Assembly (NCBI GenBank): GCA_033220425.1 | Contig: CM065652.1 | Span: 4,669,929-4,733,928, forward strand | Reading direction: 5' to 3' | Source: Lepraria neglecta | Taxonomy: Eukaryota; Ascomycota; Lecanoromycetes; Lecanorales; Stereocaulaceae | Length of the DNA stretch: 64,000 bases | The notes under the pieces: generated by a model | Database searches by the model: none | Seen by the model: the letters and a program-made list of their open reading frames with translations, nothing else | What the model was told of the DNA's origin: nothing | Position numbers and translations under genes: made by a program | Shown: one piece after another, positions 1 to 64,000 of the stretch | How positions within the stretch are numbered: position 1 is the stretch's first letter | How the letters are laid out: each line of letters starts with the position of its first letter

Positions 1-2126
1 GGATACGCGGCGTCTAAGCTTCGAATATACGTTAAATAATATATTAAGGAATATATATAATACTAATAGAACAAATCTATACGATATACCAAATATAGAT
101 AAATATAATTTATACTAGTTCTAGAGTTACTATAGGATAACGTTATAATAGACTTTATAATTAAGTTACTACCGTCTAAGGATCTAGCTACGTAGGATAA
201 CTTTAACTTAATTATAGTTATTATAGATAAACTAACGAAGTATACTATTATAGTACCTTTTAAGGAAATCTACAAAGTAGATTAGCTAGTATTCGTACTA
301 TTAGATAGGCTAATTAGAGACTATAGTATACTAAAGTCAATTATATCAGATAGAGACAAGCTCTTTACTTCGAATTACTAGAAGATATTAATTAGAGTAA
401 TTAGAACGAAACTGCAAATATCAACGGTATACTATCTATAGATAGATAGATAGATAGAATATACCAATTAGATAATAGAAGTATATCTTAGATATTATAT
501 TAACTAGAACTAAGATAACTAGATATCGCTACTTCTAATAGTATAACTAGTATATAATAACAAGATATTAGACACGATAAAACTAATACTATTCTTTACT
601 AACTACGAGAAGAATATAAATATATTTCTATAATCTAGAGATAGACCTAATATAGAAAAAGCCTTAGTAAAGATAGAGGAGGTAAGGAATTTATATAAGG
701 ATATATAAAGATCTATTAAGAGCTTAAATAGTAAGTTAAAGGAATAAATTAATAAGAAGAGAAAGAATATTCTTTAGCTAAAAGAGGGCGATAAGGTATA
801 CCTCCTAATAAAGAATATAAGAATAATAAGACTAAATAAGAAACTAGATTATATTAAGGTTAGACTATTCTTAATTAAATAGATAAAAGGACCTATTAAC
901 TATAAACTTAAGCTTCTACCTAATACTAAGGTATATCTAGTATTCTATATCTTACTCTTAGAGCTATTAGACTCTAGTATACTCTTATAGGAAATATTTT
1001 ATTATAATATAAAAGAAGAAATAGAGTTTAAGGTTAAGAGGATTCTATACTAGATTAATTAGAAATATTTAGTTAAATAGAAAGGGTATAACGATACCGA
1101 AAATATCTAGAAATCTATTAAGAACCTTTAGAACTACTAGGACCTTCTATAAGAGTTCCGGGAATAGCCTAGAAGGAGGACCAATTAAACTTATTAGGAA
1201 AGTCGAATTATTTGGATAAGATATTGGATATTAGGTCGTTAGAAACCCTTAGAGAAGACTACTAGTCTTCCTCTAACTCCTTAATATTCTATATCTCTTA
1301 GTCCGCTATCTTTCGCTACTTATCTTTAGTATTTTTATACTATATCTAGAGATATATTAGTTTGGTTTACAAGCGTATAGACTCTTTTATAGAGCGTACT
1401 AACTCCTTACGTATAGTCTTTAGTTATATCTATATTTCCTTTTATTCTCTCTTAATATAATATATTTTAAGAGGCGACACTATAAGGTCGTACTTCCTTC
1501 TACTATCGACGCAATTAGAATATTAGTCGGATCCTATACCTATTAGATACTATTTACCGCTAGTAACGCATTAGGAATATAGTTATATTACGACCTCGGA
1601 TAGCTCGCTAGCTAGCTCCGTTCGGCGGACGGTCGGTTTACTTGAGTATTTAGTATAGCGGGGTAATATAAAGGATAGATGGTTTCTCAAGACAAGAAAT
1701 CTAGGAGAGGGAGCTAATGTTACGATCAGGAAACATGATTAGAGATACGCTCAGGGAGCGTAGTACCTGTTATAGTTCGAGTCGACGAATTAGTATCCGA
1801 CTCGAATAGGACCCTGCAGGCTTGGTATACTAAGCGATAAGCGTAATAAGCGTAATAAGCGTAGTGATCAGTGCGATCAGTACGATCAAGAATGCTTGGC
1901 ATGGATGTCGTATATCTATATATACGGAGCACTGCTTATAACTTGGAGTATCGTGCTTAACTTCCTTATCTTTTATACTCAGGTATATACGATAGATCTT
2001 CTAGGCACTAAATATATCTTAGTATATACTAGACCGGCCTAGTAAACCATTAGAAGCCTGCTTTACTCTCTTGTATATAGCTAGTACCTCTATCCCTATT
2101 AAGATAATATCTATATACGATATCGA
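1..2126 (+). mobile_element. Ty3/gypsy chromovirus remnant with truncated 3' LTR
   Basis: Reading the plus strand and ignoring RIP-type stops gives a gypsy Pol C-terminus that runs in from outside the window. The integrase core lies at about 120-640, with the motif SDRDKLFTSNYW near 345-390. The integrase C-terminal region follows. A chromodomain sits at about 1065-1135 (LVKWKGYNDTEN). A purine-rich tract (AGGAGAGGGAGCTAA, 1703-1717) precedes an LTR that starts TGTTACGATC at 1718. That LTR lacks its last ~25 bases (the GGTTCGTAACA end) because another gypsy element abuts it at 2127. Nearly all lost tryptophans are TAG, as RIP produces. No frame is intact, so the copy is dead. The chromodomain class normally directs integration into heterochromatin. 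Confidence 0.85.
1718..2126 (+). repeat. Gypsy LTR, type A, 3'-truncated
   Basis: It starts TGTTACGATCAGGAAACATG and follows the same order of blocks as the complete type A LTR at 36796-37202. It stops at ACGATATCGA, before the expected GGTTCGTAACA end, where the reverse-oriented LTR of the next element begins. Confidence 0.8.
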
Positions 2127-2546
2127 TGTTACGAACTATATTGCGTATTAACGGACGTATATAGATTAATTCTCAATAGGGATGGAGGTATAGCCAACAA
2201 GAGTATAAAGCAGGCTTCAAGTGATGCTAAGCGGGTCTGATATATAATCAGGTGATATATATTCAGTATCTAGCCTAAGAGATCTATCGTATATAGTAGT
2301 TACTAGATATAAACAGATAAAGTTAAGTACGATGCTCCAAGTGATAAGCAAGTACTCGTATATATAGCAATAGGAAATCCCGCCAAGCATCCTTTAATAG
2401 TATTACTCACGCTATAATCATTACAATCATTATTCTTAATAGCATTGCTCGTATTACGATTATTACGATCATCGCTTAACTTGCCTGTCCTATCCGAAGT
2501 CCTATATCCTTCGCGACAGTCCTATCAGAACCCTCTAGTTCTAATA
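2127..2546 (-). repeat. 3' LTR of the gypsy element at 2127-8714
   Basis: On the plus strand it starts TGTTACGAAC and ends AGTTCTAATA, the RIP-altered complement of TGTTAGAACC. It aligns over its whole length with 8297-8714. The polypurine tract immediately to its right fixes it as the 3' LTR of a minus-strand element. Confidence 0.85.
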
Positions 2547-2599
2547 CTAGCTCCCCCTCCAGATTTCTCGTCCCGAGAAACCATCCATCCTTTATACTA

Positions 2600-5500
2600 C
2601 CTATCCGTACTAAACGATTATCTAACCCATCCATTCGTTTAAAAGAGCTGGCCAGTAAGCTTTTCGACTTCGTTATATAACCGTATTCCTAATACGTTAC
2701 CAATAGCAAGCAGTACCTTATAGGCGCTGATTCCGATAGATATTCAAGTTATATTACTAGTAGTAGGAAGTGCGATCTTATAGTGTCGCCCCTTAAAATA
2801 CGTCGTATTAAAAAGCGGCGCAACGAGTTACAAGAGGAAGTAACTAATATACTTACTAAGTTAGTACGCCTTTAAGCGTAGTTAAATTCTATTAAGAATA
2901 AGAAGAAGCGAATAGTAGACCGAGAGTTATAGAATATTAGGGAATTGGAGGAGGATCAATGCGTCGCTCCTAGTTCTTCTAATAATTTAATATTTAACGT
3001 CTCGTCTAAGCGGTTCGATCTCCCCGGCGGGATAGAAGTCCCTAAGAGCTTCGACTAGTCTTCTCTTATCTCTAATAGAACTCTTAGAGATATTCCCTAT
3101 AGTTCCCCGCAAGGTTCCTAAGAGGTTCCTAGGTATTTTCCGTTTTATTATACCCTTTCTATTTAACTAGATAGCACTAATTTCTTCTATCTAGGATCCT
3201 TTTAACCTCGTACTCTATTTCTTCCTTAACGTTATAATAAAACATTTCTTAGAGAGGTATATTAGAGTCTACTAGCTCTAGAAGTAAGATATAGAATACC
3301 GGATATACTTTTGTGTTAGGTAGAAGTTAGAGTTTATAGTTAACCGGTCCTTTTATCCGTTTAATCAAGAATAGTCCGATCTTAATATAATCTAGTTTCT
3401 TGCTTAGTCTCGTTATCCTTATATTTCTTATTAAGAGGTATACTTTATCCCCCTCTTTCAGCTGAGGAATGTTCTTTCTTTTCCTATTAACCTATTCCTT
3501 TAACTTAGTATTAGAGCTTTTAATAGACCTTTATATCTCTTTATATAAATTCTTTAGCTTATCTATCTTAACTAAGGCTTTTTCTGTGTTAGGTCCTTCC
3601 CTAGGCTATAGAAATATATTTATATTCTTCCTATAGTTAGTAAAGAATAGAGTTAGACCCGTCGTATCTAATCCTTTATTATTATACGCCAGTTATACTA
3701 TTAGAAGTAGTAAAACCCAGTTATCCTATTTCTAGTTTATATAGTATCTTAGGTATACTTCTATTATCTAGTTTGCACGTTCTATTTATCTATTAGTTTA
3801 TAGGTAATATACTATTAATATCCGAAGTTTAGTTCCAATTACTGCGATTAGCGTTTTCTAGTAGTTAGAAGTAAATAACTTATCTCTATCGGATATTATT
3901 AATTTCGGTATACTATAATCCCTTATTAGCTTATCGAGTAAAACGAAAGCTAGCTAATCTACTTTGTGGGTTTCCTTGAATAGTATTATAATCGTATACT
4001 TTATTAGTTTATCTATAATAACTATAATTAAGTTAAAGGTATCCTATATAGCTGGGTCCTTCGATAGTAGTAGCTTGACTACGAAGTCTATTATAATATC
4101 ATCCTATAGTGATTCTAGTACGGGAGCAAACTATATTTGTCCGTACTTGGCGTATTATACCGCCTTATTCTGCTGGTACTAGATATATTCTTTAATATAC
4201 TATTTAACGCGTGCGCGAGGCCTCGGCGCCATATATCCTCTTCCTAGGAGTTCTATTATCTTGGACACTCCTAGGTAACCTTATAATAGGTCGTTATAGT
4301 AATCCCTAATTACTTCTTCAACGTATATATTAGGCAAGTAGGTCTTATCCTGGTATTTAAGTAATACTGAATCCTACTAATCCTTTCGTAGGTTTATTAC
4401 AAATATATTATTATCGTAGGCCTTTACAATCCTGTTAGTTATATCAGGTCCTAATATACAAAGAGTCGCTACTAATACCTGGTATAGTACCAGCGATCCG
4501 TCCGCTTCTTTCTTTAGGATTAGTTATTCTATAATATTCTTTTCTTCTATATAGTCCGATCGCCTACTAAGGGCATCTACTCGACCATTATCTTTTCCTA
4601 GGGTATAGGTTATCTTGAACTTATATTAACCTAATAGTTCTAACTATCGAACTTATCTTCTATTTAACTCTTTTATCGTTATAAAGTTAAGAAGATTCTT
4701 ATAATCCGTAAAGATAGTTAAGTCTAAGCAGCTCTCTACGTATACTCGCTAGTTTTATAATATATATACTACGGTAAATAGCTCCTTGTCGTATATATTA
4801 TAGTTCTATTCTACTACTAATATCTTTCTCGAATAGTAGGTAACTAGGTACCATTTTTAGTCTTTCATTTAATATAGGTATACTCGGATTATAAGATCTA
4901 ATATATCTATTTCGATACGAGCTAGCTCGTTTATCTAAAAGGTACAGAGTACTAGTAGGTCCGTATATACTTTCTTCAATATATCGAATGATTCCTATTA
5001 GTCTTTTCCCTATATAAATCCGATATCTTTCTTTATAATATCTATTAGAGGTAGTACTTTCTTAGAGTAGCCCTTAATAAACTTCCTATTAAAGTTAGCA
5101 AAACCTAAAAAGCTTTATACTACTTTAATATCCTGTAGTATAGGCTATTTACCGATAGCCTTAATCTTTTCTAGGCTTATACTAATATCTTTCGTACTAA
5201 CTACGAATCCTAGAAATTCTACCGCTTACCGATAAAATTCGTACTTCTCTAGTTTAAGGAGAAGTCTTACTTATAACAGGCATTTAATAACGTCCTATAT
5301 ATACTTAATATATTCTTCCTTATTCTCAGAATAGATTAGTATATTATTAAGGTACGCTATCGCTATTCGATCTAAATATACTCGTATAATATTATTAACA
5401 AGTACTTAGTAGGTTACTAGTGCGTTGGTAAGTCCAAACGGTATTACCAGATACTCGTAGTAGCTATATCTCGTTTAGAAGGTAGTTTTCTATTCCTCGC

Positions 5501-8290
5501 CTTCTTTTATCTATATTAGGTTATATACGCCCCTAAGATCTAATTTATTAAATATCTTTGCTTTACCGAGCCGATCCTATAGCTCCCCTATATTTAGTAA
5601 TAGATATCTGTTTTTGATCGTAATATCGTTTAACTTTCAATAGTCGACGTATAGTCTTAAGCTTCCGTCCTTCTTTAGTATAAAGAGGATAGGATAACCT
5701 GCTAGTAATTTAGATTCCTGAATAAATCCTTTTTTGAGGTTTTCGTCAATATACCCGCGAAGTACTTTAAGTTCCTTTTCTAATAATACGTAAATAGATC
5801 TAAATATCGGCTATCTGCCAGGTTCGAGTTCGATCTTATAATCCTATAGCTAGTACCTAGGTAATACTTCTATATTCGTCTCTTCCTCGAATAAGTACGC
5901 CTACCTACTATACTCCCGAGGGATAGAGGGTATATCGGTTCCTCCCTTAGCTCTTACTTTATTGTCCCGCTAACCTTTACTAGTAACTATAGAGTTAGAC
6001 TACTACTTAGTATCGTCCTTGTGCGAAGCTAAGGTAATATATACCTTGACCGGTCTTCGGTTCGACTTCTCATCTATTATTGTATACTATTAATATATAG
6101 GTTCGATTTTGGTAATATGGCTAAATTATCTAATTTCGAGTACTCCTCTTATCTAATCGATTATTAGGTTATACTTCTTTAACCAAGGTATTCCTAAAAT
6201 TACGTGATAAGTAGCTATCCTAATAACGTTAAAGGTAATCTCCTTATAGTAGTATTGAATTATAATAGGTAACGAAAGTGTTTCTTCGTCTACCTTTCCT
6301 ATTAATAGTATTAACCTGTTAGCTATCTAAAGATTATACTAATATAGCTTCTTTCGAGTTAGTAATCTAGTTAATTATACCAAGTCTCGCGAAATGAAGT
6401 TTCTAGTAGCTCTAGAATCTATTATCGCAACGGTCCGCTGTCTATTAACGATTATCGGTGTTTTTACATATATATCGTATTACGCGGAACATAGATATTA
6501 TTTAGGGATTAATATATTGATCTCCTTATGGCTACCCCTGCTATAAGGGATTACTCTTTTCCCTATAGAAACTCCGATATAGATTCTATCTGCTTTACTA
6601 CTAGTAGTAGGAATCCTACTTCGGATTTTTCTTTCTTATATTCCGTATAGTTATTATATAGATAGGTATACTATTCTTTTAGATAGCATTTCTTCGTATA
6701 TAGATAGTATATTATTTCTTTCTTGACGCGTTCTAACCAATCTATATCGTTCCCTAGGAAGAACTGGTAAAGTCTCTTTATTGCTAGATGAAATTTATAT
6801 TCATTTCTCTTGCAGTTATAGTAGAAGTCTTGTCTATAGTAGGCTTTCTTTACTAGCCCTTTCCTATAACTTCTTAGCGTACTATACTATATATAATAAA
6901 GCGTAGTATATTCTTCCTATAGTAACTCCTTATATCTCCGATGATTCCGATCTTATCGATAATCCAGTTTTTTATTATCCTGTCGTAATTCCTTAGAGTC
7001 TTCTTTTTCCTTAGATATAGTAGATCTAGGTATTAATCTTCTTAGTAGTCGTATATCTTCCTACTTAGCTTCTGACGTGCTGAGGGATTCTTCCTATTCT
7101 AGATCTATTCCTTCGCTTTCCTAGTCCTATTTAGATTCTTTATAAATACTACTACCGTCTCTAATATCCAGGTCTTCCCTAGTTTATAAATTAACGTCCT
7201 CTATAAGTTCGTCCTCGCTTTCGGATTCATAGTTATACTATTCTTATATTATTCTATTATACTATAAGTTAATATCTTCTTTAACTTTATCCTATATTTA
7301 TAGAACCTCCTTAGGCGTGTTATCTATATCGTCCTAGGTATATACTTTCTCTAGTACGTTTAGCTGCGGTCGATATACTATATTCTTTAACTTGTAGTCT
7401 CTAGCGAAGTAGCCCGATTTGCTATAGCTATAATACTTCAGTATTTTCTTGCCCCCTTACTACTTCTTACCCCTCGTATACCCTCTAAAGGCTTACTTTC
7501 CTTTCTTTTCTATGAAGTCTAGTTCTATAGGCGTATATCTATAAGGGTCGCGTTCTCCTTTATATCCTAGGCGGTAGCTCTTCGATTTAGTAAAAAAGCT
7601 TAAGTATCCTATTCCGCTAACTCCTCCGTCGTACCTTTTCTCTATAGTCCTCTTAAATAGCTTATTATTAATTTCGATTACTTCTTCGATTAATTTATTA
7701 AGGGTATTAATAATAATCCCTAACCTTATAAGCTCGTCTTTAATATTATCCTTAAGACCTCTTCGATATATAGTTATTAATATATTATTGTCCTAGTTAG
7801 TCTTTACTACGTACTACTGAAACTAAGTCGAATATTCCGATATAGACTTCTTCTAAGTCAAGTACTAAATAGTTTATATTACTGTATTAATTTCGTTTAA
7901 CAGACCGAATATATAGTAGATTTCGAGTCTAAATATAGCTATACTCTCTATCTATAATTTGATTTCGTCGTCTTTATCGTCGTCTTCTATATATTTCTTT
8001 AAGAATAGATTAACCCACTTTTAGGCTCTTCCACGTAAGTAAGTAATCGCGAAGGTTAGATACCTTTATATAGGTATAAGGTCCCCTTAGAACTTCAAGT
8101 AAAGTAATACCTAGGATAGCTATCCCTCGAGCTTGTCCCTTTCTCTATAGTATAAGTCAGGCTAGGCTATCTTGATATATCTACTAAGTCCTTCGTCGAT
8201 CGTTAGGCGTTATTATTATCTACTCCCTCCTGAGGAGCTTAGGGTAGGTACCCTAGGGTCTCTTAGTATAGTACTTATCCTTAAGGGTGC
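2600..8290 (-). pseudogene. Gag-Pol polyprotein remnant (chromovirus)
   Basis: Minus-strand reading. The Gag region is at about 7450-8290. A zinc knuckle lies at about 7385-7440, where the CCHC cysteines now read Y (YYSYSKSGYFARD). The protease active-site region is at about 6380-6430 (DSRATRNFI). RT occupies about 5030-5950, with the YxDD box as YLNNILIY near 5320-5350. RNase H is at about 4570-4960. Integrase HHCC lies at about 4120-4330 and its core at about 3640-4110. The chromodomain is at about 3130-3200 (LVKWKGYNKTEN). Catalytic D-to-N and C-to-Y changes are G:C to A:T transitions, consistent with RIP. Dozens of stops exclude function. Domain borders are by-eye estimates. Confidence 0.8.
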
Positions 8291-8296
8291 TCAAAG

Positions 8297-8714
8297 TATT
8301 ATGAACTATATTACGTAGCGATAGTCGTATATAGATTGATTCTTAATAGGGATAGAGGTATAGCCAACCAAGAGTATAAAGCAGGCTTCAAGTGATACTA
8401 AGCGGGTCTGGTATATAATTAGATGATATATGTTCAGTGCCTAGCCTAAGAGATCTATTATATATAGTAAGTACTAGATATAAATAGAAGCTTGAGCACG
8501 ATGCTCCAAGTAGTAAGCAAGTGCTCCTATATATAGAAATAGGAAATCCATGCCAAGCTTCCTTGATCGCTATAAGCGCACGGCGCTCATTACGCTCATC
8601 ATTCTTGAGCGCTATAAGCGCACGACGCTCGTTGCGCTCATCGCTTCAGTTGCTAGTCCTGCCTGTAGTACCGTGTCCTTCAGGATAGTCCTGTCAGAAC
8701 CCTTGGTTCTGACA
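8297..8714 (-). repeat. 5' LTR of the gypsy element at 2127-8714
   Basis: On the plus strand it starts TATTATGAAC and ends GGTTCTGACA. It is less mutated than its partner. Its inner part holds short GC-containing palindromic repeats (GAGCGCTATAAGCGCAC, twice). Confidence 0.85.
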
Positions 8715-11700
8715 ATAGTCTCGGTAGTCTCCCTATCTAGATTAATACTAATCTACTACTCCTCAGGTAAATAAATCTGGAGCCGTTTAATATAAGGCTT
8801 AATCCCCCCTATACTAAATCTAAAGATCTTCTAGCAAGCCTCGAAGCTTCCTATCTAGCGACTTTTATAGAATTCGGTAACCTTATTAACCAATAGAGGC
8901 TCTAGCCGTTACTACCCCGGTAGTATAGGGTTCCCCTAAGGTACCGTTGTTAATCGAGTAACCGAAATATTTATCTAATCTAGACCCTTATAGACATACT
9001 TAAATAAATAAAATATAGACTTAATAGAGGCGCAGATCTTAATATTTAGATAAGTACGGTACTTCTTTAGAAGCCAGGGGTTATAGAGAATAACCTATTG
9101 GTTAGTATAGCCCTCCGGAGTAGGCTCTATATACGGGCGTCGATAATATAGGTATACTCCCTTAGGATCGAATGATAACTTATTATAAATATCCTTAGGG
9201 AAGAATTTAGAGTACTAGTTCTTCTCTTTATCCTAGTAGATATCGGAGGCTAAGCAATAGCGATAGATTATATAAGTAGTTACTAATTTATAGAGTACTA
9301 GATCCTTCGTCTTATCAGAAATAACGGCCTATATAGCGTTATTAATCTAGGAGATATATCTAATTTTATCCTCCTCACGAATAATAAGAAGAATATAGAT
9401 ATATAGTAGACCTCGCTTTTAAAATTTAACCATATAGTAATAACTAATATAGATACCTAATATATATCTCTCGAAAAGATCCTTAAGAAGCTCCCTAAGC
9501 TTCATATTAAAAACTCGTACCTATATATTATAAACCTCTATCGTAGATAAACCGGGTTGAATTAAACGGTAGATATCGGCCTAGTTCGGGTTATATATAA
9601 AAGTTATAAAGAAGGTAGGATTATCTTGATACCGTACTACTCTTAAAGCGTCCTCTATATCTACCTTTATAGCTCTAGGGCTACCGACTATACTAGATAG
9701 CAGAATAGTAACCTTAGAGCCCTAGATCTAGATCCTCGTATAGTTGATCGATTAAGCCTTTATAGCTAAGCACCCGAATTTTATACTAATACTTAATATA
9801 CCAATTCAGGTTATTCTATTCAATAGTAGTATAAGTATTAGTAATAAAGTAACTAAGGAGACGCCCGGAATAGAGTAATCGAGAGAATCTACCCTTATAG
9901 TACTATTATAGTATTAGTAGAAGAATTCTTTAAAATATTAAATTTTATAAAGTCTACCCTATAGAGGAATTTTGTTTTGAAAACTCAAAAATACAAAGAA
10001 TATAATGTAAATTTGCTAGTCGTCGATCATTTTGGTGCTATTCTTAGTAATATATTAATAGTTCTATATAAATTACATTTAGAACGAAATTCTTTCTCTA
10101 TATCTAGCTTACTTATATTAGTTAATACGTATCTTCTATAACTATCGACGGCGACGTCTATAGCTACTACTATGAAGCGCTATATATCTAGCGCTTATAG
10201 AGGCATTACTAAGATAGTATAGGAGGGGGGCGGCGCTTCTTAGAAGAAAAATAATAGAAGATCGCAATATCCTATATAAAGATATAAAGTACTGGAAAAT
10301 ATAATTTTACTAATATAAGGGTAGACGTTTAAAAGATATAAAATAGGCTTACCTGCAGCTAATAGCGATAGATCTAACTCCTCGTGACCCGTATAGACCC
10401 TCTACGACCTCTCGGAGTAGCTCTATCTCTTTCCGGCTCTTCCTCCTCGTTGCCGTACTCAGGCTAGTCGGGGTCCTAATATATACGGTGGTACTAAGTA
10501 GTTCCCTGCCTTATATTTAACCTGGGGGTAGCGAAGAGATATCCTTCTAGGAGCCTATTATGTCCCCATAGCGGCAGACTATTATACTAGCTCTATTCTC
10601 TATAAGGGAAAGGTAGGATATACCGCAGGGCTATATAGGATAAGTACTATTCAGGTACTTTTATCACGCCTCTACTCTTAACTTTAATATAAATATCTCG
10701 TACGATACGTCCCTTAGCGCTATTAGGAGGAGTAATTATAATATAGGCTACTTTACTAGATATAGGGCGATTATATATACCGCGATTAGTACGCCTAGGG
10801 TCGTATTATATAATATAGACGTTTATAGTCTATAGAGGGTATCTTATCTTATTATCTAATAAGCGTTCCCGGCAAGTCTTAAAGCTCTATATATAGGGGT
10901 TAATATCTCGAAGAAGTCGCTAAAGAAGAAGTACTATATCTATATTAATAGATCTTTCGACCTGCCTAGTATACGTTATATAGGTATCTACTTAATCCTA
11001 GCTATTGTCGATAAAGTAGTACTAGGTATATCTCTTAGTAACGTCTTCTTTAGGTAAAAATAGACTAATAGCGTAATATATCCCCCCTTGGATCTTGTAT
11101 ATAGTCCGCCTAACCCGGTAATCTATCTTATCTACGCCGTTACTAGTAAAAGAAAGCAGGTTATTATAGTTTAAGGCTCTCTTAATAAACGTAGTACTGC
11201 GAGTAGTCCGTTTTATCTTATAATGGCCTAGCCCAAGTATATTATCGAGGGCACGACGGTTCTAGCTATCTCGTATATATTCTACCTTATAAAACAGCTT
11301 GTTTAGTACAAGGACTCGACGCTTAGGATTACCTTCAGGTAGTCGTTCAAGGAATTCGAAGTCAGGTAAATTAGATATCTAGATATCAATTATACCGTTC
11401 TAATAGTACTGCTACCGTTTAGTAGAAAGACGCTTACCCTCGAAAGAGAAGGTATAGTAATAAGGATATTCATTAGTTAGATCAAAGAACTACGGTAGTA
11501 TAACGTGTTCTAGAAGATCGATATATACTTGTAGTAGCTGAGTATTTAGATACGTACTGGGTAAAGTTCTACCACCCTTATCTATAGTATTACAGCGCTA
11601 ATACGGTCGACGGCGACGCCGCTAATATAGGGCACATTCTTCGCTATTCTCTCGTGCCTGCCGCGCGTATCTCTATCTCTAGTAGAGGTTATATTATAGT

Positions 11701-12172
11701 TCTACCGGGGGTGCTTCCTCTTTAGAGGAAGAATCTCGGTACTTAGGTAGGCTTGAATCCTCTAGATTACGGGGCGGTATAACCACTATAATAGCTTACT
11801 AGACATGTAATTAAGGCGGTTGGGGTCTTAGGTTATTATTCTGAGGTAGGGGTAAGGGGTACGATATTATAATAGAAGGGCGGTTCGCAGATAGGAAGGT
11901 TATATTAAAATTCCTAGCTCTTTCAGCGGTCCTGCGTCCTTTTCTATAATAATTACCTTATTATCTATAGTTAACTTCTTTATTAGGAAGATCCTAAAGC
12001 GCGGAAGAAGAATTCTGGCGTTTTCGACGGTTAGTAGGTATATTAGGAGTAAGGGAAGGAGAATCCTAGTATATAGAGAATTACTGGCCCTCTTACCGAC
12101 GGCGAGTAGTACGGCCTCTTATAGTAAGACGACTATTAATACTAAAGACGTTCTAAGCGTTTGGAGCCATTA
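8715..12172 (-). pseudogene. Helitron Rep/helicase-like protein remnant (Helitron_like_N)
   Basis: Reading the minus strand with RIP stops ignored, the conserved blocks of fungal Helitron proteins appear in order. Near 10690-10760 is a 'NSAKGRIV ... RYILPFPYRE' block, the family's region before the Rep core. Near 9690-9560 is GSPRAIKVDIEDAL followed by PTFFITFIYNPNWADIYR (family FITFTCNPNW). Near 9420-9380 is MVKFWKRGLLYIYILL, which occupies the place of the HUH motif, with both histidines now Y. Near 9250-9000 are KFFPKDIYN and IKICASIKSIFYLFKYVYKG. Near 8830 is WIGSFEACWKIFRFSI. The apparent start is an ATG at about 12172 (MAPNA). The helicase half is missing because the gypsy LTR begins at 8714 in mid-frame. 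The HUH histidines are lost, so it cannot act. Confidence 0.8.
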
Positions 12173-12893
12173 TAGGCAGATTTAACGCGGTTAATATATA
12201 TATATATCGGTCGATATATTTGTTTTGAGAGGCAGAATCAAAAAGGGGTGCACTCAGCCCTATTTTTCGCCGGCCTAGGCCTGTAAAATTATGATTGGCT
12301 CGCTTGCTAACGCTTTACCTAGTCTAGTATAGCGCCGCCGGGGGAAGAATACTGGGAAAACACTTCTTTTGCTTATAACTTTTGTATAGATAGATAGATT
12401 TTGAAAATTTTGACGGCGTTAGAAAGCGCATACTTGGTTCCAAAACTCATGAAATCATCTCGATATCATATGACGTATATGGCGCGGGGTATCGCTGCGA
12501 AGAAGTTGCGGTGCGCATTCAACTTTTAATATTCCAGGGTCCTTGGGCGCCAAGATCAATGCTTGGCACTTACTACCGAGCTTGCGCTGCCCGCAAAACA
12601 TGGCGAAAACGCTTCTTTTAGTTATAACTATTGCGTAAATAGGCCGATTCTAAAAATTCTTGATACGCAAGCAAGCTAATAATTAACTCCAAAACTTAGG
12701 AAGTTTATATAATATATTATAATGTATATAGCGTTGCGCATTACTGCGAAGTAATTGCGATATATATTTTCAATTTTTAATAGGGGCGCTAACCGAAAGA
12801 GGGAACTCGGGAAGAGAACCAAAGGTCTATACTAATTGGCTACAAGTGCGAAATGCCTCCGAAAGTCGCGATAATCTATTATTAGAAGAAAGA
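8715..12893 (-). mobile_element. Autonomous-type Helitron, 5' part, truncated by gypsy
   Basis: The sense (minus) strand begins at 12893 with TCTTTCTTCTAATAATAG, the same terminus as the four short Helitrons in this window. The host base before it is A. About 650 bp of the family's 5' repeat monomers follow (12240-12893), then a long Rep-type ORF from about 12172. The element ends abruptly at 8714, where a gypsy LTR interrupts the ORF. The PIF1-like helicase part and the 3' hairpin terminus are not in the window. Helitrons transpose by rolling-circle replication using a HUH Rep nuclease fused to a helicase. Confidence 0.8.
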
Positions 12894-15211
12894 TAGTATA
12901 TATACCTCTATAAGAAATATTAAAAGTATATAAGATAGAAAGAACTTATAGGATTCCTTCTCGATTAGAGAAAAGAGTAATCCCTTATAGTAGGGGTAGC
13001 TATAAAGAGATTAATATATTAACCTCTAAATAATATTTATATTCGATATAATACGATATATATATAAAGATACTAGTAATTATTAATAGATAGCGGACTA
13101 TTGCGATAATAGACTCTAGAGCTACTAGGAACTTTATTTTATGAGACTTGGTATAAATAACTAGATTACTAACTCGAAAAAATTTATATTAGTATAATAT
13201 TTAGATAGCTAACGGGTTAATACTATTAATAGAAAAGGTAGACGAAGAAATACTTTTATTACCTATTATAATTTAGCGCTACTATAAGGAGATTACCTTT
13301 AATATCGTTAGGATAGCTACCTATTATATAATTTTAGGAATACCTTAGTTAAAGAAGTATAATCTAATAATTTATTAGAGTAGAGGAGTACTTAAGATTA
13401 GATAATTTAAATATATTACTAAAATTAAATCTATATATTAATAGTAGATAATAATAGATAAGAAGTCGAACCGAAGACTAATCGAGGTATATATTACCTT
13501 AGCTTCGTATAAGGACGATACTAAAAGGTAGTCTAACTCTATAGTTACTAGTAAAGGTTAGTAGTATAAAGAAGTAAGAGTTAAAAGAGGAATAGATATA
13601 CCCTCTATCCCTTAGGAATATAATAAGTAGATATACTTATTCGAGGAAGAGATAAATATAGAAGTATTATCTAGATACTAGCTATAGAATTATAAGATTA
13701 AACTCGAATCTAGTAAATAGCTAATATTTAGATCTATCTACGTATTATTAGAAAAGGAACTTAAGGTACTATATATATATATATTAATAAGAATCTAAAG
13801 AAAGGATTTATTCAGGAATCTAAATTACTAGTAAGTTATCTAATCCTCTTTATACTAAAGAAGGATAGAAGCTTAAGACTATATATCGACTATTGAAAGT
13901 TAAACGATATTACTATTAAGAATAGATATCTATTACTAAATATAGAGGAGCTATAGAATCGGCTTAGTAAGGTAAGGATATTTACTAAACTAGATCTTAG
14001 AGGTATATATAATCTAACTTAGATAAAAGAAGATAAGGAGTAGAAAACTACCTTCTAAACAAGATATAGCTACTATAAGTATCTAGTAATATCGTTTTGT
14101 AAGGTATGCTCCCCGTCAGCGGGCCGTTATCGCTCCGTGAACTAGGCTCCTCGCTAGCGGACCGTTGCTGTACTCTAGGAACTATATCCCGCTGGCGCTA
14201 CAATGTCGGACTGCGGCTCAGCTTTCCGCTATTGCTATACTACTATATACAAAGGTATCTAAAGACGTGAAGTGGTTATATTACTGGTATAGTATAGGTA
14301 GTTCTATACTAGAACTAATTACTAAGGATCCTTAGGAAAGAAGTAGGTAGACCGCTCCTTAAGCTTCTTCCTACGGGTAATATATAGCCGCTATTAGGCA
14401 GCTAGCGTACTACTGAGAGCCTAGCTCCTGATAGCTACCAAGTCGGTTGAATATCATCCCGATCCACGCCAGCGCTCCGCGTACTAGGAGATATTAGAAT
14501 AGCTTCACTAACAAGGCAGACCCCTTCCAATATAATAGTTGGTATTATAGTTTAGACTTACTAGCGTACTAGTAACCTGCTAAGTATTTATTAATAAGAT
14601 TATATAAGTATATTTAGATTGAATAGCGATAGCGTACCTTGATAATATACTAATTTATCCTAAGAATAAAGAAGAATATATCTCGTATATATAGGATATC
14701 CTTAGATACCTATCGCAAGCGAAACTTCTCCTTAAACTAGAAAAGTGCGAGTTTTATCGATAGTTAGTAGAATTTCTAGGATTTATAGTTAGTATAGAAG
14801 GTATTAGTATAAGCCTAGAGAAAATCAAAGCTATAGCGAAATAGCCTATACTATAGGACGTCAAAGTAGTATAAAGCTTCTTAGGATTTACTAACTTTAA
14901 GAGGAAGTTTATCGAAGGCTACTTAAAGAAAGTACTACCTCTAATCGATATTACGAAGAAAGATATTAGATTTATATAGGGAAAAGACTAATAAAGATTA
15001 TTTAATATATTAAAGAAAGTATATATAGATCTACTAGTACTCTGTACCTTTTAGGCTAATATACCGAGCCTATATCAAAATAGATACCTCGGATCTTGCG
15101 ATTAGAGTATACCTATATTAAATAAAAGACTAATATAAATACTTCTAATAATAGAGTATTTACGTACTTATATATATATATATATATACGGGGTAAGTCT
15201 ACTATAGTATA
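12894..15211 (+). mobile_element. Ty3/gypsy remnant (protease, RT, RNase H start), plus strand
   Basis: A plus-strand Pol fragment lies between two Helitron ends. The protease region is at about 13100-13160 (IIDSRATRNFI). RT starts near 13800 ([13 protein letters not shown], then LRLYIDYWKLND near 13870-13910). It is split at 14098 by a solo LTR and resumes at 14550, with YLDNILIYPKNKEE near 14635-14675. Connection and early RNase H sequence follow to about 15120. Integrase and chromodomain are absent, and the 5' side is cut by the Helitron at 12893. It is closely related to the other chromoviruses here and heavily RIP-mutated. Confidence 0.8.
14098..14549 (-). repeat. Solo LTR, type C, inside an RT remnant
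   Basis: It matches, in reverse orientation, the 451-bp LTRs of the gypsy element at 54559-59430, including the blocks CGTCAGCGGGCCGTTA and CCTTAGGAAAGAAGTAGG. It starts TGTAAGGTATGCTCC and ends GGTATTATA on the plus strand. The interrupted frame is the RT of the surrounding element, which continues at 14550. The flanks give only a partial 4-5 bp duplication (GTTT). It retains more GC than its host, so it inserted after most of the host's RIP. Confidence 0.8.
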
Positions 15212-16449
15212 CAAGTTAGTGCCCGTAATCTTCACAGAAGATTACCGTAAAACCGGCTATATCTCACTTATCTTATACTCGATTTAGAAAATTTAAGCGG
15301 AATTAGAAAGCCCTCTGTTTATAGTATGTTTTATATATATAAAGCTAAGTCCTAACCCTAATATATCGAAAGTTATTAAGGATTTAGTATGTTAGTGCTT
15401 CGGGGGCAGCTGCGGGGGTAGCTTTAGGGAAGTCCGCAGGCAAAAACATGTTTTTTGAGCTTTCCTCAGCCAAGTCTTAGCCAAATTTCAAAATTCGAAC
15501 GGCGTTGGAAAGCGCATGCTTGGTTCTAAAACTCATGAAATAATCTCGATATCATATGATGTATGTGGCGCGGGGTATCGCTGCGAAGAAGTTGCGATGC
15601 GAATTCAACTTTTGGTGTTCTAGGGTCCGGGGGCGCCAAGCTCAATGCTTGGCATTTGCCACCGAACTTGCGCTGCCCGCAAAAAGCTTCTTTTACTTAT
15701 AAGTTTTGCGCAAGTAGACCGATTTTGAAAATTTTGACGGTATTAGAAAGCGCATGCTTGGTTCTAAAACTTATGAAATCATCTTGATATCATATGATAT
15801 ACATGGCGCGGGGAAGTACTGCGAAGAAGTTGCGATGCGAATTCAACTTTTGGTGTTCTAGGTTCCGGGGGCGCTAAGCTCAATGCTTGGCATTTGCCAC
15901 TGAGCTTGCGCTGCCAGCAAAACGCTTCTTTTGCTTATAAGTTTTGCGCAAATAGACCGATTCTAAAAAATTTGACGGCATTGGAAAGCGCATGCTTGGT
16001 TCTAAAACATATAAAATCATCTCGATATCATATGACATATGTGGCGCGGGGTATCGCTGCGAAGAAGTTGCGGTGCGTATTCAACTTTTGATGTTCTAGG
16101 TCCGGGGGCGCCAAGCTCAATGCTTGGCATTTGCCACCGAGCTCGCGCTGCCAGCAAAACATGGCGAAAACGCTTCTTTTGGTCATAACTATTGCGCAAA
16201 TAGGCCGATTCTAAAAATTCTTGATGCGCAAGCAAGCTAATAATTAACTCCAAAACATATGAAATCATCTCGATATCATATGACGTATATGGCGCGGGGA
16301 AGTAGTGCGAAGAAGTTGCGATGCGAATTCAACTTTTGGTGGTTGAAGGCGCTAGCCGAGAGAGGGAATGCAGAATATAGGGCCAATCTAATTGGCTGCA
16401 AGTGCGGAATTGCTCCGAAAGTCCTTATAATCTGTTATTAGAAGAAAGA
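15212..16449 (-). mobile_element. Non-autonomous Helitron, copy 1
   Basis: Sense is the minus strand. It starts TCTTTCTTCTAATAACAG at 16449 and ends CTTG at 15212. The hairpin GTAATCTTC-TGT-GAAGATTAC lies 13 nt before the 3' end (15221-15241). The flanking bases are A (5') and T (3') in sense orientation, with no target duplication. The interior is four to five imperfect ~230-bp monomers, each with a GCCAAGCTCAATGCTTGGC palindrome. It has no coding capacity; short open frames cross the monomers without similarity to anything I recognise. Confidence 0.75.
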
Positions 16450-16761
16450 TAACGTAGAGCTATTAGAGACTTAATAGAAATATATTTACCTAGTATATCT
16501 TAAGGTTTTTATATTCTTTAGAGACTAGTTCTTCTTTCTTCTTCCTCTTTTACTAGAGGATTTAGTATACTTTTTATCCTATAATCTAAACCCTATAATT
16601 ATAACTTCACGTCTTTTATAAATCTACGTGCGCTAGCTAGCCGCCAGCGCACGTCTCCCTTAATAACCCTGATCTTTTAAAGAATGAAACCTTAGAGATT
16701 ATTATACTATGGTACGAAAGTAACTAGAATGTCGATGTTAGATATTTAAGTACACAATATG
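16450..16761. other. Spacer between Helitron and kinase gene
   Basis: AT-rich sequence with no recognised gene. Near 16628-16652 is an inverted repeat around CGTGCGCTAGC / GCCAGCGCACG. The right part must hold the 3' untranslated region of the kinase gene that ends at 16762. Confidence 0.5.
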
Positions 16762-19700
16762 TTAAATAGGCGTCTCTGTCAACTCCTTCAACGGCTCTAT
16801 TACATTCTTCGCGAATTCTTTCAAAATGCTAATATCCAGGTCTTCCGAGCTGTCCATGCTTCCGCTCAAGCAGAAGTGGACCACGTCTCTATACACAGCG
16901 CCTACCGTTACACCTAAGAACGGCACATGAATTTTGATTAGTTCTTGTCTGAATTCGGTCAAATCCATCCTTAAGCACCTCTGGCTTGTCGCCCATACAC
17001 GCAACGGTTGCCAAAACCCTAATTCTAATAGGATTAGACCTAGACTGTAATAATCGTAGTTCGCCTGATATCGTTCCGTGCGAGCGTATTCCGGATGCTG
17101 ATAATCTTGAAAATCAGCTCTGCTAGCCGGGCTAGCTTGGCTGACCAGGCTAGCTTGGCTGACCGGGCCAGCCGAATCCCAATTTTTCCCACCAAGCCGG
17201 CTCTTATGGAGGCCGACGACATACGGTCGTCGAAGTGCCCGCGGGGCGAGTATGCGGCTGCTGCTTTGTTCGCTGTCCCTGATATCAAAGAATAGAATGT
17301 TATTAGAGTTGAAGTTTTCGTGAAGCCAGCCTATGTTGTGAAAATCTCCTAAGAACTGGGCAAGTACAGACGCCAACTGTAACTTGTCACCAAGAAGAGG
17401 CTGACATTTCTTGTTTCCAATAAGCTGGAGTAATGTTGTAGTCGAAGAGCCAATGTCCCCTTCTGCGTCATTTATCGGAATTTGATAGAGAAAGCCATAT
17501 CCAGCCATGTCGCCTGTATTTTCAAAAGCACCAATGCATTCCAGCGTTCGCATACCCGCAGGCTTGGTTTTCTCGCTAAAACCCTGAGCCTTGTAGCTCA
17601 TTACAATTGCGCGTTGGTCCGGCCGAACCTTCTCCCAACCACGAGAATAGTACATCCACTCAATCAGCACGGGTAACCCGCTGAAAAGACCGAATTCATG
17701 GTGGTGGACTGCTCGAAGTCGTCTCTGAACATCATTCTCTGAAACAATGAAACCTTCCGGCATACTTGTGGGATTGGATTTCATATTCAGTCCAATCCTT
17801 TTCATCATGGCCAAAGCTGCACATTTCTCGTAAGTTGAATCATCTTCAGATTTGAAGGCCCGCTCAACATCGTCCAGACGACCAACGTCTTCTGTGTCCA
17901 ACATGGCCCGAAGCCAGGCCGCTTCTGCCTTTCTCCGTTCATTCATTGGCAAAAGGTTCCATAGAGTCTCAACTAGTTCATTGATATCATTTTCAAAGCG
18001 TTCACCAAAACTAGCGCATTTGTCTGCGCTATACTCCTGCCCTACAGTCGTGTTAGGCACCATTGCAAGGCTCTGGGACTCGACTTTATGAAAGCGTCCT
18101 GCCATAGTTTTGAGAGCTTTGAGATATTCGTCGTAGCGACTGGTCAGATTGCTGGATGGCAAGAAAATTATCTTGTCGCTATCCAAACCTGTAACGTAGC
18201 CAAAAGCTGCAAACCGCTCACTCTCGAACCATAATCTCATCCTATTGAAGGTCTGATCCGTCCTATTTGCAGCAGATTGTTTCATGTACTTGTGGATTAG
18301 GTCGCGTACAGTGATAAAATGAGCTTTCAGGCTAACTTGGGTGAGATCCGCACAAATATCTTCGATTTTTGGACGATCTTCAGTGTCCCTTTTCAGCGCT
18401 TTCCTCGCTAGATTGGCAAGTATTAAGACGGGACCGGGATGCAACAGACCATGTGTTAACGAATCAAGCCATTGAAGAACAACAGACTTGAGGCTCCCGT
18501 CTTTGTCGTGAAAACAGCTGTCCTCCCAACCCGGTGACCGACCGCTCAATCTTAGCTTGCGAAATTCTTTCAGACTTGCCGCTCCCCTCTTCATATAGAT
18601 GATTACTTCGATCATTAAGCAGCCAAAAGCCCAGACATCAATCGCTCGACCAACGTTTTGTTCAACGAAGCTCCCATTTACGCACTCCGGGGCAAGATAG
18701 TCTCCGTCCGTGTCCTCCCACGGCGTCTGGGATGGAATATCTATAGGCTTGAACTTCCCGAGCCCAAAATCTGCGAGAATAAACGTCTCTTGGCTTATTA
18801 ATACGTTAGCAGGTCGGAGATCATGATGATAACCAATTGCATCGATATCCAAGCCATGTCTCTCTTTCTCGAGATGAAGTTTGTGGGTGCTGCATAGTGC
18901 TGAGGCTAATCCACGAAGAGCCGAGAAGAATGTAAAGTCCCGATTGAAATCTCCGAACCGAGATTCGCTTTGGAGAAAAGCCTTAAGGTCTGTTTCATAG
19001 CTCGGAAATAGAAAGTTATGTCTTTCACCGTAGGTGTAGGAACCAAGTAAGCGGATGATATTTGGATGTGCAAGTCGATCGAGAAGGAGTAAGCAAGTGT
19101 GCTCGTTGAGGAATGTCGTATTATACGCCTCTTTGGTCTGACCCTTTCCAAGTCTAATTTCTTTCCTCACCACCTGAATGGGGCCGCTCTGTAAGGACAT
19201 TAGTACTTGGATTATTTTCCTCTCTCCAACTATACTAGGCTTGAATCGCATTGCCTATAACGAAAGTGATGGACGTGAACTTACCTGATTGAGTACAAAC
19301 TCCTGCTGAGAATTGAAAATCATCACCTTGAATATATCGCCAAACCCGCCTTCAGCAATAAATTCTGGCTCACCCACGAACGGAAGAATCCTCTCGCTAT
19401 TGTTGATACGTCTATGATAATCACGCATATCCCGTGAAAATTTGTACGGTAGGAACTGCCGCTGGTAATCTCGCGCAAAGAAGATACCGAAGTCGCCTGC
19501 TATCTGCTTTGCTACGGCTTCGCTCAAAGGTAATTGAGCGTCTAGTACTTCGTTCTTGCGGAACTCAGTAATCAAGTCTTCTTCTCCGTTCTTAATCAAA
19601 ATTGCAAACATCCGAGTACCTTTCTCATGTATCGTATGGGCTAAGCCCGTCTTTTCGATGATCGGACATTCTAATTCATCCACAGCTTTCCTAACGTCAT

Positions 19701-19821
19701 CTAGGGTGAATATGACCTCAAGATAAAGTTCTGGGAAGAAGGAATGGAGAGATTCTGACTGCACCATCTTGCCTTCAATTTGCCTCTTCAAGAATCTGAT
19801 GGTCTCTTTTCTGGCTGCCAT
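16762..19821 (-). CDS. Kinase-pseudokinase protein of the fungal HeLo/NLR-associated type
   Basis: Two exons, 19821-19285 and 19188-16762, give 987 aa. The 96-nt phase-0 intron has GTAAGT, a TACTAAT branch site and TTACAG. It falls between the glycine loop and the catalytic lysine, and splicing rejoins the kinase. I chose the ATG at 19821 (MAARKE); the frame is open a little upstream but without an ATG. Kinase 1: GGFGDIF loop about 159-165, K188 (VVRKEI), HHDLRPAN with D302, DFG at 319-321, APE at 345-347; all needed residues are present. Residues about 510-700 link to a second kinase-like half near 720-970, where WLHENFNSNNILFF replaces HRDxxxxN and DFG is absent, so it is a pseudokinase. 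That second half resembles the C-terminal domain that accompanies HeLo or other N-terminal domains in fungal signalling and incompatibility proteins. The substrate is unknown. It shows no RIP. Confidence 0.8.
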
Positions 19822-20300
19822 CGCGTGTGGCGGGAAAGAATCAAATGTTGCAAAACTTGATTTCTGAAAGATTAACAAGACTGCACGGTTCTCAAATCCG
19901 TGTAGTCACGGTCATGGGGGAAGAGGCTCAAAGGAAAGAAAGCGCTGCGTTGCAAGAGGATAACGGTCAGGTCGGCATTGAGCGGCTAGGGCCCAGTGGT
20001 GGGAAACTTTTTACTCCATGCTGGTTAGCCGACTTGTAATCAGGCTGCGCCGGAGCGCATTGCGGCCTGATGCACGATGCCCCACCACAGCACAAAAATG
20101 AAATTGAGGGACAGAACAAGGCATGACTTGCAGTGGTCGCATACCCAACATGCAGGGATTTTGGCACTACCTCTTTACTCTCACAAACATCTCCCCAAGC
20201 CTCGCAACAGTCAAGATTCAGGCAGGCTATAGATTAACACTACTCCCAAAGATAATGCAAAGTGGTGTTCTCTTTCCAATCCCCTGCATGGTTGCCCTTT

Positions 20301-20596
20301 TCATCTCGTATTGATAACGGAATCGATTTCCGCCTGGGAAAGTTTGGCTGTCTTCAGCAATGTGTTACAAGGTGGCAGCTGATATTTACATATTACCTGG
20401 GTCAGGCCCCTCGGCGCTTTTATCTCGACCTGCTCATCGGCGACCTGAAGCCACACGTAAGCCCTTGGACTAATAACGTACCAATCCGCTGGCTTAATAC
20501 CGTAACCCTATAATCATTGCCGAACTCCCTCTTGAGAATCGCATCTAGCTTGCCTCTGTTCAAGTATTTCTTTTCCAGAATGGTTAACTTTTCCAT
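20301..20596 (-). pseudogene. Small conserved-looking fungal protein, frameshifted
   Basis: From the ATG at 20596 the frame reads MEKLTILEKKYLNRGKLDA and on to FGNDYRV. After a one-base frame change near 20515, another frame continues YGIKPADWYVISPRAYVW to APRGLTQ. A plausible intron (GTAATATG ... TTTCCCAG) then joins to AEIDSVINTR and a stop at 20301. The joined pattern (charged N-terminus, FGxDYRV, APRxLTxAEID) resembles short uncharacterised fungal proteins, but I cannot name a family. It lies 0.5 kb upstream of the kinase gene on the same strand. The frame change suggests a recent pseudogene or an intron I did not recognise. Confidence 0.4.
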
Positions 20597-21228
20597 TGTT
20601 ATCTCGTTCAATTGTGCAAGGAGTAATGGGAAGTGGACGAATATACAGGGTAAAGCAACCTGACTTGATTGTGTTAAGAAACAACTAATTTCGTGGGCTG
20701 GCATTGAATTTAAAGCACATGGGAAGGTTGCTGCCTGGAGCTTTTGCGACTAATCAGGTTAGGGGCCAGTCAGGGTGGCAGGGTTCGATTAAGAATGGAA
20801 CTCTACTTTTTATTTGTACCGGCAGCTCACCCGTTTCCTTCGTACCTACTCAACTGTTGTCCAACGCATCGTTTTGGACATTTGAGCACCCACTCATCCA
20901 CTCTTGTACATACATTCATGTTTAAAAAGCGTAGCCTCTATACCATCACGTATGGAGGGCTTTTTCGGCCTAGAAGCGGCGCTTTTAAAATGCCAGCGAG
21001 CTCCTCGGATATGCAGCGGCGATAAGGTGCCGTTGGCGACGATGGTTTGCTTCACCACGCCCCTGTGCCGGGACTGGCCAAAAAATGAGTTGTCACACCA
21101 CGTTGTCCTAGATCCGTCCACCCTGCCCAAGCTGACTAGTTTTGTCGCATGCAAAAAAGCATCAGTAAGTCAGTCTGACGCACAGCCTCGATGAGCGATT
21201 TCAAGATAACTCCCCAAGGCATAAAATA
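20597..21228. other. Intergenic host DNA left of the mariner element
   Basis: Balanced base composition with no RIP and no convincing gene; overlapping small open frames on both strands look random. It ends in the TA dinucleotide (21227-21228) that is the left target-site copy of the mariner element. The matching right flank resumes at 37299. Confidence 0.6.
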
Positions 21229-21318
21229 CCGTAGCTTTCAGAACCATTGGCGGGAACGCTAAAGCACTTTTGGGGTACCCTACTACACACCAAATTTTGG
21301 TGGCAGAAGAGGTATCTA
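21229..21318 (+). repeat. Left terminal inverted repeat of the mariner element
   Basis: It is 90 bp and pairs with 37209-37298. It starts CCGTAGCTTTCAGAACCATT. The central block ACTTTTGGGGTACCCTAC is unchanged in both copies. The differences are nearly all C/T or G/A transitions, as RIP would leave. Confidence 0.9.
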
Positions 21319-21399
21319 GGGAGAACTATACTGTAGACTATAGATATAATTCAATATTTCGCAATAGTGAGGCCCTATAGATATTATTCCTTGGTATTT

Positions 21400-22510
21400 G
21401 ACTTATCTACCGCTACCTCCCTCGCTATTACTATAGTTCTACCGATAGATCTATATACCAGGGCTACTATTTAGCGAGAGCTTGAGCTCGATTTTGATAA
21501 TAATACTATTCTACTCGATAGCTATAATATTAGCCTATAGATACTATAGCGTATAAAGAACAGCTGGAGATAATATAGAGAGGTATCTATATCTAGTAAG
21601 GATCGTGACGGGAGGTCTAAAGCTCTATACTATCTACTAGAAGAAGAGCTTCTAGCGTATTTAGAATAGTATTCTATAGTCTATCTAGACGAGATAGCCT
21701 TCTTCCTTCTAGATAAGGTTTAATATCTAAGTTAGTAAGGCTATAATCTAGAGAGCTCTTATCCGTCTTAGTTAGTTTTAGAAGAAGTACTATAAAATTA
21801 CTAAAGAATATAATCAGGAGCTTTAAGACTATTAGTTTACTAAGCTCGCTAATTAGCGAGCTAACTAGCTTATTTTTCTAGATAAAAGTACTATTTATAA
21901 GTATATAGATAAATCTTCTTCCTTCTACTTTACTAGTCGTTACTAATAGTATTTAGAGAATTAAAAATTTGGATAGAAACCTCTAGAAAGGATACCGTTG
22001 GTAATATAGAGCCTTATAAGAAATAAGAGGTAGAGTCTAATATCTACCTTTACGATCGATAGCTATATTAACTAGATAATATATTAGGGATCGATTACTA
22101 CTACTATATTTAATAAATTTATCTAAGATCAAGTCCTCCCTTACTATACTCTATATATAAATAGTAATTCTATATCTAAAATTATAATAGATAACTATAA
22201 AATATACTAGAGTCCTAAATTAAAAGAGCTATATTAGAAAGATCTACCCTTTTATTCGCTAGATTTAAACTATATTAAGATATCTATTACTATATTAAAA
22301 GCTTAGATAAGGAGATATTAGGATATTATAGAGCTCTATTTAATAGATAATATATATAGAGAGTTTCTAAATCTAGTAGTAGAGACTTAAGAAGAATAGA
22401 CTAAGATAGATAATCTCTTCTATTTAGTAGAGATTAAATATAAAGATATTAATAATATAATTAGATAAGTAGAGGAGTTAGACGAAGAAGAAGAAGATAT
22501 ATAATTATAT
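21400..22510 (+). pseudogene. Tc1/mariner transposase remnant (HTH plus DDE)
   Basis: Read with W-to-TAG stops ignored, an N-terminal helix-turn-helix region gives LQILQRIKNSWRYYREVS then DGRSKALYYLLEEELLAYL (21530-21670), the layout of fungal mariner transposases. The DDE catalytic part follows: WLIFLDEST near 21865-21895 (first D), IIIDNYKIY near 22175-22205 (second D), and LPFYLLDLNYIKISITILKAW near 22240-22305 (family LPPYSPDLNPIE, third D). The triad aspartates survive, but more than ten stops and many tryptophan losses make it non-functional. The reading ends near 22510. Confidence 0.8.
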
Positions 22511-22519
22511 ATATAATAA

Positions 22520-22921
22520 GAGGAAAAGCTTATAACCTAGGCTATATATAGATTTAGATATCTACTTAAGTCTCTAGTTAAGTCTCTATAAAATAGTCTA
22601 GATTATTAAGATTCGCTCTACTATATAGATCCTCTTATTTATATATATCCGAGTTATTATCCTAGATCTTATCTTTATAAGCTTTCGTCTTAATAGATAG
22701 AATTATATATCTCTATTTATAGAATATCTACTAAAGCCTATTTACTAAATACCGTCGCGATAGTAATAATAGGAGATTTCTTTTTAGACCCTTAATATAA
22801 GGAGTCGTTTACCTCTTACGGCTCTATTTATTAATATTTCTAGCTAATTAGCGGCTAATCCTAGGCTTAATACTAAGCTTACGCTACTACTTCTTATATT
22901 TATTATTCTTATAGACTTATA
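22520..22921 (-). pseudogene. Possible 3' part of the mariner element's second ORF
   Basis: AT-rich sequence between the transposase remnant and a Helitron. The minus strand gives a fairly open frame near 22700-22910 (VLSLGLAANWLEIL, then GKRLLILRVWKEISYYYY). It would be collinear with minus-strand fragments at 26218-26457, 34652-34871 and 35326-36795 once nested elements are removed. Assignment to one ORF is inference. Confidence 0.3.
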
Positions 22922-23704
22922 TCTTTCTTCTAATAATAGATTATCGCGACATTCGGAGCAATTGCGCACTTGCAGCCAATTATATTGGCCCTATACTTCC
23001 CCTACTAACTGCCTTCTTCGGTTAGCGCGCCAAGTAAGAACATCAAAATCGAAATACGCATCGTAACTTCTTCGCAGTACTTCCCCGCGCCACATACGTC
23101 ATATGATATCTAGATAATATCACAAGTTTTGGAGTTAATTATTAGCTTGCTTGCGCATCAAGAATTTTTAGAATCGGTCCATTTACGCAATAGTTATGAG
23201 CAAAAGAAGCGTTTTCGCCATGTTTTGCAGGCAGTGCGAGCTCGGTGGCAAATGCCAAGCATTGAGCTTGGCGCGCCCGGACCCTGGAACATCAAAAGTT
23301 GAATGCGCACCGCAACTTCTTCGCAGCAATGCCCCGCGCCACATACGTCATATGATATTGAGATACTTTGATAAGTTTTAGAACCAAGCATGCGCTTTCC
23401 GACGCCGTTCGAATTTTGAAATTTAGTTGAAATTTGGCTAAGAAAAGCTTCAAAAACATGTTTTCGCCTGCGGAGTTCCCTGAAGCTACCGCCGCAGTCA
23501 CCCCCGAAGTGCCTCCGGACCACTCAAATATTTAACCCTTAATAAGTTTCATATATTAGGGTTAGGGCTTAGCTTTATATATATAAAATATACTATAAAT
23601 AGAGGGCTTTCTAATTAGGCTTAAACTTCTAAATCGAGTATAAAATAAGCGAGATATAATAGTTTTTACGGTAATCTTCTATGAAGATTACGGGTACTAA
23701 CTTG
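22922..23704 (+). mobile_element. Non-autonomous Helitron, copy 4 (shortest)
   Basis: Sense is the plus strand. It starts TCTTTCTTCTAATAATAG and ends ACTAACTTG. The hairpin GTAATCTTC-TAT-GAAGATTAC is at 23670-23690. It is flanked by A on the left and T on the right with no duplication. At 783 bp it holds about two 230-bp monomers and is the minimal copy of the family here. Confidence 0.75.
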
Positions 23705-24015
23705 TAATATCTATAGTATAACTCTAATCTATAAACTTATCCTTAGCCTCCTTATATTATTCTATATATTTAGAGTACTTTTGTTATAACTAGAGACCAT
23801 AACTAGAGATACGCCCTAACAAGCGTAGTCTCTATTATAGTACGAGTCGAACGAATTAATATCCGACTCGGATAGGACCCTAGATACTTAGTATACTAAG
23901 CGATAAGCGGACGAGCGATACTCGCTCAATACGATTAAAAAGAGTGAGCGCAACGAGCGTAGTACGATTAGTCGCTTATAAAGAAACTTGGTAGGATTTC
24001 CTATTACTATATATA

Positions 24016-25983
24016 CAAGTGAGTGCCCGTAATCTTCACAGAAGATTACCGTAAACCGGATATATCTCGCTTATTTTATACTCCATTTAGAAAATTTAAG
24101 CGAAATTAGAAAGTAATCTATCTATAGTATTGAATTATAAGCTTATCTATAACTTTGTATAATAGCAACGGTTTTGGTATATATAAGAGCTGGCTATTTA
24201 GATAGCTCTAGGATGCAGAAATGATCTTTGAAGCTTTACATGGTTTGGATGGTTCCAGGACACTTTTCGCCCCCGGAAGCCATTAGAATGCCCCCGGAAC
24301 GAATAGGCAACATACCGCCATATCGCCATGTGCGAATAGGCAATCCGGTGCCATATCGCCATGTGCGAATAGGCAATCTACCGCCATATCGCCATGTGCG
24401 AATAGGCAATCTACCGCCATATCGCCATGTGCGAATAGAGCAATCCGGTGCCATATCTCCATGTGCGAATAGGCAACCTGCCGCCATATCGCCATGTGCG
24501 AATAGGCAATCCGGTGCCATATCGCCAACTGTGCGAATAGGCAATCTACCGCCATATCGCCATGTGCGAATAGGCAATCCGGTGCCATATCTCCATGTGC
24601 GAACAGGCAATCCAGCGCCATATCGCCATGTGCAGAATAGGTAATCCAGCGCCATATCGCCATGTGCGAATAGGCAATCCGTCGCCATATCACCATGTGC
24701 GAATGAGCCATCCGGTGCCATATCGCCATGTGCGAATGAGCCATCCGGTGCCATATCGCCATGTGCGAATAGGCAATCCATCGCCATATCGCCATATGCG
24801 AATAGGCAACCTGCCGCCATATCGAATAGGCAACCCGGTGCCATATAGCCAACAGTGCGAATAGGCAATCCAGTGCCATATCGCCATGTGCCGAATGGGC
24901 AATCCTATGCCATATCGCCATGTGCGAATAGGCAATCTACCGCCATATCTCCATGTGCGAACAGGCAATCCATCGCCATATCGCCATGTGCAGAATAGGC
25001 AATCCAGCGCCATATCGCCATGTGCGAATTGAGCCATCCGGTGCCATATCTCCATGTGCGAACAGGCAATCCATCGCCATATCGTCATGTGCAGAATAGG
25101 CAATCCAGCGCCATATCGCCATGTGCGAATAGGCAATCCATCGCCATATCGCCATGTGCGAATTGAGCCATCCGGTGCCATATCGCCATGTGCGAATAGG
25201 CAATACATCGCCATATCGCCATGTGCGAATAGGCAACCTGCCGTCATATCGAATAGGCAACCTGATCGCCATATCGCCATGTGCGAATATTGCTTATAAG
25301 TTTTGCGCAAATAGACCGATTTTGAAAATTTCGACGGTATTGGAAAGCGCATGCTTGGTTCCAAAACTGATAAGATTATCTCGATATCATATGACATATG
25401 TGGCGCGGGGCATTACTGCGAAGAAGTTGCGGTGCGCATTCAACTTTTGATGTTCCAGGGTCCGGAGGCGCCAAGCTCAATGCTTGGCATTTGCTACTGA
25501 GCTCGCACTGCCTGCAAAACAAAGTGAAAACGCTTCTTTTGCTCATAACTATTGCGTAAGTGGACTGATTTTGAAAATTTTGACGGTGTTAGAAAGCGCA
25601 TGCTTGGTTCCAAAACTTATGAAATCATCTCGATATTATATGATGTATGTGGCGCGGGGAAGTCCTGCGAAGAAGTTACGGTGCGCAAGCAAAACATGGC
25701 GAAAACGCTTCTTTTGCTCATAACTATTGCGCAAATAGGCCGATTCTAAGAATTCTTGATGCGCAAGCAAGCTAATGATTGAATCCAAAACATATGAAAT
25801 CATCTCGATATCATATGACGTATGTGGCGCGGGGAAGTAGTGCGAAGAAGTTGCGATGTAAATTCAAGTTTTGGTGGTTGAAGGCGCTAGCCGAGAGAGG
25901 GAACACTGAATATAGGGCCAATCTAATTGGCTATAAGTGCGGAATTGCTCCGAATTTCGCCATAATCTGTTATTAGAAGAAGA
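24016..25983 (-). mobile_element. Non-autonomous Helitron, copy 2, carrying a minisatellite
   Basis: Sense is the minus strand: start TCTTCTTCTAATAACAG at 25983, hairpin and CTTG end at 24016. The interrupted LTR is contiguous across the insertion (TATATA joined to TAGAGTA), with no duplicated bases. From its 5' end come two to three 230-bp monomers (25290-25983), then a 33-bp tandem array (24300-25289), then about 120 bp of unmutated unique sequence (24180-24300), then the 3' terminal region. It is the longest copy. Confidence 0.75.
24300..25289 (+). repeat. 33-bp minisatellite, about 30 units
   Basis: The unit core is GCCATATCGCCATGTGCGAA followed by TAGGCAAT and a variable CC/CT triplet region. 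33 bp is 11 codons, so both strands stay open over long distances. The plus strand gives an 11-residue period (IGNLPPYRHVR); the minus strand gives HGDMALDCLFA-like repeats of up to 210-235 residues. Single-base insertions shift frames between units. I see no evidence that these frames are genes. The array keeps its CpA and TpG sites, so it has not been hit by RIP. Confidence 0.9.
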
Positions 25984-26217
25984 TAGAGTATTACTTACTA
26001 TTTAGAGTATCGTGCTTAACTTCTTATTCGTATCTAAACTATATACGATAGATCTCTTAGGCTAGATACTGAATATATATCATCTAATTATATACCAGAC
26101 TCGCTTAGTATCACTTGAAGCCTGCTTTATACTCTTACTCTATTGTATCTCTATTCTAGTAAAAACAATCTTTATACGATACCGTCGTACGTATATAGTT
26201 TGTAACAACTTTTTACT

Positions 26218-26457
26218 TAGCTATCTAATAAACTCGGCTAGTTTACCTTTAATAGGGCTACTATTTCGATAGGATAAGAGGTCTAGTATTACTATAACTA
26301 AGTAAGAGATCGAGTAAAGGGTCCGAGTAGTTATCTTAGTTAGATTTATTTCTCTAGAGCGTACTTCTTTAATTAGATCTAATATTCTCGTATCTTTTAG
26401 TAACTAGGATCCTAATATTAGTAGCTAAAAGTTAGGCTAGAAGTTATATCTATAGAG
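26218..26457 (-). pseudogene. Fragment of the mariner element's second ORF (inferred)
   Basis: 240 bp between a solo LTR and a gypsy LTR. The minus strand is nearly open, with two TAG stops (TRILDLIKEVRSREINL, then YRNSSPIKGKLAEFI). No family recognised. Its position between nested elements makes it part of the original mariner interior. Confidence 0.4.
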
Positions 26458-26915
26458 TGTTACGAACCGTGCGTTCCGGTATCGTAGTATGGATTGATTC
26501 TCAATAGGGATGGAGGTGTAGCCGGACAAGAGGTGAAGCAGGCTTCAAGTGATGCTAAGCGGGTCTGGTATATAATTAGATGATATATATTCAGTGCCTA
26601 GCCTAAGAGATCTATCGCATGTAATCAAGTACAAGTCAGATACGAAGTTGAGCACGATGCTCCAAGTGGTAAGTAGTACTCCGTATATATAGACATACTA
26701 AACCCATGCCAAGCATTCTTGATCGCATTGATCGCACTACTATCATTACTATCATCATTCTTGATCGTACTAATTACAATACTATCATTGCTATCGTCGT
26801 TTAGTATGCCAAGCCTTAGGGTCCTATCCGAGTCGGATACTAATTCGTCGACTCGAACCATAACGAGCGCTACGCTCCTTAAGCGTATCCCTGATCATGT
26901 TTCCTGATCGTAATA
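26458..26915 (-). repeat. 3' LTR (type A) of the gypsy element at 26458-32780
   Basis: 458 bp. It is much less RIP-altered than the internal region and still contains CGAACCGTGCGTTCCGGTAT. The complement of its right end is TATTACGATCAGGAAACATG. Confidence 0.85.
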
Positions 26916-26919
26916 TTAG

Positions 26920-29900
26920 CTCCCTCTCCCAGATTTCTCGTCCCGAGAAACCATCTATCCTTTATGCCAGCCCAACGTACTAGACGATCTACCAACCCTT
27001 CTATCCGATCGAAGAAACTAGCTACTAAGCTATCTGAGTTCGTGATACGACCGTATTCTCGATACGTTACCAGTGGCAAGTAGTGCCTAATAGGTACAGG
27101 TTCCGATAGATGTTCCAGCTGTATAAGTAGTGGTAGGAAATGCGACCTTGTGGTGTTACCCCTTAAGATATGTCGTATTGAAAAGCGGCGAAACGAACTT
27201 CGTTTAGAGTTAGATAACGCGCTCGCGAAAGTTATACGCGTCTAGTTATAACTAAATACTATAGAGAATAAGAAGAAGAAGATAGTAGACCGAGAGTTAT
27301 AGAATATTAGGGAGCTAGAGGAAGACTAACGGTCTATTTCAGGTACCCTGACGACTAGATATTCAACGTCTCGTCCGAACAGTTCGGCTTCCTAGATAGA
27401 ACCGATCTGTCCTCCTTCCCGATCGCTCCAGAAACTCCTATAGAAGGCCCTAGCAGTTCCGGAGGTTCCTAAGAGGCTCCCAGGTATTTTCGGTATTATC
27501 GTACCCTTTCTATTTAACCAGATATTTCTAATCGACCTAATTTAGAATCCTCTTGACTTCGAACTCCGTTTCTTCTTTAATATTATAATAAAATATTTCC
27601 TATAAGGGTATATTAGAGTCTACTAGCTCTAAGAGTAAAATATAGAATACCGGATATATCTTGGCGTTAGGTAGAAGCTCGAGTTTATAGTTAATAGATC
27701 CTTTTACCTATTTAATTAAGAATAGTCTAACCTTAATATAATCTAGTTTCTTACTTAGTCTCGTTATTCTTATATTTTTTATTAGGAGATATACTTTATC
27801 TCCCTCTTTTAGCTAAGGAATATTCTTTCTTTTCTTATTAATTCGTTCCTTTAGTTTATAATTTAAGCTTTTGATAGACCTTTATATATCCCTATATAAA
27901 TTCTTCAGCTTATCCGCCTTTACTAAGGCTTTTTCTATATTAGGTCCCTCTCTAGATTATAGAAAAGTATTTATATTCCTTCTATAGTTGGTAAAGAATA
28001 GTATTAGCTTTATCGTATCTAATATCTTATTATTATATACTAGTTATACTATTGGAAGCAGCGATACCTAGTTGTCCTATTTCTGGTTAACGTAGTATCT
28101 AAGGTATACTTCTATCATCTAATTTACACGTTCTATTTATCTATCTATCTATAGATAATACGCTATTAATATCCTTAGTTTTATTCTAATTACTCTAATA
28201 AGTATCTTCTAGTAATTAGATATAAAGAGCTTATCTCTATCTGATATAATCGATTTTAGTATACTATAGTCTCTAATTAGCCTATCTAACAATATAAATA
28301 CTAGCTGATCTACTTTATAGGTTTCCTTAAAAGGTACTATAATAGTATACTTCGTTAGTTTATCTATAATAACTATATTTGAATTAAAGGTATCCTAAGT
28401 AGCTAGATCCTTTAATAGTAGTAGCTTAACTATAAAGTCCATTATAATATTATCCTATAGTGATTCTAGTATAGGAGTAAATTATATTTGTCCGTACTTG
28501 GCGTATTATGCAGCCTTATTCTACTGGTATTCGATATATTCTTTGATATATTACTTAACGCGTACCCGAAGCTTCGGTACCGCGTATTCTCGTCCTAGGA
28601 GTTCCATCGTCTTAGATACTCCTAGGTAACCTTACAAGGGGTCGTCGTAGTAATCCCTAATTACTTCTTCAACGTATATATTAGGCAAGTAGATCTTGTC
28701 CTAGTATTTGAGCAATACTAAATCTTGCTGGTCCTTCCTTATATTCGTTACGAATATATTATTATTATAGGCCCTTATAATCCTATTAGTTATATTAGGT
28801 CCTAATATATAAAGGGTTATAGCTAATATCTAGTATAGTACCAATAATCCATCCGCTTCTTTCTTTAGAATTAGTCGTTCTATAATATTCTTTTCTTCTA
28901 TATAGTCTAATCGCCTACTAAGGGTATCTACTCGACTATTATCCTTTCCTAGGGTATAGGTTATCTTGAATTTATATTAACCTAATAGTTCTAACTATCG
29001 AACTTATCTTCTATTTAATTCCTTTATTATTATAAAATTAAGAAGATTCTTATAATCTATAAAGATAGTTAGATCCGAGTAGCTTTCTATATATACTCGC
29101 TAGTTTTATAATATATATACTATAGTAAGTAGTTCCTTATTATATATATTATAGTTCTATTCTACTACTAATATCTTCCTTAAATAGTAGATAACTAGAT
29201 ACTACTTTTAGTCTTTTATCTAATATAGATATACTCTAATTACAAGATCCGAGGTATCTATTTCGATACGGGCCGGTTCGTTAGCCTAAAAGGTATAGAG
29301 TACTAGTAGATCTGTATATACTTTCTTTAATATATTGAATAACTTCTATTAGTCTTTTCTCTATATAAATTTAATATCCTTCTTTATAATATCCGTTAGA
29401 GGTAGTACTTTCTTTAAGTAGCCCTTAATAAACTTCCTATTAAAATTAGTAAATCCTAAGAAGCTTTATACTACTTTAATATCCTATAGTATAGGCTATT
29501 CAGCGATAGCCTTAATCTTCTCTAGGCTTATACTAATACCTCTTATACTAACTATAAATCCTAGAAATTCTACTAACTATTAATAAAATTCGTACTTTTC
29601 TAGTTTACAGAGAAGTTTCGCTTATAATAGATATCCGAGGATATCCTATATATACTTAATATATTCTTCTTTATTCTTAGAATAAATTAGTATATTATCG
29701 AGGTATACTATCGCTATTTAATCTAAGTATATTTATATAACGTTATTAATAAGTACTTAGTAGGTTACTAATGCGTTAGTAAATCTAAACGGTATTACTA
29801 GATACTTATAGTAGCTATATCTTATTTAGAAGGTAGTCTTCTATTCTTCGCCTTCTTTTATCCGAATTAGATTATATATACCTCTAAGATCTAGTTTAGT

Positions 29901-32610
29901 AAATATCTTTACTTTCCTAAACCGATCCTATAGCTCGCTAATATTAGATAAAGGGTATCTATTCTTAATAGTAATATCGTTTAACTTTCGATAGTTAATA
30001 TATAGCTGTAAGCTTCTATCCTTCTTTAGTGCAAAGAGGATTAGGTAACCTACTAGTAATTTAGATTCCCGAATAAATCCCTTTTTAAGGTTCTCGTTAA
30101 TATATCTACGAAGTACTTTAAGTTCCTTTTCTAATAATACGTAAATAGGTCTAAATATTAGTTACTTACTAGGTTCGAGTTCGATCTTATAATCCTATAG
30201 CTAATACTTAGGCAATACTTCTATATTCGTCTCTTCCTCGAATAAGTACGCCTACTTACTATATTCCTGAGGGATAGAGGGTATATTAGTTCCTCCTTTA
30301 CCTCTTACTTTATTATCCCGCTAACCCTTACTAGTAACTATAGAGTCGGACTACCTTTTAGTATCGTCCTTATATAAAGCTAAGGTAATATATACCTCGA
30401 CCGGTCTTCGATTCAACTTCTTATCTACTATTAAATACTACTAATATATAGGTATAATCCTAGTAATATTGCCGGATTGATCTATCTTGAGTACTCCTCG
30501 AGCCTAATTAATTATTAGATTATACTTCTTTAACTAAGGTATTTCTAAAATTATATAATAAGTAGCTATCCTAATAATATTAAAGGTAATCTCCTTATAG
30601 TAGCGCTGAATTATAATAGGTAACGAAAGTATCTCTTTATCTACCTTTCCTATTAATAGTATTAACCTATTAGCTATCTAAAGGTTATACTACTATAACT
30701 TCTTTCGAGTTAGTATTCTAGTTAATTATACTAAGTCTCGCGAAATAAAGTTTCTAGTAGCTCTAGAATCTATTATTACAACGGTTCGCTATCTATTAAT
30801 AATTACCGGTATTTTTATATATATATTATATTACGCGGAATATAGATATTATTTAGGGGTTAATATATTGATCTCCTTATAGCTACCCTACTATAAAGGA
30901 TTACTCTTTTCCCGCTTATAGGAGTAGAAATCCTACCTTTAACTTTGACTATATATACTTCTCGTAGTTATCGTATAGATACGCGTACTATTCTACTAAA
31001 TAGTACTCTTTAGCGCTTAGGTTATAGTTTAATTCTCTAATAACTCTCTTTAACCATTCTTTATTATATCCTAGGAAGTATTAATAAATTCTTTTCGTTA
31101 TAAGGTACTATAGATATCCGTTCTCCTAATATTTATAGTAATAGTTATATCTATAGAGTAGTATTCTTACTAGTCTCTTGGCTATATTCCTTAGTATACT
31201 ATACTATATATAGTAAAGCGATATATATTCTTCCTATAGTATACTTTTGTGACCTTAGTGATTCCGATCTATCTGATAGTCTAGCTATATATATTCCTTA
31301 GAGCTTTCTTCCTCTTCCTTAGATATAGTAGTTTCAGGTTTTATTTTCCTTAGTAGTCGTACTTCTTCCTACTTAGCTTCTAATATACTAAAGGCTTCTT
31401 CCTACTTTAGATCTATTTTGCTTTCTTTCTAATCCTACTTAGATTTTTTCTCTTAAGCCTTACTATTATCTTTAGTATTTAGGTTATCTTTATATTATTC
31501 CCTAATATATATATTAAATTTCCTTATAAAATCGTTATCGCTATTTTTAGATTCTTTATTAAGTTCTTCTTATATTATTCTATTATACTAAGAACTAATA
31601 TCTTCTTCGACTTTATTCTATACTAGTAGAATCTCCTTAGGCGTATTATCTATATTATCCTAGGTATATACTTTCTCTAGTATATTTAGCTACTATTGAT
31701 ATACTATATTTTTCGACTTATAGTCTCTAGCGAAGTAGCTCGGTTTACTATAGCTATAATACTTTAGTATTTTCTTACCCCTTTACTACTTCTTACCCCT
31801 TATAGGCCCTCTAAAGGCTTACTTTCCTTTCTTCTCTATAAAGTCTAGTTCTATAGATATATATCTATAGGGGTCGCGTTCCTTATATCCTAGGTAATAG
31901 CTCTTTAATTTAGTAAAAAAGCTCGAACGTCCTATCCTACTAACTCCTCTATTATAACTCTTCTCTATAGTCCTCTTAAATAACTTATTATTAATTTTAA
32001 TTACCTCTTTAATTAGCTTATCTAGGGTATTAATAATAATCCCTAATCTTATAAGTTCGTCTTTAATATTATCCTTAAGACCTCTCTAGTATATAGTTAT
32101 TAATATATTATTATCCTAGTTAGTCTTTACGATATATTACTAAAATTAAATTAAATACTCTAATATAGATTTCTTCTAGGTTATATACTAGATAGTTTAT
32201 ATTACTATATTAACTTTATTTAATAGACCGAATATATAATAGATTTCGAGTCTAAATATAGTTATACTTTCTATCTATTATTTAATTTCGCCGTCCTTAT
32301 TATTATCTTCTATATATTTCTTTAGGAATAGATTAACCTACTTTTAGGCTCTTCCTTATAAATAAGTAATAGTAAAGGTAGGGTATTATTATATAGGTAT
32401 AAGGTCTCCTTAAAACTTTAAGTAAAGTAATATCTAGGATAGCTATCCCTCGAGCTTATCCCTTTCTCTATAATATAAGTTAGGCTAGGCTATCTTAATA
32501 TATCTACTAAGTCCTTTATTAATAGTTAGGTATTATTATCGACTCCCTCCTAAGGAGCTTAGGGTAGGTACTCTAGGGTCTCTTAGTATAGTACTTATCC
32601 TTAAGGGTAT
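26920..32610 (-). pseudogene. Gag-Pol remnant of the second chromovirus
   Basis: Minus-strand reading with RIP stops ignored. Gag lies at about 31750-32600, a degenerate zinc knuckle at about 31720-31760, the protease site near 30750, RT at about 29400-30300 with the YxDD box near 29685, and RNase H at about 28930-29320. Integrase HHCC is at about 28490-28680, its core at about 28000-28480, and the chromodomain at about 27490-27540. RIP is heavier than in the 2127-8714 copy. Confidence 0.75.
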
Positions 32611-32780
32611 TTAAAGTATTATAAACTATATATTCCGGTATTATAGTATAGATTGATTCTTAATAGGGATAGAGGTATAGCCGAACAAGAGGTAAAGCAG
32701 GCTTTAAGTAATACTAAGCGGGTCTAGTATATAATTAGATAATATATATTTAGTACCTAGCCTAAGAGATCTATTATATA

Positions 32781-34206
32781 CAAGTTAGTGCCTGTAATCT
32801 TCACAGAAGATTACCGTAAAACAGGCTATATCTCGCTTATTTTATACTCGATATAGAAGATTTAAGCGGAATTAGAAAGCACTCTATTTATAGTATATTT
32901 TATATACATAAAGTTAAGCCCTAATCCTAATAGGGCAAAAGTTATTAAGGATTTAGTATGTTAGTGCGTCGGGGGCGGCTGCGGGGGTAGCTTCAGGGAA
33001 GTCCGCAGGCAAAAACATGTTTTTTGAGATTTCCTTAGCCAAACCTTAGCCAAATTTCAAAATTCGAACCGCGTTGGAAAGCGCATGCTTGGTTTCAAAA
33101 CTTATGAAATTATGATGATATTGTATGACGTATGTGGCGCGGGGCATTGCTGCGAAGAAGTTGCAGTGCGCATTCAACTTTTGATGTTCCAGGGTCCGGG
33201 GGTGCCAAGCTCAGTGCTTGGCATCTGGCACCGCCAAAAAAACATGGCGAACACGCTTCTTTTGCTCATAAGTTTTGCGTAAATGGACCGATTTTGAAAA
33301 TTTTGACGGTGTTGGAAAGCGCATGCTTGGTTCCAAAACTTGTGAAATCATCTCGATATTATATGACGTATGTGGCGCGGGGAAGTACTGCAAAGAAGTT
33401 ACGGTGCGGATTCAGCTCAATGCTTGGCATTTGCCACCGAGCTCGCGCTGCCCGCGAAAACGCTTCTTTTGCTCATAACTATTGCGCAAATGGGCCGATT
33501 CTAAAAATTCTTGATGCGCAAGCAAGTTAATGATTGGATCCAAAACTTATGAAATTATATCGATATCATATAACGTATGCGGCGCGGGGCATTGCTACGA
33601 AGAAGATGCGGTGCGCATTCAACCTTTGATGCTCCAAGGGTTCGGGGGACGCCAAGCTCAGTGCTTGGCATCTGGCACCGCCAGAAAAACATAGCGAAAA
33701 CGCTTCTTTTGCTCATAACTTTTGCGTAAATGGACCGATTTTGAAAATTTTGACGGTGTTGGAAAGCGTATGCTTGGTTCCAAAACTCATGAAATCATCT
33801 CGATATCATATGACGTATGTGGCGCGGGGAAATACTGCGAAGAAGTTACGGTGCGCATTCAGCTCAATGCTTGGCATTTGCCACCAAGCTCGCGGTACAT
33901 GCAAAACATGGCGAAAACACTTCTTTTGCTCATAAGTATTGCGTAAATGGGCCGATTCTAAAAATTCTTGATGTGCAAGCAAGCTAATGATTGACTCCAA
34001 AACTTATGAAATTATCTCGATATCATATGACGTATGTGGCGCGGGGAAGTACTGCGAAGAAGTTGTAATGTGAATTCAAGTTTTGGTAGTTGAAGGCGCT
34101 AGGCCGAAAAGCGTACTATCAGGGGGGGGAAGTATAGGGCCATTCTGATTGGCTATAAGTGCGGAATTGCTCCGAATGTCGCGATAATCTGTTATTAGAA
34201 GAAAGA
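32781..34206 (-). mobile_element. Non-autonomous Helitron, copy 3
   Basis: Sense is the minus strand: start TCTTTCTTCTAATAACAG at 34206, hairpin (GTAATCTTC/GAAGATTAC) near 32791-32811, CTTG end at 32781. Flanking bases are A (5') and T (3'). The interior is five or so 230-bp monomers, some with CCGCCAGAAAAAC-type junctions. Left of it lies a truncated gypsy LTR; right of it lies mariner interior sequence, so the LTR lost its other half at this junction. Confidence 0.75.
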
Positions 34207-34224
34207 TAGTATCTCTTAGAATAG

Positions 34225-34651
34225 TGTTACGACCCACGCCGGTTGGTAACCTAACGGTGCGATAACCGGGTGCGGGTGTAGATGTCTTATGCTTCTGTGG
34301 GAGAGGAGTCACTCAGGTAGAATAGCAGTCTTTGTAGTTAAAGGTAGTCAATGCGTTCTATATTGATAACTAGTAAAGTATAGTGCAAGGAGTACCAGGA
34401 AGATTAACCAAGTAGTAGTTTGCCAAGTTGAACACCCTGTTCCAAACAACGGGCAAAGCCCCGTATATGTAGACATAAGAAATCCTGCCAAGCATCCTGT
34501 AATAGCATTGCTCGCACTGCGATCATTGCGATCATCATTCTTGATAGCATTGCTCGCACTGCGATCATTGCGATCATCGCTTCACCTGCCTGTCCTGTCC
34601 GAAGTCATCTGTCCTTCGCGACAGTCCTGTCAGAACCTTCTGGTTCTAACA
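34225..34651 (-). repeat. Solo gypsy LTR (type B), little mutated
   Basis: On the plus strand it starts TGTTACGACCC and ends GGTTCTAACA. The 5-bp target duplication AATAG is at 34220-34224 and 34652-34656. Unlike its surroundings it keeps most CpA/TpG sites (for example GCACTGCGATCATTGCGATC twice), so it is a late insertion. Confidence 0.9.
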
Positions 34652-34871
34652 AATAGTAACTATCTATATCTTTAACTACTTTAGAAGGAAGGGTATATAT
34701 TTACTTTTATATAAATAGTAATAGTAGTATATATTACTATATATAGAACTTTTATAAGCCTATTAATTATATATTTCCTATTATTTTTGCCTCTAAGACT
34801 CCTCTATATTTATATTATCTATCTCCCTAAGAAGCCTACTAGTTAGGATATATATAGAGCTTCTTACTATT

Positions 34872-35325
34872 TGTTACGATCAGGAAATATAATTAGGGAT
34901 GCGCTCAAGGGGCGTAGCGCCCGTTATGGTTCGAGTCGACGAATCAGTATTCGACTCAGATAGACCCTAAGGCTTGGCATGCTAAGCGATGAGCACTATG
35001 AGCGCAGTGCGCTTAATGCGCTCAGGAATGATAAGCGCAATGAGCGCAGTGCGATTAGTGCGCTCAAGAGAGGCTTAGCGGACTTTCGTATATCTATATA
35101 TACAGAGCACTGCTCATCACTTGGAGCATTGTGCTCAACCTTGCTATTCAATTGTTTACTATATATAATAGATCTCTTAGGCTAGGCACTGAATATATAT
35201 CATCTGATTATATACCAGACCCGCTTAGTATCACTTGAAGCCTGCTTCACCCTCTTGTGTAGTTGCACCCCTATCTCTATTGAGAACAATCTATAATACG
35301 ATACCGGAACGTACGGTTCGTAATA
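34872..35325 (+). repeat. Solo gypsy LTR (type A)
   Basis: TGTTACGATCAGG to GGTTCGTAATA, with a perfect CTATT duplication at 34867-34871 and 35326-35330. Moderately RIP-altered. Confidence 0.9.
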
Positions 35326-36795
35326 CTATTCCTGAAATAGTTATTCTAGATTTCTTCTTAGCTACTTTACTAACTATAGAGATCTCTCTAGTACTATTAT
35401 AGGTCTAATAGTATATAAAGTCTATCTATAGACCCTTCTTTCCGTCCTTCTACTACTCCTAAAGCTTATCTTTAATACTATACTAGTCCTACTATATCTT
35501 AGCGATAGTAGAATATTAATTCGGCCCTACAAACTTCTTATAAAATAGTATTACTTGGACTAAGATATAAAAGTAGCCGTAGCCTCTCTCTATAGCCTAT
35601 TTAGTAACGAATTCCTTCTACTAGTTATATATAGTTCTAATAATAATAATATTACTACTATTAATAGTATAGTCTCGGAAGGTCTAGCTATAAATAATCG
35701 AACTTTAGATATCTTTCTCCTAGAATAATCTAATAGTAAGCTTATATTTGAAAGTAATATATTCTAGTAATTTAAGCTCGTCCTTACTAGCTAGATATAT
35801 TAAAGTTATCTTCCCTTTCTTCTTATTTATAGTAGAACTATAGGATTACTAACTAGCTATAGACTATAAGATATTAATATCCTTTAGAGTCTTCTTACCT
35901 TTATCGAAATTAATGTCTTTATAAGATATCTCCTTTCTAGTCTATATCTACCTCTTATTTAGTTTACCTTCGATACCTATAAATAGGCTTTTAGACGAAT
36001 AGTATCTTATTTAGAACTACTAGATATTAAAATACGTCTAAGCGTTAGATAATTAAGTCTCGAGCCTAGCTCTATTAGAATTATTATCCTTATTAAGTAG
36101 ATTATATTAAAATAAGGCTATAGATATTTAAGACGATATATCTAGTACTAAATTAATTACCTTCTAAGCTCTCGCCCTAAGGAATAGCGCTAAGGATAAC
36201 TACTAGCTTAAAAAGAGACTAGACGAGATAGATAGCGAAGATATACTTAAATAGGATATATAGAAAGTATATAAAGATTTGTCTATACTACTAGAAAGGC
36301 TTTACTTAGGCTCTAGGGAGGGCTACTTTACTAGTTAAGAAGCTTTCTTCGAGGCCTTCTTAGTAGCTAGTTTTACAGCTTATTAAGGAGCTACCCTACT
36401 ATCCTTTTTTAGCGGCGGTAGATACTTCTCAGCCTATTTAGGTATCTAGGGTAGCTTTAGTACCAGCCGTCGATAGAGGGGCTAGCGGGTTAAGGGTTAG
36501 ATATCTAGATATCTAAAGGGCGGTAGTAGTAGTAGCAGCAGTAGCAGCAGGGGCAGGAGGCTTCAGGATTAGATAGCGAGGTATCTAGACGATAGCAGGC
36601 TCTCTATCGACGGCAGTATACCTATTAAACATACTAGAACGACGCTTTCTAGGGTCTATAGCGACAGCGATAATAAGGTCTATAGTCTACAAGCGCGAGG
36701 GGAGGTAAAATACTATATATAGAGCACTAGCGGCTTTATCTTTGCCGTTTTAGGAAGACTATATAAGTACTACTGCAGAGACAACACATTCCTAT
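35326..36795 (-). pseudogene. Unrecognised lysine/serine-rich ORF remnant inside the mariner element
   Basis: Read on the minus strand from about 36700, a long frame with mainly TAG stops shows a disordered K/S/P-rich N-terminal part (APWWAVKLATKKASKKAS near 36330-36380), then acidic/serine-rich text, then a folded-looking region near 35500-35900 (KDELKLLEYITFKYKLTIRLF, later EFVTKWAIERGYGYFY). It probably continues through 34871-34652 and further left beyond the nested elements. I do not recognise a family. Tryptophan positions are consistently TAG, so it was once coding and then hit by RIP. It may be a second gene of the mariner element or a separate nested element. Confidence 0.4.
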
Positions 36796-37202
36796 TGTTA
36801 CGATCAGGAAACATGATCAGGGATGCGCCCAGGGGGCGTAGTGCCCGTCATGGTCGAGTCGACGAATCAGTGTCCGACTCGGACAGGACCTTGAGGCTTG
36901 GCGTGGCTAAGCGATGATCGCAATGAGCGCAGTGCGATCAAGGCGATCATGGAATGCTTGGCATGGGGTTCTATTGCTATATATGCGGAGCACTGCTCAA
37001 CACTTGGAGCACCGTGCTCAACTTCTGTTTCATACTCAGATACATGCAATAGATCTCCTAGGCACTGAACATATCTTATCATATACCAGACCGGCCTAGT
37101 GAACCATCGAAGCCTGCTTCACTCTCTTGCACCCAAGGTAGCACCTCCATTCCCATTGAGATAACATCCATAATACGATACCGGTACGCACGGTTCGTAA
37201 CA
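36796..37202 (+). repeat. Solo gypsy LTR (type A) beside the right mariner repeat
   Basis: TGTTACGATC to GGTTCGTAACA, complete and little mutated. The flanks are CCTAT (36791-36795) and CCTGT (37203-37207), a 5-bp duplication differing by one G-to-A transition. It inserted 6 bp inside the right terminal repeat boundary. Confidence 0.85.
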
Positions 37203-37208
37203 CCTGTA

Positions 37209-37298
37209 TAGATACCTCTTCTACCACCAAAATTTGGTGTGTAGTAGGGTACCCCAAAAGTGCCTTGGCGCTCCCGCCAATGGTTCTGAAATCTACGG
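37209..37298 (-). repeat. Right terminal inverted repeat of the mariner element
   Basis: Complement of 21229-21318 over 90 bp. The outer end CTACGG is followed by TA at 37299-37300. Host sequence resumes there without RIP. Confidence 0.9.
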
Positions 37299-37469
37299 TA
37301 GGCCGACGGACAAATCAGAAATAATTAGTCAGCCCACCGGATCGACCGAAAAAGGATAGCGGAGTAGTAGTAAGCAAAGATCAAGCAAAAGAAATAGGCG
37401 CAATCAGTTTAGCTCGTCACGAACCCACAATACTCAACTCATGCCGTAAGGAAACGATCTCTTGCCAAC

Positions 37470-39529
37470 ATGGAATCGAACAAACCACAAGACTTCAACG
37501 GATATGAACACTATCCACTAAGCCTTCGCTGCCCAGCCGTTGAGGAAAGCGTCCTCCAATTACTCCATTTAGAGCTTGAGAAGGCTTCATCATCCCTTTT
37601 TGTGGAAAATAGCGATGACTGCCGGGTTGCGGTTTTCGAAGCCATATTTGTGTCTTCCGAACGCCACATTCGAAGCTCGGAAGAATCAGTATCGACCAGA
37701 AATGATGACAAACCCAAACAGAAGAAGCTTTTGTCGACTAGCATTTCATCGCTCAATGAAATGCAAGATACTTTGAGGGTAACTGAACCTACCCCAAGTT
37801 CTATGCGGTCTAACAAGGTTGCCACAGAGGGAGTTGCCACCAGGCAGTACGAGACTTCTGTTAGTTTACGTTCTCGCTCTAGTCCTTCGGCACTTCCAGA
37901 ATAATAGGGTGAAATGTATCTTGCATCTGACTGGCCGAGCACTACAGCATCCTTAATCGATTTAACTCTTGGAGCCGAATGACAATCACCCTTGAAATGT
38001 TTAAAGCTCTCTGCACGTTTGATCAGATCATGCCACAATTCCTGAACTTTATTTTCGGCCTCGGCAGAAAGACGAAATCTTTTGATGAGGATTACATAGC
38101 CTGTTATCATCATTTCTTTCCTGGCGAGGAAGCAAGAAGCGAAACCTTGATTGAGAACAGGGATGAGGATCATAGTCAGGATGATAATGAAAAGCTACGA
38201 GCCAAGTCCTACGGTCAGTGCATCCTTACTCCACCATTCGATGTTATTTCTTTCTCTTTTCCCCTGGTCATTCTGGCACCATGAAAAGCTGAGAAATCGC
38301 ACCGCAGATTTATGTTACAACATCCGCCATTTCGAACGACACGGCCGAGACCTTGAAGACCCCTGGTCATGTCGCCAGTCTGCTATACATCAAAAATATT
38401 ACTTTGTCGACGGACGCTCAAACTGGATCATTGTACAGCCCCCAAAGCATTTTTCAACTACTCTAAGAGGTCTCGAAATTGACCAAACAGCACATCCAAT
38501 GGGCTCCCACCTCCGGTACCTTGCCGCTGCTATGGCAAATTGGAGGCCATATCTCAATTATATCACAGAGAAGCTCACTGAATTGGTAACCGAACCCTCA
38601 CCTATCAGCATCAAGATGAGATGTTGATGACTGCCCAGGATGGAAAGGTGTCTTTTCCAAAGCCTTTCCGAGAGTTTGAAGTTACTTTCTCTTTCAGCCA
38701 ACAGATTCACGTGTTACGCAAAAAGTTGAATCACACTCGTTGCATTCTTGAAAATACCCGAAATACACTAGCTTCTATTAGGTCCCATGCACAAAAGGTG
38801 GCTCAGATGAGCAATCTCTCTATCTCACAGACTGAGTCGCTTCAATCCAAACTGGAGAGCATTTCCAGCGAACTCTGTAACCACCTTTCCACAACATACA
38901 AACTTCTTCGATTCTCAGAAGATATCAGATTAATGGTACTCTCATTTCTTCCCATCCACACAATTTTTCGAATAGCTTGATCGAAAGGATGCTGCTGACT
39001 TTGTATTATCATTGCGTAGAGTAATGATATCCTAAGATTCAGAGACCAAGAACTTCTGTACGAGAGTGGACTTAATCTTGCTCGAATTGGCCAGGCCGAT
39101 GCGTTGCAGAGAAAGACTATGGTGATTTTAGCTGACGGAACCGCCCGAGACTCGAGAACAATGCGTATAGCAACCGTGATTGCAATATTGTACTTGCCAG
39201 CGAACTTGGTCATGGTAAGCGTCTTTCAGCCAGGCACTTCTGCTTATTTCGACTAGATTGTTTTTACTCACTGCCGGTAATTGTAGGCCTTCTTCAGTTC
39301 TAGCTTAATCGAGCTCAGCAGCGCAAATAAGCCAGGGCAACGAGATGCAGGATCAACGGGAATTTTAGTTCACCGTCAAATATGGATTGCCATCTTGACT
39401 ATATTTATGCTTACATCTTTCACGTTTTTATCAACGATATACTGTGATCGAAGGGGGAAGAGATGGAGGCGCAGCGCACAACCAGAGGAGCTTGGGACCG
39501 AGCTACCTGATTTGCGTATTCCAAGATAG
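37470..39529 (+). CDS. CorA-like fungal membrane protein
   Basis: Six exons (37470-37859, 37940-38213, 38308-38585, 38639-38935, 39020-39214, 39287-39529) total 1677 nt, 558 aa. All junctions are GT-AG and phase-consistent; branch sites are visible (CTGAC at 37925-37929, CTGAG, CTGAC). The middle carries the signature of fungal CorA-like proteins: EMFKALCTFDQIMPQFLNFIF, then SYDLCYNIRHFERHGRDLED and the WIIVQPP region. A long helical region follows and, at the C-terminus, two membrane helices (VIAILYLPANLVMAFFSSSL and WIAILTIFMLTSFTFLSTIY), with the first extended by the DSRTMR motif before it. The GMN motif of true CorA Mg2+ channels is absent, as is common in these fungal paralogues, so ion transport is unproven. 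The first intron's acceptor is the least certain junction. The start is only 170 bp from the mariner repeat. Confidence 0.8.
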
Positions 39530-41507
39530 ACGTAATCCCTGCTCGGCGACACCCCCGGCCCGGCGACACCTTTTTGACGAAATCATCAAAACACCATATT
39601 CGTCACTAATCAACAACCGCAACGATTGGTGATTTTAGAATTAAATATGTAGTAGATAGAAGGTATACATATAATGATTGAGCCCAGAATCCTTATATAT
39701 CAAAGCGCCGTAGGCGTTGAACCTTCCTTCTACGAGATATAGCTGAAATTACCTCCTTGACTTACAATGCGACGATAGTATAACTAGACCCTTTTACTTG
39801 CTTCTTAACAGTCTTTTAAGCTTTTAGAAGCTTTATAGATTACTTATTTAAGCTTAGTTGCCCTGCGCTATAGTATTTTGCTGCTTCTCTTAGCTCTTTT
39901 TAAGCTTGCTTATCTATAGCTTTCTAGGCTAACACTTCTATAGCGAGTTAAGATCTTTTAGCAGCGAGTATTACCCTATATAGCTTATCCTCCTCTTTTT
40001 AAGCCTTTCTAGTAGCTACTAAAGCTTTTTTATCAAGGATTTACTACTATCGTAGTACTTCTTCAGTATCTTTTATAGCTTAAAATTAGCGAGTAGCTTA
40101 TACTCGCTATAGGCTAAAGAATTAAGGTCTAGAATCTTCTTTACCAAGTAGATTAAGGCGTTTACTACGTTATCTCTTCTTCTTTTTATTCCTAAAGGAT
40201 ACTATTAAGCCTTTAATAATATATTAGTCTACTAAATACTAAGAAATAAGGCGTTTATTCGCTCGAAAAAGCTTCTTAAGTAAAGATAAATTCAGTTAAT
40301 TATAGTATTATCGTTAGACTCGGCGGATAGTATAATATATTATTAGTATCTTTACTATTAAAGAGGCTTCGGTCGGAGTCAGCTTAGTGATTTTATCTAG
40401 AGTTATCGCTGGATTATAGAGCTAAATACCAGTTTTTTCGAAGCCGGAAGCGATATTTACAGGTATAAATACCTTCTGCTAAGTAGGCTAGAAGATACTC
40501 TAAAAGGCTCTTTTCGACATAGAGACCATAGCTAGACTATTTATTATTAATTTATTAAGACCCTTAGTATAATAAGACGCTAAAGGCGTAAAAAGGGATA
40601 TATTAAGAGGTTATAAACGATGCGTTGAATATAGAGGTAAAACCAACACGAGAATACGTAGTTTGTCGTATAGATCAATGAACCTTAGGTTAATATAACT
40701 GCTATATCTATTAATAATCAATAAACGACATCCTCTTCCGGCTCTTTTGCTTATATAATAGTAAAATATTACTTCTAGCTAATAAAGATCTAAAGTATTA
40801 TAACTCTATCCGTTTAATAAGACTACGAAATAGACTATATCTTTAGATAGCTAGTCCTCTAGCTATATATCTTATAGTATAGATTCACCTTTATAGATAA
40901 GCGATAGAGAGAGAGTAGCTCCTATAGCATTAATATATATAAGTAAGCTAATGAATTATCTGCTTCCGTCTTGATTTATATATATAATATAGCCGTTTTT
41001 AAGGGCTTCCCTGCTTATTATACGCTGTATAGTATCTGCTTAGCTAATCGCGAATCCTTTTTCATCCCAGTTATAGAGGTTATCGCCGGTAATATTATAT
41101 TTCTCCATAGCGGCGATTAGCTGTATTAAATATTAGTAATCTGATTAAACAACGCTTTATGTTAGAACCATTGGTTCTGACAGGACTGTCGCAGAGGACA
41201 AGGACTCTGGACAGGACAGGAAGCTGAAGCGATGGGCGCAATGGGCTCGGAGCGACCATGGCGACCATGGACATTGGGCGCAATGGGCGCAACACGACCA
41301 AGGCGACCATGAAAGGCTTGGCAGGATTTCCTATTGCTATATGTAGGAGCACTTGCTCACCACTTGGAGCATCGTGCTCAATCTTCTGTTTACATCTAGT
41401 ACTTACTACATGCGATAGATCTCTTAGGCTAGGCACTGAATATATATATCACCTGATTATATACCAGACCCGCTTAGCATCACTTGAAGCCTGCTTCATA
41501 CTCTTGT

Positions 41508-41685
41508 TGTCACGGCCTGATCTAGTAGTAGTAGAACGGTGGCTATCAATGAGGTGATATGGATAAAATACTAATGCTAAGGAAAGAAGGCCATATGGGC
41601 GCGCGAGGAATCTATATAGGTATGCGGCGGCAAGCCTCTGAGCTAGGCCCAATGAGGTGTGCGTATGCATGGCCAGCCCGTGACA
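41508..41685 (-). repeat. 3' LTR of the BIR-Gag element
   Basis: 178 bp, the same as 44537-44714. The polypurine tract complement (TTACCCCCTCTTCT, 41686-41699) follows immediately, which marks it as the 3' LTR of a minus-strand element. Confidence 0.9.
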
Positions 41686-42334
41686 TTACCCCCTCTTCTA
41701 CTAGGCATCGTCCCGATGCCTGCAGCCAATTAGGATTTCGCAGGCCTGGCGCTAGCGGAGGCTCGTGAAAGATTTCAGCCAATTAGGTGCATAGGTGGTG
41801 GCTGATCCTAGGAATTGCGAAATGGGCATGTCGAATACTGAACTTGCGACAGCAGAAAACAGTGGCGTTTAGATGCCAAGCCTGGTCATTAGGGGTAACT
41901 ATAGCATACAGCGACTGAAGGGCGGCCTCAGGTATCAAAAGATATATGCTATTACGGTGGAATAGCGGCCGGTGGTTGAAAGAAGGCAAGGATGCATAGC
42001 ATTGCATGAAAATGCATAGGCATTCAAAATCGGTGATAGCAATTATTAAATGGTGGCGTTTATAAGTCTTAGCGCCAGTGCTCTAGCTAGAATAGGCTAG
42101 CTTGTTGAATCGAATAGATTAAGCAAGCTGCTTCGGGGCAGGAATGCTAGATGTAGGGCATCGGTGGCCTAATGCATGGCGATGGTGGTATCTAGGATCT
42201 GATGCCGGGCGGCAAAGCGGTGGTGGCATCTGGGATCTGATGCCTGGCGGTGAGGCGATGGTGGCATCTAGGGTCTGATGCATGGCGGTGCGGTTGCATA
42301 TGGCGGAACTTGGGGCGGAGCTCGCCTGGAACAG
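41686..42334. other. 3' non-coding region of the BIR-Gag element
   Basis: GC-balanced, no ORF recognised. At 42175-42300 about three imperfect ~48-bp tandem copies (GATGGTGGCATCTAGGATCT, TGATGC, GGCGG motifs) follow one another. The right end is the stop codon of the ORF. Confidence 0.6.
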
Positions 42335-43756
42335 TCAACTAGGTACTGGCGTAGGATAGCTCATCAAACGAGATCTCTGTAATAGCGGTATAGATTGGTA
42401 TGGCGTCAGGCGGAGAGGTGTTCCAGGAAATGAAGAAAATGGATTTTTTGGTTTTAGTGTTTTAGGTGTTTTGGTGCTTCTATCCCCCTTTTTAGCAAGG
42501 TAGCGTCCGCGATACCTGCTAGATATATATATCTTTTCTGATCCTGCATATGTATGGCTATTTCTTTTGGCTTGTTGGATAGCGGAGGTAGCGGAGGTAG
42601 TCGTCTTTATTGAGGTGGTAGAAGCCGCGGAAGCGGTGGCGGAACTCATAGATTTGGCGGTGGTGGTACAGCCAGATTGAGTGGAACAGTGAAATTCGGT
42701 AGGGCGGCCGACTTTAGTAGAATCAGTAGATCTGGTAGTAGAGGATTTGGCAGTGGTGGAACGTTGTCCAAATAGTCGAGATAAATCACTCATCCTAAGA
42801 TATGGAGGTATATGCTTGTTGGTAGCTCTTAGAGGTGCATATCTTATATAAAGGTCTTTGACGGTAAGGTGATCCTTAATAGCTTTATAAGCTGGCGGTG
42901 GAGGCGAAATCATTCGATATCTCGGAGGTGGCGTAGCTGGTGGAGTCGCTGGCGTAGATGGAGTTTGGGTGGATGAGGCGTGCCTATACACCAGGCCTTG
43001 GCATTTCTCGCGTAGATGTTGATACAGCTGATTTCTTGATGAAAACACCTTTTCGCATTGCCTGCAAGATGGCTTGTTGCATGTATTTTCCTGCGTATGT
43101 CGGATAAGGCGCGCGGTTGAGGAGAACGAGGCATTGCAGAGCTTGCAGTAGTGGTATTCGGGTGCTTGGCTTGATTCCATTGGTTGCGGAGTTGCTTGCG
43201 GAGCTGTTTGCGGAGCTGCTTGCGGGAATTGAGCTTTCATGGCTTGTATGCATTTGGATAGATCCTGATGACTTCTCGATTGGTTGAACCAGGTAAGGGC
43301 TCCGCCGCGGAGGCACTTGGGAAGAAGCGCTAGGATATCAGCTTCTAGGAATTGTGATCGGGATTGCTCGATGCGGTTACAAAAGGCGTTTATGTCATGA
43401 AAAAGGCATAGATCAGGAAAGTCATGTTGTAGCGAAAGATCTAGAAATCCGATATCTTTTGGCACTGGCTTTGGCGATAGCTTTAGCGATGGCTTTGGCG
43501 GGGATATACGCGAAGACAACTTTAGTGGTCTCTTTTGGAACATTGGGCAGCTTTCTGAGTAGATTAGATGCTCAATCTCAGGATCATCTTCTGGTTCCCA
43601 ATCGTATAAGCGGGTATTGCATATCCGGCAGACAACGTTATCTGCATGGCTGGCTGTAGGCATATGGCTGAATCCAGCTTCTGCAAGATCTTCTGGGGTG
43701 GGAGAGGTATGCGGCCATGAGGCGAATGAGGCAAGACATTCAGTATATGTCGACAT
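42335..43756 (-). CDS. BIR domain - Gag-like - double C2HC zinc finger protein of an LTR element
   Basis: 473 aa, uninterrupted. Residues 1-75 form a BIR (baculovirus IAP repeat) domain of the survivin type: ASFASWP at 9-15, PEDLAEAGF at 21-29, and zinc ligands C43, C46, H63, C70 (spacing CX2CX16HX6C), with DDPEIEH before the histidine. Residues about 100-175 look like retroelement Gag: a helical segment with LRGGALTWFNQ and regularly spaced hydrophobics. Two CX2CX12HX4-5C fingers follow at about 203-255 (CKLCNASFSS, CRQCEKVFSS). The rest is proline-rich, then basic and Ser/Thr-rich (about 265-473), suited to nucleic-acid binding. Cellular BIR proteins of this type (survivin, Bir1) bind chromatin or histone tails at the centromere. 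Here a role in particle assembly or in targeting to chromatin is inference. Confidence 0.85.
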   Translation of the reverse strand: MSTYTECLASFASWPHTSPTPEDLAEAGFSHMPTASHADNVVCRICNTRLYDWEPEDDPEIEHLIYSESCPMFQKRPLKLSSRISPPKPSLKLSPKPVPKDIGFLDLSLQHDFPDLCLFHDINAFCNRIEQSRSQFLEADILALLPKCLRGGALTWFNQSRSHQDLSKCIQAMKAQFPQAAPQTAPQATPQPMESSQAPEYHYCKLCNASFSSTARLIRHTQENTCNKPSCRQCEKVFSSRNQLYQHLREKCQGLVYRHASSTQTPSTPATPPATPPPRYRMISPPPPAYKAIKDHLTVKDLYIRYAPLRATNKHIPPYLRMSDLSRLFGQRSTTAKSSTTRSTDSTKVGRPTEFHCSTQSGCTTTAKSMSSATASAASTTSIKTTTSATSAIQQAKRNSHTYAGSEKIYISSRYRGRYLAKKGDRSTKTPKTLKPKNPFSSFPGTPLRLTPYQSIPLLQRSRLMSYPTPVPS

Positions 43757-44536
43757 CTTGATGGATTCGGTAGTGAGGAGTAGCGGCAGGATAGCTAAGT
43801 CGACGGCTCAGTAAAGAGATCGATCTAGCGGTAATGCGTTGGGTAATAGGGTCGGTAGGTAGTTGGATGGCTGGATAGTTGGATGGTTGGATGGTTGGAT
43901 GGTTGGATGGTTGGATGGTTGGATGGTTGGATGGTTGGATGGTTGGATGGTTGGATGGCTAGATGGTTGGTAAAGCTGCTAAGGGTATAGTAGCTAAGGG
44001 CGGAGGGCGGAGCGGAGCGGAGCTGCAGATATATGATGGTGCTGCTGAGGATGTAGCACCTGAAGGCAGATAGTTGGTGAAGCTGCTAAGGGTATAGTAG
44101 CTAAGGGTAGAGGGCGGAGCGGAGGCGGAATAGAGGCGGAGCTGGTAGTAAGTCGATGGCTCAGTAAAGAGGTCAACTTCCGGAGGAAGGTAGAAGTAGT
44201 AATTAAGCTGCTAGGGATTTAGTAGCTGAGGGCGGAGCTGATAAGATATTATAGGTAGGCGTTGGCAAGAGGTGAGCGCTGGTAGTAGGAGGTAAGGATC
44301 AAATTCGGAAGGCGGCGGTTGGTGCTATAAAGCTATTGAGCTTCCGGATTACTCGGTGGCAGGTTGAGGTATTGAGGTATTAAGGGGCCTAGGGGTTGGT
44401 AGGTGCCCTTGGGGTGGTCCTGGCGGACCTGGTGGTGTTATTAGGTATTAACACCGTGGTTGCTGCCGGCCAAATAGCAGCTGGTGGGATGCATATGAAG
44501 ATACACCCCGGTGGCTTGTTTGGAGCATTAGTATTA
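43757..44536 (-). other. 5' leader of the BIR-Gag element with (TTGGATGG)n
   Basis: No ORF recognised. At 43858-43968 about thirteen copies of an 8-bp unit (GGTTGGAT) form a microsatellite. Around 43975-44130 two copies of a ~100-bp block share GAAGCTGCTAAGGGTATAGT / AGCTAAGGGCGGAG. The leader sits between the primer-binding site and the start codon in sense orientation. Confidence 0.7.
44524..44535 (-). promoter_or_regulatory. Putative self-primer binding site
   Basis: Sense strand AATACTAATGCT, one base inside the 5' LTR. It is perfectly complementary to AGCATTAGTATT within the LTR (44607-44596). I do not recognise it as complementary to a tRNA 3' end. The arrangement matches the Tf1/sushi self-priming mechanism, in which the RNA 5' end folds back on the primer site. 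Confidence 0.65.
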
Positions 44537-44714
44537 TGTCACGGCCTGATCTAGTAGTAGTAGAACGGTGGCTATCAATGAGGTGATATGGATAAAATAC
44601 TAATGCTAAGGAAAGAAGGCCATATGGGCGCGCGAGGAATCTATATAGGTATGCGGCGGCAAGCCTCTGAGCTAGGCCCAATGAGGTGTGCGTATGCATG
44701 GCCAGCCCGTGACA
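44537..44714 (-). repeat. 5' LTR of the BIR-Gag element, with TATA box
   Basis: 178 bp. On the sense strand a TATA-like box (CCTATATAGA, around 44641-44650) lies about 40 nt upstream of AGCATTAGTATT, the segment complementary to the primer site, so transcription could start there. Confidence 0.85.
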
Positions 44715-44999
44715 CTTGTTGGCTGCACCTCCATCCCTATTGAGAATCAATCCATATACGACCGTTGAGACGCAACACGGTTCGTAACACTTTAGAAGAG
44801 TTACTAAGTTATAGAATTGCTTAAATAAAGGCGTATACTCTGCTTTTATTCGCTAGCTATCGATCTTTCGTAGATAGAGGCTTCTAAGCCTGTTTTTATA
44901 GCGCTTAACAAAATCGCCAGTCCAGTTCTTCCCTACCGGCCGGCCAATTATCTCTTGTGCTAAATTATATACAATCTGGAGATGTAGAATCCATTAGGG

Positions 45000-45470
45000 T
45001 GCGGAGCCCTAAAGGAACGGGTTGCTTTAGGACGGGGGCCGATTAGACTCTTGATCTTGTCTAACACAGAGCCCCTGCGAAGGCTGGGTCTCACAGAGGG
45101 CGAAACTAGACTGCAGCTTCTCTATACTAGCCTCCACTGTTTCACGCCTAGCATACTCCTTGTCGTCTTTAACTCAGTACGTCGGAGCTTTCACGCGAAA
45201 CGCTGTAGTCGGCATTTATATGGCTGTCACGTTTAGAGAGATTATTATCGCCGGGGGAGTAACGTCTTAATAGTCCGTCGTTCGTGTGATATAATAGCCT
45301 TTTACACGCTTTTGATAGACGTTTCAGCTGATTACTAGCATCATCAACCGTCCTGTCCTCTAGGACTGCAGCTCGAGTCCGTTGCGTCTATTCGCGATGC
45401 AATTCACGACCTTTATCTCGAATATGGAGTGAAATACTACTATTATCTATTGCATGCATCTGGATCACAG
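45000..45470. other. Spacer between pogo remnant and RSC7 remnant
   Basis: Moderate GC. A pogo N-terminus might extend into 45000-45060 on the minus strand, but I see no clear motif. Nothing else recognised. Confidence 0.4.
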
Positions 45471-46060
45471 GTATTAGTATAGAAGGACTTGGTAGTCGGA
45501 CAGTAACCCTCCTACCCTTAGTAGTAAGGCAATACCTTTTCAAAGATCTTTTATTTGTAATCCGTACTTATTAACTAATATTCGCCGCTTCCAAGGTTGC
45601 GGTATTACTCGCGTTGGGAGTACTGGGCCTTCTACCTCCTGCCACAATTTCCTTTGTAAAGCCTTTCTTCTTTACTCCACTCTCCCAGTAGTAATCTTCG
45701 ATATATTTCCCATTCGCGATCTATATACGTATAGCACCTTCTCTTAATAAATGCTCATTTGTCTCGGTTTTATCGATATAATCTTATAATATCGGTTCTT
45801 GTTAAAGAGACTACAGGAGATCTGGTAGCCCAGGAGATAAGCGCATTCGTGTGCCAGCATGAATATCTTCTCCCTCCTACTCGGTAGATAGAAGGTGCTC
45901 AACTTATCTTCGCGACCACCTAATAGATGGCCTGTAGGCGTAACCTTCTACACGCCTTCTTCATCATAAGTTTTTGGTATATACTTATCGCCCTCCGGTA
46001 TCAGTTTGTCTGTCGTGTGAACTCTGGTTATCGGCAATCTTTTTATTGTAGGAGCGTCGC
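45470..46060 (-). pseudogene. RSC7/SWP82-like chromatin remodelling subunit remnant
   Basis: The minus strand from about 46040 reads IPEGDKYIPKTYDEEGVWKV, TPTGHLLGGRED, STFYLPSRREKIFMLAHE, YLLGYQ and LFNKNRYYKII. This order (IPEG, YDE-G, VTP-GHLLGGR, FMLATE, GYRDSYLLFNKNRS, KII) is that of the conserved domain of RSC7/Npl6, a subunit of the RSC/SWI-SNF remodelling complexes. Further left EKVLYVYRSRMGNISKITTG corresponds to the ILP-SYRSRQIAIVTA segment. In-frame TGA/TAA/TAG codons, frame changes and no N-terminal exon show a dead partial copy. A functional RSC7 gene should exist elsewhere in the genome. Confidence 0.7.
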
Positions 46061-46340
46061 TGGCGGGCCGTAGTTCGTAAGTTCACCGGCCCCGGTGATC
46101 AGTGGGTTTGGGTGTCGTATAGCAAAGCAACTGAGGCTTCTTGACGCCGGTAGTAATCACCAGCGGTTGGTGTAATGTATTCGTGACTTGCTTTTTTGTT
46201 GGTGGTACCCTCTTGGGAATTGGGTGCTGGCGGGCACTGTCGGCGCAGAAAGGATGGATGGGTGATATGAATATGTCGGCTCGAGAGCTATACAGCGTGT
46301 TAGGGTTAGAAGACACTGTGAAGTCCTCGTTGCCTTCGAG

Positions 46341-49300
46341 ATGGTGTCTTCTTTGGAAGGCTTGGAGGATAAGGCAAAGGAGCTTTCTGCTGTTCTGATT
46401 CGTCACTGGTCGCAGCTTCCGGCCCAGTTCTTTGACACTGCAGGTTAGTGGGAGGGAATGCTGACTCATCGCGGTCCACTGGGCCTCGAAATTTTTGCCT
46501 CAGTAATCAGACGTGTATCTGCCAAGCCCCTGCGGGTTGGCCGGAGACCTCGCTAAGCCCCTATCGGGTTAGCGACTGCTGACTTCGCAGCCAGGTCTCT
46601 ACACGTCTGAGCGCAAACTTTCGTTCCTTTGCTTGTAAACTCCTTAAAAACACGGCGCCAAATACCAAAATTCTAACTACGATACCCTTGCTCCTATACT
46701 CAACGCTCGGTGCGAGATCTGACTACGGCGATTACGTATTATACGTAAAGATTCTCGAAATCCGTGGTGCTTCGAAAGTTCGCATGGGGGTTTCTAATGG
46801 AATACTTATATAAATTAAAAAATCACTTAAGCAGAAAAATGTTCTGTTTGTAAAATTGGTCGACGCGTTATTTACTTATCTACACGCCTTAATCCCGCGG
46901 TAGAAAGTAAAGATTGTATTTAAATAGTAGAAATCTCGCTCCGAGTATACTTTTTGAGACTAAAATCGATAGTTTTGGTGGTTGTTTTGATAGGTTTGTA
47001 CACACTCATTCATACCAAAATCGAAAAGCTGCCGATTTTTCGGAAGTTTGCGCTCAGACGTGCCGCCCCAGCTGCGGAGTCAGCAACGGCTAACCCGATA
47101 GGGGCTTAGCCGGGGGGGGGGGGGGTAGCTTGGCACGTCTGAGGTACTGAGGCAACGAAATTTGTACCAGTCTATTTGTCGCACTGGTATGGCATCCGAC
47201 GCTAACTTCCTCCAACAAGTCCTTGCCTTGTATTCTTCCAGAGTCTCCCACGCAACGGAGACGTACTGTGACGTGCTTGAAAAGGCGCAAAGACCACAGG
47301 CTCTTCGAGTTGAGGTTGTCTTGAAAGTGTGGCAAGACGGAGGATATAAATTGTTCAGCCTAGTACGCGATCAGTCAAAAACAAACAATATACCGAGGAT
47401 GAGATCTTACAACTGTACAGGAGGAGTACCTTTCGCCATCATCTATCACACGATGCCCGCCTAGTCCAGATTCGGAGAGATCCTATGGCAAGAATGGCAC
47501 CTCTCCAGAAACCGATAGGACAGCACCCGTTAAGCTACATCGGGAAAAGGTAAGCGCTATCCAATAAGTCGCAGGTACGTTGTTGGAAGGATGCTGATGA
47601 AGCCATGAGACATACAGAGTATTGAATATGTTATTGGCGGTCGGCTGCCTACCGAACACGTAGATGTTCAAGAGCAACAACCTTCAGTACCGCCGCAACG
47701 CCAGAATATCCCTGCCGAGGGTGAATCAACAAATACACGACAACCTCCGACGCCGCCGCAAAGTCAAAGCGAGGGTAAATCAGCAGATGCACTAACTCGG
47801 TTGAGGCAATACGGACATGGACAAACTGAAGCTGAAGGTGGTCGAGATGGACAGGGGACAGTTATGTCTACATGCGAATCGAATCGACAACGAAGATTAC
47901 AAGATGCAGAGATTCCAAGGACAACTCCGAGAGCCAAGAAAAGGAAAAGGGTTGAACGTCAGGAGACCAAACCTGCACAGCCGTCAATGAAACATCCTCG
48001 GATTAAAAAGAGCCGACCGATTGGGAAACCGGCATGGGGAGACCTGAAGTCTCGAGGCCGCTCGGAGCGTACAAGAACCGGCAAGCCTGTTCAAGAGCCA
48101 GAAGTCGTCCAAAATGATCCAATTTGTTTGTCCGATACTGAAGATACTGCTTTCGATAGGGAATCAACCACAACTACGTCTCGCCAAGGCAGTAGATCAC
48201 TAGCATCCAAGTTCAATATCATGAATCTCTTGATGGATATACTTAACGCACTGTTTGGAGAAATAGCCCCTGGGGTGTCTCTCGAGGTAGCAAACATATT
48301 AGATAAGCCAACTTTAAGTATAGGATGTCCGAAGAGCATGGAGCCCAAGGAGCTTGTAGACGAGAAAACTCTCTGCCAGAGGTATGATGAGGTGATAGGC
48401 AGCGAGAGTAAGGGCTACAAAAACAGTATCCTCGAGGTTATCTGTCAGTATTGGTTAGGAGAGGCTATGGAAAGAGTCCTCCAGGAAAAAATGAAATCAG
48501 GTTCAGGCCCAAACGAGACCAGAAAAAGGAAAGCACTCACCTACATTTCTGATATCATGGCTGCGCACATCAGTAAAGGGAAAGAGACGTTGCGCGACCC
48601 AGGTCGTGCAGCACGGCAACGCAGGTAAGCGATCAGCTCACTGTAGCACAGTCATCTCACAATAGACTAGGACAGACGCATTTCGAGTGAAGCAAGTCTT
48701 CGATGAATGGGGTACATTAGCTGTATTGATGGCATGTATGGGATCGAACTTTAAGACAAACCTAAAATACACCCCGCCCTATGCCTATAAACGACTGGAA
48801 AAGGAGATGGAAGCCTACAGGCCACTTTTAACCTTGGTCGCAGATTGTGTGCAGCCAAGGTGGAGAGAGGTCATACCATATTGCCCAGATATTCATATTG
48901 AAGTGGCTCCCAACCCTGGCCAACATTTACACCGATACGCTATCGCTCAAGGCGGGAATCCTATTAGATTACCGTATACGAACATTGGAGAGACGAAAAT
49001 AGACAGGATTGCCTGGCCGAATAAAGATCCCCGGAGAATCAGATGTGAAACAGATTTCACATGCGTTGACTGCAATGGCTACCAAGCAGAGTCGAGTAGT
49101 CAAAAGATTCGAGGCAAAAGGAGATGTAATTGTGCGAGCAATATCTTCAGCAACCACCCGGCTCCCGATCGTATTATAATATATGAGACCAAAAATATGG
49201 GCTTCGGTGTGCGTGCACTTGACGTAAGTTGACAGGTCGCCATTGCTTGGGGCTCGATAATTGACCATCCTTCAGAGATACCGATCAGGTCAAATTATTG

Positions 49301-49717
49301 CTGAATTCAAAGGGGTAGTGACGAGTATGGAGTGCAAAGACGATGATTGCATTCAAGGAACGGGATACAAATTAACCCAAGCGAAAGAGGGTATGCAACT
49401 GATACCCGATGTTGTCGAGAAATGCTAATAAATCAGGAAATTGGACACGATTCGTCAACCATTCCTGTGTGTACAATAACTGTGAGATTTGCAGGTACAC
49501 TTACTGGGGAGTAGAACGAATAGTTCTCCGAGTCAGGCAAGGTTGTGAAGTCAATGTTATGGATCCGATGACCGTAAAATATGGTAAGGGTTACGGTCTT
49601 AACCAGTTATCATGCAATTGCCAATCTTGTGAAGCTAAGCGACATCGTGAAGAAAGAGTCCGGTCAAGAGTTGGCAGCCGCGGACAACCAGTAGCTACTA
49701 TTCAGGCCAGAGAGTAG
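46341..49717 (+). CDS. SET-domain protein (putative lysine methyltransferase)
   Basis: My model has seven exons: 46341-46443, 47220-47314, 47359-47549, 47620-48624, 48671-49223, 49276-49390, 49437-49717; 2343 nt, 780 aa, all phases consistent. Residues about 150-330 are basic and low-complexity (KKRKRVERQE). A cysteine cluster (CVDCNG then CNCAS, about 595-620) stands where a pre-SET domain would be. SET then starts: RIIIYETKNMGFGVRAL, GQIIAEF, GNWTRFVNHSC (cofactor-binding NHSC), and VKYGKGYG with a CNCQSC post-SET cluster. The SET-I insert is unusually short, and the YxG/ELTxDY region is altered. Weak points: intron 2 (44 nt, GTTGTC donor, no clear branch site) and intron 6 (46 nt, good GCTAATA branch) could instead be exon carrying frameshifts. 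Intron 1 holds a 661-bp transposon. Histone targets are unknown. Confidence 0.7.
46495..47155. mobile_element. hAT-type miniature inverted-repeat element in SET gene intron 1
   Basis: 661 bp with ends TTGCCTCAGTA (46495-46505) and TACTGAGGCAA (47145-47155). A perfect 8-bp target duplication CGAAATTT (46487-46494, 47156-47163) is the hAT length. The inverted similarity continues inward for over 100 bp (TCAGACGTG, GGGGCTTAGC, TGCTGACT, CGCAAACTT blocks). A run of 14 G (47112-47125) and an AT-rich centre separate the arms. No coding capacity. Removing it and one duplication leaves a 107-nt intron. Confidence 0.9.
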
Positions 49718-50586
49718 CGGGAGGCAAAGGAATTATCAACACTTTTCGATATAGTAATGCCTCCAAAATTTTAAACATTGATTGGGGTATATCTTTCCTC
49801 CAAGAGGGAGTAGATTAAAAATACGAGACCTGATTGGATAATATGTATACCAACAGGACGTCATGATTAAAGCTACTACCGCCGATAATCCTTCTCCCTC
49901 TCCTCCTCCTCCTCGATATTATTCCTACAAGCCCCAAGCGTTAATAGGTCTTAAAGACCCCCCGCAGCTGATGGTCAAACGTAAAGGCGGAGTATCTCAC
50001 CGTCGCTATCCTTCATTTCTATTCCCTTCCCATTAAGTTTCATTGCCAACGCAACCTCTATCACGGCGCAACGCGCTGTAGATTATCCTGAATTTCGCAA
50101 TCTCATTTCATAATATGGACTAGAGAACAGTGGCAGCTTCTAGCCTGGAGATTCACATCTATATTAGAGCCTTCTATCCCCGTATAAGTCAAAGTGTCGA
50201 AAGTATAATACATGACCTGAGACATAGCTGATCTCGTTGCTTAGCTAGGATCGCGTCCGAGCCGTACTTGATATTCCTTTAGAATCGAGACGATAAAAGA
50301 TTTCTCGGATCCGGCTACTCTACCTTTCCACTTTGCTCTATACCTCTAGTGGCTTGGTCGAACTGCCTCCCAAATAACCTGTTCAGGCAAGTATCGATAT
50401 GGCGGCCTTAGAACGTATAGGCGCTTGGTCATTCAGTAAATCGCTAGGATAGAAGAGGACAAAATAATAATATTAAGTAGGAGGGGAAGAGGAAGAGGAG
50501 GAGGCTGCAAGGATACTGCTGCTGTAGTGGCTACGCATCAATATTCTTGCCTATAGTAATTAACGCAGACGGTATAAGTAGCAGGT
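49718..50586. other. Intergenic region downstream of the SET gene
   Basis: It contains the presumed 3' untranslated region of the SET gene, then mixed sequence with pyrimidine-rich tracts (CTCCTCCTCCTCCTCG near 49896). No ORF of note on either strand; no repeat recognised. Confidence 0.5.
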
Positions 50587-50596
50587 GCCGTTCCCC

Positions 50597-51991
50597 GAGG
50601 TTGACTCGGGACAGTCACCCTCCACAGTCACCTTTCGTACTATATAGTACTAAAATTGCGCAATAACGCCGTCGACGTCACCAGGGCATACACCTCGCTA
50701 TCGACGGTCTCTACAGTGTCTATAGTACTGCTGCTGCCGCCGCTGGCGCATAGGGCGGAGTTGTAAGGGTGGAATACAAGCTTCTTATTAAGTCTTCTAC
50801 AGCGACGACCCCATTAAGTGCTCTGCCAATTAGCTAATATCTTCTCCTAGGCGCTATCTTCCTTGCCTCCTTCCTCTCCGCTGCCGCCACCCTCTTTGCT
50901 ACCTTCTCTATCTTCTCCGCCGCCGCCGCCACAGCATGCCTCTACTGAGATTCCAACTTCTTCGACTTCTTCCGCTCCTCCCCCCGCGCCCCCCGCATCC
51001 CTATAGCTGCTGAAGAGATGGGAGTACGGTACTAAGAAGGCAATTGGGACAGGGATAAGTGCTGGCTGCGGCCCTCTATGGATATCAGCGGTGGAGCACT
51101 TGGTGGATCTGGGCCGAAATCATCAATATTTTGGAATTCGCCACCAGGGAGGGCTGTATCAGGGTCAGAAGAAAAAGATATTCTGCGTCCCTTTCCCTTC
51201 TGGGAATATGTTATAACTTAGCAATTATCGCGGGAGGGTTGCGTATAAGGCACTTGGATAGGTTGTATACCTAGAAATTCAATGTCGTCGTCGCTAGGAA
51301 TGCTACCGTCGACCTCCGAGTACACGGAAGCCTCTAAGGCCTGCCAACCTTCTGGAAAATTTATTTACGAGATTTTAGAAGGTCCGTTCTCAGCCTCTTG
51401 CGTCATAATCTGCTTATACTTCTTAATTCTAGATTTCTTAAGAGACTGAGCATATTATATAGATACCCATACTACCGCAGGGTCTGATTGGGCCGTTCTC
51501 TTTTCTTCTCCCCAGGCTTCTCCTTATTCTTTCTAGTATCCTGTATCTTTTTACCGTGGCGACTGTATTTAAGAACTACCTAAGTTCTCTTCTTCACCTT
51601 ATATAAGGTAATTACCACTATAAAGCCTTGCGTGTATATATAGTCCTGATATCGAATGTATCTATTCTCCGCGTCTAAGACTTCTTCGCCAGTATTAGGG
51701 AGGCGGCGGTAAGTATTAGGAAAGGCGGCAAAGGAACGTCTCTTGCGGTCGGCGAGGGCAGTAGTATATATAGGTATAGTAGACAGGGCGGTGGGCAGGG
51801 AGGTGTCTACAACAGTGGAAGAATTTTGAATTCTACGGTGGAGGCCTGCCCACCTAAATTAAGCGAATCGACGGCGGCGGCAAGGTGGGCGGCGACTACG
51901 TCTAATAGGGGAAAGCACCGGCGGCGAGTACCATTAGGGCGAAAATTTGGTGGAGGGTGACTTTGGAAGGGTGGCTGTCCCGAGTCAACCT
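50597..51991. mobile_element. Non-autonomous inverted-repeat element, Mutator-like
   Basis: The ends are GAGGTTGACTCGGGACAG (50597) and CTGTCCCGAGTCAACCT (ending 51991), with imperfect inverted similarity for about 40 bp. They are flanked by a 10-bp direct duplication GCCGTTCCCC (50587-50596, 51992-52001). A 9-10 bp duplication suits Mutator-like elements. The interior has proline/serine-like CTCCGCCGCCGCCGCC tracts and small open frames but no recognisable transposase. Confidence 0.7.
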
Positions 51992-52163
51992 GCCGTTCCC
52001 CCCTAGGACGGATTTCTTTTGTTATATATGCTATATAGAGACAAGACGATTTACAATGAGATATAATACACAACACGACATTCCATCAACGGCCACGCAT
52101 AAGTAGTTCCAATCACGAAAACCAAGGTTCTTACAACGCGGAGATCCCTGCAGCCTTGCTTAA

Positions 52164-52975
52164 CATCTGCGAATTATATTTCTGCCTCGGGGGTGCCTCA
52201 GTGGCCTCCGAGGCTATGAGCGGGGTGTGCCAGAAAGCTAGCTTAGGAGCGCCTCTAGAGGCCACTGAGGCACCCCGAGGCAGTCACGAGGCAGCCCTAA
52301 ATCGATTCCGTTGGGCCCCAAATTTGGAGGCCACCCGCGCAAAGGTTATGCGATAAATCAGTCTGAATCAAGGCCCCGTAGGTGCCATATTACGCGAGTT
52401 ATTCGACTGCGCAGCGTTGAAATGTTGAAGTTTGGGGCTACGGGCGCTAGGAACGCGCCCAGCAACGCGCCTAGCAACGCCCCAAATAACGCGCCCAGAA
52501 GCAGCGCGTCCAGCGCCCAGACATCAACAAAGCTAAGGCCTTAGCAGCCCCCTAACGAGCGCTATAAACGTCAGCGCAATCAGCGTAATCAGCGCAATCA
52601 GCGCAAATGCGCAAGTCTACCGAATACGTATAGATTTGCGCCAATGACATATGCTATAGAACCTGCACAGGCGCGCGCACCCCCCGCGAGAACTTTGGCT
52701 GAATTGCCCGAATCTGAGTAGATGTTGGGGCTGCGACATGGCGCTGCTGGGTGGTGAGGCTCCCGAGCGCTGCCGCCGATTATGGAACATCACGGCTTTC
52801 GGGGTTAAGCTTCTGGGCGCTTGGCGTCGAAGCTTTGCTACTCGGGCTGCCTCAGAGCTGCCTCTGCTGCCTCGGAGCATTGCGCGTTGCGCTGAGGCAG
52901 CGGGGGCACCTCTAGGAGCTCCGGGCGCTATCCGCGGAAGCTAATATTTGCCGAGGCAGAAATAATTTGCAGATG
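52164..52975. mobile_element. Inverted-repeat element with CATCTGC ends
   Basis: The left end CATCTGCGAATTATATTTCT (52164) is the complement, with a 2-bp gap and one mismatch, of the right end that finishes GCAGATG (52975). The similarity continues through TCTGCCTCGG / CCGAGGCAGA. The target duplication is unclear (TTAA versus AAGG). Inside are GCCTCAG/CTGAGGC palindromes, a CGCGCCCAGCAACGCG-type tandem repeat (52450-52520) and an AGCGCAATC tandem repeat (52570-52605). Non-coding. Confidence 0.6.
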
Positions 52976-53621
52976 AAGGTTTCAATTCTACCTCGTATTA
53001 GATCTACAGCATAGCTTACAGTATCAGTAATTGCGCCTTGCAAGTACCTTCGCTGATGTGAAGTAGCCGTTTACCGTTGCTTCTCCATACTTGGGGTGTA
53101 GTAGGCTAGGATTATACATCTGTGATTGCGGTGGTAAGTCAGTATGGAAAAAAGATGATGCATCTGCCTTGGACTCCCTAACTCGAAGACCGTGATATGC
53201 ATTCATTCAAGATCGCGCACAGTAACTTCCCAGGGGCGCCCTCGGAGTACCTGGGGTATTATATTGTTAGCTCAAAGCCGTTTGTGGCGCAGCGTCGATT
53301 TTACTTCTTGCGGATACTCTTCCCGCCTCTCCCTTGTGATGTTCGCGGTGGCGCGTCTCTTTGTTCCTTGATATGTATAGAGGGTGAAGAGATTCATAGA
53401 TCAATATTCGCAAAGAGAGCTACTATTGCAAGATTGTCTCCCTAGATACCACATCGCTCTTCTTCCCATACCAAACCAAAATAGCTTTCTCAAACCATTT
53501 CCTGTACTCTCGCCCGCCCTATCGAATATATATATCAAGCCTGTGGATAATCTCGAACGTGCCATTCGCATCCCTCGTCGAGCCGATATGTAACGGTTTT
53601 ATCATAATCTGTAGGGCGAGA
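52976..53621. other. Spacer, no supported gene
   Basis: Balanced composition with several overlapping short open frames and none convincing. It may contain the worn-down remainder of the PD-(D/E)XK gene whose fragment lies at its right. Confidence 0.4.
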
Positions 53622-53879
53622 TCAGCACGAAGTCAATTCAGCACGTTCCGTACGTAGCCATACCAAATCGCCCTCCCTTTCAAACGTCAAATAATAGTGC
53701 CAATCATAGCCGTTCACGACAATTCCAGGCATTGCTATAGCCATGTCCCACCCATGATGTAACCTTTTCGAGTACAACGCCGCCATCCATATTGCTGGTT
53801 GTACTTCCGGATCGCGATTCATATATATCTTCTTAAGTATTAAATAGAGGAAGAGTAGAGTATCGCGGATATAGGCCAA
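53622..53879 (-). pseudogene. PD-(D/E)XK nuclease-like domain fragment
   Basis: The minus strand gives 85 open codons: AYIRDTLLFLYLILKKIY, then RDPEVQPAIWMAALYSKRL, then MPGIVVNGYDWHYYLTFERE, then a stop. The order 'DPEAQLxIWxAA ... VxGHDWxxYxxF' is that of the C-terminal part of the fungal PD-(D/E)XK nuclease-like domain proteins. The family's closing motifs (GSTxSxxGIYKIL, W-x-W) are missing, and no ATG start is present. It is a fragment of a gene whose rest is lost. Confidence 0.55.
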
Positions 53880-54050
53880 GGTTTTTAATGGTGCACCAAC
53901 TATTTATATACTATTAGTTTAAACGGTACAGTTTAACTTGTTTTACTAAATAGTTAGTATAGTATAATATTTAAAAAGTATAGTTTAAACTATTCGAAAT
54001 ATATAGTTAATAGTTTAAACCGTTTACACTATTAGTTTGGTAGTATATAG
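53880..54050. other. AT-rich segment with repeated GTTTAAAC palindromes
   Basis: About 75% or more A/T with three GTTTAAAC or near copies (around 53931, 53985, 54014), several facing each other (AGTTTAAACGGT / ACCGTTTACACT). It could be the worn end of an inverted-repeat element. No gene. Confidence 0.4.
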
Positions 54051-54472
54051 TATTAGAACTGATGGTTCTGACAGGACTGTCGCGAAGGACCAGGGTCTTC
54101 GGACAGGACATCTCGTGATCACAATGATCGCAGCACGAAGTGGTGCGATCGTTTTGATCCGATATCAGATCGCTCAGGTCGCATGTTAGATCCTTTTGAT
54201 CAACGCGATCGTAGAATAATTGGCAGGGTTTCCTATTGCTATATATACGGAGTACTACTTACTATTGAAGTGGTATGCTCAACTTACCTTTCGTATCTGA
54301 ACTATATACGATAGATCTCTTAGGCTAGGCACTGAATACATATCATCTAATCTTGTACCAGACCCGCTTAGCATCACTTGAAGCCTGCTTCACTCTCTTG
54401 TACATATAGCACCCCTATCCCTAGTGAGAACAATCCCATAACGATACCGTCGCACGTATACGGTTCGTAATA
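54051..54472 (+). repeat. Solo gypsy LTR (type B)
   Basis: TATTAGAACTGATGG to GGTTCGTAATA, with a perfect TATAG duplication (54046-54050, 54473-54477). Lightly RIP-altered at both ends. Confidence 0.85.
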
Positions 54473-54558
54473 TATAGTATTATTATTTCTATACCTAATA
54501 CGACTAGCTAATTACCTTATTAGGTTTAGTGTAAGAGTAGAGCTAAGATCTACGCGCC

Positions 54559-55009
54559 TATAATGCCAACTATCATATTAGAAGGGTCTGTCTTGTTAGT
54601 GAAGTTGTTCCGATATCTCCTAGTGCGCGGAGCGCCGGAGTAGGTCGGGATAATGTTCGACCGACTTGGCAGACGTCAGGAGCTAGGCTCTTAGTGGTAC
54701 GTTAGCTACCTGATAGCGGCTATACGTTACCCGCAGAGAGAAGCTTAAGGAGCGGTCTACCTACTTCTTTCCTGAGGATCCTTAGTAATTAGTTCTAATA
54801 TAGAATCACCTATACTGTACCAGTAATATAACTACTTCACGTCTTTGAATACCTTTATATACAGTAGCGTAGCAACAGCGAGAAGCTAAGCCACAGTCCA
54901 ATATCGTAGCGCTAGCGGGACGCAGTTCCTAGAGCGCAGTAACGGTCCGCTAGCGAGGAGTCTATCTTATAGAATAATAACGGCCCGCTGACGGGGAACA
55001 TACCTTATA
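54559..55009 (+). repeat. 5' LTR (type C)
   Basis: TATAATGCCAAC to ACCTTATA, the RIP-altered form of TGTAATGCC ... ACCTCACA. It contains AGCGCTAGCGGGACGCAGTT and the reverse of the block used to recognise the solo copy at 14098-14549. Confidence 0.85.
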
Positions 55010-55029
55010 GTTTAATTACTCTAACCTTT

Positions 55030-57280
55030 AAGGCCAAAGGCCCGGAGTAGGATATTATAGCAAGATAACTGCGTCTTTTAGAAGAACTAGAAATAGAAAC
55101 TATACGCCCCGATAACACGCCGGCAGCGGAGTCCTCGGACTCGACCCTTTTATCTCCGGCACTCTAGTAGAGGATTACCTAACTTAAGGCAGAAAACCAA
55201 CGCTTATTAGAAGAAAAACGCGTCCGGGAGTTAGAAACTCGGAATGCGGAGCTTCGACTAGGAGCTGACGCTGATATAGAAGACTTTAATAGGCTTAGCG
55301 ATAGTAATACGCTATTAGTCTTACTAGCGGTAAAGATAATACGCCCTGAAAAGATATAACTCTATTACGGGAACAGCGAAGGAGAGTATATATACTAGTT
55401 CGCCGACGCCGAAATCAAATTCCTCCTAAGTCCTGAATATTTTACTACCGATAGGGCGAAGATCCTCTACTATATATAGTCCCTAGAAGGGGATATAGTA
55501 ATATAGTAGCGCTAATACTTTCGGAAGGAATAGCTGGACGATTATTCTTTTAAGAACTTTTCTTAGTTCCTCTTAGATTTAGTAGTAGACCTAGTAAATC
55601 GCTGACTACTTACCTATAAGCGCTTAAATAGCGCTAAGTAATAGTAGGGATAGAAGGTTTCCGTCTTTAAAGCTTACCTGGAAGAACTAGAAAGCCGTAT
55701 TACTCCCCTATCGGAAGAGTTCCGGGTAAATAGCTTTTTAACTAAACTTCGCCCTGAGTTAAAGTCTAAAATCCTAAGTACCGGTAGTATCCCGATAACG
55801 CGTAACGGTCTCTTAGTACTTGCGATTATATAGGAAAAGAACCTTAAGCGTTATTTATTAACGCCTAGGTCTAGTAGTAAGGGTAGGGCTTTAGAAGAAT
55901 AGGTATTTAGTACTCTGACTAAGTCCGCTGGCGGAGAGCTGGCGGGACGTTAGCGAGGTGGCAAGAAGAGACGAAATTCTAAGTCTTATCTAGTATCTAA
56001 GGCTAACCCTGAATACTATAATAATAATTATTATTATTACAGTAAGACGGGGTATTAGAAGCCAGAATATCCCTATAGGGATAATCTAAGCTTTACTCCT
56101 ACCAATTCGGTATAGTTAGAGAAAGATAGTACCCTACTACTATCGAGTATACAGGGAAAGACCGACGAATAGAAGCTTTAGAACCTCTTTACCTTAAGGG
56201 ATAAGTAATCCTCCCAGGTAGTCGACAGCCCTTTAAGGGGCTGGTTGACCCTAGAGTAATAACTAGCTTGGTCTCTCAGCGGTTCGTGGTACAATATAAT
56301 TATAGCTAGAGCGCGCTGTCTTGCCGACGCCGGTATAACCGAGTAGGCAAGGCACTTTTTATTATGGGGCGTTTTAGTTAAGCTATATAGCTACTAATAA
56401 CTGGGGGCAAGAAAAGGAATATAGTTCCTTATTCTATACCGTAGACTAGGAGGGTCCCGACTTGATAATCGGGATGCTAGCACTTTATAAGTCAGGTATT
56501 ATAGTTAATACGCTAGCGCGCTAATAGCGGTACCAAATAAATCCTAGGCTGATATAGCTAGATAGACCGACCGAATTTGGCAAAGTTTTGTAATAGGAAT
56601 AGAAAGTATTCGCTATAGTTTACGCTGGCGCCGTAATAGCGGAGCGACCTCAGACTAACGAGTTCGATATAACCCTTCCTCCTGAATTACGGGAGTATAA
56701 AGATATCTTCTTAAGTAAGAAAGTAGGGATCTTGCCTGAATAAAAGCAGGGAGACTACGCTATTAAGTTAGACGGTAGGGAGCCACCTTATAGTCCTATC
56801 TATACTCTATTAAGAATAGAGCTGACGGAGCTTTAGTAGTACCTTAATAATATACTAGGAAAGAAGTAGATTCGCTACTCCGTTTCGCCGGCAGGAGTAC
56901 CTATACTTTTCGTACCGAAGAAGGATAGGGGGCTACATCTTTATATAGATTATCGAGGGTTAAATACGGTAACAATCAAGAATCAGTACCTATTACCCCT
57001 AATCACGGAGATACTAGACCGCTTAAGCGGTACCAAAATATTCTCGAAGTTAGACCTTAAGGATATATATTACTATATCCGAATTCAGCGTAGCGATAAA
57101 TAGAAGATAGCGTTCCGTACGCGTTACGGTTACTTTAAATATCTTATTATACTATTTAGGTTAGCGAATACCCCTACCACTTTCTAAACGTATATTAATC
57201 AGGCCTTTATAGACCTAGTCGATATAATATATATAGTATATTTGGATAATATCTTGGTTTTTGCAGGATACGGTTATAAC
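55030..57280 (+). pseudogene. Gag and reverse transcriptase remnant
   Basis: The Gag-type region lies at about 55100-55960 (FRVNSFLTKLRPELKSKIL near 55720-55790, with RIP stops). A possible zinc-knuckle/linker region follows to about 56200 and a protease-like stretch near 56290-56420. RT is at about 56680-57270: [45 protein letters not shown], then VYLDNILVF at about 57235-57265. The Pol frame ends there. About a dozen TAG codons at tryptophan positions; dead. Confidence 0.75.
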
Positions 57281-57289
57281 CCCGAAATT

Positions 57290-58979
57290 CATTGGGAAGC
57301 CGGGGACGGTTCCCTAAGGGGGAGATACTATTAGTAAGTATAATAAGTATACGGGATATAGAAGGAAGCGTAGGAGAAAGTTATCTTAATTAGATATAAT
57401 CTAAGAGGACCGAGCCTAGAAAGTTAGTATAAGCGGTAGTAGCGGAGCGATATCGCTTACCCTCTTAGCTACTTTTATAGCTCTCCGCCTCTCTTTTCTC
57501 TTCTCCCTCCTCGCCGCCCTCCTCTCCTCTATCCTCCTCTCCTCCTACTCCTCTACTATAGTACCCTAAATAATATTACTCCGAGGTTAGCTTACAGGCA
57601 GCTATATAACTTAGTATATAGCCGTAGTATACGGTACGCTGGAGCTTACCTCTTCCTCTACCTCTTCTTCTTCCTCTACCTCCTCTTCTTCCTCTACCTC
57701 CTCTTTATTATCCTCCCTACTTTCCCTAAACCCCTTCTATTCCTCTTTCTCTTCCTCTTCTTCCTTATTACTCTCCTTCTCCGCTATACTCGCCTCTGCG
57801 CTTATAATATATAACCCTTCTACCTTATCCTAGAAAAAATTAGTCGGTATACGCGTAGTATATAAGGTATATAAGCGGAGTTAAGGAAAGCGGTATAATA
57901 GAAGGATAGAGAAGGAAAGAATAGAATATAGCTTACCTCCTACGGCGAGTTAGCGGAGTTAACTTATAGATTCGGATATCTTACTAATACCCGCACCCTC
58001 CCCTCTAGGTCAGCTACCTACCGAGCCGACCGATTACCTGACGTGGCGAGGGTTATACTATAGTCCTTGCGCTACTAGGTGACCTGCCGAAGTAGGTCCC
58101 TAATACGCTGGACCAACGGGTATGACACGCCCGCTGCCGCTATACTACTAGCTAACTTAGCGGCGAGTGCCCGGACCTCTATCCTAAACTCTAGTAGTAT
58201 CTTTGATATCAGCGGGACGTAAGTAGAATATTAAGTAATACCTATACTATAACACAACGGTTTACTCTATATTATACCCCTTTATACTAAGTATAAGGAG
58301 GTACTAGCCTACGGTAGTACTAGACTTATACCCGAAGGTACGGCCTATATAGAAGGTCCGCTACTGCGAATATCAGCAGCGCCCTAATAACGGAGCTCTT
58401 ATATATTAAATCACACTTACTTCTACTACTACTACTATTATTAACTATTAAACTATTAATAATATTTTACGGCGACTCCGTGATAGCTCTACTTACTTAG
58501 GAATCGAGAGTTATTATAACGAGATAATCTATTATTAATTAGATTCTATACCTACTAAAGGAATATTAGATTATAGGGTATATACTATAAGTAGTAGGAG
58601 TTATAAAAGAAGAAAGTGAAAGGGGAATCCGCAGGGTTTTAATATAGCGACAGCGGTTAGCTAGTACTACGTAAGATTTACTTCAAAATAAATTCACCTT
58701 ATAATTTCGTTATAGCGATAGCGGTTAGCTAATATTACGTAATATTTACTTCGAAATAAATTCACCTTATAATTTCGTTATTTCGATAGTAGATATACTT
58801 ATATTATCTCGGAGCTATATAAAGTAGGGACTCTTTTCCCTCCTTTTTCCTATTAGGTTTTAGAAGGTTTTTAATAAGCTCTACCTACTAACTATTAAGC
58901 CTCTCTACTACGTATACGCCGCGAAGGTACGCCGCTATAGCTTTATACTAGAGGGCTAGTACTTAAGAGGGGAGATAAT
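57290..58979. other. Non-coding 3' region of the type C gypsy element
   Basis: It holds pyrimidine-rich tracts (CTCCTCTTCTTCCTC repeats, 57490-57760) and, near 58640-58790, two copies of a ~75-bp block (GATAGCGGTTAGCTAATATT, CTTCGAAATAAATTCACC). No integrase or RNase H found on either strand. Confidence 0.6.
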
Positions 58980-59430
58980 TATAATACTAACTATTATATT
59001 AGAAGGGTCTATTTTATTAGTAAAGTTATTCCGATATCTCCTAGTATATAGAGCGCCGGAGTAGGTTGAGATAATATTCAACCGACTTAGTAGACGTCAG
59101 GAGCTAGGCTCTTAGTAGTACGTTAGCTGCCTGATAGCGGCTATATATTACCCGTAGAGAGAAGCTTAAGGAGCGGTCTACCCACTTCTTTCCTGAGGAT
59201 CCTTAGTGATTAGTTCTAATATAGAATCACCTATACTGTGCCAGTAATATAACCACTTTACGTCTTTGAATACCTTTATATACAGTAGCGTAGCAATAGC
59301 GAGAAGCTGAGCCGTAGTCCAACATCGTAGCGCTAGCGGGACGCAGTTCCTAGAGCGCAGCAACGGTCCGCTAGCGAGGAGTCTATCTTACGGAACGATA
59401 ACGGCCCGCTGACGGGGAGTATACCTCACA
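58980..59430 (+). repeat. 3' LTR (type C)
   Basis: TATAATACTAAC to ATACCTCACA, 451 bp, aligning end to end with 54559-55009 with scattered transitions. GCGCC follows. Confidence 0.85.
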
Positions 59431-59457
59431 GCGCCCCTGAAAATATATAAATTCTTT

Positions 59458-59458
<1 letters not shown>

Positions 59459-59486
<28 letters not shown>
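59459..59486. repeat. (CT)n microsatellite
   Basis: About 14 CT dinucleotides, just right of the gypsy insertion. It opens an unmutated stretch of balanced composition. Confidence 0.9.
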
Positions 59487-59488
<2 letters not shown>

Positions 59489-59519
59489 AAGTCTTGGGCA
59501 ATTCCCCTCTACCCTCACG

Positions 59520-59690
59520 GGAATTAGGGTTCGCCCGAACCCTAATCCCGGTGAACCCCTCCCTACTAATAATCAATCCCAGTCAACCCCTCCCTACCAA
59601 TAATCAATCCCGGTGAACCTCTGCCCGCCAATTATCAATCCCGGTGAACCTCTGCCCGCCAATCATCAATTCCGTTGAACCTCGACTCTT
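59520..59690. repeat. ~30-bp tandem repeat and telomere-like palindrome
   Basis: Four to five copies of a ~33-bp unit containing ATCAATCCCGGTGAACC and TCTGCCCGCCAA run from about 59545 to 59690. Just before them ATTAGGGTTCGCCCGAACCC forms an inverted pair of TTAGGG/CCCTAA hexamers (59523-59550). A (GC)n(GT)-type alternating tract follows at 59700-59760. No gene. Confidence 0.75.
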
Positions 59691-59849
59691 AATATCTCTG
59701 CGCGCGCGCGCACACCTCCGCGCACGTGTGCGCGATATATACGCGTACGCGGACGCGGGGTCTGTTTTGATGGTCGCGTCTATCGGCTATCTTTTAACTA
59801 TTAAATAAAGAGATACTATTAGGGGGAGGGTCTACCTGATATACGATGC

Positions 59850-62800
59850 CTGATGGAGCCGTCGAATGTTTTGAATACTATGCCCCATTTCGTGTTATAA
59901 TTTGCACGCGCTGTTAAGGCGGTGTTCCTAACCCCGGGCTAAAGGCCCACCTGAGGCGCTTCCATCCCGACCTTCTGTCGAGCCGCCGTTAGGCCGTCCT
60001 ATAGTATTTTATCGATAAGGTCTCTCTAGCGCGGCGAGAGGACCTTCTATCCCTCCTCCCACGCTGCCTCGATATCCCTATCCCCTATATTCCTCTCTTC
60101 GAGGACGGACTGCGATGTCACCAGTGCGATTCAACTACCCCCCGCCCCTTCATCGGCCGATCCGAGCGGACTCTTATAGATCACTACTAGAGCGCCTACG
60201 GGGGTTACAGGCAACAAGGACGGGGCCGGCCGAGCACCGCCAGCGTCAGAAACCGAGGATCGGAGCCGTGGCGCTGCGGTGTTCGATGCCAGCGGCTATT
60301 CACCGCAGGTACCGGCAGCTTCTTCCTAGAAATTATTGAACCTGCTACGACTGCAGTAGCAGCGGCTGCGGCTGCTCACCCTCCAGCTCAGAACCCGCCG
60401 GGTATCCCCACGGAGATCGAGATAGGTACCGAGACTGTATACACGGCGAGGATCCAGTAGCGCGTACGAACCTAGCTACAGACGATCGCGACGGCGCAGC
60501 AGCAGCAGGATCATCTAGGTATCCTCGCCCCGGCCGATCGGACCGAGGCGAATCCCTGGCTCCGGATCACGCGGTGGGCCGAATTCCTCAAGGGCTACGA
60601 GCTACGGAAGATCCTGCCTCTGGTCGACCCCCCGACCGACCGAGACGATCCTGCGCGAATTTAGCCAGAGCCTAGATCGGATCATTGAGGAAGCGCGTAC
60701 CTCGGTCCTGACGGAACGGATCAATATCTTCGACCAGACCATGATCAATATGTTTACCGACCACGTAACCAAGGCGGGACGACCGCTAACCACGCAGCTC
60801 CGAGAAGGGATATACCGGGAGTATAAGAACGTATGGAAGCGCCTGCTATGCTTCGTATATCGGTGCTTCTTATATCGGACCGCGGATCCTGAAGTCTAGA
60901 CCGCTATTGCCGCCGTCGAGGATCTTGATACTAATAGTATATCGAGAGACGAGGCCAATCCGACCTTTCCGTTTATCCTGATGCGGAATTAGTATACCGG
61001 ACTGCGGCGGAGTATCCGCGAGGCCTATACGCTAGTCGGGCTTTAGGGCCGAGAGGGTATTACCGTAGAAGCGCTGAATGAGCGCCGTTAGAAGCTGGAC
61101 CGAGTCCTGGCGCGGCTGTATATGGCGCTGCTGGAGCATATCCTGCCCTAGAGTATCTACCAGTCCACTGTCGTCGGGTTCCTAGCGATCCTCGGGATCG
61201 ACGAGAAGCAGGTACGGAGCTCCTCCCTCTCTTCCCTTCTCCTACCAACTAATCTCTACCGTTCCCCCTACCCCCCGGCCCTACTGATCCAAGCTCGATA
61301 GGGTCGTTTCTACGACGCCTGCAATTACACCCCAACCCTATCCGCCTTTATTAAAATCACCTAGCTGCTTACCATTCAGGCGAGCGTCTACGCCGAGGAG
61401 GCCGGTAAGGTAGAGCACGCCGCCGATATGCTTCGCGCCTACCGCGCCCGCTGCCTGCTTCGGGACGGCTATACGCCGTTTGGCTGGATTCTTACCTTGT
61501 GCTCCCAGGGTAGACGGATTCGGAATAATACGACGAGCGCCGGCTATATCACGTGGGCGGATGATCGGTCCAGTCTCACCTTTAAAGATATCACTCTAGA
61601 TATCAAAGCGTTTCGGGGCTTTCTGCATTAGCAAACCGAGGCCCTCTGCGCCGAGCTAAGCGAGCTCTGCCTACCGCAGCCGTACGAGCAGAGTATCCTA
61701 CAGTTCGATCTCGGTAAGCTGAGGGATAACCCCGCTAACGCTCAAACCGGCTGGTCCTTCCTGCAGGAGCCGCAGAACGATCTGGCTCGGTGGCAGGAGT
61801 AGCTTATTAATCGCGTGCTGGACTAGCGTATACTACGCGAGCAGTTCTTCTAGTTAGAGCGGCGCATCGCCGGTCAACCACCGAAGGAGCCTCAATAGCA
61901 GGTAGCCCGCGTCCGACAGTATCTAGAGCTCCTTTAACGGTTTCTGACGCGGCTATCGATGCTAATCTTTATCCTCGGCGGGCAGCCCGCGAGGGGGACG
62001 GAGCTATTCAGTCTGCGATACCGTAACACCTTCTACGGCGGTTATCGAAATATCTATATCGAGTAGGGTCTACTAGGATTTGTCACCCTGTACCATAAAG
62101 GCTACTCCATCGGCGGATCCCTAAAGATTATCCATCGATATTTACCCCCGGCGCTCAGCCAGGTCGTCGTTTAATACCTTATCTTGGTTCTACCCTTCTC
62201 CTAGTAGCTTAGCCGTCTTGTCTACGATCAGCCTGAGGATTCGGCGTTCCTCTGGGCCAGGGCGGAGACGACGTGGGACCCGAGCCAGCTGTCCCACTTC
62301 CTGCGGCAGGAATCCGCGCGGGAGCTCCAGGTGCCGCTGACGATCTCGTCCTGGCGCTATACCGCTATCGCTATCTCGCGCGAGTTTATCCCTAAGGGGA
62401 CGTATTTCGATCGCGAGGCCGACAGCGAGACGAGTCAAACCCTTGACCGGCAGGCTTGCCATTCGAACAATACGGCCGGCACGATATACGGGCGTCTAGT
62501 CCAGGACGGTGATAGGCAGATCAGGGAGTTTCGCGAGCGATATCGCCGGGTTAGCCTACTATAGTATACGCTCTGGCTGCAGGAGGCGCCCTCGGAGCCC
62601 TTAGAGCCCCCGGTAGAGGAGCAGCCAGCTGAGGAGCCCGCTTAACTATTACAGGAGGACCGAGGTAAAGATTCAACTATTGAATCGGTAGGACGATCGG
62701 ATAGCGTACCACCTGGAGATAATTCAAATCTCTCGGCGGAGGGTCCTATAAGTACCGCCGACGGTAGGTCCCACTTCCCAGGTATAGACGGGTCTGAACG

Positions 62801-63070
62801 TCTCGAGACAAGTCCTGAGCCCCGGGGTAGAAAACGACCCGCTCCGACGGATTCTCTCCCCCAGTTACGAGAGCCTGCGATAGAGGCAGCCGATCTCCCT
62901 CCGCCAACCGCCATATCAGCGCCGGCGACGCCGTCTCTACCGATAGACTTATAATAGCAGCAGCTCCTCCAGCAGCATTTATACCAGCAGTTACTCCTAT
63001 TTCAGTAGTATCAGCAATAGCAGCTACAGCTCCTTATTCAAATCATACAGTATAGGAAGAGCTAGTGTAT
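59850..63070 (+). pseudogene. OrsD/DUF3505-like repeat ORF, RIP-damaged
   Basis: Across TAG stops the plus strand gives one long protein. N-terminal zinc-binding text comes first: VFLTPGLKAHLRRFHPDL near 59940-59990, then DGLRCHQCDSTT near 60105-60140 followed by LIDHYWSAYGG. The middle reads NPWLRITRWAEFLKGYE, QSTVVGFLAILGIDEKQ near 61155-61215, and CLLRDGYTPFGW, then AGYITWADDRSSLTFKDITL near 61535-61595. The C-terminal part has VTLYHKGYSIGGSLKIIHRY and TISSWRYTAIAISREF near 62340-62385. This order matches the large, often repeated fungal proteins with an OrsD-type C2H2 region that frequently precede a RecQ-like helicase. A glutamine-rich stretch (62955-63050) ends it; no helicase is in the window. 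The family is common near chromosome ends. Almost every stop is TAG at a tryptophan position. Confidence 0.6.
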
Positions 63071-63119
63071 CCTCCGTCTGGGAGGCGGTGAAATATAACA
63101 GGGAGTAGTCTATATAGCC

Positions 63120-63920
63120 TATTTATCGATCCCCTCCTTTCCGCCGCCGCTATCTCGCCAAGGAGTAGTCCGTTTTTCAATCCGAGGACGGAATCGGAAT
63201 AGCCTTAATCAGCCGGTGCTAGAGGTGGCCGGCAAACTATTGCCGGGGTCACCCTTTATCTAGGATATATAGGTAATGGTCCTCAGCGGATGCTACACTG
63301 GCTATTAACTTAGATCCCTCTCTATCTAGCCAAGGAGTAGTCCGTTTTTCAATCCGAGGACGGAATCAGAATAGCCTTAATCAGATAGTGCTAGAAGTGG
63401 CCGGTAAACTACTGCCAGGGCCACCCTTTATCTAGGATATCCAGGTAAAGGTCCTTAGCGGATTCTGCACTAGCTATTAACTTAGATCCCTCTCTATCTA
63501 GCCAAGGAGTGGTCCGTGTTTCAATCCGAGGACAGAATCAGAATAGCCTTAATCAGATAGTGCTAGAAGTGGCCGGTAAACTACTGCTAGGGTTACCCTT
63601 TACCTATACTATTAAGGTAAAGGTCCTCAGCGGATTCGGAACTGGCTATTAACTTAGATCCCTCTCTATCTCGCCAGGGAGTAGTCCGTTTTTCAATCCG
63701 AGGACGGAATTAGAATAGCCTCGATTAGACGGTGCCAGAGGTGGCCGGCAAACCATTGCCGGGTCTACCCTTTACCTAATATATCAAGGCAAAGGTTCAA
63801 AGCAGAATTAGCTAGCTATCAACTTCAATCCTACTTGATTTATTAAGGAGCTATTTAGTTTTTATCCTGAAAATTAGAATAGCCGGAGTTAGGTAGTACT
63901 ACAGGATTTTTGTGTAATAT
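63120..63920 (+). repeat. 172-bp tandem repeat, four to five units
   Basis: The marker AAGGAGTAGTCCGTTTTTCA recurs at about 63160, 63332, 63504 (as GGAGTGGTCCGTG), 63675 and, worn, 63845: a period of 170-172 bp. Each unit carries CAATCCGAGGACGGAATC and CTATTAACTTAGATCCCTCT. Later units accumulate C-to-T changes. The repeat directly follows the OrsD-like ORF. Confidence 0.85.
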
Positions 63921-64000
63921 ATACCCGCCCCGCGGTTACCTCGATATAAGCTTCTTTTCAAATCTATTCTCCTCTTCTTAATACTCTCCGTCTTCTTACT

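Follow-up and report, generated by a model that had tools for sequence, protein, structure and literature searches.

A probable non-autonomous retrotransposon with a BIR domain

The 64,000-nucleotide stretch of the Lepraria neglecta genome analysed here (contig CM065652.1, positions 4,669,929 to 4,733,928), hereafter designated as the window, harbours what is probably a young non-autonomous LTR retrotransposon, self-primed, moved in trans by a Ty3 element of the L068 type, and encoding a Gag-like RNA-packaging protein whose BIR domain has been kept for binding. The RNA of this element would prime itself in the manner of Tf1, while the reverse transcriptase (RT) and integrase of resident L068-type Ty3 elements would copy and integrate it in trans. 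Its 473-aa protein would package the RNA through two C2HC fingers and a capsid-like segment, PPxY motifs may call in host ubiquitin ligases, and the N-terminal BIR would represent a cellular-type domain retained for a binding task.

Organization of the element

The element spans 3,207 bp, with the BIR-Gag ORF lying between two 178-bp LTRs of identical sequence and the 5-bp target-site duplication CTTGT on either flank. It thus combines the characteristic features of LTR retrotransposons, namely an LTR pair with TG..CA ends, a target-site duplication, a polypurine tract, and dispersed copies, and the identical LTRs and the CTTGT duplication bear out the young element with a 178-bp LTR that an earlier note had described from the sequence. 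The ORF had been placed at 42335..43756; these coordinates are right and correspond to 473 aa, the coding strand being the minus strand since the plus strand contains 30 stops in that frame. The features, in window coordinates, are as follows:

41503..41507, no strand: target-site duplication CTTGT, left copy
41508..41685, minus: 3' LTR, same sequence as the 5' LTR
41686..41698, minus: polypurine tract GAAGAGGGGGTAA, adjoining the 3' LTR
41705..41719, minus: short inverted repeat GCATC-GGGAC-GATGC, identified by eye; L068 has the same
42335..43756, minus: sole long ORF, BIR-Gag protein, 473 aa
42887..42928, minus: PPxY pair, PPRY (residues 277-280) and PPAY (287-290)
43001..43066, minus: zinc finger 2, CX2CX12HX4C, residues 231-252
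43079..43147, minus: zinc finger 1, CX2CX12HX5C, residues 204-226
43220..43459, minus: helical segment weakly resembling a capsid N-lobe, residues 100-179
43538..43735, minus: BIR domain, residues 8-73, ligands C43, C46, H63, and C70 (Pfam, survivin alignment, model)
43870..43957, minus: 5' leader tandem repeat with an 8-bp unit of about CCATCCAA, variable among copies
44524..44535, minus: primer-binding site AATACTAATGCT, one base past the LTR, full complement of the self-primer, in other copies too
44537..44714, minus: 5' LTR, 178 bp, TGTCAC...GTGACA, TG...CA ends
44596..44607, minus: predicted mRNA 5' end and self-primer AGCATTAGTATT, LTR sense positions 108-119
44642..44647, minus: TATATA, a possible promoter box identified by eye, starting 40 nt upstream of the self-primer
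44715..44719, no strand: target-site duplication CTTGT, right copy

No second ORF longer than 113 aa was found between positions 40000 and 46000, and the Pfam matches above cut-off in the 473-aa ORF consisted of the BIR and a zinc finger. Protease, RT, RNase H, and integrase, which define an autonomous Ty3/Gypsy element, were not detected in the window element; it contains no apparent RT ORF, and the 150 RT matches listed (of 570 candidates in the genome) all fall outside it. Rfam searches over the window returned no match at gathering scores. Elsewhere in the window, an 829-aa ORF on the minus strand (16762-19251) appears by eye to be protein-kinase-like, with a second kinase-like half.

The BIR domain

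According to profile matches and modelling, a genuine BIR domain, for which zinc binding is predicted, occupies residues 8-73. The profile search against the BIR family, named beforehand as a check, produced a significant PF00653 match (residues 8-73, E 8.9e-16; 58.6 bits against a curated cut-off of 22.9), and the ligands C43, C46, H63, and C70 show the CX2CX16HX6C spacing in an alignment with survivin that is gapless from the first ligand onward. Survivin was also the best match of residues 1-79 in the PDB (E 2.7e-12), with 28 of 66 residues identical as counted on the alignment. The model of residues 1-82 displayed a fold order of helix-helix-strands-helix-helix, with a mean pLDDT of 88.9, a pTM of 0.76, and averages of 91-96 over successive blocks of ten residues between positions 11 and 70. 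The survivin-type BIR proposed in the earlier note, ligand spacing included, is thus well founded. As regards structure prediction, the confident BIR-like fold was limited to residues 1-82; the longer, 345-aa model was poor (pTM 0.35), and so was its BIR part.

The BIR is part of the element and is kept in its relatives. In a scan of 40 proteins, comprising the window protein and 39 of the 42 homologue matches, a BIR was detected in 27 at E up to 1, and precomputed labels place one in 25 of the 42 homologues, some of the others being short or beginning past the BIR. With the columns fixed, the 27 BIR rows of alignment A1 retain C43 in 24 cases, C46 in 25, H63 in 19, and C70 in 15. Part of this ligand loss reflects a one-column shift, since C43, C46, and C70 reach at least 90% in an alignment of 31 rows chosen as BIR-bearing. 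A protein search restricted to the BIR yielded two proteins from nine candidates.

Copies, decay, and constraint

When the 42-Mb genome (11 contigs) was searched, the LTR query returned at least 40 scored matches. Duplications of 5 bp were found at all six full-length elements read, including the window copy, and at all four solo LTRs read. The copies found by this genome-wide search with the LTR, also named beforehand, show that the ORF belongs to the element. Chance flanking of a host gene by LTRs was considered separately and rejected on the basis of the duplications in the six full-length elements.

Among 31 genome matches of the ORF, the window copy is the sole full-length one free of stops. 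The six other long copies (L002-L007) each contain 1 to 13 stops of the TAG/TAA type in the main match. Relative to the window, C-to-T or G-to-A changes exceed the reverse changes in L002 (26/5), L003 (100/20), L004 (36/16), L005 (130/20), and L006 (75/29); this transition bias is absent from the divergent L007 (105/100). Repeat-induced point mutation would fit the bias of these copies.

Constraint was measured by transversions only and is given as raw omega values. Between the window copy and L007, omega was 0.47 for the whole ORF (48 synonymous changes, 96 not). By part, and with small counts, it was 0.32 for the capsid-like segment, 0.28 for the fingers, 0.40 for the PPxY region, and 0.64 for the BIR (8 synonymous, 28 not), the last value being not clearly below 1 for the BIR alone. 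The whole-ORF value against L006 was 0.75.

Several copies have a mosaic appearance. L003 and L005 match the window copy throughout the BIR and the capsid-like part save for transitions (at most one transversion), but their finger module at residues 199-255 is distinct from that of the window copy, with 28 transversions over 56 codons, and is nearest to other homologues. L006 departs from the window copy mainly in the capsid-like part (residues 85-182). Template switching between lineages would explain these patterns.

Putative self-priming and a candidate Ty3 partner

The stretch AATACTAATGCT, located one base past the 5' LTR, pairs over 12 nt with AGCATTAGTATT within the LTR, and none of 3000 Markov-shuffled LTRs performed as well. 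The 5' end of the element mRNA is accordingly predicted at AGCATTAG. The divergent BIR element L007 has AGCTTTAGTAT and its own complement (11 nt; 7/3000 shuffles as good, with an approximate LTR start), and 11-nt pairings were also found in three Ty3 elements, with AGCTTAGTTAT in L067 and AGATATGTTCT in L068 (0/3000 shuffles as good in each), and AGTTTAGTTAT in L066. Shuffles were run on the window element, L007, L067, L068, L063, and the second BIR family described below, the L066 pairing being read directly. Self-pairing in L063 reached 9 nt (29/3000 shuffles as good). In the second BIR family no self-primer was detected (5 nt; 2553/3000 shuffles as good), and a TGGTAGCAACGG stretch, possibly a tRNA site, occurs instead. 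Since the sequence varies and the pairing stays in the window element, L007, L066, L067, and L068, a function in self-priming such as that of Tf1 and Tj1 is suggested, and this covariation across five families argues for a Tf1-type self-priming site.

The 3' end of the window element, comprising the inverted repeat, the polypurine tract, and the LTR start, resembles that of L068 over 52 nt (83%, E 8.5e-8). The alignment scores of this region with L066, L067, and L068 were each better than those of all 2000 shuffles, while 558/2000 and 926/2000 shuffles were as good for L065 and L063, respectively. L066, L067, and L068 possess their own LTRs and RT matches to PF00078, as well as an integrase and a chromodomain recognized by eye, with several frames broken; a CCHC Gag was read by eye in the L067 ORF. 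Because of its match to the L068 3' end, the window element is probably mobilised in trans by an L068-type Ty3 element. Ty3 RT copies are abundant in the genome (at least 150, of 570 candidates), mostly with stops; L063, L066, and L067, in which the LTR stretches are identical, appear young.

Relatives and a second BIR family

The nearest named protein comes from Lepraria finkii, an ascomycete of the Lecanorales (Stereocaulaceae). Judging by such relatives, the host of the element is probably lichen-forming. The BIR of the window copy is closest to P0001 of L. finkii (87%) and that of L007 to P0005 of the same species (83%); since the two pairs run across both fungi, the two BIR lineages seem older than their split. 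A BIR is also present in P0046 of Alectoria fallacina. P0042 and P0077 combine a BIR and PPxY, with no fingers among their Pfam matches, and P0042 contains a second BIR stretch. Scans of viral and genome contigs with a core profile yielded 47 and 31 pattern matches, respectively, and no confirmed relatives.

A second family of BIR elements is represented by L064 and L065, which are ca. 4.9 kb in size, with LTR pairs of 152 and 154 nt that are 97 and 99% identical. In their ORFs, the BIR precedes fingers, PPxY, and a DLYMRYAP tail, and a single ORF of P0039 combines by eye a BIR end with fingers and PPxY. Visual inspection of L064, L065, and P0039 revealed no capsid-like segment, so that the BIR, the fingers, and PPxY are the parts common to both families. 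At C7:158076, an LTR junction of this family among 13 pattern sites, no autonomous partner was found within the 5 kb read. A ca. 33-bp minisatellite, coding for HMAIWR...IRTWRYG-like repeats, was noted both in the window (24690-25397) and in L064 (6596-6990), near a second-family element.

A phylogeny of the BIR had been proposed as a comparison with fungal Bir1. In the resulting tree of 36 BIRs, 25 element-type rows including the window copy group together (92/98), the members of the second family make up a separate clade (98/87), and the deeper forks are unsupported.

Is the protein a Gag?

Downstream of the BIR, residues 100-179 are predicted to be helical. When their profile was compared with the PDB at E up to 10, a single match was obtained, the capsid N-lobe of Drosophila Arc2, with a non-significant E of 0.81. 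Of 40 proteins, two gave a Retrotrans_gag match, at E 0.034 or weaker, and of 12 isolated segments none did. When the capsid-like profile was aligned by hhalign with two Gag ORFs from this genome, and with a pol ORF as control, no match was returned. The Gag-like segment announced in the earlier note therefore survives in part: the helical prediction and the Arc2 match speak for it, but capsid homology is not significant and the two Gags of the same genome are not matched. A Gag-like middle segment is thus plausible but weakly indicated by these profiles.

The two C2HC fingers that had been described are indeed present at residues 204-226 and 231-252 and are nearly invariant. Their spacings, CX2CX12HX5C and CX2CX12HX4C, differ from the CX2CX4HX4C of the CCHC knuckle. 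PPxY occurs in 64 of 79 homologues, against a maximum of 16 over 500 shuffles.

Whether the label Gag truly applies is made doubtful by the second BIR family, where inspection by eye revealed no capsid-like segment. This observation, together with the weak capsid evidence, would suit an alternative in which the ORF is a captured host gene with a BIR and C2H2 fingers, carried between LTRs as cargo. A host locus at C4:278540-278713 (L024) has such a layout, encoding by eye a BIR and, beyond an in-frame stop (maybe an intron), a C2H2-like finger HKCKLCQKVFSSGNQFRKHERDAHH, and might be a cellular source or a relic. Yet two LTR families hold the same modules, and P0070, the N terminus of which is possibly cut, has a finger, PPxY, and a DLYMRY tail with no recognized BIR. 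Moreover, the BIRs of elements and hosts do not group with support, and the omega values against L007, small counts notwithstanding, are lower in the capsid-like, finger, and PPxY parts than in the BIR. Capture as cargo is thus considered unlikely, and a Gag-like packaging protein remains the preferred reading.

Possible ligands of the BIR

The earlier note had suggested that the BIR could tether Gag or its complexes to chromatin, fungal Bir1/survivin proteins acting at centromeric chromatin. Alanine replacement of survivin K62, E65, and H80 is reported to disrupt contacts with the N-terminal tail of Sgo1, on a surface that also binds H3T3ph (PMC9253516). The corresponding positions of the window copy are T48, Y51, and Y66, so that the pocket expected of a survivin orthologue is not conserved. 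Tethering to centromeric or mitotic chromatin via H3 phosphorylated at T3 would be in line with survivin being the best PDB match and with the retention of W53 and D57; in addition, of 26 rows of relatives, 17 have His in the H80 column, and 7 have a basic residue, K or R, in that of K62. The suggestion is therefore weakened for the window copy, whereas these relatives keep some of the survivin residues.

The distribution of insertions is also relevant to this issue. After four partial LTR matches (85-88%) were left out, 36 matches merged into 27 window-family sites, solo LTRs included, which were compared with 29 L068-type sites (30 rows reading GGGGGGTAGTGTCACGGC, one on C10 dropped; 3' junctions only). 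In raw percentages, 15% of the window-family sites and 17% of the L068-type sites lie within 100 kb of contig ends, and 48% and 59%, respectively, lie at most 30 kb from a listed RT match (the 150 scored among 570 candidates, those on C10 and C11, 4 in number, being left out); the median distance to a contig end is 593 kb versus 1,239 kb. Insertion sites are thus placed roughly like those of L068-type elements and show no sign of special targeting, which weakens centromere targeting. Altogether, a survivin-like H3T3ph tether appears improbable.

A second type of BIR surface was considered. Glu311, Asp314, and Glu319 of cIAP1 BIR3 and Asp309 of XIAP are among seven IAP cleft positions reported in PMC3499469. 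The window copy has E54, D57, and E62 at the three cIAP1 positions and D52 at that of XIAP, and hence matches four of the seven, the mismatches at 306, 308, and 323 being R49, Y51, and Y66. The register of the cleft was fixed by the zinc ligands, XIAP ligand numbers serving as reference. Survivin shares E54, D57, and E62 with the window copy, so that the case for a pocket unlike that of survivin comes down to D52 and the aromatic Y66; in the 26 rows of the family, the D57 column contains D in 14 and the E54 column E in 10. Based on T48, Y51, and Y66 and on the four cleft matches, this BIR may have a pocket that accepts a free N terminus, and a phosphate reader is less likely in the window copy.

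In the mechanism that we favour, the BIR would grip a host or partner protein by its free N terminus, and not phosphorylated histone H3, which is our best guess and the least secure step of the model. A bolder proposal makes the BIR a receptor for N termini freed by proteolysis: it would seize the RT or integrase of the Ty3 partner once a protease has released them, or a host protein whose N terminus is exposed, while PPxY recruits a Nedd4/Rsp5-type ligase, turning an IAP-like domain into a polymerase-stealing device. We regard this as a long shot.

Finally, the BIR might serve as a decoy through which the active element blocks cell-death or stress signalling in the fungus. BIR domains act as such decoys in other systems. 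Bir1 of Botrytis was reported to be anti-apoptotic and to need its two BIRs (PMC3158057). A pol-less element, however, would profit only indirectly from such an activity. Nor is a suitable fungal ligand known to us, and a decoy function is accordingly viewed as very improbable.

Comparison with known systems

Tf1, and Tj1 of S. japonicus, are reported as self-priming Ty3 elements (PMC4600332). As in Tf1/sushi-type Ty3 elements, the predicted mRNA 5' end of the window element is complementary to a site beside the LTR, and the element shares this pairing, a similar polypurine tract, and a similar LTR start with L066, L067, and L068. In contrast to Tf1/sushi-type elements, it has neither pol nor a CCHC knuckle and encodes a BIR protein. 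Plant TR-GAG elements consist of terminal repeats and gag alone. The window element resembles them in its LTRs, its single gag-like ORF (of weak gag identity), and the absence of pol, but is fungal, BIR-bearing, and probably self-priming, with C2HC instead of CCHC fingers.

At the protein level, the BIR fold and zinc spacing are those of survivin and fungal Bir1, whereas here a single BIR is fused to fingers, and the K62, E65, and H80 positions are replaced in the window copy. The middle segment has a weak likeness to the Arc and Ty3 capsid N-lobe, along with its helical prediction; unlike in these capsids, no C-lobe was recognized in the window protein, and the Arc2 match is not significant.

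BIR domains are familiar as modules of cell death and cell division. A BIR in a retroelement protein was not found among the listed titles and abstract openings of open-access PMC articles; some listed papers, such as PMC3124438 and PMC7831173, mention both subjects. The present architecture, with a BIR kept at the head of the sole long protein by two LTR families within a single genome as well as by named relatives from two genera, would add to the kinds of host module that mobile elements are known to employ. With its small size, recognizable cis signals, a candidate partner in the same genome, and a domain amenable to ligand searches in vitro, the element also offers a testable system.

The retention of an added cellular domain has precedents in an orchid Gypsy element with a captured AlkB domain (PMC9289625) and in bdelloid rotifer LTR elements with extra ORF3s (PMC5408684). 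The window element is similar in this respect; yet in those systems the addition is a supplementary ORF of large or pol-bearing elements, whereas here it forms the N terminus of the sole long protein.
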